From positions 1-38,072 of the forward strand of contig JAQUVQ010000024.1 in the NCBI GenBank assembly GCA_028693285.1: a stretch of DNA of 38,072 nucleotides, given 5' to 3'. The position numbers and the translations under genes are program-made. This stretch comes from Smithellaceae bacterium. Its GTDB lineage: Bacteria; Desulfobacterota; Syntrophia; Syntrophales; Smithellaceae. A model generated the notes under the pieces. The model did no database searches and was not told where the DNA came from. It saw only the letters and a program-made list of their open reading frames with translations. This document shows, in pieces, positions 1 through 38,072 of this stretch. How positions within the stretch are numbered: position 1 is the stretch's first letter; every line of letters begins with the position of its first letter.

Positions 1-698
1 GCCTCGGCCAGTTCGTCGAGGCTTTCCTGTTCGCCTTTGTGGTTGCGGTTGCCGTAGGTCGATTCCATAAACAGAAAATCGGCCTGCGTCACCAGGCTTG
101 CGTCCTTCATCAGGAGCTGATTGGGGCGGCCGATGTCGCCGGAGAAAACCAGCTTTACCGCTGCGCCGTTTTCTTCGATAAAGAGTTCCACCATGGCCGA
201 TCCCAGAATGTGGCCTGCGTCGTGGAAGCGGACGCGAATGCCGGGGGCCGGGCTGAACATCTCGCCGTACTTGCGGGTCTTGATCAGGGGGGCCACCGCC
301 TCCGCGTCTGCCGTGGTGTACAGGGCCAGCGCGTCGGCCTTTAAGCCGGTCCGGCGCAGCCTTTTGTTTTTCCCTTCCGCCTCCACCTCCTGAATGTGCG
401 CACTGTCCAGCAGAAGGATGTTCACAAGGTCGGCGGTCGGCTCCGTCGTGTAAACCGGCCCGTGAAAACCGCTCGCGACCATGCGCGGCAGCAGTCCCGA
501 ATGGTCGATGTGCGCGTGAGTGAGAAGAAAAAAGTCGATATGCGCCGGATCATAAGGCGCAATGTCCAGATTGCGTTTTTCAATGGCATCAGACCCCTGG
601 TGCATGCCGCAGTCAACGGCAAACCGCGCCGAACCAGTTTCAATAACAAAACACGACCCGGTGACCGTTCTCGCGGCCCCGAGAAATTTAATTTTCAT
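1..698 (-). CDS. MBL-fold / beta-CASP RNA-exonuclease-like metallo-hydrolase (N-terminal part)
   Basis: The frame opens at an ATG preceded by AAGGAAAG and runs off the left edge, so about 232 residues are visible and the beta-CASP domain and C terminus are missing. The N terminus reads MKIKFLGAARTVTGSCF, typical of the YSH1/RNase-J-related beta-CASP group. Zinc-ligand motifs are in order: HAHIDH (residues 61-66), the His of DAGHILGS (163), the Asp of FSGDIGR (188), then ESTYGNR (212-218), the usual entry into the beta-CASP domain. Family members are cytoplasmic zinc-dependent hydrolases acting on RNA phosphodiester bonds. The substrate here is not known. It is transcribed away from the small lysine-rich gene. 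Confidence 0.85.
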   Translation of the reverse strand, partial: MKIKFLGAARTVTGSCFVIETGSARFAVDCGMHQGSDAIEKRNLDIAPYDPAHIDFFLLTHAHIDHSGLLPRMVASGFHGPVYTTEPTADLVNILLLDSAHIQEVEAEGKNKRLRRTGLKADALALYTTADAEAVAPLIKTRKYGEMFSPAPGIRVRFHDAGHILGSAMVELFIEENGAAVKLVFSGDIGRPNQLLMKDASLVTQADFLFMESTYGNRNHKGEQESLDELAE

Positions 699-715
699 TT
701 ACTTTCCTTATATGT

Positions 716-731
716 CCCCCGCCGGCGGGGG
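716..731. promoter_or_regulatory. GC-only perfect palindrome in the 5' leader of the metallo-hydrolase gene
   Basis: CCCCCGCC/GGCGGGGG is a perfect 16-bp palindrome about 18 bp upstream of the metallo-hydrolase ATG. In the minus-strand transcript it would lie just before the ribosome-binding site. A second small palindrome, GACGCA-GTGCGTC, follows it. It could be an operator, a leader structure or a repeat remnant; the sequence does not decide. Confidence 0.3.
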
Positions 732-811
732 TGACGCAGTGCGTCGGGGGTGGTGGTGCGTAGTAAAAAGACAGGCCAGAGGCGAGAGGTGATGGGCTAT
801 GGGATTTGTTG

Positions 812-867
812 CCTATCACCCACAACCTATCGTCTTTTCCCTATAGCCTATCGCCCATAGCCTATTG
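812..867. repeat. Heptanucleotide array, 8 units in register
   Basis: Eight consecutive 7-bp units without a register slip, e.g. CCTATCA, CCCACAA, CCTATCG, TCTTTTC, CCTATAG, CCTATCG, CCCATAG, CCTATTG. Consensus is roughly CCYATNG. It lies between the metallo-hydrolase start and the 3' end of the small lysine-rich gene. It belongs to the same family as the arrays at 1247, 3348, 8175, 9788, 15398 and 24735. Confidence 0.8.
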
Positions 868-872
868 TTTTT

Positions 873-977
873 TTACTCTTTTCCCGCTTTTTTCAGCTTC
901 TTGGCTTCTTTTTTCTCTTTGAGGGATTTGCCCGGTTTCTTCTTGGAATCTTTTTTCACATCCTTCGATTTCGACAT
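873..977 (-). CDS. Tiny lysine-rich basic protein, 34 residues
   Basis: A 34-codon frame starts with ATG eight bases after a clear GGAGG and ends in TAA just before the heptamer array. The product begins MSKSKDVKKDSKKKPGKSLK and is almost half lysine, with no hydrophobic segment, cysteine or recognisable fold. As far as I recall, small MSKSKDVKK-type proteins are annotated as hypothetical in diverse bacteria; no function is known to me. The strong charge suggests nucleic-acid or ribosome contact, but that is inference. The exact ribosome-binding site and the coherent composition argue that it is real; a longer overlapping frame on the same strand runs through repeats and is not. Confidence 0.6.
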   Translation of the reverse strand: MSKSKDVKKDSKKKPGKSLKEKKEAKKLKKAGKE

Positions 978-1083
978 AATTGCATCCTCCCTTTCTCCCC
1001 GATGGGGAATCATTTCGTGTTTCATACCAGAATCCTGAAGGATTGACTATATGAAAAAAGCAACGAGTGACAAGAAACGAGTC

Positions 1084-1147
1084 TGTAGGGCGCGGTCCCT
1101 GAACGCGCCGCTTTTCGGACTGTTCGGGAAACAGTCCCTGCAATATC
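1084..1147 (+). repeat. TGTAGGG palindromic element, copy 1
   Basis: It begins TGTAGGGCGCGGTCCC and ends ACAGTCCCTGCAATATC, with internal complementary GC-rich arms (GGCGCG/CGCGCC and GGACTGTTC/GAAACAGTCC). The reverse complement of 4218-4298 begins with the same TGTAGGGCGCGGTCCC and shares GAACGCGCC and TGTTCGGG in the same order, so these are two copies of one dispersed element. Both are flanked by ACGAG/heptamer-like sequence. Confidence 0.7.
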
Positions 1148-1246
1148 TTTGTCTTCAGCCTGATTTTTATTCCTTGCCACTCATTGCTTTCCACTTTTCT
1201 CTTATTGTCCATTGCCTGTCTTTCCACTGATCGCCTTTCTTTGCAC

Positions 1247-1281
1247 CCCATGACCCCTAACCCCTGACCCATTACCCCTTC
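1247..1281. repeat. Heptanucleotide array, 5 units in register
   Basis: Units CCCATGA, CCCCTAA, CCCCTGA, CCCATTA, CCCCTTC follow one another exactly every 7 bp. More degenerate units extend to the left to about 1160. Confidence 0.7.
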
Positions 1282-1672
1282 CCCCATACATCTGTGTCAA
1301 AAAAACCACAAAAAATACCACCTCAAGAGCTTTTTGGGCGGTTTGTTGTCATTGCCGCAACAGATGTGGTAAAAAATAAAACAGCCCGAAAGAGTTTTCC
1401 GCCGGTAATTTATTCTATAAAAGTAAATAAAATTAAATTAATAGATGAGTTTCTCTGCGGCTGGAACTTTTTGCCCGACTTCGAAACAGCCTCCAGTCCA
1501 ATCTGGGAATGAAATGTTAAAATATGGCACCGGTGTTGCTAGTAAACGGGCAGGCGAGGCGATTTTATGTCAGGAAATAAATCTTGACAACAACAGGAAG
1601 CCAAGCTAGTTTCGCGCCGCATGTTTGGCGGCCCAAGGTTGGGCAGGAGATCTTTGAAAATTAATTTATTGC

Positions 1673-1738
1673 GTCATACCGGCGGAAGCCGGTATCCAGT
1701 CTTGGAAAAGCTGGATTCCGGGTCAAGCCCGGAATGAC
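1673..1738. repeat. Two-hairpin palindromic element (BIME/REP-like)
   Basis: Two adjacent stem-loops, ATACCGGC-GGAA-GCCGGTAT (1676-1695) and ATTCCGGG-TCAAG-CCCGGAAT (1715-1735), are joined by complementary CCAG and CTGG and bounded by GTCAT and ATGAC. The whole unit is thus itself an inverted repeat. This GTCATxCCGG...CCGGAATGAC layout is common as a dispersed repeat in proteobacterial intergenic DNA. Only one copy occurs in this window. Confidence 0.75.
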
Positions 1739-1864
1739 AAAAATGATTGGTTTTGCGAAGGTTTCAGAATATGCGGTGGAAGTGGAAGCGCCTTTTTTCA
1801 AGAAATGCCCGTTTTGAGAAAAAAGGCGGAAATTTTTTGACTCTAGATACTTAAGGAGGAAAAA

Positions 1865-3250
1865 ATGAAGAGATTTTGGTTAGTTTTGCTGTCACTGGGG
1901 TTGATTGTCGCCTTCAGCACGTCAGCGATGGCCCTGGATGTAAAATTCAGCGGCGAGTATTACGCGGCAGGGTTGTATTTGGATAAAACAAATCTTACAA
2001 AGAGCACGACGAGCGGCAATCCCAGCACCGCTTTCTACTTCCAGAGACTTCGTCTGGGTACGCAGTTTGTTGTTTCTCCGGGCCTGAGCCTGATTGCCCG
2101 TGCGGATGTAATGGAAAGAGCGTGGGGCGCTTCGAGATCAGTTCCCGTAGGTGGTGCAGCTGCAGCTGACATTTTGTCGGCCGGCACCAGAGCTGAAAAT
2201 GAAAACATCGCTTTCGATTTGCTGTATGTCAGCTATGCTTCGCCGATCGGTCTGTTCAATGTTGGTTACCAGATCGATGGTGCGTGGGGTACGGTATACG
2301 GCGACAGCTCACAGCCGCTGGGTAAAATCGCTTATTATTTGCCCATCGGTTCACTTGGAATCGGTTTGCAGATGGGCAAAAACCCCGACGGCGAACAGAG
2401 CAGGACAGCGATTAATGCGTCGAATGCTGCAGATCGGGACGACAGTTTCTATACAGCGTTTGTAAGATATGGCTGGAAGGGCGGCGATACCGGCTTGCTG
2501 TTCAAGCACATTCGCAATGCAAGGAACAGAAATGTAGTTGGAACCATTCCGGGTCTTGCGGATAGCGCTGGTCTTACGACGCTGCAGTATGCTCTTGTTC
2601 CTTATGTCAAAGCCAAGGTAGGTCCGGTTGCTCTACAGGCGGAATTCACCTGGGCGCAGGGTAAAGCGCAGAAATGGGAAGGATGGATGAGTCCTTTACT
2701 GGGAGGACTGCCTCAGGATGTTGATCTCAATGCTTACAGCGGTTGGCTCGATGCAACGGCCGATTTCGGAATGTTCTATGCGGGCGGTACGTTTGCTTTC
2801 GCCACGGGCGATGATGAAGGAACCGCGGACAAAATCGAAGGTGGTTTGTCAGGCGGCCGTGACTGGAATCCCTGTTTGATCATGTTCAACAATGACCTGA
2901 ACTACTGGGCGGGAAATATCAACGGTTATGCCGGCACGAACATGACCGCTCCGATGATGAATGCCTATTTCATCCAGGCCCGCATCGGCGTTCGTCCGAT
3001 CGAGAAACTGGACATCGGTCTGTCTTACTCCTGGGCCAGAGCCGAAAAGAGCCTGGGTTTTAATTTCGACAACAGAGATTACGGCCAGGAAATCGATCTG
3101 ACGGCCACGTACAAAATCACCAACAACCTGTCCTATATGCTGGGCGGCGGTTACTGGATGGTAGGCAAATACTTCCAGGGAAATGTTTTTGTTAACAATG
3201 AACTGCAGGACAATTTGCTGCTCATCAACAAGCTGACGCTGACCTTCTAG
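1865..3250 (+). CDS. Outer-membrane porin-like beta-barrel protein
   Basis: A 461-residue protein with a Sec signal peptide (KR at residues 2-3, hydrophobic core 5-18, likely cleavage after AMA at 21-23). The mature part is rich in alternating aromatic/polar strands, Gly and Asn, has no further transmembrane helix, and ends LTLTF with a C-terminal phenylalanine, the sorting signature of outer-membrane barrels. It resembles the large porins common in Deltaproteobacteria, which allow diffusion of small solutes; the solute is unknown. AAGGAGGAAAAA sits directly before the ATG, and a strong terminator follows, so it is a monocistronic and probably highly expressed gene. Confidence 0.8.
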   Translation: MKRFWLVLLSLGLIVAFSTSAMALDVKFSGEYYAAGLYLDKTNLTKSTTSGNPSTAFYFQRLRLGTQFVVSPGLSLIARADVMERAWGASRSVPVGGAAAADILSAGTRAENENIAFDLLYVSYASPIGLFNVGYQIDGAWGTVYGDSSQPLGKIAYYLPIGSLGIGLQMGKNPDGEQSRTAINASNAADRDDSFYTAFVRYGWKGGDTGLLFKHIRNARNRNVVGTIPGLADSAGLTTLQYALVPYVKAKVGPVALQAEFTWAQGKAQKWEGWMSPLLGGLPQDVDLNAYSGWLDATADFGMFYAGGTFAFATGDDEGTADKIEGGLSGGRDWNPCLIMFNNDLNYWAGNINGYAGTNMTAPMMNAYFIQARIGVRPIEKLDIGLSYSWARAEKSLGFNFDNRDYGQEIDLTATYKITNNLSYMLGGGYWMVGKYFQGNVFVNNELQDNLLLINKLTLTF

Positions 3251-3303
3251 CGGAAGCTGAAAAAAGACTGAAGGCCAAAGGCTGAAGTCTGAAGGTAAAA
3301 CGG

Positions 3304-3334
3304 AGCCCGGCGGTGAAAACCGCCGGGCTTTTTT
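3304..3334 (+). terminator. Rho-independent terminator of the porin gene
   Basis: Perfect stem GCCCGGCGGT / ACCGCCGGGC with a GAAA tetraloop, followed by six T residues, about 50 bp after the porin stop codon. Confidence 0.92.
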
Positions 3335-3347
3335 AATAAAAAATGGG

Positions 3348-3426
3348 TAACAGGTTAGGGGCGATGGGCTAGAGGCTATAGGAGGAAAAGAAGTGGGTGG
3401 TGCATAGTGAATGGTGGATGGTAGGA
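3348..3426. repeat. Two adjacent heptanucleotide arrays
   Basis: First run (3348-3382): TAACAGG, TTAGGGG, CGATGGG, CTAGAGG, CTATAGG. After a 9-bp A/G-rich break, a second run (3392-3426): AGTGGGT, GGTGCAT, AGTGAAT, GGTGGAT, GGTAGGA. Both keep exact 7-bp register. The first is the purine-strand version of the CCYATNG type, the second the RGTGRAT type. The arrays lie between the porin terminator and the 3' end of the toxin gene. Confidence 0.75.
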
Positions 3427-3472
3427 AAAGACGGAAAATGGGGGTCAGGTCTTGACGGCCTACTACTATATG

Positions 3473-3763
3473 CTAAGGCAATAATCGCTTTGGCCACTTT
3501 TGTGCACCGTGCAGCACACGTAAGATTTGAATGATTTTTCCTTTAATTCGATAGACAGCAATGTATGGTGTCCTCACAATAACAATCTCTCTGGTTCCTT
3601 TTACGCGCACTGGGTGTCCCATTTTGGGATGGGTTATGAGCAAAGATAACTGATTTTCAATTTCATCTCCTTGTTCAATGGCCGCAATTGGATTATCATC
3701 AGCGATATATTCTACGATACTCTCAAAGTCTTGATTTGCGCCCGGCAGCCATTCTATAATCAA
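3473..3763 (-). CDS. RelE/ParE-family toxin of a type II toxin-antitoxin pair
   Basis: A 96-residue basic protein with the compact RelE/ParE layout: an N-terminal WLPGANQDFESIVEYIADDN helix region (about residues 5-24), a central segment with MGHPVRVKGTREIVIVRTPYIAVYRI-like strands broken over residues 48-74, and a C-terminal ILRVLHGAQKWP strand. Family members are mRNA interferases or gyrase poisons; which applies here cannot be told. It starts at TTG, the TTGA overlapping the antitoxin stop, so the two are translationally coupled in the order antitoxin then toxin. Confidence 0.85.
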   Translation of the reverse strand: MIIEWLPGANQDFESIVEYIADDNPIAAIEQGDEIENQLSLLITHPKMGHPVRVKGTREIVIVRTPYIAVYRIKGKIIQILRVLHGAQKWPKRLLP

Positions 3764-4089
3764 GATTGATTCACCTGTTTGATTTGCTTCGCCAGATCCT
3801 TGCGTTTAGCATTCCACTTTTTTTGTATCTGTTCATGGGGAATAAAGACGGTCGCGGGATTATCTGCATCCTCAATGGCAGCATGTATTTGTTGTCGAAA
3901 CCATGTGTCATGTTCACTCGCGGCCTGTTTTGAAAGCTTTACTTGGAAGGGCAATCCCTTTTCTTCAACAACTTGGTGAATAAAAAGCCGAATAGCATCG
4001 CTCATGGAAAGCCCCAGCCTGTTTAAGAGCGTTTGGGCTTCGATTTTGAGTGTTGCGTCAATCCTTGAACGAATCACAGTGTCTGGCAT
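3760..4089 (-). CDS. RelB/DinJ-family antitoxin
   Basis: The product begins MPDTVIRSRIDATLK and carries the ribbon-helix-helix signature DTVIRSRID...LGLSMSDAIRLFI at residues 3-38, the DNA-binding and dimerising part of RelB/DinJ antitoxins. The C-terminal half (IPHEQIQKKWNAKRKDL) is charged and probably wraps the toxin. An in-frame ATG at 4098 is possible, but AGAAG abuts it, whereas the same AGAAG is nine bases from the ATG at 4089, which is therefore preferred. It should repress its own operon together with the toxin, as is usual for the family. Confidence 0.85.
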   Translation of the reverse strand: MPDTVIRSRIDATLKIEAQTLLNRLGLSMSDAIRLFIHQVVEEKGLPFQVKLSKQAASEHDTWFRQQIHAAIEDADNPATVFIPHEQIQKKWNAKRKDLAKQIKQVNQS

Positions 4090-4107
4090 ATGCTGCATCT
4101 TCTAATT

Positions 4108-4126
4108 TACGTAGCTACATCGTAGC
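4108..4126. promoter_or_regulatory. Candidate operator of the toxin-antitoxin operon
   Basis: TACGTAGCTACATCGTAGC immediately upstream of the antitoxin start contains the palindrome GTAGCTAC and a second GTAGC half. Short overlapping palindromes of this kind next to a ribbon-helix-helix antitoxin gene are typical autoregulatory sites. The call rests on position and symmetry only. Confidence 0.4.
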
Positions 4127-4217
4127 CTTTTATGGATTAAAATCAAGGTAAAAGATGGAAAGGGAAAGATGGGAAAATAGGGACGGCGCGCTATTTTTTA
4201 GCAACGAGCAATGAGTG

Positions 4218-4298
4218 GATATTGTAGGGACTGTCGCGTGACCATAGGTTATCCCCGAACATTCCGAGAAGAGGCGCGTTCGGGGACCGCGCCCTACA
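4218..4298 (-). repeat. TGTAGGG palindromic element, copy 2
   Basis: Read on minus, it begins TGTAGGGCGCGGTCCCCGAA and ends ACAGTCCCTACAATATC. The start, the GAACGCGCC and TGTTCGGG blocks and the end match the element at 1084-1147; the middle is about 17 bp longer. Termini TGTAGGG and CCCTACA are inverted repeats. It lies between the antitoxin promoter and the 3' end of the acyl-CoA synthetase gene. Confidence 0.7.
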
Positions 4299-4302
4299 GC
4301 CT

Positions 4303-4330
4303 CATTGCTCATCACTTTTCACTTCTCACC
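4303..4330. repeat. Heptanucleotide array overlapping a stop codon, 4 units
   Basis: CATTGCT, CATCACT, TTTCACT, TCTCACC in exact register. On minus these encode the last residues (VVRSEK) and the TGA of the acyl-CoA synthetase gene, so the repeat has become part of the coding region. Confidence 0.65.
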
Positions 4331-6396
4331 ACTGTTGCATCGACGGCGATGGGCTTTCCCCGATAGACCACGAGCGGGTTGACGTCGATCTGCCCGATGT
4401 CCGGGCAGGCGGCGGCAAGGTTGCCCAGGTTGACGAGAATATCCGCCATGATTTTCATGTCCAGCGGCTTTCCGCCGCGGAAACCCTGAAGAAGTTTTTT
4501 GCCGGAGATGCGCCCGATCAGTTCACGGGCGGTGGATGCGGAAAGAGGCGCGGGTGCGAAGACGACGTCCTTTTGCAGCTCGGCAAAAATACCTCCCAGG
4601 CCGAACATCACGCAGGGGCCGAACTGCTCGTCGCGGAGCACGCCGGCGATCAGTTCATATTCCACAGGCATCTGCTTCTGCAGCAGAATTCTTTCTTTTC
4701 CCTTCAGCTTTTTTGCCAGATCGGCATACGCCGCCCTGATTTCTGAAGACGACGAAAGGCCCAGCCGGACCAGACCCGATTCCGTTTTGTGCACCTGTCC
4801 TTCGGCAAGTCCTTTGAGGACGACTGGAAAGCCAATTTCGCGCGCGGCTTCAACCGCGCCGGCCGCCGAAGAAACAATTTTTTCTTTCACGGTCGGGATG
4901 CCGCAGATTTTCAACAGACGCTTGCTGTCGTATTCATCCCAGATGGGCTCCGGGCAGGAGGAAAGAACCGCCGCGGCCTTTGGCGGCAGTTTTGCCCGTC
5001 CGGCGGCCGCAAGTGATAAAGTCCTTTTGCGCGGCTTGCAGCGTGAAGCGCAGGCCAGGCACTCGACCGCGCGAAACAGTTCTCCGTGGGCGGGAATTCC
5101 GCACTCCTGGGCCTCGCGTTTGAAGGCTCGAAGCGCGTCGCGCCGGCCGATGACCCAGATGATCAAAACTTTTCCTTCACGGTCCGCCGCCGCCTTGAAA
5201 TTTTTCAGCTTTTCATAGTTGGGGTAGAGGCCGACGAAGAAGTGCATAAAGAGGACATCCACTTTCGGGTCCTTCACCAGGGCGTTGAAAGCCCCGACAT
5301 AGGCGGCCAGCGCGCCTTTCCCGGCAAACGCGGGAAACAGGTCCACGGGGTTTTCGGCAGGCATCCAGTCGGGAAAGATATTGGCCAGTTCTTTTATGGT
5401 TGACGCGGAAAGATCCGCGACGCTAAGCCCATGCTGTTCGACCAGATCGCAGGACAGAATGCCCGCGCCGCCGCTGAAGGTCAAAATGGCCGTTCGGCAC
5501 CGCTTCGGGGTGTGGCCGATCATGGCCAGCGCCCGCGTGACTTCCATCATCTGGTGAAAGTCCCGCGCGAGCGTCACGCCGGCGAGCGACAGGAGCGAAT
5601 CCTGAAGCCTCGCGTTTCCGGCCAGGCTCGAGGTGTGGGAAAGGGCGGCCTTGGCGCCGGACCTGCTTTTGCCACCCTTGAGCAGGACGATCGGCTTTCT
5701 TGCCCGGTCCGCCAGCTCCAGAAATCTGCGCCCCCTCACGATGGATTCCAGATAAAGGGCAATGGCGTCGGTTTCCTCGTCTTCCAGCAGGTATTCCAGT
5801 ACATCGCATTCGTCGATGTCCATTTTGTTGCCGATGGAGCAGGCCTTGGCGATGCCCACGGCCCGCTCGCTCATCAGATCGGCCAGAAAGCCGGCGGAGA
5901 GCATGCCGCTCTGCACGACCATGGAAATGCGCCCCGCGATCAGGCCGTCACTGTGAATGTTGGGGTGCATGAACGTAAAAAAGAATTTTCGGGGAATGTC
6001 CACCAGGCCCATGCAGTTGGGGCCCCAGAGGCGGATGCCCGCTTTCCGGGCGACGGCAAGGCAGCGCTCCTGCAGCGCGCGGCCCGCGGGGCCGGTTTCG
6101 GCAAAGCCCGCGCTTTCGATGATGACGCGCCGAATGCCCTTGCGCCCGCAGGCGGCAAGCGCTTCGGGGACGGAAGGCGCGGGGACGATGACGAGGGCCA
6201 GATCCACCGGGCCGGGGATGTTCTCCGCCGTTGGAAAGCAGGGCAGGGACCGGATCTCAGTGTAGTTTGGATTGACGGGATACACGCTGCCCGTGAAGCC
6301 CAGGCTGAGGTTCACGAGAAGCTGGCTGCCCAAACTGTTTTCGCGCGGAGTTGCACCGATGACGGCAATGGACGCGGGATCAAAAAAAGTCTTCAT
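4312..6396 (-). CDS. ADP-forming acetate/acyl-CoA ligase, fused alpha and beta domains
   Basis: A 694-residue single-chain enzyme of the acetyl-CoA synthetase (ADP-forming) family, which interconverts acyl-CoA + ADP + Pi and acid + ATP + CoA by way of a phosphohistidine. Domain order: CoA-binding Rossmann domain (about 1-130, starting FDPASIAVIGATP), two succinyl-CoA-ligase-like flavodoxin domains (about 150-440) with the phosphoacceptor His254 in ALSHTSSLAG, and an ATP-grasp domain (about 470-694). Such fused forms conserve energy by substrate-level phosphorylation in anaerobes, including syntrophs; the acyl substrate cannot be predicted. It starts at ATG after GGAG (nine bases). Its last six residues and stop lie in a heptamer repeat. 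Confidence 0.88.
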   Translation of the reverse strand: MKTFFDPASIAVIGATPRENSLGSQLLVNLSLGFTGSVYPVNPNYTEIRSLPCFPTAENIPGPVDLALVIVPAPSVPEALAACGRKGIRRVIIESAGFAETGPAGRALQERCLAVARKAGIRLWGPNCMGLVDIPRKFFFTFMHPNIHSDGLIAGRISMVVQSGMLSAGFLADLMSERAVGIAKACSIGNKMDIDECDVLEYLLEDEETDAIALYLESIVRGRRFLELADRARKPIVLLKGGKSRSGAKAALSHTSSLAGNARLQDSLLSLAGVTLARDFHQMMEVTRALAMIGHTPKRCRTAILTFSGGAGILSCDLVEQHGLSVADLSASTIKELANIFPDWMPAENPVDLFPAFAGKGALAAYVGAFNALVKDPKVDVLFMHFFVGLYPNYEKLKNFKAAADREGKVLIIWVIGRRDALRAFKREAQECGIPAHGELFRAVECLACASRCKPRKRTLSLAAAGRAKLPPKAAAVLSSCPEPIWDEYDSKRLLKICGIPTVKEKIVSSAAGAVEAAREIGFPVVLKGLAEGQVHKTESGLVRLGLSSSSEIRAAYADLAKKLKGKERILLQKQMPVEYELIAGVLRDEQFGPCVMFGLGGIFAELQKDVVFAPAPLSASTARELIGRISGKKLLQGFRGGKPLDMKIMADILVNLGNLAAACPDIGQIDVNPLVVYRGKPIAVDATVVRSEK

Positions 6397-6499
6397 GAAG
6401 AATTACTCCGCAAGAAAGTTGTGTGTGCCCTGCGGCCGTCTTGATACCACATTGATGGAATCTGTCAACTCTCAGAGTGATGAGCAACGAGTAATGATA

Positions 6500-6552
6500 T
6501 GTAGGGCGGGCCTTCAGGCCCGCCATTGCCGGGTCTAAAGACCCGGGCTACA
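6500..6552. repeat. TGTAGGG palindromic element with two hairpins
   Basis: TGTAG, hairpin GGCGGGCC-TTCA-GGCCCGCC, ATTG, hairpin CCGGGTC-TAAA-GACCCGG, then GCTACA. The ends TGTAG and CTACA are inverted repeats. The two loops TTCA and TAAA and the two different perfect stems give a cruciform-capable unit. It resembles dispersed TGTAGGG(n)CCCTACA repeats found in many environmental bacteria. Confidence 0.75.
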
Positions 6553-6578
6553 TTGTTTGGGTGAGATAGCGATGTTTA

Positions 6579-6603
6579 TGTAGGGCGGGCCTTCAGGCCC
6601 GCC
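6579..6603. repeat. Half copy of the TGTAGGG element
   Basis: The first 25 bp of the 6500-6552 element (TGTAG plus the GGCGGGCC-TTCA-GGCCCGCC hairpin) recur exactly here without the second hairpin or the CTACA end. Confidence 0.75.
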
Positions 6604-6634
6604 AACCCAAGACAGGCTCGTGAAAAAGCAGGTT

Positions 6635-6658
6635 GTCACCCTGAGCCCGTCGAAGGGC
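6635..6658. repeat. CCCTGAGCCCGTCGAAGGG dispersed motif
   Basis: CCCTGAGCCCGTCGAAGGG shares the core TGAGCYYGTCGA with the paired motifs at 9694-9736 (read there as TCGACARGCTCA). CACCCTGAGCCTGTCGAAGGGTG-like repeats are common in environmental bacterial genomes. Confidence 0.5.
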
Positions 6659-6666
6659 ATTACCTG

Positions 6667-6694
6667 TCTTTTCACTCATCACTCATCACTTTCC
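6667..6694. repeat. Heptanucleotide array, 4 units
   Basis: TCTTTTC, ACTCATC, ACTCATC, ACTTTCC in exact 7-bp register, just upstream of the HD-domain gene. Confidence 0.65.
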
Positions 6695-6741
6695 CCGTCT
6701 TCCCCAATTACCGAATTGATCTTTGAGGCATAATATTGTAA

Positions 6742-8169
6742 ATGCTCACCATGGACAAGAGAGATTTCCCCTCCAACGTGTATGACGGAATGGCGCTGAT
6801 AGCCGATCCGATCCACTCCTATGCGTTTTTCACGGCGCCCCGGGAGTCCGACCCCGCGGAAAAAACGGAAAAGGACATCATCGACTCTCCCTGGATGCAG
6901 AGGCTTCGGCGCATTTACCAGCTGCAGAGCGCCCGCTGGGTTTATCCGGCGGCGGAGCACACCCGTTTTCAGCATTCTCTGGGCGCCATGCATGTCGCCG
7001 GAGAATTTGCCCGTCATCTTTACCCCAGCCTCAAGGAAGTGTGCCGGGATGTTCCGTCGATGCATTACGTCGAGGAACTGCTTCGTCTCGCGGGGCTGCT
7101 GCACGACGTGGGGCACGGACCCTTCGGCCATTTTTTTGACGAGCATTATCTTTCCGACTGGGACCTGACGCACGAGGATATGGGCCGGCAGATCATCGTG
7201 AAGAAGCTGGGGGCTCTCCTTTCAAAGATTTCCCGCAGCCCTTCCGGACCTTTCGCCCGAGGGGAAAAGCTTGATCCGCGGCAGGTGGCCTTTCTGATCA
7301 AAATGCCGGGCGAAGGCGAGGAGCCCCGGCAGCCGCGCTGGCTGGTCTGGCTGCGCCAGTTGTTTTCCGGCATCTATACGGTCGATAACCTGGACTATGT
7401 TCAGCGCGATGCGTACATGACCGGCTTTTCGCTCGACATGGTCGATGTGCCGCGCCTGCGCTACTACACGTTTTTCACCAAAGACGGCCTCGCGCTTCAT
7501 CAATCCGGCATCTCGGCGCTTCGGCGCTTTCTCAACGCCCGCCTGAATCTCTACAGCAACGTGTATTTTCACCGCACGACGCGCGCGCTGGATCTGCACC
7601 TGCAGGAAATTTTTTCCGAAACGCTGCGCCTGATGTATCCGGAAAATCCATCAAAGCATCTTGACGCATACCTGGGCTGCGACGAGTGGTCGCTGTTCAG
7701 CGAGGTGCGGGGCTGGCTTTCCGTCAAAGACGCGCGCCGCAAAAAACTGGCTCTGGAGTGGCGGAAGATTTTTGCAAGGCGGCTGAAGTGGAAGATGTCT
7801 TTTGCCGCCGAAATCTCCGTCGATTCGATGCAGCGGGGGACGGAGTTTGTCGGCGCCCAAAACTATGAGGCGAGAGTTCGGGAATGCCTGCCCGCCTCGC
7901 TTCAGCGCCTGCCGTTTCGCGTGGACGTTGCCACGCAGGACCCGCGTCCGCTCAATCCGATCGCCGAACCGGGCAAACGCATCAATATCTTCAATCCCGT
8001 CACGGGCAAAACGTCACCCGAACCGCTCAATGAAATCTACCGGTTCATTCCGGCCCGCGTCCGGCACTTCCGCGTGTTCGCGCTGAATCATGATCATGAC
8101 GAGGAGCTGGCCCGGGCGGCCGAATCGGCGCTGGGCAACATCGAACGCTCCATTCCGACGAATGTGTGA
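6742..8169 (+). CDS. HD-domain phosphohydrolase (dGTPase-like, COG1078 type)
   Basis: A 475-residue cytoplasmic protein of the HD superfamily. The N-terminal part carries HTRFQHSLGAMHVA (residues 73-86) and the metal-binding LLHDVGHGPFGHFFDE with His121-Asp122; the later NLDYVQRDAYMTG supplies the third ligand Asp, as in COG1078 proteins. Characterised relatives hydrolyse dNTPs or other phosphoesters; the substrate here is unknown. Two ATGs nine bases apart are possible starts (the second gives MDKRDF); neither has a clear ribosome-binding site, so the first is kept. It converges on ubiE, the two being separated by a heptamer array. Confidence 0.8.
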   Translation: MLTMDKRDFPSNVYDGMALIADPIHSYAFFTAPRESDPAEKTEKDIIDSPWMQRLRRIYQLQSARWVYPAAEHTRFQHSLGAMHVAGEFARHLYPSLKEVCRDVPSMHYVEELLRLAGLLHDVGHGPFGHFFDEHYLSDWDLTHEDMGRQIIVKKLGALLSKISRSPSGPFARGEKLDPRQVAFLIKMPGEGEEPRQPRWLVWLRQLFSGIYTVDNLDYVQRDAYMTGFSLDMVDVPRLRYYTFFTKDGLALHQSGISALRRFLNARLNLYSNVYFHRTTRALDLHLQEIFSETLRLMYPENPSKHLDAYLGCDEWSLFSEVRGWLSVKDARRKKLALEWRKIFARRLKWKMSFAAEISVDSMQRGTEFVGAQNYEARVRECLPASLQRLPFRVDVATQDPRPLNPIAEPGKRINIFNPVTGKTSPEPLNEIYRFIPARVRHFRVFALNHDHDEELARAAESALGNIERSIPTNV

Positions 8170-8174
8170 GAAAC

Positions 8175-8262
8175 AGGCGAGGGGCCAGGGGCGATAGGCC
8201 ATAGGCAACAAATCCTATAGCCCATAGCCCATAGCCTATAGCCTATTGCCTATTGCCCATTG
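8175..8262. repeat. Heptanucleotide array with orientation switch, 12 units
   Basis: Five purine-strand units (AGGCGAG, GGGCCAG, GGGCGAT, AGGCCAT, AGGCAAC), a 4-bp AAAT junction, then seven pyrimidine-strand units (CCTATAG, CCCATAG twice, CCTATAG, CCTATTG twice, CCCATTG). The halves are complementary in type, so the array can fold into a long imperfect hairpin between the convergent HD-domain and ubiE genes. The ubiE stop codon (CTA on plus at 8243-8245) lies inside the second half. Confidence 0.85.
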
Positions 8263-9007
8263 CCTTTCTTCCCACATGCAGCCAGGTGATGCCGAAGGTC
8301 AGGGAATATTTTTCCACATGGACCATGCCCGCTTCTTCGAGAATTTTTGCAAATTGTCCGGGAGACGGGAAATTCATGATGGAATCGGCCAGGTAGGTGT
8401 AGGCGGCGGGGTTTTTGGAAAAGATTTTTGCAAACGCGGGCAGCAGAAAATTCAGATAAACATAATAAATCCATTTGAAAAAACGGTTTTGGACAAAGGT
8501 CATCTCCAGAATCATGACCTGTCCGCCGGGGACGACGACGCGAAGCATTTCGGAAAGCGCGCGGGCGCGGTCGGGAATGTTGCGGATGCCGAAGGCGATG
8601 CCCGCGACGTCGAAGCGGTTGTCTTCAAAAGGCAGATGAAGGGCGTCGCCTTCCATGATTTGAATCCGTCCGGCAAGGTTTTTCTTCTGAACCTTATCTT
8701 TGGCCGCCGCCACCATCTCGTTGACAAAGTCAAGGCCGGTGACGGAAATATCCGGATGCATGTGGGCCGCCGCAATTGAAAGATCCCCCGTTCCGCAGGC
8801 GACGTCCAGATACCGCCGTGTTTGAAAGAACCGCATTTTTTTTGCGGCGAATTTGCGCCAGGCCACGTCGCGCCGAAGGCTCAGCAGACGGTTTAAAAAG
8901 TCGTATTTTCCGGTCACGGTGGAGAAAATCTCTTTGACGATGCGGATGCGCTGGGCGTCGGAGATTTCCTGAACGCGCGGATATTTTTCGGGGACGTTCG
9001 TATTCAT
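8243..9007 (-). CDS. ubiE: Demethylmenaquinone / demethoxyubiquinol C-methyltransferase
   Basis: A 254-residue SAM-dependent class I methyltransferase of the UbiE/MenG family, which methylates demethylmenaquinone in the last step of menaquinone synthesis. Visible signatures: F..V...YD.LN near the N terminus, SAM motif I LDVACGTGDLS (about residues 68-78), VTGLDFVNEM, EGDALHLPF, and the family motif FGIRNIPDRARALSEM. The start chosen (MNTNVPEKYP) has AGGA ten bases upstream; an upstream in-frame ATG at 9070 gives an unrelated 21-residue extension. The last residues AMGNRQ and the TAG come from the heptamer repeat. It stands alone, not in a men operon. Confidence 0.9.
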   Translation of the reverse strand: MNTNVPEKYPRVQEISDAQRIRIVKEIFSTVTGKYDFLNRLLSLRRDVAWRKFAAKKMRFFQTRRYLDVACGTGDLSIAAAHMHPDISVTGLDFVNEMVAAAKDKVQKKNLAGRIQIMEGDALHLPFEDNRFDVAGIAFGIRNIPDRARALSEMLRVVVPGGQVMILEMTFVQNRFFKWIYYVYLNFLLPAFAKIFSKNPAAYTYLADSIMNFPSPGQFAKILEEAGMVHVEKYSLTFGITWLHVGRKAMGNRQ

Positions 9008-9083
9008 AAAACAGGTTCCTGTCGTTTTTCCTGCCGCGGATTTAGCAGTCCGGGCGGGGAAATGCAACAAGAAAGCAACGAGT

Positions 9084-9119
9084 AAAAAAACCGCCGCCCG
9101 TCAGGTGAAGGGCGGCGGT
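9084..9119 (-). terminator. Rho-independent terminator of the Hsp20 cluster
   Basis: On minus, stem ACCGCCGCCC / GGGCGGCGGT around a 10-nt loop, followed by seven T residues, about 30 bp after the stop of the last Hsp20 gene. It separates the cluster from ubiE. Confidence 0.88.
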
Positions 9120-9150
9120 AATCCATGTTGTCTTGAACTTCAGCCTTCTT

Positions 9151-9648
9151 CTACCCCGCTTTGATGGGAACCTTGGTCCCTTTGGCTTTAGCCGACTGGA
9201 TTTTCGGAATGCAAATGTTCAGGACGCCGTTTTTAAAGCCGGCGGACGCCTTGTTCGCGTCGGTTTCCCCGGCCAGAGGGATCACGCGGTTGAAAGAGCC
9301 GTAAGAGCGCTCCATGTAGTAATAATTTTTCCCCTTGTCTTCCTTTTCTTCCTTCTTTTCGCCTTTGATTGTTACTGAATCGCCGGTGATCGTTACTTCA
9401 ATATCTTTTTCCTCCACGCCGGGAAGCTCCGCGCGGATCACAAAATCCTTGTCGCTTTCCTTGACGTCCACCGACGGGATGAACGCTCCGAATCCTCCGG
9501 CGGAAAGCGCGCGCGGCGCGGCTTCAAATCCGGCAAGGAAATCATCAAACAAACTATTCATTTGGCGCTGCAAAGAATAGAAGGGATGATCGTCATCTCT
9601 TGCCGCAGGCCTTGCAATGGTGGGCAGCAGATTTTTTATTCTCATCAT
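9151..9648 (-). CDS. Small heat-shock protein Hsp20 (third of the cluster)
   Basis: About 165 residues with an alpha-crystallin domain: PSVDVKESDKDFVIRAELPGV and the later GDSVTIKGEKK, GSFNRVIPL and FKNGVLNICIPK, ending in basic KVPIKAG with the V-P-I tail motif used for oligomer contacts. It is an ATP-independent holdase in the cytoplasm. AGGAGG precedes three consecutive ATGs; the middle one has the best spacing and is used. A longer frame to 9717 begins MVSLSNHDSA, which is a translated dispersed repeat rather than protein. It is separated from the other two Hsp20 genes by repeats and is the most divergent of the three. Confidence 0.88.
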   Translation of the reverse strand: MMRIKNLLPTIARPAARDDDHPFYSLQRQMNSLFDDFLAGFEAAPRALSAGGFGAFIPSVDVKESDKDFVIRAELPGVEEKDIEVTITGDSVTIKGEKKEEKEDKGKNYYYMERSYGSFNRVIPLAGETDANKASAGFKNGVLNICIPKIQSAKAKGTKVPIKAG

Positions 9649-9693
9649 CATATCCTCCTTTCTTTTGGATCTAAAGGGTCGGCGTCGGGCACT

Positions 9694-9736
9694 GTCATGG
9701 TTCGACAAGCTCACCACTCGACAGGCTCATCATGAC
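9694..9736. repeat. Paired TTCGACAnGCTCA motifs inside GTCATG/CATGAC arms
   Basis: GTCATG...CATGAC outer inverted arms enclose two near-direct copies, TTCGACAAGCTCACCA and CTCGACAGGCTCATCA. The element lies just upstream of the third Hsp20 gene and explains the false N-terminal extension MVSLSNH of that frame. Confidence 0.65.
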
Positions 9737-9787
9737 ACGCTGTATTGTTACCCTAATCAAATCGAAAGGTATGAGCCATGAGCTTTT

Positions 9788-9892
9788 CCCTTATTACCCA
9801 TTACCTCTGACCTATGGCCCCTCGCCTCTCTTTTCACTCATCACTTTCCGCTTTTCACTTCTTGCCTATCGCCCATGGCCTCTCGCCTGTTT
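9788..9892. repeat. Heptanucleotide array, 15 units in perfect register
   Basis: The longest array of the window: CCCTTAT, TACCCAT, TACCTCT, GACCTAT, GGCCCCT, CGCCTCT, CTTTTCA, CTCATCA, CTTTCCG, CTTTTCA, CTTCTTG, CCTATCG, CCCATGG, CCTCTCG, CCTGTTT. No unit is identical to its neighbour, yet the 7-bp phase is never lost and nearly all bases are pyrimidines at the first three positions. It mixes the CCYATNG and ACTCATC subtypes, showing they are one family. It lies between the second and third Hsp20 genes. Confidence 0.88.
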
Positions 9893-9909
9893 GTTTACCA
9901 TCCACTACG

Positions 9910-10302
9910 TTATGCCGCCTTGATCGCAATCTTTTTCGGTTTCACTTCTTCCGCTTTCGGCAGCTCCAGTCTCAGAACGCCGTTCTTGACGGTGGCGACG
10001 ATTTTATCCCGGTCGATCCGGTCCGACAGGGTGAACACCCTTTCATAGTCGCCGATTTCATACTCGGAGTACATCATCGCCGCGTCCTTGACATGTCCGT
10101 TTTCAACGCGCCCAGTGATGGTTAGAACATTTTTCTCGAGTTCAATGTCCACCGTATTTTCATCGACGCCCGGCATGTCGGCCAGCAAAAAGAGGGAATC
10201 TTTATTTTCATAAATATCGACGCGCGGCACGAACGTTTTGACGTTGCGAATGCGTTCCGTTGCGGATACGTTTTCTGTTTTCTGAATATCTTTTTCTAAC
10301 AT
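9910..10302 (-). CDS. Small heat-shock protein Hsp20 (second of the cluster)
   Basis: 130 residues, nearly only the alpha-crystallin domain: FVPRVDIYENKDSLFLLADMPGVDE (about residues 24-48), VLTITGRVE, YERVFTLSDRIDRDKIVATVKNGVLRLELPK and a basic tail KKIAIKAA. A cytoplasmic ATP-independent holdase. GGAGG lies nine bases before the ATG. It follows the first Hsp20 gene by 20 bp and is very likely co-transcribed with it. Confidence 0.9.
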   Translation of the reverse strand: MLEKDIQKTENVSATERIRNVKTFVPRVDIYENKDSLFLLADMPGVDENTVDIELEKNVLTITGRVENGHVKDAAMMYSEYEIGDYERVFTLSDRIDRDKIVATVKNGVLRLELPKAEEVKPKKIAIKAA

Positions 10303-10322
10303 GGACTTAGACCTCCTTTCCG

Positions 10323-10760
10323 CTATTGAATCTTGATTTTCTTGGGTAAATCTTCTTTTACTCTGGGAAGCACAATAACCAGAATTCCTTTTTCGTAACG
10401 GGCCTCGACCTCCTGCGCGTTGATCTGAAAGGGCAGTTGAATATTGCGCTTGAAGTTTCCGATGCCTCTTTCCTGACGCAGATAGATTTCGCCTTCGGCC
10501 AGCGTTTCCCGAAGCGCCTCGCCGGAAATGGTTACCGTGTCTCCGGATACGGAAATGTCCAGCTTTTCAGGATCAATTCCGGGAAGCTCCGCTGTAATCA
10601 CTGCCGAACCGCCTTTTTCCCAGATGTTGACCGCGGGATATTCCTGAGGCGACTTTTGTCCCATGTTGGAAAAAAGCCGGTTCATTTCCCGCTGCAGGTT
10701 CAACATTTCCGGCATCGTGTCGGACAATCTTCGAAATCTCCATATACCAGGGGTGAACAT
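10323..10760 (-). CDS. Small heat-shock protein Hsp20 (first of the cluster)
   Basis: 145 residues. The N-terminal arm (PEMLNLQREMNRLFSNM) is followed by the alpha-crystallin domain YPAVNIWEKGGSAVITAELPGID, DTVTISGEAL, ERGIGNFKRNIQLPF and YEKGILVIVLPR, with a C-terminal KKIKIQ tail containing the I-x-I/V-like contact motif. The start MFTPGIWRF has AAAGGAGG about seven bases upstream; frames extending further upstream have no ribosome-binding site. It is the first gene behind the minus-strand promoter at 10833-10860. Confidence 0.9.
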   Translation of the reverse strand: MFTPGIWRFRRLSDTMPEMLNLQREMNRLFSNMGQKSPQEYPAVNIWEKGGSAVITAELPGIDPEKLDISVSGDTVTISGEALRETLAEGEIYLRQERGIGNFKRNIQLPFQINAQEVEARYEKGILVIVLPRVKEDLPKKIKIQ

Positions 10761-10832
10761 AAACTTTCCTCCTTTCCTTGACTTGTTTTTGTAAGCATTT
10801 GCTCTCATTGCCTATTTTGCTCTCTTGCTCAA

Positions 10833-10860
10833 AATATAGGGATGAAAATTTTGTTGTCAA
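10833..10860 (-). promoter_or_regulatory. Promoter of the Hsp20 cluster
   Basis: On minus, TTGACA, 16 bp, TATATT. The -35 is preceded by CCC and the -10 by TCCC, giving CCCTTGACA...CCCTATATT, which also fits a sigma-32-like pattern (CTTGAAA...CCCCATnT). The start of the first Hsp20 gene lies about 70 bp downstream. Confidence 0.65.
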
Positions 10861-10886
10861 GGGGGGCTTTGCCGGACCTTCCGCCC

Positions 10887-10915
10887 TTGACACGTCATGA
10901 GCCCGTTCTTATATT
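10887..10915 (+). promoter_or_regulatory. Promoter of gmhA-grpE-dnaK
   Basis: TTGACA, 17 bp, TATATT, about 50 bp before the gmhA start. It diverges from the Hsp20 promoter and carries the same CCCTTGACA context, hinting that both sides answer to the same sigma factor. No CIRCE (HrcA) element was found. Confidence 0.7.
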
Positions 10916-10964
10916 AAGGCCGCTTTAAGCAGGTGTTTTTAAAAGGAACTGGGGAAAAATTGCC

Positions 10965-11552
10965 GTGAAAGATCATGTGGTCAAATTATTTCGGGAAAGC
11001 TGCAGGGTCAAAGAGGCGTTTCTAAACGACAATCTGGTGAATCTGGTCAATGTTATCGAGGTTCTGACCACGGCTTTGAAGGCGGGCAATAAAATCCTCA
11101 TTTTCGGCAACGGAGGCTCAGCCGCGGACGCTCAGCATATTGCCGCGGAATTCGTCAACCGCTTTATCATCGAGAGGCCGCCGCTGCCGGCAATTGCTTT
11201 GACGACGGACACGTCCATCATCACCAGCATCGGCAACGATTACGATTTTTCGGAAATTTTTGCCAAACAGATCCGGGCGCTGGGACAGGCGGGCGATGTG
11301 GCCTGGGGAATCAGCACCAGCGGCAATTCGCCAAACGTTCTCAAGGGACTGGAGGCCGCCAAAAAGATGGAGATGATTACGTTTGCGCTCACGGGAAAAG
11401 ACGGCGGGCCGATTGCAAAAATGGCGGATTTTTCGCTGAACGTCTCCTCCGGCAGCACGGCGCGAATCCAGGAAACGCACATCACCGTCGGCCACGCGAT
11501 TTGCGAACTGGTGGACATCAAATTATTCCAGAAGCCGGATCTCAAATCATAA
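10965..11552 (+). CDS. gmhA: D-sedoheptulose-7-phosphate isomerase
   Basis: A 195-residue SIS-domain protein. GmhA converts sedoheptulose 7-phosphate to D-glycero-D-manno-heptose 7-phosphate, the first step to ADP-heptose for lipopolysaccharide core. Signatures: FGNGGSAADAQHIAAEFVNRF (about residues 46-66), TTDTSIITSIGNDY, ISTSGNSPNVL, and QETHITVGHAICELVD near the C terminus with the catalytic His. The start is GTG; an AGGAACTGGGG stretch lies 10-20 bases upstream. It leads the grpE-dnaK operon (15-bp gap), an unusual partner for chaperone genes. Confidence 0.92.
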   Translation: MKDHVVKLFRESCRVKEAFLNDNLVNLVNVIEVLTTALKAGNKILIFGNGGSAADAQHIAAEFVNRFIIERPPLPAIALTTDTSIITSIGNDYDFSEIFAKQIRALGQAGDVAWGISTSGNSPNVLKGLEAAKKMEMITFALTGKDGGPIAKMADFSLNVSSGSTARIQETHITVGHAICELVDIKLFQKPDLKS

Positions 11553-11567
11553 GTTTCAGGAGCGGAA

Positions 11568-12173
11568 GTGAAGACAAAAAAAGAAACTGTTGAGAAAAAA
11601 ATAAAAATCGAAACCGGCGAAAAGGTTCAGGCGGAAGAACAGGAAACCCCGTTTTGTCCGGATGATGTAAGCGCGCTGAAGAATGAGCTTTCCGCGAGGG
11701 AAAAAGAGTCCAAAGAAAATTACGACCGCTACCTGCGGGCCGCGGCCGATCTGGACAACTACCGGAAGCGGGCGGCAAGGGAGCGCGCCGACATCGTCAA
11801 ATACGGCAAGGAGGATTTGATCAGGGACATCCTGCCGTTTCTGGACAGCCTGGACCGCGCGCTGGAGCACAAGGACACGGACGACGCGCAGGCGTTCCGC
11901 GACGGCGTGGCGCTGATTCAGGAACAGCTTCTGTGCTGCCTGAAAAAGCACGGCGTGGAGAGAATTGAAAGTGTAGGGGTGAATTTCGACCCCAATATCC
12001 ATGAAGCGCTGATGCAGATGGAAAGCCCGGATCATGAAGACAATCAGGTGGTCAGTGAGATGGAAAAAGGCTATCTGCTCAACGGCAGGCTGATCCGGCC
12101 GTCGAGGGTCTGCGTGTGCAAAAATACCGGCAAAAGCGACGGGTGGAAAAACCAAGAGGCCAATGGAGAATAA
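11568..12173 (+). CDS. grpE: Nucleotide exchange factor GrpE
   Basis: 201 residues. An acidic/basic low-complexity N terminus, a long helical coiled-coil region (about 40-100, with [23 protein letters not shown]), and the compact beta domain carrying [15 protein letters not shown] and [16 protein letters not shown]. GrpE opens the DnaK nucleotide pocket to release ADP and also acts as a thermosensor. Start is GTG, six bases after AGGAG. Its stop is 11 bp before the dnaK start and the dnaK ribosome-binding site overlaps the grpE stop region, so the pair is coupled. Confidence 0.93.
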
Positions 12174-12184
12174 GGAGGAATAAC

Positions 12185-14107
12185 ATGGGAAAGATTATCG
12201 GAATTGATTTAGGAACAACCAACTCGTGCGTGGCGATTATGGAAGGGGGCGACCCGGTCGTGATTGCCAATCAGGAAGGCAACCGCACTACGCCGTCCGT
12301 CATTGCCATCACGGAAAGCGGCGAACGCCTGGTGGGCCAGGTGGCCAGAAGGCAGGCGATCACCAACTCGGAAAACACCGTTTATGCCGTGAAAAGAATG
12401 ATCGGCAGAAAATATAACTCCAAAGAGATTCAGTACGACGTGAAAATATCCGCCTACAAGATCACGGAAGCGGCCAACGGCGACGCGCAGGTCACCGTGC
12501 GGGGCAAGAATTACTCCCCGGCGGAAATTTCCGCGATGATTCTCACCAAAATGAAGCAGACGGCGGAAGATTACCTGGGCGAGAAAGTCAACGATGCCGT
12601 CATCACGGTTCCGGCTTACTTTAACGATTCGCAGCGCCAGGCGACCAAGGACGCGGGCAAGATCGCCGGTCTGAACGTTTTGCGCATCATCAACGAGCCG
12701 ACGGCCGCGGCGCTGGCCTACGGCCTGGACAAAAAGAAGGATGAAAAAATCGCCGTGTTTGACCTGGGCGGCGGAACCTTTGATATTTCCATTCTGGAGC
12801 TGGGCGACGGCGTGTTTGAAGTCAAATCGACCAACGGCGATACGCATCTGGGCGGAGAGGATTTCGACCAGCGCGTCATGGATTATCTGGTCGCGGAGTT
12901 CAAGAAGGACCAGGGCATCGATCTCAGGACCGACAAGATGGCGCTGCAGCGGCTGAAAGAAGCGGCGGAAAAGGCCAAGATGGAACTCTCCACCACGATG
13001 GAGACGGACATCAACCTGCCGTTTATCACGGCGGACGCGTCGGGTCCCAAGCACATGAACATCAAATTGACGCGGGCCAAGCTCGAATCGCTGGTGGAGG
13101 ACCTGATCGACAAGGTCACCGGGCCCTGCCAGACCGCGCTCAAAGACGCGGGTCTTTCCCCCAGGGACGTCAACGAGGTGATTCTGGTCGGCGGCATGAC
13201 CCGCATGCCGCGCGTTCAGCAGAAGGTGAAGGAGATTTTCGGCAAGGAGCCTCACAAGGGCGTCAATCCCGACGAAGTCGTGGCGGTTGGCGCGGCCATT
13301 CAGGGCGGTGTTTTGGCGGGCGACGTCAAAGACGTTCTGCTTTTGGATGTGACCCCGCTTTCACTGGGCATTGAAACGCTGGGCGGCGTGATGACGCGGC
13401 TGATTGAAAAGAACACGACCATTCCCAGCAAGAAAAGCCAGATCTTTTCGACGGCGGCGGACAACCAGCCTGCGGTCAGCATTCACGTGCTGCAGGGCGA
13501 ACGCCAGATGGCCGGGGACAACCGGACGCTGGGGCGCTTTGAGCTGGTGGGCATTCCGCCCGCGCCGCGCGGCGTGCCGCAGATTGAAGTGACCTTCGAC
13601 ATTGACGCCAACGGCATCGTTCATGTCGGCGCCAAGGACCTCGGCACCGGCAAGGAGCAGAGCATCAAAATCACCGCGTCCAGCGGACTGTCCGAAGCGG
13701 AAATTGAAAAGCTGGTCAAAGACGCGGAGATGCACGCGGAAGACGACAAGCGCCGCAAGGAGCTGATCGAGGCCCGAAACCAGGCCGATACGATGGTCTA
13801 TTCCGTGGAAAAGAACATCAAGGAGTTCGGCGACAAAGTGGATGCGTCGGAGAAATCCAGGATTGAAGACGCCATCGCCAAAGTGAAGAAGGCCATTGAA
13901 GGCGACGATCTCGACGCGATCAAGAAGACGCAGGACGAACTGATGAACGTGTCGCACAAACTGGCGGAAGCCATGTACGCCAAGACCGCGGGCGGCGCCG
14001 GCGGACCGGGCGCGGCGGGCGGTGCGGGAGCCGCGGGCGCTGATGCGTCTGCCGGCAAGAAGGACGACGATGTCGTGGACGCGGATTTTGAAGAAGTGAA
14101 AAAATAA
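12185..14107 (+). CDS. dnaK: Molecular chaperone DnaK (Hsp70)
   Basis: 640 residues, normal length. N-terminal ATPase domain with [13 protein letters not shown] (residues 4-16), [27 protein letters not shown] and [11 protein letters not shown]; substrate-binding domain with [14 protein letters not shown]; a helical lid; and a disordered Gly/Ala tail ending [14 protein letters not shown]. Works with GrpE and a DnaJ in protein folding and in heat-shock control. AAGGAGG precedes the ATG; a frame reaching back to 12116 only overlaps grpE. No dnaJ or hrcA follows; the operon ends at a strong terminator. Confidence 0.97.
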
Positions 14108-14122
14108 ATCGTGAGAAAACGG

Positions 14123-14159
14123 GCCCGAAGCCGCGTGACGCGGCTTCGGGCTTTTTTTT
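14123..14159 (+). terminator. Rho-independent terminator of gmhA-grpE-dnaK
   Basis: Perfect 13-bp stem GCCCGAAGCCGCG / CGCGGCTTCGGGC with a TGA loop, followed by eight T residues, 15 bp after the dnaK stop. Confidence 0.95.
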
Positions 14160-14202
14160 GCCGCAAAAATATTGTAGCATCCCCGTAGAAGGGGAAATCG
14201 TC

Positions 14203-15393
14203 ATGAATGATTCTTGTCTGTCGGCCATGTCCGTTTTTGTTCTGTCCCTGCTGCTTTTGGGATTTACGCAGCAGCCGATGAGCGCAGGCGCGTCTTCCGA
14301 ATCCGTGAAACGCCATACGGTCGGTTGCGCTTTTCCGCTGAGCGGACGTTTTGCCGGTGAGGGGAAAAAGGCGAAAGATGCCGTCATGCTGTCCGCGCGG
14401 CAGTTCAGGGCCCGTTCTCCGTTTTCCCCGGGAATCGTCACCGCCGACTCAGGCGCCGATCCGGCCATGATGAAAAAAGCGATCGCCCATCTGGCCGACG
14501 GGGAAAATGTCGTGGCGATCATCGCTGTTTCCGGCGCCGCCGAGGCGGAAGCCGCCGCCGTGGAGGCCCAGCAACGGCGGGTCCCGGTGATTTTGATCAC
14601 GCCCAAAGAGGGCGTCACGAAGGCGGGCGACCAGGTGTTTCAGCATTTTCTGACGCCGGAGCAGCAGGCGGAAGCCCTGGCGGATTATGCGGTAAACGAG
14701 CTGCGGATCAACGTGTTCGGCACCCTGTATCCCGGGGATGAATACGGAGAGGGGATGAACCGGCTTTTTTGCGCCGACGTTCACAAAAACGGGGGCAGGG
14801 TTGCGCGGTCGGTTGCGTACCCCATGGCGCAGACCGACTTCAGGCAGCAGATTAAAAAACTCGTCGGGAAAAAGGACAAGGCATCGAGATTCCCGGACGC
14901 CCGGGGCGAAGAAGAAATGCCGGCGGAACTCGAAGGCCTGTTTATTCCGGATTCGGCTTTTCGTGCGAGAATGATCACGGCGCAGCTTGCTTTTTACAAT
15001 GTCAGGAAGATAAGGATTTTCGGGACCAGTTTGTGGAATACGCCCGACCTGCTGCGCAAGGGAAACGGATACATGGAAGGGGCTTTTTTCGCGGACAGCT
15101 TTTATGCCCGCGGTTTGGCGGCGGAAACCGTGAATTTTGCGGATGCCTACCGGGCCGTTTACAACCGTGAGCCGCAGACGATGGAAGCGCTGGCCTATGA
15201 CACGATGAGACTGGTCCTGAATATTTTGGAGGATCCCGAAATTGAAACCCGCGACGGGTTTGCGCAGGCGCTGCTGGCGACGAAGGATATTCAAGGCGCC
15301 ACGGGCGTCATTTCTTTCGGCGGCGGCCGCGTGGCGCAAAAAGAGGCATTGATTTTGAAGGTGCAGGACGGGGAAATTGTGCAGGTCCGGTAG
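14203..15393 (+). CDS. Periplasmic binding-protein-like protein (type 1 fold; substrate-binding or PBP activator)
   Basis: 396 residues with a Sec signal peptide (hydrophobic SVFVLSLLLLGF, about residues 9-20, no lipobox Cys). The mature part starts HTVGCAFPLSGRFAGEGKKAKDAV, the standard opening of Leu/Ile/Val-type periplasmic binding proteins, and contains ITPKEGVTKAGDQVFQ and LYPGDEYGEGMNRLF. No permease or ATPase gene is adjacent. In Deltaproteobacteria such orphan proteins are often annotated as penicillin-binding-protein activators (LpoA-like), so cell-wall regulation is an alternative to transport. AAGGGG precedes the ATG; the frame upstream of it overlaps the dnaK terminator. Confidence 0.7.
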   Translation: MNDSCLSAMSVFVLSLLLLGFTQQPMSAGASSESVKRHTVGCAFPLSGRFAGEGKKAKDAVMLSARQFRARSPFSPGIVTADSGADPAMMKKAIAHLADGENVVAIIAVSGAAEAEAAAVEAQQRRVPVILITPKEGVTKAGDQVFQHFLTPEQQAEALADYAVNELRINVFGTLYPGDEYGEGMNRLFCADVHKNGGRVARSVAYPMAQTDFRQQIKKLVGKKDKASRFPDARGEEEMPAELEGLFIPDSAFRARMITAQLAFYNVRKIRIFGTSLWNTPDLLRKGNGYMEGAFFADSFYARGLAAETVNFADAYRAVYNREPQTMEALAYDTMRLVLNILEDPEIETRDGFAQALLATKDIQGATGVISFGGGRVAQKEALILKVQDGEIVQVR

Positions 15394-15397
15394 GGAC

Positions 15398-15467
15398 GGA
15401 TAGTGAATAGTGGATGGTGGATAGAAAAAAAGAGGTAATAGGTCATAGGCAATGGGCGATAGGCTGA
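15398..15467. repeat. Heptanucleotide array, 10 units in register
   Basis: GGATAGT, GAATAGT, GGATGGT, GGATAGA, AAAAAAG, AGGTAAT, AGGTCAT, AGGCAAT, GGGCGAT, AGGCTGA in exact 7-bp phase. The GGATAGT and AGGCRAT subtypes are joined by an A-rich unit without loss of phase. Starts 5 bp after the stop of the binding-protein gene. Confidence 0.85.
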
Positions 15468-15468
15468 A

Positions 15469-15517
15469 TGTAGGGAACGGCTTGCCACCCGTAAGGATGG
15501 TCGCGACCGCTCCCTGC
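15469..15517. repeat. TGTAGGG element, third divergent copy
   Basis: TGTAGGGAACGG at the left and CCGCTCCCTGCG at the right form imperfect inverted ends around a GC-rich middle. It sits between two heptamer runs, as at 1084 and 4218. Confidence 0.55.
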
Positions 15518-15534
15518 GAGCGACGAGTGATGAG
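15518..15534. repeat. Heptamer run abutting the surE start codon
   Basis: GAGCGAC, GAGTGAT and GAG run directly into the surE ATG. The repeat therefore occupies the place of the ribosome-binding site; the only purine-rich stretch near the start is repeat-derived. Confidence 0.55.
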
Positions 15535-16317
15535 ATGCGAATTTTATTGACGAATGACGACGGGATTTACGCGCGGGGGCTGGCCGCTCTTTACGAAGAG
15601 CTCTCCAAGGATGCCGAATGCCTGATTGTCGCGCCGGAGACAGAACAGTCCGCCGTGGGGCACGCCATCACGCTTTCCCGTCCGCTGATGGTCCGCAGCG
15701 CCGCCAAGGGCGGCGGATTTCTGGGATATGCCGTCTGCGGAACGCCGGCGGACTGCGTGAAAATCGGCATCAAGGAACTGGCGGGCTGGCGGCCGGACAT
15801 GGTGGTTTCCGGCATCAATCGCGGCGCCAACTGCGGCAATAATCTGATTTATTCGGGAACCGTCTCCGCCGCGACGGAGGCGGCCATGATGGGCGTAACA
15901 TCGATGGCCGTCTCTCTCGACACGCACCGGGAAGCGGATTTTTCGTTTGCGGCGCGAACGGCCCGTCAACTGGTCCGGCTTATCGCCGCCGACACTCTCT
16001 TTGCCGCCGGTGCGTTCAATGTCAACATACCCTTTCTTCCGCCGGAGAAAATCCGGGGCATCGCGGTGGTGCGCCAGGGAAAGGGCCGGACCATCGAGAC
16101 CTTCGAGAAGCGCGTGGACCCGCGCGATCATGTTTACTACTGGATGTCGGGAGAGAAAGCGGAAGGGGCGCACGACATCGAAACGGATGTCGGAGCGCTT
16201 GCCGCGGGCTATGTCACCCTCACGCCGATTCAGTATGATCTGACCCGCTATGACGCGCTGGAGCCTTTGAAAAACGCGGCGGCGGCTCTTTTCAGCGGAT
16301 CAGCAGCACCGGAATAG
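15535..16317 (+). CDS. surE: 5'/3'-nucleotidase SurE
   Basis: 260 residues, normal for the family. Metal-binding Asp pair in RILLTNDDGIYARGL (residues 2-16), the Ser of APETEQSAVGHAITL, and SGINRGANCGNNLIYSGTVSAATEAAMMG. SurE is a divalent-metal-dependent phosphatase of nucleoside monophosphates, often in stationary-phase survival loci. The ATG is abutted by heptamer repeat with no ordinary ribosome-binding site. Its 3' end overlaps the convergent universal stress gene by 26 bp. Confidence 0.95.
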   Translation: MRILLTNDDGIYARGLAALYEELSKDAECLIVAPETEQSAVGHAITLSRPLMVRSAAKGGGFLGYAVCGTPADCVKIGIKELAGWRPDMVVSGINRGANCGNNLIYSGTVSAATEAAMMGVTSMAVSLDTHREADFSFAARTARQLVRLIAADTLFAAGAFNVNIPFLPPEKIRGIAVVRQGKGRTIETFEKRVDPRDHVYYWMSGEKAEGAHDIETDVGALAAGYVTLTPIQYDLTRYDALEPLKNAAAALFSGSAAPE

Positions 16318-17131
16318 GGCTTTTCTGAAGAATGGTGGAGGTGGTGCTTCCCAGCAGCCATTCGCGCACGCGGTTGTGTCCGTAGGCGCCCATCACCATC
16401 AGTTCAACGGAACCCTGCTTGATGAATTTCAGAATCTCCTCGGATTCCTTTCCGGAAGAGACGATGACTTCACAGTCCGCCACGCCTTGCTGCGCCATGT
16501 TTTCAACCTGCGCGGACAAATCCGCCGCTTTTGCCGCGTCCGAACTGACGACGAGGACGGTGATCGGCCATTGGGCTTTTTCGGAAAGATTCAGGGAAAG
16601 CGACAGCGCTTTTTTGGCGGAAGGACTGCCGTCATAGGCCAGCCCCATGCTTTCGATTTCGCGATAGGACTCCGGGGTGACGAGGACGGGCTTTCCGGAT
16701 TTTCGAATCACGACTTCGGCAACCGATCCGATCAGGCCGCCTTCCTTCAGATGGAAGTGTTCCCCTTTTTTTGCCATCAGGATCAAATCCGCATTCTCGG
16801 CTTCCTCGATGATGGTGTCGCTGATTTTGCCGATATTCGTTTTGGCGGCGCAGGCGACGCCCGCCGCCCGGCAACGCTGCTTGAAAGACGCGAGAATGGC
16901 GTCGGCTTTTTCTTTGAGGGACGTTTCGACGGCCTCCAGAAAGCCTTCGTAGGGAGGCATGCCGACCGTGGCGGTAACGTCCGTCATCATCGGCCCCTGA
17001 ATCAAAAACACATCGATGACATGAAGCCCCGTCAGAGAGGCCCCGAGCTTCGGCGCGATATAGACTCCGTACTCCAGCGCATTGCCGCTGTTGGCCGATC
17101 CATCCACGGGAAGCAGTATGGTTTGAATCAT
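16292..17131 (-). CDS. Universal stress protein with tandem Usp domains
   Basis: 279 residues made of two Usp domains. The first (about 1-150) opens IQTILLPVDGSANSGNALEYG; the second (about 155-279) opens ESMGLAYDGSPSAKKAL and ends GAYGHNRVREWLLGSTTSTIL, a full G-x2-G-x9-G-S ATP-binding motif. In the first domain the equivalent AKKGEHFHLKEGGLIGS lacks the first Gly, so probably only the second half binds ATP. Such proteins are cytoplasmic stress-response factors of undefined activity. GGAGG lies six bases before the ATG. It overlaps the 3' end of surE tail to tail. Confidence 0.92.
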   Translation of the reverse strand: MIQTILLPVDGSANSGNALEYGVYIAPKLGASLTGLHVIDVFLIQGPMMTDVTATVGMPPYEGFLEAVETSLKEKADAILASFKQRCRAAGVACAAKTNIGKISDTIIEEAENADLILMAKKGEHFHLKEGGLIGSVAEVVIRKSGKPVLVTPESYREIESMGLAYDGSPSAKKALSLSLNLSEKAQWPITVLVVSSDAAKAADLSAQVENMAQQGVADCEVIVSSGKESEEILKFIKQGSVELMVMGAYGHNRVREWLLGSTTSTILQKSPIPVLLIR

Positions 17132-17156
17132 GACGCCCCTCCTTTTTATGCGGAAA

Positions 17157-17819
17157 TCATTTTTTCTTTTTGTCGAAATGACTCAGGTCGTGCAGTAAGC
17201 CTGCAACATCCTTTTCGTCCCAGGTCCGCGCTCCATCCTCGTCTCCCGCCTCCTCGTCCGAAGGAGAGCCGTCCTCCCGAAAGGTCAGAAACCGGCCGGA
17301 AAGACGGCCGTTTTTGTAAACCGCTTTTTCCCGAACGCTTCCGTTTTTGAAGTAGGCGACGTAATCGCCGTGCCGCTTGTCGTTTTTAAAAAAACCTTTT
17401 TCCTTGATTTGTCCGCTTTTGTAATAGCAGACATATTCCCCTTCGAACTTGCCGTTTTGAAAAAGCTCCTCTTCCCTGAGCTCGCCGGTTTTGAAATAGC
17501 GCCGGTAGGCGCCGTGCAGTTTGCCGTTGCGGTAGGGCTCTTCTTCCCGCACGTGGCCGCTTTCGTGGTAGGAGACGTACAGGCCGTCGATTCTATCCTG
17601 GGCAAACGTCGCCTTTTCCCGAATCTGTCCGCTGGAATAGTAACTGACGGCGGGGCCGTTTCTTTTTCCCCGGCGGAAAGAAAGCTGCGCCATGATCTGT
17701 CCGCTCGGGAAATAGGTCGTGTATTCGCCTTCCAGTTTCCCGTCCGATAGCCGCTTCTTTTCCCTGACGGCGCCGTTGGGGTAATGCAGAATTATTTCCT
17801 GGGGCATGGGGTTGCTCAT
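17157..17819 (-). CDS. YwqK/MORN-2 repeat protein
   Basis: 220 residues built from about seven repeats of roughly 22-24 residues with the pattern Y..G.(V/I)(R/K)E...(Y/F).(N/D)GK..G.Y..Y, characteristic of the MORN_2 / YwqK family. The repeats fill residues about 10-180; the tail is acidic then lysine-rich (DKKKK). No signal peptide. YwqK-type proteins are labelled antitoxins by analogy to Bacillus YwqJK, but no toxin is next to it here. It may be co-transcribed with the universal stress gene downstream (25-bp gap). Start could be ATG 17819 or 17807. Confidence 0.75.
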   Translation of the reverse strand: MSNPMPQEIILHYPNGAVREKKRLSDGKLEGEYTTYFPSGQIMAQLSFRRGKRNGPAVSYYSSGQIREKATFAQDRIDGLYVSYHESGHVREEEPYRNGKLHGAYRRYFKTGELREEELFQNGKFEGEYVCYYKSGQIKEKGFFKNDKRHGDYVAYFKNGSVREKAVYKNGRLSGRFLTFREDGSPSDEEAGDEDGARTWDEKDVAGLLHDLSHFDKKKK

Positions 17820-18007
17820 TCCAGCCGTTTGGGCTGTTTTCTTTCTTTTTTCCGGTTTTTAAACAATCCCCTTTGAGAATGCAACTAAAAACAGCCGTGC
17901 CCCGGCAAATTTTGTTTTACTTTTTTTTAAAAGATGATTAGGGTGGTGCACCCGGACAGTTTATTTTGTGTTTGAAGTCCATGATTTACCATAAAGAACG
18001 GGCGCAA

Positions 18008-19201
18008 ATGATCGCAGCGAATTTAGATACCACACGAGTCGCCATTATCGGGCCGGGACGGCTGGGAACGTCCTTTGCCTACAAGCTGGGGCGCGACAAC
18101 AAGCGAATTGCCATCTATTACCACAACGCTGACGTCTGCAAGGCCATCAACCGGGACCACATCAACCCGATTCACCTGACCGAGGACCTCGCCTTGCGGA
18201 CGGGGGGCATGGACCGGGTCCCGCGCCTGGGGCCGAAGGTTTACGCGACCAACGACCTGGAGCACATCGTCGAGAACAATGATTTCATCCTGCTGTGCGT
18301 GACGATGAACCGCCTGCCGGAGCTGCTGAATTACCTCAAGCCGATGATCGACCGGAAGGCGGGGGACACCTGCCTGATTTCGCCGATCAAGGGGCTGATC
18401 GCCGATGAAATCACGTCGGAGCTGATCACGCCGTCGCAGCTGATTCACAATCATCTGTACAACCTGGAGCATAAATGCCAGGTGGCCTGCGTTGGCGGCC
18501 CCTTTTTCGACGTGGACATCGCGCTGGGAAAACCGGTTTGCCTGACCGTCGCGGGGAAGAGGCGAACGGCCAATATCATCCGCGACCACCTGCTGATGTT
18601 CAACCGCAAGGAACTCAACGCCTATTACAATTTCGACATGATCGGCGTGGAGGCCTGCGGCGCGCTGAAGAACATCGTGGCCAACATCAAGGGCCTGGCG
18701 GATTCGCTGGATCTGGGGGACTCGATTCCGGGAACCATCTTCGCCCGTTCGGGCGTGGAAATCCGGTCGCTTAGCCGCCTGCTGGGCGGCGGTTTTCAGG
18801 CGTTTCAGTCCCAGGCGGGCGTCGGCGACATGTATGTCACCGTCTCCTCGCTGGCCAGCAAGAACTACCGCTACGGGAAATATTTCTACGAGCTTTACAC
18901 CGGCAACCCCATTGAAACCAATTTGAAGGTGCTGGGCCGGATCGACGGCACGCCGGAAGGCCCCAATACGGTTCGCAATGTTTACAAATATCTGGAAAAG
19001 AAAAACATGTACAGCCCGCTGTTTTCCTGCGCCTACACGATTTTCAACAAGGGCGGCAACAAAAACGCGATCAAGGACATGATCATTCATGCCTGCCAGT
19101 TTGACAAAAGAAAAAACGAATATATCGGACCTTTTTCCCGCCTGATGTACCGCCTGGTTCCGGACTACTGGTACCGGCGGGACAAAGAATTTTTCGAGTA
19201 A
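18008..19201 (+). CDS. NAD(P)-dependent glycerol-3-phosphate dehydrogenase-like protein
   Basis: About 397 residues with the GpsA layout: Rossmann motif RVAIIGPGRLGTSFAYKL (GPGRLG in place of GAGSWG), SPIKGL, GGPFFDVDIALGKP (GPSFA motif), GVEACGALKNIVANIKGLADSLDLGD with the catalytic Lys of ALKN, and GVGDMYVTVSSLASKNYRYG. Catalytic residues are thus present, but the protein is longer than GpsA (about 330) and divergent, so the substrate may not be glycerol 3-phosphate. Starts at TTG 17966, ATG 17981 or ATG 18008 are possible; none has a strong ribosome-binding site. The next gene follows after 12 bp, so they form an operon. Confidence 0.75.
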   Translation: MIAANLDTTRVAIIGPGRLGTSFAYKLGRDNKRIAIYYHNADVCKAINRDHINPIHLTEDLALRTGGMDRVPRLGPKVYATNDLEHIVENNDFILLCVTMNRLPELLNYLKPMIDRKAGDTCLISPIKGLIADEITSELITPSQLIHNHLYNLEHKCQVACVGGPFFDVDIALGKPVCLTVAGKRRTANIIRDHLLMFNRKELNAYYNFDMIGVEACGALKNIVANIKGLADSLDLGDSIPGTIFARSGVEIRSLSRLLGGGFQAFQSQAGVGDMYVTVSSLASKNYRYGKYFYELYTGNPIETNLKVLGRIDGTPEGPNTVRNVYKYLEKKNMYSPLFSCAYTIFNKGGNKNAIKDMIIHACQFDKRKNEYIGPFSRLMYRLVPDYWYRRDKEFFE

Positions 19202-19213
19202 GGGCAAAGCGGC

Positions 19214-21052
19214 ATGTGGAAGCAGAAAATCGTTACCCCCGCGGATGTGCTGGAGAAAATTGATCCGGGAATGAGCATTTTCCTGGGAACGGGAATGGCC
19301 GAGCCCCGCACGCTGGTCCGGAATCTGATGGAATCCCGGCAGTACAACCTGCAGGACCTGGAGCTGATTCAACTGGTCAGCCTGGGCGACGCGGTGGCGA
19401 TCGACGAGCGCTACTCGCGGAAGTTCCGCCTCAAGACGTTTTATTCGGGATGGCTCGCCTCGGACGCCATCAGTCAGGGACGGGTGGACCTGATTCCCAG
19501 CCGTTTCTCCCGGGTGGCCTGGCTGTTCAAGACCGGCGCCATTCATATTGACGTGGCGTTCATTCAGGTGACGCCTCCCGACGAAAACGGCTACGCCTAC
19601 CTGGTGGGCGCGTCCGTAGAGCGGCAGGCCATGGAAATGGCGCAGATCGTCGTTGGGGAAATCAATTCGCAGATTCCCCGGACGATGGGCGACACGCTGG
19701 TGAACATGGCGGATTTCCATTACCTGGTCGAGGCGACCGAACCGCCGTATTACCTGGCGCGCTGGCCGCTGCAGGACGTGTATCTCAAAATCGCGGCCAA
19801 TGTCGCCTCGATGATTCCCGACGGAAGCTGCGTCTCTTACGGCATCGGGCCGCTTTACGAGGCGCTGGCCAAGTCCCTGGCCGCCAAAAAAAACCTGGGC
19901 GTGCATTCGCCCTTCTTCACCGACGCCCTGATGGACCTGGTGAAAAGCGGCGCCGTGACCAACCGCTATAAAAACATCTTCCGCGGCAAGTCCTGCGCCT
20001 CCTACGTGCTGGGCACCAAGGAGCTGATGTCCTGGCTGGATTTGAATCCGCTTGTGGAATTTCAGCCGCAGGATATTGTGATGGATCCGCGCACCATCGG
20101 GGTCAACGACAACATGATTGCGATTTTTCCGGCGCGGAAAGTGGACCTGACCGGCTGCGTCGCGCTCCACACCGGCAAAGGAAACGTAACCGCGGGTCCC
20201 GGCAACGTCGCGGAGCTTTTCATGGGCGCGGCGCTTTCCAGAAACGGCCGGAGCATTTTTGCCCTGCCCAGCCGCAACCGCAAGGGAAAGCCCAATATTC
20301 TGCTGTCGCTGGACCAGTACCCCTTTCAGTTCACGAACCGCGAATCGATGGATATCGTCGTTACGGAATACGGCGTGGCGCTGCTCATGGGCAAGACCCT
20401 GCGCGAACGGGCGCAGGCGCTCATCGAGATTGCCCATCCGGACGACCGGGCCGAACTGGTCCGCCAGGCCAAGGAAGAAAAGATGATCTACGCCGACCAG
20501 ATTTATTTTCCGGATTCCGGTCATCTGTATCCCGAGAAGATCGCCTGCTCGCACCGGTTTCGGGATTTGCTGACCGTCCGTTTCCGGGCGATCAAGCCCT
20601 CCGACGAAGAAGAAATGCGCCGCCTGTTCTACCGGTTTTCCGATCAGGCGGTGTATTACCGGTATTTCAGCCCGATCAAGACCATGCCGCACAAGAAAAT
20701 GCAGGAATACGTGAACGTCGATTACCGCCACACGATGTCCATCGTGGCGATCGTGGACGAATCCGGCGTGGAAAAGATTATCGGGGAGGCCCGCTACGTC
20801 AAAACGCGGGGGGAGCCTTTTGCCGATACGGCTTTCATCGTGGATGAGCAGTACCAGGGGATGGGCATTTCAACGTACCTGTTCAATCTGCTGATCCGCG
20901 CGGCCCGCGAAGAAGGCATCGCCGGATTCAAGGCCGACGTACTGGAAAACAACCGGGCCATGCTGAAAGTGTACGAGAAGGCGCTCTATCCGGTGCAGAC
21001 GGTTTTATCCGGCGGCGTCTATAAAATCACGATCCCCTTCAGCGAAAAGTAA
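19214..21052 (+). CDS. Acetyl-CoA hydrolase/transferase-family protein fused to a GNAT acetyltransferase domain
   Basis: 612 residues. The N-terminal part (about 1-430) is an acetyl-CoA hydrolase / 4-hydroxybutyrate CoA-transferase-like domain: VTPADVLEKIDPGMSIFLGTGMAEPR, VAFIQVTPPDENGY, and DIVVTEYGVALLMGKTLRERAQALIEIAHPDDR. The C-terminal part (about 450-612) is a GNAT domain with DEQYQGMGISTYLFNLLIRAAREEG (acetyl-CoA pyrophosphate loop QYQGMG) and VLENNRAMLKVYEK. CoA-transferase/GNAT fusions exist in Deltaproteobacteria. The two halves would share acyl-CoA; protein or metabolite acylation coupled to CoA transfer is inference. Second gene of an operon with the dehydrogenase. Confidence 0.85.
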   Translation: MWKQKIVTPADVLEKIDPGMSIFLGTGMAEPRTLVRNLMESRQYNLQDLELIQLVSLGDAVAIDERYSRKFRLKTFYSGWLASDAISQGRVDLIPSRFSRVAWLFKTGAIHIDVAFIQVTPPDENGYAYLVGASVERQAMEMAQIVVGEINSQIPRTMGDTLVNMADFHYLVEATEPPYYLARWPLQDVYLKIAANVASMIPDGSCVSYGIGPLYEALAKSLAAKKNLGVHSPFFTDALMDLVKSGAVTNRYKNIFRGKSCASYVLGTKELMSWLDLNPLVEFQPQDIVMDPRTIGVNDNMIAIFPARKVDLTGCVALHTGKGNVTAGPGNVAELFMGAALSRNGRSIFALPSRNRKGKPNILLSLDQYPFQFTNRESMDIVVTEYGVALLMGKTLRERAQALIEIAHPDDRAELVRQAKEEKMIYADQIYFPDSGHLYPEKIACSHRFRDLLTVRFRAIKPSDEEEMRRLFYRFSDQAVYYRYFSPIKTMPHKKMQEYVNVDYRHTMSIVAIVDESGVEKIIGEARYVKTRGEPFADTAFIVDEQYQGMGISTYLFNLLIRAAREEGIAGFKADVLENNRAMLKVYEKALYPVQTVLSGGVYKITIPFSEK

Positions 21053-21087
21053 AAGAAGCCCTTCGGCGTTGCCTTCGCGCCCATTTG

Positions 21088-22047
21088 CTACGCGAGGTTT
21101 TTCAAAACCACGCCCCGTCTTTTGAGTTCTCCCCTTTTGGCCGCAAGGCCTTCCGCCGCGACGCGGTCAAGCACATAAATCAATTCTCCGCCCTGTTCGG
21201 CGTACTTCTGCCCCCAGGAGATGGGAATGTCCGGCGTGACCTCGCCCAGGAGCGACCGCGTCACGGATTCCGTTTTGCGCGCGCCGTTGGCCAGCAGCAG
21301 AACGGTTTTCGCCCGGTACACCAGTTCGGCCCCCATGCTGACGGCGTATTGCGGGGACTGCGCCCTGGTCTTGAAATGCCCGTCGGCGACGGCATTGGCG
21401 ATGGTGTTGTCGTCGAGCTTGACCAGCAGAACGCGGCTGTCCTGGAAGGGAATGCCCGATTCGTGGAAAGCCACGTGGCCGCGTCCGCCCACGCCGATGA
21501 TCTGCAGGTCGATGCCGCCCGCCGCCCGGATTTTCCGCTCGTAGCCGCCCAGAATGTCTTTTCGAATCCAGGCGAGGTAGGCCGACTTCGGACGGGCGTT
21601 GATGACAATGGATTTCCCCGCGTCCGCTCCCCGGAATTCCCAGTCGTTTTTGTTTTGACGGAGCTCCCGGATCAGGATTTTCTGGTCGATCAAAGAGCCG
21701 GCGGGAACGCTGGTTTCGATGAATTTTTTCGTCAGGAGGCCGAACAGCTCCTGGATCATGAAGTACGCGTAGCTTTCCGGATGAAGAAGGCGCTGCTGGG
21801 CATGCTCACCCGGCAGGCCGGCGTACTCGTCCAGGTTGAAGCTGCGGATCCGGCCGGCGTCAAATTTTCCCTCATTGGCCGCCCGGGCGAAATGCTTGTA
21901 GAGCCCCGTGGGCGAGTTCCCCGTGGCCAGCCCCAGCACCGCTTCACTCTTGTGTTTCAGGATGTCGATGGTTTTCCGAACGGCAATGCCGGCTGCCGCC
22001 TCGCTCATGTGCGCAAAGTCTCTCGTTACCCAGACGGTGATGCCCAT
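21088..22047 (-). CDS. nagB: Glucosamine-6-phosphate deaminase-like protein
   Basis: 319 residues, longer than NagB (about 240-270). Signatures: GLATGNSPTGLYKHF (about 39-53), FNLDEYAGL with the catalytic Asp, and IIGVGGRGHVAFHESG, corresponding to GVGNDGHIAFNEP of E. coli; the active-site His and Glu are kept but the Asp before GH is Arg. The middle (roughly residues 95-165) holds a stretch not typical of NagB. NagB converts glucosamine 6-phosphate to fructose 6-phosphate and ammonia. The start MGITVWVTRDF is 20 bp after the glmM stop, so both form an operon. Deaminase activity is likely but not certain. Confidence 0.75.
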   Translation of the reverse strand: MGITVWVTRDFAHMSEAAAGIAVRKTIDILKHKSEAVLGLATGNSPTGLYKHFARAANEGKFDAGRIRSFNLDEYAGLPGEHAQQRLLHPESYAYFMIQELFGLLTKKFIETSVPAGSLIDQKILIRELRQNKNDWEFRGADAGKSIVINARPKSAYLAWIRKDILGGYERKIRAAGGIDLQIIGVGGRGHVAFHESGIPFQDSRVLLVKLDDNTIANAVADGHFKTRAQSPQYAVSMGAELVYRAKTVLLLANGARKTESVTRSLLGEVTPDIPISWGQKYAEQGGELIYVLDRVAAEGLAAKRGELKRRGVVLKNLA

Positions 22048-22067
22048 AATCCATTTTCCCTTTCGTG

Positions 22068-23417
22068 TTACCCCAGTTCGCTTTTCACGACGTCGGCGAT
22101 CTGCCGGCAGTATTTTTCCGTCACCGCGTCGGACGGTCCCTCCACCATGACGCGGCACATATTCTGCGTTCCCGAATAGCGGACCAGCACCCGTCCTTCG
22201 CCGGCCAGCTCACTCTCCGCCTGTCGAATGGCTTCGACGAGCTTCGGCACTTTCTCGATGTCCGGTTTGCGCCGTACGTCCACGTTGATCAGCTTCTGCG
22301 GAAAGATATCCATCATCCGCGCCAGTTCGGAAAGAGGCTTTCCCTCCTTGATCATTGCCGCCACGAGCTGCAAAGCGGCAATGATGCCGTCTCCCGTCGT
22401 GTGATGGTCCAGGAAAATCATGTGCCCCGCTTCTTCCCCCCCGATGATGCCGTCGAGCCGTTTCATGTCCTCCAGGACATAGCGGTCGCCGACTTTGGAG
22501 GCATGGTGGCGGAAGCCGTATTTTTTGCAGGCCACGGTCAGACCGAGGTTGCTCATGACGGTGGTGACCAGCAGGTTGTTTTTCAGTTTGCCTTCGCGCT
22601 TCAGGATATTGGCGCAGATGACCATGATCTGGTCGCCCGTGATTTCCCGGCCCTTTTCATCCACGGCAATCAGGCGGTCTCCGTCTCCGTCAAAGGCCAG
22701 GCCGATGGCCGCTTTGCACTCCACCACTTTTCTCCGGAGAATTTCCGTGTGCTGAGAGCCGCAGCCGTCATTGATGTTGGTTCCGTTGGGCGTTTTGTGA
22801 ATGACTTCGATGCTGGCGCCCAGTTCATGGAACGTGTCGGGGGCGACCTTGTACGTGGCGCCGTTGGCGGTGTCCAGAACGATTTTCATGCCTTCCATGG
22901 AAAGATTGCGGGGAAAGGTGTTTTTGGCAAAGACGATGTAGCGTCCGTTCACGCCGTCCAGGCGGTATGCCTTTCCGATGTCCTGACCCCTGGACACCAG
23001 GTCGGAAAGTTTGTTGTTGAGGATCAGGTCTTCGATGAATTCCTCCTGCTCGTCGGAAAGCTTGTAGCCGTCGCCGCCGAAAATCTTCAGGCCGTTGTCC
23101 TGAAAGGGATTGTGGGACGCGGAAATCACGACACCCGCGTCGGCGCGCATGCTCTGGGTGACGAAGGCGATCGCCGGCGTGGGCATCACGCCGACCAGGT
23201 AGGAATAGCCCCCCATGGACGTGATGCCGGCTTCCAGCGAGCTCTCCAGCATGTAGCCGGAAAGCCGGGTGTCTTTCCCGATAATGATGACGGCCCGGTG
23301 TCCGTTCTTTTTAAACAAATGCGCCATGGCCCGCCCGACGCCAAAGGCGATTTCAGGGGTCATGGGATATTGATTCGCTTCTCCTCGAATTCCGTCAGTG
23401 CCGAATAACTTGCCCAT
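22068..23417 (-). CDS. glmM: Phosphoglucosamine mutase
   Basis: 449 residues, normal length. N terminus MGKLFGTDGIRGEAN, active-site phosphoserine loop GVVISASHNPFQDNGLK (about residues 95-111), metal loop AFDGDGDRLIAVDE (about 240-253), and sugar/phosphate loops GGEEAGHMIF and RYSGTQNMCRVMVEG. GlmM turns glucosamine 6-phosphate into glucosamine 1-phosphate for UDP-GlcNAc. GGAGACC lies about seven bases before the ATG. It stands between the GlmU-like gene (61 bp upstream) and nagB (20 bp downstream). Confidence 0.96.
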   Translation of the reverse strand: MGKLFGTDGIRGEANQYPMTPEIAFGVGRAMAHLFKKNGHRAVIIIGKDTRLSGYMLESSLEAGITSMGGYSYLVGVMPTPAIAFVTQSMRADAGVVISASHNPFQDNGLKIFGGDGYKLSDEQEEFIEDLILNNKLSDLVSRGQDIGKAYRLDGVNGRYIVFAKNTFPRNLSMEGMKIVLDTANGATYKVAPDTFHELGASIEVIHKTPNGTNINDGCGSQHTEILRRKVVECKAAIGLAFDGDGDRLIAVDEKGREITGDQIMVICANILKREGKLKNNLLVTTVMSNLGLTVACKKYGFRHHASKVGDRYVLEDMKRLDGIIGGEEAGHMIFLDHHTTGDGIIAALQLVAAMIKEGKPLSELARMMDIFPQKLINVDVRRKPDIEKVPKLVEAIRQAESELAGEGRVLVRYSGTQNMCRVMVEGPSDAVTEKYCRQIADVVKSELG

Positions 23418-23478
23418 AAATGGTCTCCTTGATGTTCATTGTTTCAGCTATTTAGCAAAAACCGGGTCTGTGCCCGTT

Positions 23479-24720
23479 TCAGTTCCTGAATAATCCCATC
23501 GACGGCATGGCCCGCGCAGCCTGATTGCAGAGCGCCCCGACGATGCCGTTTAACCATGCCGTCCCTTTTGCAGAAACCGCCCCGGGCAGTTTCCGGACTG
23601 CTCCGACGTAGTCGGTTCTGTCATTTCCCGCGCTTTTTTCGAAGTCTTGCAGAAAGGCTTCGAGAAGCGGATCCGTTTTCGTGAAGCCGTCCGGTATTTT
23701 TCCGGTGAAGAGGTCTTCGCAGAAACCGGTTTGTTCAAGAAACTCTTTTCTGGCTTCCTCTTCCGGCCCGGGATTGGCGGCGGCTTTTTGGGCCATCGCC
23801 TTTAGCCTCTTCAGCCGCTCTTTTTTGGCCGAGGCCAGCGTCTCCAGAACGCCCGCGTAAATCAGCGGGCCGAACGGCCGGGCATCCAAAAACGGCCTGC
23901 GGACGTGCGCGTACCAGGATTCCAGAGCGGACAGGTTGGCCAGATACAGGATATTGTTTTCCACGATTCTCCGCAGGTTCGGGTAAGCGGCGCGACGATA
24001 GTTTTTCGCGCCGTCCGCGGGCGTTGTCTCAAAAATCAACAGGCCGTCATCGGGATAATCATGGCGCAGGACCGAGCCCGCGGCCGCGACGTTGCCGAAT
24101 CCCATGCGCACCGGACCGATGATGCCGCCCTGGCCGCCCAGAAAAATGGGGGGCTGGTTGAGCATTACGCCCCGGGGAACATCCCCCAGGAGGGAAGGGG
24201 TTGTTTTGTCCGCGTCCGGCGTGAAATTGAAGTGAATGTAGGAACTGCCCACTTCGGAGTGGTTGCTGCGGCTGGTCCCGCCGGCCATCAGGCAGTCGCA
24301 GAAGTTGATCAGGCTGCCCAGCGTGACAAAGGGAAAGAGAATGGTCTGTTTCAGGCCGACCGAGTGGGCGCCGCCCGCTTCTTCCTCCAGGAGGCATCCT
24401 TCCCGGACGTGCGCGCCCATTCCGAGGTTTGCCTTCTCCAGAAAAACCGATTTGCTGAAGAAGCCTCCCTTCAGCTCGACGCGCTCTCCGATCTGACAGT
24501 CCTCGATGGTCGCCGGCGCTTCATACCCCAGCTTGCAGCCGGACGAGATGACGGTTTTCCCGCCGTAAATCCGGCATCCGGGATAGATCGCTGTGCCCTT
24601 TCCCGAAATCTGATCGATCTTGACGTCGTCGCCGATGTCCAGCGTCGCCGGATTGGGGATGTTTACCCCTTTGTCCAGCAGCTGCTGTATTTTTTCATGG
24701 GATCTCGGCTTAAAATCCAT
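23479..24720 (-). CDS. GlmU-like left-handed beta-helix protein without a nucleotidyltransferase domain
   Basis: About 413 residues. The first 240 or so show hexapeptide-like turns (ATLDIGDDVKIDQISGKGTAIYP, GCRIYGGKTVISSGCKLG, ATIEDCQIGERVELKGGFFSKS) as in the beta-helix half of GlmU; the rest is helical and charged. In related bacteria such proteins are annotated as UDP-N-acetylglucosamine pyrophosphorylase-related or protein GlmU, but the LxxGxGTRM-type uridylyltransferase motif is absent. It precedes glmM, so a role in hexosamine 1-phosphate acetylation or scaffolding is plausible. Start MDFKPRS has GGGGG five bases upstream; an ATG at 24732 lies at the edge of repeat DNA. Confidence 0.7.
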   Translation of the reverse strand: MDFKPRSHEKIQQLLDKGVNIPNPATLDIGDDVKIDQISGKGTAIYPGCRIYGGKTVISSGCKLGYEAPATIEDCQIGERVELKGGFFSKSVFLEKANLGMGAHVREGCLLEEEAGGAHSVGLKQTILFPFVTLGSLINFCDCLMAGGTSRSNHSEVGSSYIHFNFTPDADKTTPSLLGDVPRGVMLNQPPIFLGGQGGIIGPVRMGFGNVAAAGSVLRHDYPDDGLLIFETTPADGAKNYRRAAYPNLRRIVENNILYLANLSALESWYAHVRRPFLDARPFGPLIYAGVLETLASAKKERLKRLKAMAQKAAANPGPEEEARKEFLEQTGFCEDLFTGKIPDGFTKTDPLLEAFLQDFEKSAGNDRTDYVGAVRKLPGAVSAKGTAWLNGIVGALCNQAARAMPSMGLFRN

Positions 24721-24734
24721 ACAGGCCCCCATTG

Positions 24735-24790
24735 GAGTGATGAGTGGAAAGTGAAAAGTGAAAAGTGAAGCCGATCACTCATCGCCAATC
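24735..24790. repeat. Heptanucleotide array, 8 units with subtype switch
   Basis: GAGTGAT, GAGTGGA, AAGTGAA three times, GCCGATC, ACTCATC, GCCAATC in exact register. The strand preference flips from purine to pyrimidine at 24770, as at 8210. Lies between gdhA and the GlmU-like gene. Confidence 0.75.
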
Positions 24791-24850
24791 ATCTTGTCTT
24801 TTTTACTATTTACCATCCACTTTTTTTACTATGAGCTGTGAGCTTTTTCC

Positions 24851-24885
24851 CCTATCGCCCATAGCCCATAGCCTATCGCCTTTTT
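24851..24885. repeat. Heptanucleotide array, 5 units
   Basis: CCTATCG, CCCATAG, CCCATAG, CCTATCG, CCTTTTT, directly downstream of the gdhA stop. The T-rich last unit is on the non-template side for gdhA, so this is not a standard terminator for it. Confidence 0.75.
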
Positions 24886-24886
24886 A

Positions 24887-26281
<1,395 letters not shown>

Positions 26282-27283
26282 TTAAATTGTCTCAATATCG
26301 CGCATTTTCTCAAATTCCATGACGGTGGACATGGCTTTGTTGTCCACCGTCAGTCCTTCCTCGCAAACCGCCGCCACCGGATTCAGGCCGCCGATCAGAA
26401 TCATCCCGATTTTATTCATATCCACATGGGTCTGACAAACCGGGTGTCCAATGTGGCCGATGGAAAGAACGCCGTGCAGGCCGGCCCCGGCGAAATCCTC
26501 CATCACCCGCTCCACCAGAGGGAGGCTGAGCGCGGGGATTTCCCGGAAGTTGGCCAGAATTTTTCCTTCGCCGGTCCTGGCGACGCTTCGGACGGACGTC
26601 ATTTTGCCGCGGATGAAGATTTCCGAAGGGTCCAGCGAGGAGCCGGCGTAGTGAATCAGCTCCACGAAACGAAGGATTTTCCCGCCGCGCATCTGGAGAA
26701 TGCCGCCGAATTTGGAGTCGATCGGAATGCCGTGCTTCAACAGAACGCCGTTGATGACGATGCTGCAGACGGTGGCGAAGCCGACGCTGCCTTCCGGCAC
26801 CGCGATGTCCCCCAGGCTTTTTCCGGCCTGCGCCACGGCCACGCGCGAGCTGACGGCCAGTTTTTGCTGAAACACGGGCTTCATGATGGAGAGGGCCCGG
26901 GAAAAATGCTCTTTCGGAAAGAAGGAGACGTTGACCGGCACCAGGCCGCGCTTCTTTTTGACGTCAAAGGTGGTTCGAAACGAGAGAAGGTCGATGCGCG
27001 AAATGGAAAGGCCGATCTTATCCTGCACGCGGGCGTCGGAAATTTCGGCAAATCCCTGTTCGGTGATTACGCGGCCGTCGCGGCGGCCCACGAGTTTGGT
27101 GAGCCCCCGTTCATCCATGATCTTCAGGTGGTAGCGGACCGTTCTCTCGCTGAGCTGCACGTGATAATCCGACATTCGGCGGGCAATGACGCGCGCGCCC
27201 ATCGGATCTGGGCTTTCGTGGAGGATCTTCAGAATCAGAAGAACCTTCCGTTCAATGTCTTCTGGTTTAAAAAGCTCTTTCAT
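26282..27283 (-). CDS. NrpR-like nitrogen regulator (HTH + DUF128)
   Basis: 333 residues. N-terminal winged-helix domain (about 1-75): IERKVLLILKILHESPDPMGARVIARRM...LSERTVRYHLKIMDERGL. The rest (about 80-333) is one NrpR/DUF128 domain with GLVPVNVSFFPKEHF, GSVGFATVCSIVINGVLLKHGIPIDSKFGG and GMILIGGLNPVAAVCEEG. NrpR of methanogens represses nitrogen-assimilation genes and is released by 2-oxoglutarate; it often carries two such domains, while this protein has one. Its place directly before gdhA fits control of ammonia assimilation. GGAAG lies four bases before the ATG; a frame extending to 27391 has no start support. Confidence 0.85.
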   Translation of the reverse strand: MKELFKPEDIERKVLLILKILHESPDPMGARVIARRMSDYHVQLSERTVRYHLKIMDERGLTKLVGRRDGRVITEQGFAEISDARVQDKIGLSISRIDLLSFRTTFDVKKKRGLVPVNVSFFPKEHFSRALSIMKPVFQQKLAVSSRVAVAQAGKSLGDIAVPEGSVGFATVCSIVINGVLLKHGIPIDSKFGGILQMRGGKILRFVELIHYAGSSLDPSEIFIRGKMTSVRSVARTGEGKILANFREIPALSLPLVERVMEDFAGAGLHGVLSIGHIGHPVCQTHVDMNKIGMILIGGLNPVAAVCEEGLTVDNKAMSTVMEFEKMRDIETI

Positions 27284-27302
27284 TCGACTTCCAATCGGCA
27301 AT

Positions 27303-27349
27303 CGGCAATCGTTTGCCGTATCCCTACTTGCAAACCGTTTGTTTGTCAA
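27303..27349 (-). promoter_or_regulatory. Promoter and palindromic operator candidates of the nrpR-gdhA operon
   Basis: On minus, TTGACA (27344-27349), 17 bp, TAGGGA (27321-27326). The spacer holds CAAAC-G-GTTTG (27331-27341), and just downstream of the -10 lies CGGCAA-TCGT-TTGCCG (27303-27318). Two related palindromes covering the promoter suggest an autorepressed operon. They do not match the GGAA-N6-TTCC operator of methanogen NrpR. A short heptamer run CAATCGG, CAATCGG, CAATCG overlaps the downstream end (27292-27311). Confidence 0.45.
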
Positions 27350-27409
27350 ATAAAATTTTCGGCCGCTTCGAAAGAGCGCTCCGGAAGGCAAAAAGAGCGG
27401 GGAAGGGCC

Positions 27410-30400
27410 TCACGTGAAGGCCGTGTTTTTCACGGGGGAAGGGTTGCAGCGGGCCTGAATCCGCCTGGCGATTTCCTCGACGGATTCCCCAAACAGGCAT
27501 TCCAGCGGCAGCGCCTCCATGTACCGGTCGTTCCACGCCAGGTTGTATTCGTTGATTAAATTGCGGATGTCGTCATACCGGTGTCCCAGGACCTCGATTT
27601 TTTCCGGCCCGCTCAAGCGCTCATTGAAGGCGATATGGATCAGCAGCAGGTTTCCGATCCGGCCGTCCGTTTCCTGCAGGGGGATGACCATGATGGAAGC
27701 GGAATCGATTTTTCCCCGGCCCAGATAAGCATGGCCTGTGCTGACGATGGTTTTCTTGACCCCCATCAGAGTTGTGGGCTGCTCCGCGCGGGAGGACATG
27801 CGCAGGGCTGCGCCGCCTTTGGCGCATACCGCAATGGTCGAAGCCGGTCCGGGATTTCCCTTTTCGTCGAGGCCGCGCACACGGTAGAGCGTGTAGCCTT
27901 CCACCGCCCCCACGGACGGCTGGAGGCGGTGAATCGTCCTGATGTTGCGCCAGGTCAGATTTTTTACGGAGAAGTTCAGCGCTCCGAGCAGGTCGAAAAC
28001 AACGCCCTGGGGCTCTTTTTCCTTTCGGCTGGTTCCCACCGTCACGGTTTTGGCCTGATGGCGGATGGCGTCGATCGGACGGGTCAGTTCATCAATGGCG
28101 GCTCCCAGGGTTTCATCCAGCAGGTCGAACGGCTGGACCAGGTCTTCGTGTCCGGGGAAATCCTGGCGGATGTCCTGAAGCGGCAGTTTCCCGGATGCGT
28201 ACTTCAGCAGCAGCGTGAGATCGGCGATGGTTTTGCCGCCCAGCGCGCTCAACGCGCCGCCCTGAAGCCGGGATTGAAACCGGCTGCAGAAATCGTTGAT
28301 GATCCGGCGGAAGGAAGGATCGGCCATCAGATCAAAAACGTCCAAAACGGATAACTTCGTTTTTTTCTTTTGCAGCCGGCCGAGCGCCAGGCGGCCGCGG
28401 AACGCCCTGAAGAGCTGCGCTTCCCCGTCGATGGCGCAGGCCGCGTAATAGCCCCACAGGTGGCCCGCCATGGTATTGAGAATCACGGAAAGGGGGGCGG
28501 GTGTCTTTGGAACGGCAATGACCGCGTCGGCCGCGGGATGAAAGCGCAAATCCCCTTCATCGGCGAAAACGACGGTCGCCGCTTTGTGCGCCCGAAAGAT
28601 GGCGATGTCCTTCGCGATGTCGTCCAGTACGACATCGGGATTGCCGGCGGCGCAGACCAGAATCAGCGGCTCGGCGGACAGGTCGATGTGCTTTTTATTT
28701 TCCACGATGTCCGAAGAAATGGTTTTGTAGCACATTTCGGAAAGCTTGATGCGGATTTCGTCGGCCGCCGCCTTGTTGGGGCCGCTGCCCACGACGGCCC
28801 AGTAGCGCTTGCCCGCGCCCTGCGTTACACAGGCGGCGATTTCGTCGCGCCGGTCGAACAAGCGCTGCATGGCTTGCGGAATGTTTTCAAGATGCCGGAT
28901 CCGGCGGACAATGGCTTCGTCGCTCATCGTCCCCAGCAGTTTGGCGAAATACAGGGCCAGCAACTGTCCGGCAACGAGCTGGGCGTAGAAGGCCTTGGTG
29001 GAGGCGACGGACATTTCAATGTCCCGTCCGTCGCTGGTGTAAAAAACGCCGTGCGACGAGGCGGTGATATCCGACTGGCGGCGGTTGACGATGGAGAGAA
29101 TCTGCGCGCCGCGCGCCCTGGCCATGGACACGGCCCGGTTGGTGTCCGTGGTGGTTCCGGACTGCGTGATGGGGATGACCAGCGTATCCGACAGATCGTC
29201 CCGAAGGCCGAAGCCGCTCATTTCGGACGCGACGCGCGACTGGATATTGAGACGGCTCATGCCGAGGCAGTGCGCCAGCGCATCCGCCACCGCCTGTCCC
29301 GCCACCGCCGCCGTGCCGTGGCCGATGACGAAGATGTTCCGCGTCAAGCCGCTCTGCAGGCCGTTTCGAATCGAGGCGGGAACCATATCCTCGCCCAGAT
29401 TGAAAAGAATCCCGGACGGAGCGGAGGCGGCGCCGGTGATCCGGTATTTCCCCCGCAGCGTTCCCTGGACGGAACGGACGGATTCTGAAATTTCTTTGAG
29501 AAAGAAATGGGGGAAACAGCCGCGGTCAATGTCCCGGGTCGTGATTTCGGCGGTTTGCAGATTCCGCTCTTCCAGATGAATCGGGGCTCCGTCGTAGCAG
29601 CAGGCGGCAATGCCCTTTGCGCCCGTGCCTCGGTTTTGATCCAGAATGAACAGTTGTCCGCCCGCCTCCTCGCCGTTCATCCGGATGAAGCGGGGTGCAA
29701 TCTCCACCAGTCCATAGAGCTCCGAGGAAATCATGTACGCGTCTTCTCCGACGCCGACGTAAATCGACTGGCCGTTCCCCTGAAGCGCCAGAAATATTTT
29801 GCCCGGCTCCAGATTGCTTTGCATGGCAATGGCGTGCGAACCTTCGAAATCGTTTACGGCCAGCCTGAAGGCGTCTGTCAGGTTTTGCCCTTTTCTCAGA
29901 TATTTTTCGATTTGCAGGGGAATGATTTTGGTGTCCGTCGAGACGTCCGGCGCGATTTGCTCCCCGTCTTGCTCCAGGTCCCTGCGAAGCGCCGGATAAT
30001 TGTCGATGTCGCCGTTGAGCACCACGCTGATGTGCGCTTCCCGCCCCGGATACGCGGGGAAATCGGACAATTCCGGACGAAGGGTTGCGTTGTTGACCGG
30101 ATGACAATTTTCTTCGGTGATGGAGCCCACGGAGGCCCACCGGGTGTGGGCGATGGCGGATTCGTCCGCCGACGCCCGTGCGGCAAACCATTGAAGAATG
30201 GCGTCGCGGGAGATCCATTGCCGCAGGTCGGCGACGTTGCGGCCCAGTTCGCCGACCACGGAAAAGGTTTTGTAGGTAAAGGCAATATGAATTCCGCCGC
30301 CGGGATTTTGAGCGCCGCCGGAAATAAAAATGGACCGGTTTATGAGATCGCCTTTTTGCGTCCGGCGCCGGTAATCCTCCCCCCATCCGTTTTCTTCGAT

Positions 30401-31153
30401 CCGCCGGTCCAGTTCCTCAAGGACCTTTGCGTCTTTGAGGAAAAAAGCCAACTGGATGCCCGCCGAGTCCCGTCCCCGGACCTCCAGACGATCCAGCGCG
30501 TTTAACAGCAGATTCAGCTTCCGGTATTTTCGAAAGGCGGCCGGTTGAAGCGAAGAATATTTTTCCGCTCCGGAAAGCGAGAGAACTTTTTGCAGGTTGG
30601 CCAGGATGTCGCTCTCCAGCATCCAGCAAATGTCCTTGAGCGAGAGCAGCCGGCGGTTGACGGTTTCAAGGCCGGCGGAGCTCAGCCCTGCCGCCCGGTC
30701 CTCCAGAATTTTCTCTTCCGCGGCCAGAAAGGCTTTCATCCCGCCGGCGACGCGGGTCAAATCCGCCGTCCGGTCTTTCTGAAAAAAAAGACATTCCTGG
30801 ACATCTTCCCGCTTCAGCCGGTTGACGCAATCCGCGAGAGACTGGATCGTTTCCGGGCCGTTCAAATAACCGCCCGGGTCGGTTTTTCCGCCAAAGACCT
30901 GTTCCAGCCCGTTCTTATTTGCTTTTTCCCAAAGCTTCCGAAGGGTTTGATCCGCCGGATCGCCGGGATTCTCCGGCGCCGGTTGAAAGGACAGCAGGCC
31001 TGCGAATCCGCAATTCAATCTGCCGGGGAGGATGGGAGAAAAAATGATTGCAGGTCCGCCAACTGATTCCGGCCGAATGCCGAAAAAAACCCGGCAATGT
31101 GTTACAAAAAAGAGCCATCTTTTTATCAGAAGAGACAATTTTGTATAGAACAT
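27410..31153 (-). CDS. Giant GlmS-like protein: class II glutamine amidotransferase, two SIS domains, unknown C-terminal domain
   Basis: About 1247 residues, twice GlmS (about 610). Cys48 in NCGFAGLLSF matches the nucleophile of MCGIxG; some 150 extra residues precede RLEVRGRDSAG (about 224-232). Then IAHTRWASVG (about 335), VVLNGDIDNYPALRRDL and STDTKII follow GlmS order. SIS1 (about 596-738) has ITQSGTTTDT and SVASTKAFYAQL; SIS2 (about 778-898) keeps Glu806 and His822 with the 16-residue spacing of GlmS E488/H504. The Schiff-base Lys of the GlmS C terminus is not evident, and about 320 unfamiliar residues follow. GAGG precedes the ATG pair at 31153/31156, giving a 47-residue leader before Cys48; a TTG at 31018 would give M-N-C-G. 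Acceptor sugar unknown. Confidence 0.8.
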   Translation of the reverse strand: MFYTKLSLLIKRWLFFVTHCRVFFGIRPESVGGPAIIFSPILPGRLNCGFAGLLSFQPAPENPGDPADQTLRKLWEKANKNGLEQVFGGKTDPGGYLNGPETIQSLADCVNRLKREDVQECLFFQKDRTADLTRVAGGMKAFLAAEEKILEDRAAGLSSAGLETVNRRLLSLKDICWMLESDILANLQKVLSLSGAEKYSSLQPAAFRKYRKLNLLLNALDRLEVRGRDSAGIQLAFFLKDAKVLEELDRRIEENGWGEDYRRRTQKGDLINRSIFISGGAQNPGGGIHIAFTYKTFSVVGELGRNVADLRQWISRDAILQWFAARASADESAIAHTRWASVGSITEENCHPVNNATLRPELSDFPAYPGREAHISVVLNGDIDNYPALRRDLEQDGEQIAPDVSTDTKIIPLQIEKYLRKGQNLTDAFRLAVNDFEGSHAIAMQSNLEPGKIFLALQGNGQSIYVGVGEDAYMISSELYGLVEIAPRFIRMNGEEAGGQLFILDQNRGTGAKGIAACCYDGAPIHLEERNLQTAEITTRDIDRGCFPHFFLKEISESVRSVQGTLRGKYRITGAASAPSGILFNLGEDMVPASIRNGLQSGLTRNIFVIGHGTAAVAGQAVADALAHCLGMSRLNIQSRVASEMSGFGLRDDLSDTLVIPITQSGTTTDTNRAVSMARARGAQILSIVNRRQSDITASSHGVFYTSDGRDIEMSVASTKAFYAQLVAGQLLALYFAKLLGTMSDEAIVRRIRHLENIPQAMQRLFDRRDEIAACVTQGAGKRYWAVVGSGPNKAAADEIRIKLSEMCYKTISSDIVENKKHIDLSAEPLILVCAAGNPDVVLDDIAKDIAIFRAHKAATVVFADEGDLRFHPAADAVIAVPKTPAPLSVILNTMAGHLWGYYAACAIDGEAQLFRAFRGRLALGRLQKKKTKLSVLDVFDLMADPSFRRIINDFCSRFQSRLQGGALSALGGKTIADLTLLLKYASGKLPLQDIRQDFPGHEDLVQPFDLLDETLGAAIDELTRPIDAIRHQAKTVTVGTSRKEKEPQGVVFDLLGALNFSVKNLTWRNIRTIHRLQPSVGAVEGYTLYRVRGLDEKGNPGPASTIAVCAKGGAALRMSSRAEQPTTLMGVKKTIVSTGHAYLGRGKIDSASIMVIPLQETDGRIGNLLLIHIAFNERLSGPEKIEVLGHRYDDIRNLINEYNLAWNDRYMEALPLECLFGESVEEIARRIQARCNPSPVKNTAFT

Positions 31154-31555
31154 CATTTCCTCTTGAACTGCTGCGGGGCGGTTGTAAAACGAAACCGGCC
31201 GCGGCGGTTTTGTCGACAAGAACATCAGTCCCCATGCCGCGGCTGAGTCATTCGCGCCGCCCCTGGGGATTGCGATGATGGATTTGGCGCCGTCCAATTC
31301 TTCCGCTCCCTGCTTTTCAGGGGGCTTTGCCGGATGCATTACGCAAAAACCATTCCTGAATTTCTCAGGCCGATTCCGCCTGGTGCGACGCCGAAGATGA
31401 AAAAGCCGAGGCCTTTCTCTTTTGGATTGGGAAAGCGGATAAGGGATGCGACCCTGAAGATCCTGTGCGGGAGAGTTTCAGGGCGGAGCATTCCCCGGGG
31501 CGGAGAGGCTCCGATGCGGGGTAAATCATTTCAGGGATGGATGGGAAGAGAATCT
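31154..31555. other. Gap upstream of the giant GlmS-like gene
   Basis: About 400 bp with no supported gene. The GlmS-like frame stays open to 31339 but without start support. It contains a perfect palindrome TTGTCGACAA (31210-31219) and a nested hairpin (31493-31521) with outer arms CCCCG/CGGGG and inner GGAG-AGG-CTCC just after the Fis-like stop. No T-run follows the hairpin on minus, so a terminator call is not justified. Confidence 0.45.
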
Positions 31556-31864
31556 CTATTCTTTTTCGCCGTCGAGGCCCAGCTTGGCCATTTTATCGGT
31601 AAAGGTATTGCGGTGGATGCCGAGAAATGCCGCCGCCGAGCTTTTGACGTTGCCGGAGCGCCTTAAAGCGATTTTGAAAAGGCCCGTTTCCACCATCGCC
31701 ATGACCTCCGCGTGAAGTTTGCTTCTGCCGTTGTCGGAGCCCGACAGGACCGTCGCCAGATCATCCAGCTTTTTTTCCAGAATTTCTTCGACGGCCTTGT
31801 TGAGGGCCTCCTGAACGTCTATTCCCGCGGCCGGGTTAATCTGCTTTTTCGCTTTCATGTTCAT
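31556..31864 (-). CDS. Fis-type helix-turn-helix protein
   Basis: 102 residues. The C-terminal 45 residues (MVETGLFKIALRRSGNVKSSAAAFLGIHRNTFTDKMAKLGL) match the Fis-family HTH found at the end of NtrC-type regulators and in stand-alone Fis proteins; the N-terminal half is helical with DVQEALNKAVEEILEKKLDDL. No AAA+ or receiver domain is present, so it may be a small nucleoid or accessory DNA-binding protein. CAGGAG precedes the ATG by five bases. It lies between the PH-domain membrane protein gene and the giant GlmS-like gene on the same strand. Confidence 0.75.
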   Translation of the reverse strand: MNMKAKKQINPAAGIDVQEALNKAVEEILEKKLDDLATVLSGSDNGRSKLHAEVMAMVETGLFKIALRRSGNVKSSAAAFLGIHRNTFTDKMAKLGLDGEKE

Positions 31865-31939
31865 GCAGCTCCTGCGTTTCAAAACATTGTTTCATTCCAA
31901 CCGTTCCCTTCAGAATTCCGGACGATCCGCGTGAAAACA

Positions 31940-32452
31940 TCAGGCCGCGAGCCATCGGGTCAGCACCACGGCAACCAAAAGAACCAGGGCGACCCAGGTC
32001 AGCACGATGAGCGATGTCCGTTCTTTGGGGGCTTCGATGTAATTTTTGATTTCCGTTTCCACTCTTTCATCTTCCAGCTTCTCCGCGAGCTGCCCGAGCA
32101 GGCGCGTGTGGTCCTGCAGGAGGTTGGAGAAGAGATAAAATCCCTTGGTCGTCGTGAGCAGGAAATAGGCCTTGCTGCGCAGGATGACCGTGCCCAGGTG
32201 CGTGATTTCCGCCCAGGTGAAATGCCTGGTCCGGAAAAATTTTCGAATCCGCAGGCCGTTTTCGGAAATGCCGAATTCCCGCTCCGAGGATTCAACGGCC
32301 ACGACCAGCGCGGCGGCAAACAAAGCGCCCGTCAGGATTTTTTCCCAGCATTCGCCGCGCGCCAGCCCCGTCAGAAACAGAACGAACAGCAGGACCGTCA
32401 GCGTGACGAAAGGATAACGGAAAGCTTTCCTGATTTTGTAAACAGCGTTCAC
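31940..32452 (-). CDS. Small membrane protein with PH-like (bPH) domain
   Basis: 170 residues. Two N-terminal membrane segments (about 13-35 FRYPFVTLTVLLFVLFLTGLA and 40-60 LTGALFAAALVVAV), a middle soluble domain FGISENGLRIRKFF...FTWAEITHLGTVILRSKAYFLLTT like bacterial PH domains, and a C-terminal membrane segment (about 148-168). Function unknown. The start GTG is chosen because GGAGA lies six bases upstream and the gene then begins 15 bp after the moaC stop; an upstream frame overlaps moaC. Confidence 0.65.
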   Translation of the reverse strand: MNAVYKIRKAFRYPFVTLTVLLFVLFLTGLARGECWEKILTGALFAAALVVAVESSEREFGISENGLRIRKFFRTRHFTWAEITHLGTVILRSKAYFLLTTTKGFYLFSNLLQDHTRLLGQLAEKLEDERVETEIKNYIEAPKERTSLIVLTWVALVLLVAVVLTRWLAA

Positions 32453-32466
32453 GCGTTGTCTCCGAA

Positions 32467-32952
32467 TTATTTTGCGGCTTTTCGGACGAAGGCGCCGCTC
32501 TTGCCGCCGGATTTTTCCAGAAGCAGAATCTCGCCGATGACCATTTCCCGGTCCACGGCTTTGCACATGTCATAAATGGTGAGCGCCGCGACGCTCACCG
32601 CGGTCAGCGCTTCCATTTCCACCCCGGTTTGCCCGACCGTCCGCACCTGCGATTCAATGACCACCCGTGATTTTTTTCGGTCGAGGACAAAGGTGATGTC
32701 CATGCCGGTCAGCCCCAGGGGATGGCACAGCGGAATGATGCCGCCGGTATTTTTGGCTGCCAGAATGCCTGCGATTTTAGCGGCGGTCAGCACGTTGCCC
32801 TTGGCGATGCGTCCCTCGGCCAGCAGCTTCATCGTGGCCGGCTTCATGGTTACCTGGCCGCGGGCTTTCGCCTGCCGGTGCGTTGCGGTTTTTGCCGTCA
32901 CATCCACCATCCGAACCTGACCTTCATCGTTGATATGAGATAATTTTTTCAT
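32467..32952 (-). CDS. moaC: Cyclic pyranopterin monophosphate synthase
   Basis: 161 residues, normal length. Signatures: MVDVTAKTATHRQAKARG, KIAGILAAKNTGGIIPLCHPLGLTG broken over residues 60-84 with active-site Lys and His, and TGVEMEALTAVSVAALTIYDMCKA (about 109-132). MoaC makes cyclic pyranopterin monophosphate in molybdenum/tungsten cofactor synthesis, needed by formate dehydrogenases and similar enzymes of anaerobes. No other moa gene lies in the window. The ribosome-binding site is weak. Confidence 0.95.
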   Translation of the reverse strand: MKKLSHINDEGQVRMVDVTAKTATHRQAKARGQVTMKPATMKLLAEGRIAKGNVLTAAKIAGILAAKNTGGIIPLCHPLGLTGMDITFVLDRKKSRVVIESQVRTVGQTGVEMEALTAVSVAALTIYDMCKAVDREMVIGEILLLEKSGGKSGAFVRKAAK

Positions 32953-33072
32953 GGTGACCCGGAACTTTTCGGTGTTTGACGGTTATTGGGATTTCTTCAA
33001 TTTCAGCGAACCCTAGCATAGCGTCTTTACCGAGTCAAGAATGGCGAAGAAGAATTTTTGCAAATTAAAATC

Positions 33073-33101
33073 TTGATATAAATGAATGGATTCGCTAGTA
33101 T
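33073..33101 (+). promoter_or_regulatory. Promoter of yifB/comM
   Basis: TTGATA, 17 bp, TAGTAT, ending 32 bp before the GTG chosen as the yifB start. An ATG at 33086 lies inside this promoter, which argues against that longer frame. Confidence 0.5.
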
Positions 33102-33133
33102 TTGCGCCGCGAATTCTTCCCCGGAGAATAAAA

Positions 33134-34663
33134 GTGTTCATCAAAGTGCAGAGCATGAGCGTGATCGGCATGGAATCCTATCCTGTGACGGTGGAAGTGG
33201 ATGTCTCCCGGGGGTTGCCGCATTTTGCCACCGTCGGCCTGCCGGACGCCTCGGTCAAGGAAAGCCGCGACCGGATCAAGGCCGCCATCAAGAATTCCGG
33301 CTACGCTTTTCCGCGCGATCACGTGACGGTGAACCTGGCGCCTGCCGACATCCGCAAAGAGGGAACCGGCTTTGATCTGCCGATCGCGGTGGGCATTCTG
33401 GCCGCGGAGGCGCTGATTGAAGAAGCGGCCCTGGACGGTTGTTTCTTTATCGGGGAGCTGTCGCTGGACGGCAGCATCAAGGGAGTGCGGGGCGTACTGC
33501 CTGCCGCCTTCAAGGCCCGGGAATCTGGAATCCGTTCCGTTTTTGTTCCCGAAGAAAACGCCGCGGAAGCGGCGATGGTGGAAGGCATTCAGGTTTACGG
33601 CGTCCGGACGCTTCCCGACGTCGTCGAGTTTCTGGCTGACCGGAAAATCATCGAACCGCTCAGCGTGAATGCCGACCGGCTTTTTCAAGTCCACCGTCAT
33701 TACGAAATCGATTTTTCCGAAATCAAGGGCCAGAAGCAGGCGCTCCGCGCGCTGGAGATCGCCGCGGCAGGCTCTCACAACGTTCTGATGATCGGTCCGC
33801 CGGGCTCCGGCAAAAGCATGCTGGCCCGAAGACTGCCCACGATCCTCCCGGAGCTTTCCTTTGAAGAAGCGATCGAGGTAACCAAGATTTTTTCCGTGGC
33901 GGGACTTTTGAATGCGGGGGAAACGCTGGTGGCGGCTCGTCCCTTTCGAGCGCCGCATCACACCATTTCAGACGCGGGCCTGGTCGGCGGCGGTCAGATG
34001 CCGCATCCCGGGGAAATATCGCTGTCCCATCTGGGCGTATTGTTTTTGGATGAACTTCCGGAGTTCAAAAGAAACGCGCTGGAGGCGCTCCGTCAGCCGC
34101 TTGAGGAAGGCGCGATCACGATTACCCGTTCGGCCGTAACGGCGGCCTTTCCGGCGAGATTCATGCTGGTGGCCGCCATGAACCCCTGCCCGTGCGGATA
34201 TTTTGGAGACCGGGTCCGCCGCTGCCGCTGCTCGCCCCAGCAGATCCGGCAGTATCAGGCAAAAATCTCCGGCCCCCTGCTGGACCGCATCGACCTTCAT
34301 GTCGAGGTGCCGTCCATCCAGTACAGGGCGCTCTCGGGAAAACAGGAAAATGAATCTTCCGCCCATGTCAGAGAGCGCGTGGTCCGGGCTCGCCGCCGCC
34401 AGAAGGAGCGCTTCGGCGGCGCGGGCATTCCGACCAACGCCTCCATGACGGAAAAGCAGATCCGTTCTTTCTGCCCCATCGATGAAGAGTCGCATCAGCT
34501 CATGGAAATGGCCGTCGATAAGCTGGGACTTTCCGCCCGCGCCCTGGACCGCATCCTGAAAGTGTCGCGCACCATTGCCGATCTGGAGGGCGCCGCGAAG
34601 ATCGAAGCCGCGCACGTCGCCGAGGCGATTCAGTATCGAAGCCTTGATCGGAACATCGTTTAG
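33134..34663 (+). CDS. comM: YifB/ComM-family AAA+ Mg-chelatase-like ATPase
   Basis: 509 residues, normal length. N-terminal Lon-protease-like fold domain (FIKVQSMSVIGMESYPVTVEVD, GLPDASVKESRDRIKAAIKNSGY), central AAA+ core with Walker A GPPGSGKSM and Walker B GVLFLDELPEF, the family motif AMNPCPCGYFGD with its Cys cluster, and the C-terminal domain RALDRILKVSRTIADLEG. ComM is a hexameric branch-migration helicase that aids integration of incoming DNA during transformation. The GTG start has GGAGA seven bases upstream and gives the usual N terminus. Confidence 0.93.
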   Translation: MFIKVQSMSVIGMESYPVTVEVDVSRGLPHFATVGLPDASVKESRDRIKAAIKNSGYAFPRDHVTVNLAPADIRKEGTGFDLPIAVGILAAEALIEEAALDGCFFIGELSLDGSIKGVRGVLPAAFKARESGIRSVFVPEENAAEAAMVEGIQVYGVRTLPDVVEFLADRKIIEPLSVNADRLFQVHRHYEIDFSEIKGQKQALRALEIAAAGSHNVLMIGPPGSGKSMLARRLPTILPELSFEEAIEVTKIFSVAGLLNAGETLVAARPFRAPHHTISDAGLVGGGQMPHPGEISLSHLGVLFLDELPEFKRNALEALRQPLEEGAITITRSAVTAAFPARFMLVAAMNPCPCGYFGDRVRRCRCSPQQIRQYQAKISGPLLDRIDLHVEVPSIQYRALSGKQENESSAHVRERVVRARRRQKERFGGAGIPTNASMTEKQIRSFCPIDEESHQLMEMAVDKLGLSARALDRILKVSRTIADLEGAAKIEAAHVAEAIQYRSLDRNIV

Positions 34664-34681
34664 TGCTATAAAAAAACGAAG

Positions 34682-34708
34682 CCGGCCCCGAATGGCCGGA
34701 ATCTTTTT
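34682..34708 (+). terminator. Possible weak terminator after yifB
   Basis: Stem CCGGCC / GGCCGG with a 6-nt loop, then AATCTTTTT, about 20 bp after the yifB stop and just before the ilvE ribosome-binding site. The stem is short and the T-run interrupted, so it may attenuate rather than end transcription. Confidence 0.4.
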
Positions 34709-34722
34709 GCCAAGAGGATCCT

Positions 34723-35793
34723 ATGAAAATTAAAATTATCAAAGCGCTTCCCAAGTACCTGAAGCCCAAGCCGGACGAAAAAAAACTGGGATTCGGTCAG
34801 CATTTCACCGACCACATGTTTACCATGAAGTACAGGGAAGGAGACGGATGGCAGGATCCGGTCATCGAACCCTACCATTACCTGCAGTTGGATCCAACCG
34901 CCATGTGCCTTCATTACGGCCAGGAAATCTTTGAAGGTCTGAAGGCGTACCGGGGGGCAAACAACGAAATTTATCTTTTCCGTCCGATGGAGAATATCCG
35001 CAGAATGAATGTGTCCGCCGAAAGGCTGTGCATGCCGCCCATGGACGAAACGGTCGTGCTGAACGCGCTTCGGCAGTTCGTTGTGCTGGAAAAGGAATGG
35101 ATTCCCCGCGAGAAGGGGTCGTCCCTGTATATCCGGCCGACGATGATTGCCACGGAGCCGGCTCTCGGCGTGCATCCGGCGAGCGAATATCTGTTCTTCA
35201 TCATTGCCGGGCCTGTGGGCGCCTACTACGCGCACGGCTTCGGGCCGACCAAAATTTATGTGTCCGACGACTGCGTGCGGGCCGCGCCGGGCGGCACTGG
35301 GCATGTCAAGGCGGCGGGGAATTACGCCGCAAGCCTCTACGCGAGCCGCATTGCCAGCACGATGGGCTATACGCAGGTCCTGTGGCTGGACGCCAGGGAA
35401 AACCGGTACGTGGAGGAAGTGGGCACCAGCAATATCTTCTTCCTGATCGAAGACCGGTTGATTACGCCTCCGCTGGGAGGAACCATTCTTCCGGGCGTGA
35501 CGCGCGATTCCGTCATCAAACTGGCGGCGCACCTGGGCGTGAAGGTGGAGGAAAGCCGGCTGACCATCACGGAGGTGATCTCCGCGATTGAAAATGGAAC
35601 GCTGCGCGATGCGTTTGCCACGGGAACGGCTGCCGTGATTTCACCGGTCGGACAGATTTTTTATCACAACCGGGAATATCTCATTAACGATGGAAAGACC
35701 GGGGAGCTGGCCGAAAAGCTATACAATGAAATACTGCAAATTCAGTACGGAACGAGAGAAGATCCCTTTGGCTGGAGAATGCAGATTGACTGA
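34723..35793 (+). CDS. ilvE: Branched-chain amino-acid aminotransferase
   Basis: 356 residues, type-II BCAT length. Fold-type IV PLP enzyme: GQEIFEGLKAYRG (about 66-78), YIRPTMIATEPALGVHPA, the Lys region GGTGHVKAAGNYAASLYA with the PLP Lys, and EEVGTSNIFFLIEDRLITPPL, ILPGVTRDSVI. It interconverts leucine, isoleucine and valine with their 2-oxo acids using glutamate. AAGAGG lies six bases before the ATG. Confidence 0.95.
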   Translation: MKIKIIKALPKYLKPKPDEKKLGFGQHFTDHMFTMKYREGDGWQDPVIEPYHYLQLDPTAMCLHYGQEIFEGLKAYRGANNEIYLFRPMENIRRMNVSAERLCMPPMDETVVLNALRQFVVLEKEWIPREKGSSLYIRPTMIATEPALGVHPASEYLFFIIAGPVGAYYAHGFGPTKIYVSDDCVRAAPGGTGHVKAAGNYAASLYASRIASTMGYTQVLWLDARENRYVEEVGTSNIFFLIEDRLITPPLGGTILPGVTRDSVIKLAAHLGVKVEESRLTITEVISAIENGTLRDAFATGTAAVISPVGQIFYHNREYLINDGKTGELAEKLYNEILQIQYGTREDPFGWRMQID

Positions 35794-35854
35794 AGATGGC
35801 GTAAAAAATCAAGTTTTAAACCATTTAGGCGCTTTTGGCCCTGAAGGAAAACCG

Positions 35855-35900
35855 GATTCCACAAAGCTGTGGAAAGGCCTGTTGACAACCGTGTGGATAA
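35855..35900. promoter_or_regulatory. DnaA-box-like cluster
   Basis: TGTGGATAA at 35892-35900 is the exact reverse complement of the consensus DnaA box TTATCCACA. Upstream lies TTCCACA-AAGC-TGTGGAA (35857-35874), a palindrome whose halves are weaker box-like sites (TTCCACA core, two or three mismatches to the nonamer). The layout resembles origin or dnaA-promoter DNA, though no replication gene is near. Confidence 0.5.
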
Positions 35901-35937
35901 TCCGGTCAAGTCCGCATTGCTTCGGATTTTGGACCGG

Positions 35938-35958
35938 ATTGCTTAAGATTTAAGCAAT
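35938..35958. repeat. Inverted repeat ATTGCTTAA-GAT-TTAAGCAAT
   Basis: Perfect 9-bp arms with a 3-nt loop. It could be a weak terminator for ilvE (no T-run follows) or an operator for lolA. Confidence 0.4.
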
Positions 35959-36103
35959 AATTTATATGAGTAATATTCAATAGTTACCAATATACCTTTT
36001 AATCATAACGACTTATGGCTTTCTCGGGCCCAAGATATAAACTGCATTGAAAAAAATGTGCCATTACCGAGAGGGTTTTCTCTGTTGCGGGAAATAAAAA
36101 AAC

Positions 36104-36796
36104 ATGAAGGCAAAGCTCAATAAAATTGAATTGTTTTTCCCGGCCGGCGTCCTGGCGTTTTGCCTGGCTCTCTTTTGGGCGGTTGTTTTTCCCGGTGCTT
36201 CCACAGCGGCCCCGCCCCTTGAGGAAGTGGTTGACCGGCTTCAGCGGATTTATGAAAAAACGCAGGATTTTCAAGCCGGTTTTATCCAGGAAACCACGGT
36301 GAAGTCCATTCGGAAAACGGACACGGAATCGGGAACGGTTTATTTCAAGAATCCCGGTCAGATGCTCTGGGATTACAAAAAGCCGAAGGCGAAAAAACTG
36401 ATCATCAACGCTCAGAAGGCATGGCTCTACCTGCCCCAGGATAAAACCGTTTACGTGCAGGATTCGGGAAAGATTATGAAATCCGAAGCCTTAATCAAAT
36501 TTCTGTCCGGTCTGGGGAAGCTGAATAATGACTTCACGATTCAATACGCCTCTCCCGCGGAGGATCCGGACGGCAACTGCCTGCTGCTCCTTTATCCCCG
36601 GGAAAAAGGAGCGTCCTACTCCTTTCTGAGAATGACGGTGGCAAAAAACAATTTTTACATTCTCCAGGTCGGTTTTGACGACGTGATGGGCAACTCCACT
36701 CTCCTGAGATTCTCCAACATCAAAATGAACAGCGGGCTTTCCTCGAAACTATTCCAGTTCCAGCCTCCGCCCGGCGTCAGCATTTTTAAAATGTAG
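36104..36796 (+). CDS. lolA: Outer-membrane lipoprotein carrier protein LolA
   Basis: 230 residues with a signal peptide (hydrophobic FFPAGVLAFCLALFWAVV, about 11-28, likely cleavage near STAA at 33-36). Mature LolA signatures: LEEVVDRLQRIYEKTQDFQAGFIQET, SGTVYFKNPGQMLWDYKKP, and the C-terminal RFSNIKMNSGLSSKLFQFQPPPGV. LolA carries lipoproteins across the periplasm from LolCDE to LolB. GGGAAA lies about 12 bases before the ATG. Its TAG is followed without a gap by the left end of the RAYT element. Confidence 0.9.
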   Translation: MKAKLNKIELFFPAGVLAFCLALFWAVVFPGASTAAPPLEEVVDRLQRIYEKTQDFQAGFIQETTVKSIRKTDTESGTVYFKNPGQMLWDYKKPKAKKLIINAQKAWLYLPQDKTVYVQDSGKIMKSEALIKFLSGLGKLNNDFTIQYASPAEDPDGNCLLLLYPREKGASYSFLRMTVAKNNFYILQVGFDDVMGNSTLLRFSNIKMNSGLSSKLFQFQPPPGVSIFKM

Positions 36797-37950
36797 GGGA
36801 CGCTGTTAACTTATTAACTTTCTCGTTGACAACGCGGAAAATTCGGAATATTGAAAACGCCATGCCAAGAGGAGCGCGTATAGATGCAGCCGACGCCGTC
36901 CACCACATCATGGCACGCGGCATCGAGAGCGGCAAGATATTCGATTCTGATGCCGATCGGGATAATTTCCTTTATCGGTTAGGAGATATTTTTCCGGATA
37001 CCGCAACGACTTGTTTTGCTTGGTCATTGATGCCCAATCATTTTCATCTGCTTTGCCGCACGGGCAATATTCCGATTTCGACCGTGATGAGGCGACTGTT
37101 GACCGGATACGCCACTTGGTTTAACCGGAGCCGAAAGCGGCACGGCCACCTTTTTCAGAATCGATTCAAGTCCATTTTATGCCAGGAGGATGCCTATCTT
37201 CTTGAACTGGTACGCTACATTCACCTCAACCCGCTGCGGGCCGGACTGGTTCAGAATTTGAATAAGCTGGACAGCTATCCGTATTCCGGCCATAGCGCCC
37301 TGATGGGAAGAGAGCATCGTTCCTGGCAGGAAACGCAAGGAATTCTGATGCTTTTTGGCAACACGCAGGATGCAGCTCGTCAGTCCTATCGACAGTTTGT
37401 CGGGCAGGGAATTGAACAAGGCAGACGGCATGATTTGACAGGCGGGGGCTTGATCCGCAGCGCTGGCGGCTGGGAGGGTCTCAAGCGGAAATGCGAGGAA
37501 GGGACTTACCAACGAAGCGATGAAAGGATACTGGGTGACGGTGATTTCGTCAGTCAGGTTTTGTCAAAGACGGAAGAGAAGATCAAGAAAAGTTATGCGC
37601 TTCGAAACAGCGGCGTGGATCTGGATCAAGTGGCCTTGCGCGTTTCGGCATTGACGGGGGTCAAACCCGGTGACGTCCGTACGGCGGGTAAGCAACCACA
37701 TATCGTCAACGCCCGAAGCCTGTTTTGCTTTTGGGCGGTTCGTGATCTTGGAGAGACGATGGCCGGTTTGGCCCGTCGTCTCGGCTTATCCATTCCGGCC
37801 ATCAGCAAATCAGTTGTTCGAGGCCGGCAGATTGCCGAATCCAACGGGTTTGAACTGATGCAAAACAACCATAATTAAACGTTTGAATTTATTAAATACG
37901 TAATAAATACAAATATATTGAATAGAAAGTTAATAAGTTAACAGCGTCCC
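36797..37950. mobile_element. IS200-like/RAYT element with 27-bp perfect inverted ends
   Basis: The left end (36797-36823, GGGACGCTGTTAAC...ACTTTCT) and the right end (37924-37950) are perfect reverse complements over 27 bp. The arm contains a small hairpin GTTAA-CTTA-TTAAC (36805-36818). One transposase gene fills the 1.15-kb unit. The left end starts on the base after the lolA stop and the right end stops one base before the stop codon of the next, convergent gene. No direct target duplication is visible, as expected for HUH enzymes. Confidence 0.8.
36862..37878 (+). CDS. REP-associated tyrosine transposase (Y1, HUH) with DnaA-domain-IV-like C terminus
   Basis: 338 residues. The N-terminal half is a Y1 transposase: AVHHIMARGIESGKIF, SLMPNHFHLLCR with the HxH metal motif His60-Phe-His62, RHGHLFQNRFKS, and LVRYIHLNPLRAGLV with the likely catalytic Tyr119. 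The C-terminal part (about 245-325, VALRVSALTGVKPGDVR...NARSLFCFWAVRDLGETMAGLARRLGLSIPAISKSV) follows the plan of DnaA domain IV, a helix-turn-helix that reads DNA boxes. It would cut and rejoin single-stranded DNA at hairpins in its ends. ATG MPRGARID is preferred; a TTG at 36826 overlaps the left end region. Confidence 0.88.
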   Translation: MPRGARIDAADAVHHIMARGIESGKIFDSDADRDNFLYRLGDIFPDTATTCFAWSLMPNHFHLLCRTGNIPISTVMRRLLTGYATWFNRSRKRHGHLFQNRFKSILCQEDAYLLELVRYIHLNPLRAGLVQNLNKLDSYPYSGHSALMGREHRSWQETQGILMLFGNTQDAARQSYRQFVGQGIEQGRRHDLTGGGLIRSAGGWEGLKRKCEEGTYQRSDERILGDGDFVSQVLSKTEEKIKKSYALRNSGVDLDQVALRVSALTGVKPGDVRTAGKQPHIVNARSLFCFWAVRDLGETMAGLARRLGLSIPAISKSVVRGRQIAESNGFELMQNNHN

Positions 37951-37951
37951 A

Positions 37952-38072
37952 TTAATTGAAGGGATGCTCCCGGTTGAAATCCGGCGTCAGGGCTCTGTCA
38001 TCGACTTCCTGAATGAATAGATTTTCAAACCCGAGCCTAAGGGCAAATTCCACAATTTCATGATATTCCGAG
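37952..38072 (-). CDS. C-terminal end of a protein, possibly radical SAM
   Basis: The last 39 residues and TAA of a minus-strand gene that enters from the right edge. It reads EIVEFALRLGFENLFIQEV then DDRALTPDFNREHPFN. The ending FIQ-acidic-x(n)-PDF...HPF resembles the C termini of some pyruvate-formate-lyase-activating-enzyme-like radical SAM proteins, as I recall them, but no cluster-binding motif is in view. The stop codon is one base from the right end of the transposon. Confidence 0.45.
   Translation of the reverse strand, partial: SEYHEIVEFALRLGFENLFIQEVDDRALTPDFNREHPFN

Follow-up and report, generated by a model that had tools for sequence, protein, structure and literature searches.

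Heptanucleotide arrays in the window

The window, meaning the whole stretch of DNA that was analysed, is one entire contig (C49, 38,072 bp) of the draft genome of the Smithellaceae bacterium, which comprises 2.68 Mb in 95 contigs. Two neighbouring Hsp20-family genes, 9151-9561 and 9910-10302 (-), flank a gap with a heptanucleotide array (9796-9892, -; here and below the sign given with an array is the strand on which it is G-rich) that ends about 18 bp before the stop of the second gene. The initial annotation had claimed perfect phase across 9788-9892. This proved wrong, because the anchors of three abutting blocks (9796-9832, 9831-9862, and 9860-9892), each phased in itself, sit in registers 4, 0, and 2 (mod 7). 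A CC anchor keeps register 4 in 9797-9826 and register 2 in 9865-9887, and a CACT block in register 0 lies between. The main array also shifts phase between the two word classes that had been read as joined without a break; the wider claim, that both belong to one family that counts 7, is supported.

Further arrays occupy gaps on both sides of the Hsp20 genes. A G-rich arm at 771-808 (+; lag-7 segment) is the left member of a pair whose partner, C-rich on the + strand, lies at 840-867 (-; lag-7 signal). An ACCCCTG-type array at 1247-1289 (-) has a lag-7 identity of 0.75 (p 0.0005). An AAGGCTG array (3264-3294, +) begins 13 bp past the stop codon of a + gene ending at 3250, and is followed at 3357-3424 (+) by a GGCNATR block and after it a GTGGATG block, both G-rich and linked by an A-rich joint. 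Both were found by the lag-7 scan, as was a TCACTCA array, C-rich on the + strand (6668-6690, -), upstream of the + gene 6742-8169. The array at 4303-4330 (-; lag-7 signal) overlaps the 3' end of a CoA-ligase-like gene (4312-6396, -) and provides its TGA stop. A similar overlap is seen at a convergent gap, where a G-rich arm (8175-8207, +; lag 7 0.73) starts 5 bp past the stop of a + HD-domain gene, and an arm that is C-rich on the + strand (8214-8264, -; lag 7 0.91) enters the 3' end of a ubiE-like gene (8243-9007, -), encoding its tail AMGNRQ and stop. To the right, lag-7 signals mark three more arrays. The first is G-rich (15398-15467, +), 4 bp past the stop of a periplasmic-binding-protein gene (14227-15393); the second is a G-rich AGTGAAA array (24735-24769, +) adjoining the start of the - gene 23479-24732; the third, C-rich on the + strand (24843-24885, -), abuts the stop of a glutamate-dehydrogenase-family gene (24887-26248, -). 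A short GAGCGAC/GAGTGAT array (15517-15534, +; lag-7 scan) abuts the surE start codon, and its counterpart in the genome G036 is longer.

The ten stretches listed initially are real. Their lag-7 identity is 0.53-0.75 versus 0.24-0.35 in dinucleotide shuffles (p 0.0005-0.002 each against these shuffles), and none of the other lags between 4 and 10 approaches this. Several of them are of the reverse-complement type, and in 8175-8262 a G-rich arm precedes a C-rich one, forming an imperfect inverted repeat. Polarity and pairing, which the initial annotation missed, are the most informative features of the arrays.

Two other kinds of repeat were seen in the gaps. A short CAATCGG tandem (2.9 copies) with little strand bias lies at 27292-27311 in the gap 27203-27409. 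A REP-like palindrome (GTAGGGAACGGTCGCGACCGTTCCCTAC type, GTAG head) is present at 15469-15515 and in eight other stretches (L125, L122, L133, L141, L142, L144, L145, and L148); such GTAG-head palindromes are scattered in the gaps of the genus and often abut heptamer arrays. The arrays themselves are without the GTAG head and palindrome of REP elements with RAYT transposases; the separate adjacent element has both.

Unit length, unit sequence, and distribution

Beyond the window, five collections were searched: an own-genome sample of 1.21 Mb from the same draft; a relatives set of 20 stretches; a syntenic set of 20 stretches, mostly syntenic; a GTDB set of 116 contig pieces, drawn from a pattern scan across GTDB for four GGYNATR units; and an extra set of 16 stretches, mostly cyanobacterial, partly picked without regard to matches. 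Stretches from contigs C20, C21, C28, and C30 of the same draft (L021, L024, L028, and L029) read as N only, being either masked or withheld. Arrays in intergenic and coding DNA were counted by local lag scans (score of at least 12), because raw lag autocorrelation over all intergenic DNA was swamped by missed coding sequence and N runs. A cyclic 7-state HMM was dropped after drifting into purine tracts.

The lag-7 excess extends beyond the window. The 1.21 Mb sample holds 50 lag-7 arms, compared to 0-3 at lags 5, 8, 10, 11, and 13. At a score of at least 12, 94.8 kb of intergenic DNA of this genome contain 29 arrays at lag 7, 16 at lag 14, and 0-2 at other lags. The proposed absence of arrays from coding DNA held only as rarity: 4 lag-7 arrays were counted in 766 kb of coding DNA versus the 29 in 94.8 kb of intergenic DNA, and 4303-4330 and 8243-8264 give the last codons and stop of genes.

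The length of the units is constant and their sequence is not. In the own genome, 296 units fall into 142 rotation-normalised types, the commonest being ATGGTGG, AATGGTG, and AGTGGAT. With all sets pooled, unit-to-unit identity declines stepwise with distance over five units (0.80, 0.75, 0.70, 0.65, and 0.62). In gaps of the GTDB set without the searched unit, lag 7 accounts for 90 arrays and lag 14 for 52, with no more than 10 for any other lag; in the 16 further stretches the numbers are 39, 30, and at most 5. A family based on a single sequence was rejected from the unit diversity in the own genome and in the GTDB-set gaps. It had been suggested that a mechanism counts 7 or that selection acts on spacing; the 142 unit types, with only lags 7 and 14 in excess, favour counting, and spacing selection is not needed.

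The distribution is patchy among relatives, where one unit class was found in 20 of 51 family members and another in 16 of 297 phylum members. It is also wide. Among the matches listed in the four-GGYNATR scan are Cyanobacteria, Bacteroidota, Deltaproteobacteria, Chloroflexota, Planctomycetota, Verrucomicrobiota, and others, isolates included.

Polarity and pairing of the arms

According to the direction of their G-rich strand, arrays at most 20 bp from a gene follow one rule: this strand runs 5' to 3' away from the gene in 207 of 229 cases summed over four sets. The ratio of outward to inward arrays is 28:1 in the own genome, 38:5 in relatives, 10:1 in the syntenic set, and 131:15 in the GTDB set (p 3e-24). 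The rule is valid at start and stop edges and in all four gene arrangements, and array-free gaps show the opposite skew at start edges. Cyanobacteria obey it as well (43:7, with 22:0 for flush arrays in further cyanobacterial stretches).

Genes were called with a purpose-built 5-mer caller, a limitation for these edge-based counts, and arm order was therefore also counted without gene calls. Among paired arms, defined as arms of opposite polarity 5-150 bp apart, 65 are ordered G-then-C and 1 is ordered C-then-G (p 1.8e-18). The order is kept when both arms lie more than 50 bp from genes (15:2), and also by arms of unrelated unit classes, such as GGTTCAA facing CACCATT in L007. Lone arrays located farther than 20 bp from a gene have no preferred orientation (34:34). 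The arrays are a sequence-independent class of polar heptanucleotide arrays present in many bacterial phyla.

A polarity set by the replication strand was considered for contig C12 of the genome G022, whose arrays change strand from one side of a low-GC island to the other, and was rejected, as most arrays there still fit the gene-edge rule. On the same contig, the listed matches of one heptamer class at 61-118 kb (L078, L079, and L080) all fall in about 56 kb around the island (0.31-0.38 GC), and this region is possibly a horizontally acquired segment.

The main rival to a directional origin is a serious one. Ordinary replication slippage with a 7-nt step, a bias proposed previously (cited in PMC4692102 and PMC4679880), could create both orientations, and selection on neighbouring genes could purge the wrong one: a G-rich sense strand before starts would mimic ribosome-binding sites or start codons, and a C-rich strand after stops, being without stop codons, would permit C-terminal extension. 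Such a filter fits the usual stop content (G strands mostly carry stops in all frames and C strands mostly none), the arrays that provide the stop codon of several genes, and the absence of preference among single arrays away from genes. Because G strands often carry stops in all frames, the translation filter was tested directly. Polarity is equally strong for arrays in which the C strand alone is stopped in every frame (13:0), for those in which this is true of neither strand (67:5), and for those without any stop (12:0), and the filter was rejected as the main cause of polarity. The 15:2 order far from genes also counts against it, and the Xanthomonas unit GGGAATC and the Nostoc unit GGGGATT are stop-free on both strands, yet their published polarity is the same (PMC4692102). 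Slippage with an orientation filter is regarded as possible and somewhat doubtful.

Another consequence of the outward rule is that a transcript reads through C-rich sequence before it enters a gene, from whichever side. These heptamers could accordingly be Rho-loading sites that stop stray transcription, and Rho is present in the own genome. No Rho domain was found in seven array-rich cyanobacterial genomes, yet the cyanobacterial counts follow the rule. A Rho barrier is refuted as a general cause and is highly improbable as an explanation of the arrays; a lineage-specific role of Rho is possible. The polarity is explained neither by stop-codon content nor by Rho or background composition.

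Another alternative is that the arrays are stem-loop elements. The G-rich 5' arm would then pair with the C-rich 3' arm, in RNA or in DNA, and the hairpin would serve, for example, 3'-end formation or transcript stability. With 7-nt units the two arms could change together, as they do in the Nostoc trnL intron at the P6b stem. Two-armed gaps fold far better than shuffles: 8170-8265 at -45.9 kcal/mol (z -4.9), 761-885 with the arms 771-808 and 840-867 at -43.7 kcal/mol (z -4.2), and 24733-24882 with z -4.2. Partner specificity is modest: duplexes between own partners are significantly stronger than other pairings in the relatives and GTDB sets, with species effects mixed in; within the own genome this partner specificity is not significant (p 0.07 and 0.12). 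More than half of the array-bearing gaps hold arms of a single polarity only, and the two such gaps that were folded do so poorly (9767-9900, z -1.7; 15394-15534, z +1.1). Flush single arrays follow the same polarity, and some pairs combine non-complementary unit classes. Stem-loop formation accounts for the two-armed part of the data and is unlikely to be what the arrays are in general.

Orthologous gaps and the origin of the arrays

Comparison of related species shows that place and polarity persist at orthologous gaps and that the units are replaced. The convergent gap 8170-8242 has GGCNATA-type arms here, and in the relative G038 (about 90% protein identity) it has GAGTGAT and CCACCAT arms in the same order, with gap lengths of 73 and 76 bp, respectively. 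The adjacent ubiE-like methyltransferase ends, past the conserved LHVG, in AMGNRQ* here and in MVDSG* in G038 (L274 near 4862), both tails being written by local heptamers. The own genome, G038, G032, and G040 all have a C-type array flush with one and the same edge of the Hsp20 gap, with different units in each, and no C-type array was detected in this gap in G033, G037, G034, and G043. The SurE gap measures 9-34 bp in array-free relatives and up to 141 bp in array-bearing ones.

This recurrent use of the same gaps, together with the regular spacing and the REP-like GTAG-head palindromes often beside arrays, could also be expected if the arrays served some protein as binding or recombination sites at 7-bp spacing, or if they were the ends of a mobile element. 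Because units vary within one array, from arm to arm, and from one orthologous gap to the next, they offer no conserved sequence-specific site, and neither a common interior nor a target duplication was seen. Such sites or ends are an improbable explanation.

The outward polarity of 7-base arrays across distant phyla suggests a directional DNA-making process. Our preferred reading, held tentatively, is that the arrays may arise while spacers are repaired, as 3' ends realign by 7 nt. The DNA would be synthesised from 3' ends pointing into the spacer, and one likely setting would be a break between genes that has been resected as far as the last base the gene needs. Resection would be limited by selection on the gene, and arrays would survive flush with gene limits because selection removes those cutting into genes. 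The 3' end would then realign about 7 nt back on its own fresh sequence, copy about one unit with errors, and repeat; the joining of two such ends would leave a gene followed by a G arm and, further on, a C arm followed by a gene. Unit identity falling with distance (from 0.80 to 0.62) is as stepwise copying predicts. Also in favour of this reading are the lag-7 specificity, the edge polarity and arm order with their independence of stop content, the opposite skew of array-free gaps, the order kept by arms of unrelated classes, the rewritten ubiE-like tails, and the lengths of the SurE gap.

Several observations count against repair realignment to different degrees. Along the G strand, homogeneity is slightly higher in the half nearer the gene than in the far half (C arms p 0.03; G arms p 0.06), a weak gradient that is the reverse of the simplest prediction of distal-tip growth. 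The somewhat better pairing of arms with their own partners is not predicted by independent extension of the arms. The 34:34 orientation of single arrays away from genes also counts against it, and no event was observed between near-identical strains.

The enzyme searches weigh against it as well. Ku was absent from all array-rich genomes tested and was found in one array-poor genome only, and Ku end joining was therefore rejected as the array maker. RVT_1 is missing from the own genome and from G040, G041, G022, and G351; a reverse-transcriptase maker is not required in these genomes. The putative polymerase would lie outside the Ku-dependent pathway and need not be a reverse transcriptase. 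Protection by RecBCD and Chi was considered through RecC, which is absent from the own genome and most array-rich genomes tested. In its broadest form, the proposal would be that in many bacteria a directional synthesis, distinct from Ku and without dependence on RVT_1, adds error-prone 7-nt G-rich repeats to 3' ends facing spacers and in this way keeps rewriting intergenic DNA and gene tails. That whole statement is quite unlikely to be correct. The proposed synthesis would be comparable to telomere addition in polarity.

Heptameric repeats between genes have been recognised before in several lineages. Cyanobacterial STRR heptamers are intergenic tandem repeats of 7 nt that take their names from a small number of fixed consensus units, and to our knowledge polarity is no part of their description. 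The heptamers GGGAATC of Xanthomonas and GGGGA(C/T)T of Nostoc are intergenic repeats whose G-rich strand lies near the 5' neighbouring ORF whatever its direction (PMC4692102). The present arrays resemble them in the 7-nt period, the mostly intergenic location, the same G-strand rule, and unit number and sequence that vary between relatives. Unlike these systems, which have one near-exact G-quadruplex-capable unit per genome, more than 100 unit sequences occur here, most of them without GGG runs, and the paired G-then-C order is added. Nostoc trnL introns have stems of degenerate heptanucleotides (TDNGATT or NNTGAGT) in their P6b loop, and one class replaces another at one site (PMC4476775). 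Degenerate heptamers are found on both stem arms in the two-armed gaps here, not in the one-armed gaps; the Nostoc loop belongs to a group I intron, whereas the present arrays lie in gene spacers and no Rfam match was found in the window. In Beggiatoaceae, the 7-nt unit TAACTGA is directly repeated between genes and follows a rule of orientation at start codons, and indels in 7-nt steps occur in Cyanothece (PMC4679880). The Beggiatoaceae repeats are one exact unit with almost no G/C strand bias, in contrast to the present arrays, and TAACTGA is not among the common units here. Geobacter metallireducens, a former Deltaproteobacterium, has multicopy elements of four or five tandem heptamers, some inverted (PMC2700814). 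These differ in forming BLAST-alignable families, in occurring within genes too, and in being read as regulatory.

The initial statement that no description exists for this lineage was too strong in kind, given the intergenic heptamers of cyanobacteria, Xanthomonas, Beggiatoaceae, and Geobacter metallireducens (PMC4692102, PMC4679880, PMC2700814). The bacterial heptamer excess is already known, as is the same polarity for one unit each in Xanthomonas and Nostoc (PMC4692102). The polarity independent of sequence, the phylum-wide reach, the paired order, and the site-specific replacement of units are new. In the open-access literature, no paper was found that states a sequence-independent rule across phyla, the G-then-C order, or unit replacement at orthologous gaps.

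The scattered reports of heptamers in cyanobacteria, Xanthomonas, Beggiatoaceae, and Geobacter come together under one geometry. Across phyla, unit length and strand direction are set by a rule that leaves the sequence free, and such a rule points to a mechanism for making spacer DNA and not to a sequence that serves a function. The array-making process can also rewrite gene tails, and the arrays are a testable handle on the creation and replacement of bacterial intergenic DNA.

Follow-up and report, generated by a model that had tools for sequence, protein, structure and literature searches.

The first committed precursor of peptidoglycan and LPS is the product of GlmS, which is usually treated as a uniform enzyme. 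The protein encoded at 27410-31153 on the minus strand of the window (the whole analyzed stretch of 38,072 nucleotides, contig JAQUVQ010000024.1 of a Smithellaceae bacterium) is GlmS-like, about twice as long, and carries a leader before its nucleophile Cys. Is this giant protein a GlcN6P synthase, and how could it use glutamine with residues preceding that Cys?

Start of the gene and leader before the nucleophile Cys

On the minus strand, the ORF terminates at 27410 and stays open up to ATG 31339, which corresponds to 1309 aa. Residues are numbered from ATG 31339, so that ATG 31153 encodes Met63. The sequence AGAGGA is located 5-10 bases 5′ of ATG 31153, and in 27 of the 40 aligned sequences, including the window, the distance from a start codon to the Cys is exactly 47 codons (26 ATG, 1 GTG). 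The protein stretch encoded 5′ of 31153 is unconserved (median identity 23%), which rules out a start at ATG 31339. The gene therefore extends over 27410-31153 and encodes a 47-residue leader, which bears out the extent and leader length claimed in an earlier note on this DNA. The later start that this note had named as the refuting case, TTG 31018, was rejected, since just 2 of the 40 sequences have a TTG there and purifying selection acts on the leader. The giant GlmS gene is real and conserved. It was compared across a set of 68 giants, in which identical sequences were counted once and ORFs of <1000 aa (partial giants) were left out. The N-terminal features are:

31013..31153, minus strand: 47-residue leader (residues 63-109), probable propeptide, with the core [IV][FY]xG+xPxxVxxPxhhhFP-x7-Cys
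30989..31012, minus strand: nucleophile Cys110 and the first glutaminase strand (class II; CGFAGLLS); Cys in 68/68

The leader is present in 63 of the 68 distinct giants (one of them cut by the contig end) and is 42-48 residues long in most of them. When the leaders were lined up without gaps before the Cys, Pro occupied position -8 in 63/63, Phe position -9 in 56/63 and Gly position -23 in 57/62, while position -2 was Leu, Phe or Ile in 62/63. The median dN/dS of the leader is 0.28 (69 pairs), indicating purifying selection, and the leader is translated. The five leaderless relatives each open with ATG-TGC or GTG-TGC, that is, with Met or Val directly followed by the Cys. On a quick tree, the presence of the leader needs three changes, and the starred branches force three.

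GltB carries a propeptide before its Cys. Both GltB and B. subtilis PurF resemble the giant in having a leader before the CG motif and a Cys that must become N-terminal. They differ from it in their acceptor domain, which is a PRTase or a synthase instead of SIS, and the leader of the giant has a conserved core with the invariant Pro at -8. Because the leader is translated and the N-nucleophile Cys is invariant, removal of the leader is the simplest reconciliation, and the leader is probably cut off to free Cys110. The propeptide removal proposed earlier by analogy with GltB and PurF thus appears well supported by the conserved, translated leader, the invariant Cys and the relatives that start with M/V-Cys. 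Alternatively, the leader could be retained in the enzyme, with the glutaminase working without a free alpha-amino group or with free ammonia being used. For a peptide that is discarded, the leader is indeed unexpectedly well conserved (the Pro at -8 and the fixed spacing), and it is this conservation that speaks for retention. However, the Cys and all glutaminase residues are invariant, five relatives have no leader and start with M/V-Cys, and class II enzymes require a Cys at the N terminus in order to use glutamine (E. coli PurF data cited in PMC3261824, which also cites propeptide cleavage of B. subtilis PurF). We therefore regard retention as very improbable and favor removal of the leader.

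Domain architecture and structure model

Downstream of Cys110, the following parts precede the catalytic tail:

30524..30988, minus strand: insertion 1 (residues 118-272), predicted all-helical, interrupting the glutaminase domain; no Pfam match; AF2 helices at model residues 20-176; not in canonical GlmS
29540..30523, minus strand: remaining glutaminase domain and linker (RGRDSAG, HTRWASVG, NG, D469); Pfam GATase_6 391-540; VIA-align 1xff
28427..29539, minus strand: isomerase domain SIS1 and SIS2 with the TQSGTTTDT phosphate loop and E861/K865/E868/H884, residues invariant in 68/68; Pfam SIS 667-796; PRK00331 389-969; VIA-align 2v4m
28088..28426, minus strand: insertion 2 (residues 972-1084), predicted helical, located after SIS2 and ahead of the catalytic tail; no Pfam match; AF2 helices

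The canonical GlmS/GFAT enzymes (TIGR01135; E. coli 1jxa, human GFAT1 6r4e) have the same order of a glutaminase and two SIS domains, but comprise 610 residues compared to ~1,200 in the giant. The giant adds the leader, the two insertions and, beyond the tail, a C-terminal domain, and thus departs from the contiguous GlmS architecture that ends at the catalytic tail. The insertion of 150 residues noted earlier was confirmed as ~155 residues within the glutaminase domain, and insertion 2 measures 91-114 residues across the 68 sequences. GATase_7 was the only Pfam match of the window protein besides GATase_6 and SIS. The protein scored 273 bits with the NCBIfam model PRK00331 (cut-off 381) and missed the TIGR01135 glmS equivalog cut-off (239.1 vs 418.05 bits). 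By curated cut-off and architecture, the giant lies outside TIGR01135, yet it very likely works in a GlmS-like way.

The AF2 model of the mature protein (1188 aa, 29 rows) had a pLDDT of 79.6, and its best Foldseek matches were GFAT and GlmS. VIA-align superimposed this model on 1xff (Z 28.6, rmsd 1.9, 236 residues aligned) and 2v4m (Z 29.5, rmsd 3.4, 322 aligned); the model does not vouch for the geometry of the isomerase site, as its pLDDT is mostly <50 over the segment with E861 to H884 (residues 851-904).

Catalytic residues and the Schiff-base lysine

We compared 25 catalytic or motif positions between the giants and canonical GlmS, using E. coli GlmS residue numbers (S303, S347, E481, K485, E488, H504, K603). 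The canonical residue is kept in 68/68 giants at 23 of these positions, including the Schiff-base Lys tail. The class II glutaminase residues (Cys, R-x-DSAG, HTRWA, NG, D) are present in 68/68 at every position checked. The same holds for the isomerase residues E861, K865, E868 and H884 and the Schiff-base K1097, which correspond to E481, K485, E488, H504 and K603, respectively. The Glu/His pair (E868/H884) has the canonical spacing, as had been observed earlier. Departures are found at S303, which is Ala in 68/68, and at S347, which is Thr in 57/68 and Ser in 11/68; the GP after H504 is altered to ID.

The earlier note found no evident Schiff-base Lys and described an unknown C-terminal domain of 320 residues. 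The tail is present within this region:

28031..28087, minus strand: canonical GlmS C-tail (RPIDAIRHQAKTVTVGT) with Schiff-base Lys1097 (codon 28049-28051)

The motif R-x-x-A-K-[ST]-V-T-V occurs once in the protein, at 1093-1101, and in 0 of 20,000 shuffles. The segment RPIDAIRHQAKTVTVG (1087-1102) lines up with QPRNLAKSVTVE at the C terminus of canonical GlmS, so that K1097 in RHQAKTVTVG is the counterpart of the lysine in the canonical tail RNLAKSVTVE. The conservation of K1097, the tail alignment and the shuffle test together rule out the absence of the Schiff-base Lys. This lysine is easily overlooked because the tail stands ~115 residues apart from SIS2. As the tail lies within the C-terminal region, the supposed 320-residue domain consists of insertion 2 (972-1084), the canonical tail (1085-1103) and a new domain of 195 residues (1104-1296). 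The earlier observation was therefore partly confirmed: it was right about the leader, the insertion and a new C-terminal domain, and wrong about the missing lysine.

Distribution and relation to canonical GlmS

A second GlmS-type gene was not found in the genome of the window (Syntrophales, 99% complete). The search for a canonical glmS elsewhere in the genome, suggested in the earlier note, thus leaves the giant as the sole GlmS-type gene found. Among near relatives, 50 of 59 match the giant protein. We sampled 296 Desulfobacterota genomes (completeness ≥90%) and took as canonical any protein passing the TIGR01135 cut-off (241 genomes). The giant alone was found in 37 genomes, the canonical form alone in 240, both in one (G214) and neither in 18. 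The 38 carriers of the giant are spread over 17 families, and the mutual exclusion of the two forms has a Fisher p of 2.7e-32, the genomes being related and not independent. In 12 genomes in which the giant was not found (10 of them 94-100% complete), no protein passes the canonical cut-off; the genomes with neither form therefore point to a third route or to assembly gaps.

On the quick tree, the giants form one clade on a long branch from 11 canonical GlmS sequences (L132 was left out of the original 12 loci). Core identity between giant and canonical forms is 24-32%, compared to 51-74% among canonical ones. In 17 families of the sampled phylum, the GlmS job thus appears to be done by a divergent form that scores below the curated cut-off. 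Since the giant falls below this cut-off, glmS may be listed as absent when pathways are annotated in these genomes.

The range of the giant is known from genome searches within Desulfobacterota; the wider contig scan used a single-protein query that catches close relatives. No giant was confirmed in viral contigs among 94 pattern matches, and no plasmid record matched at 80% coverage of the giant. A partial match was found in 318 plasmid records, with the best rows at 44% coverage and ~28% identity, as expected of ordinary GlmS. Upstream (30900-32700), a search for Rfam elements such as a glmS ribozyme gave one sub-threshold match (E 0.43) to an unrelated family, which we take as chance. Literature searches by title and abstract in an open-access library gave no report of a giant or propeptide-bearing GlmS; one may exist elsewhere.

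Neighborhood and the sugar substrate

Two genes of the amino-sugar pathway are conserved neighbors of the giant:

23479..24732, minus strand: GlmU acetyltransferase half alone (417 aa; TIGR01173 positions 239-436), in 42/95 giant loci
22068..23417, minus strand: GlmM phosphoglucosamine mutase (TIGR01455, 581 bits vs cut-off 447.55), in 18/95 giant loci

Among the 95 giant loci, some genomes are represented more than once and some flanks are short. GlmU is split in the genome of the window, with the uridylyltransferase encoded by a 311-aa ORF on another contig (C53), and MurA is present in this genome. The nitrogen genes nrpR and gdh lie in between, in the same cluster, in the window and its close relatives. 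Across the loci, nrpR adjoins the giant in 13/95 and gdh in 4/95, mostly in the genus of the window and close relatives. The tie to nitrogen status suggested in the earlier note is therefore local and not general.

At 21088-22158 lies a NagB-like gene that carries an insertion and overlaps glmM. It raises the alternative that this deaminase-like enzyme, working in reverse with ammonia, supplies GlcN6P and that the giant aminates a different phosphosugar. The Ala in place of S303, the altered GP motif after H504 and the nitrogen genes in the cluster would fit such a role. However, the NagB-like gene occurs in only 10 of the 38 giant-bearing genomes (28 lack it; a distant one is found in 1 of 24 canonical genomes), and is thus not a general source of GlcN6P, though a rival source here. 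Moreover, the giant retains all Schiff-base and isomerase residues and replaces canonical GlmS almost one for one. We consider a different substrate decidedly unlikely. The amination of another sugar, which the earlier note had proposed, is accordingly weakened by the complete catalytic set with its Lys, the lack of a canonical glmS among the genes found and the adjoining glmM and glmU half; the substitutions at S303 and S347 leave some room for it. Overall, the earlier interpretation was partly supported.

Proposed enzyme and probable regulation by the C-terminal domain

With a probability of roughly 70%, the giant is a divergent, double-size GlcN6P synthase that is made as a proenzyme and replaces canonical GlmS in this lineage of anaerobic bacteria. 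The 47-residue leader would be removed, probably in an autoproteolytic step like that of other Ntn amidotransferases, freeing Cys110. The glutaminase would then produce ammonia and pass it on to the SIS isomerase, where Lys1097 would form a Schiff base with fructose-6-phosphate and E868/H884 would carry out the isomerization chemistry. A conserved propeptide on a GlmS-type enzyme, together with natural leaderless controls, makes Ntn maturation testable.

The tail is followed by the last part of the protein:

27452..28030, minus strand: C-terminal domain (residues 1104-1296), PAS/GAF-like fold; seen in giant GlmS only

Modeled alone, this domain reached an AF2 pLDDT of 91.4. Its likeness to PAS/GAF sensor domains is at the level of the fold, with no sequence match above chance in Pfam or PDB. 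The structural matches are weak: Foldseek had no match at E ≤0.001 (best E about 1e-3), and VIA gave Z 6.8-9.1 over GAF, PAS and 7jsr, near background. The best of these was the N-terminal segment of the large glutamate dehydrogenase 7jsr (Z 9.1, rmsd 4.8, 160 residues aligned), compared with Z 8.4, rmsd 4.7 and 100 aligned for GAF 3ci6. As a Pfam family, the domain gave weak matches only, mostly MMACHC (best E 0.0073, 16 of 37 rows), which were taken as chance.

The sensor-like fold, weakly matched as it is, fits the regulated GlmS variant suggested in the earlier note, and in the model the enzyme is probably regulated through this domain. Because the domain follows the lysine loop within ~10 residues, ligand binding there could conceivably control closure of the active site. 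The extra parts could instead be lineage-specific insertions with a structural, not regulatory, role in a GlcN6P synthase. The intact catalytic core would be compatible with this, as would the lack of a known ligand and the fact that the added parts of the window protein match no Pfam family. On the other hand, these parts are constrained (median dN/dS over 69 pairs of 0.22 for insertion 1 and 0.12 for both insertion 2 and the C-terminal domain, with 0.075 for SIS), the C-terminal domain aligns in 37 rows without any gap, and its fold is sensor-like. A purely structural role therefore seems rather unlikely, and we prefer regulation through the C-terminal domain.

A bolder extension of this reading is put forward tentatively and is open to considerable doubt. 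The giants would constitute a second, ancient GlmS clade that replaces the canonical one in Desulfobacterota; each would be a zymogen, its glutaminase gated by the conserved propeptide, and a PAS/GAF-like sensor domain wired directly to the Schiff-base-lysine loop would let a metabolite switch amino-sugar synthesis through the catalytic tail. The joining of a sensor-like domain to the tail with the catalytic lysine gives a direct way of testing such allosteric control. Among the 197 genomes searched for the C-terminal domain, it was found in 25, always in giants save for two short fragments.

Co-occurrence of giant and canonical GlmS

The giant, double-size GlmS-like protein and the canonical GlmS (ordinary size, above the TIGR01135 cut-off) were found together in only one of the 296 Desulfobacterota genomes, G214 (loci L117 and L138). 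The giant of G214 may have been acquired, because only canonical GlmS was seen in the rest of the genomes sampled from that family.

At another locus, L071 (MGQN01000036.1), the giant is divided between neighbouring ORFs, one of 581 aa and one of 679 aa, reflecting either a broken gene or an assembly error. A short match resembling the C-terminal PAS/GAF-like domain of the giant (E 1.4e-4) was observed in genome G090 (G090:C41:28439-28609), inside a 154-aa ORF located ~7 kb from the giant gene.

Genes surrounding the giant GlmS gene

Genes of the window that lie around the giant one are listed here:

19214-21052 (+), acetyl-CoA hydrolase/transferase domains and GNAT acetyltransferase fused in one protein
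21088-22158 (-), NagB-like glucosamine-6-phosphate deaminase with internal insertion, adjoining glmM
23479-24732 (-), acetyltransferase-only GlmU half, a left-handed-helix protein that carries additional sequence at its C terminus
24887-26248 (-), NADP glutamate dehydrogenase
26282-27391 (-), NrpR-type nitrogen regulator
31556-31882 (-), small Fis-type HTH_8 regulator

In this genome and its close relatives, the giant gene is directly followed downstream by the NrpR-type regulator and then the glutamate dehydrogenase. The Fis-type regulator is located upstream of the giant gene at many Syntrophales loci.

GlmU of the window's genome is divided into two proteins, with the uridylyltransferase (311 aa) encoded separately from the acetyltransferase, at G000:C53:22006-22716; no full-length GlmU above the cut-off was found in this genome. 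The NagB-like protein scored 131.9 bits, below the nagB cut-off of 236.9, and its gene was present in 10 of the 38 giant-bearing genomes.
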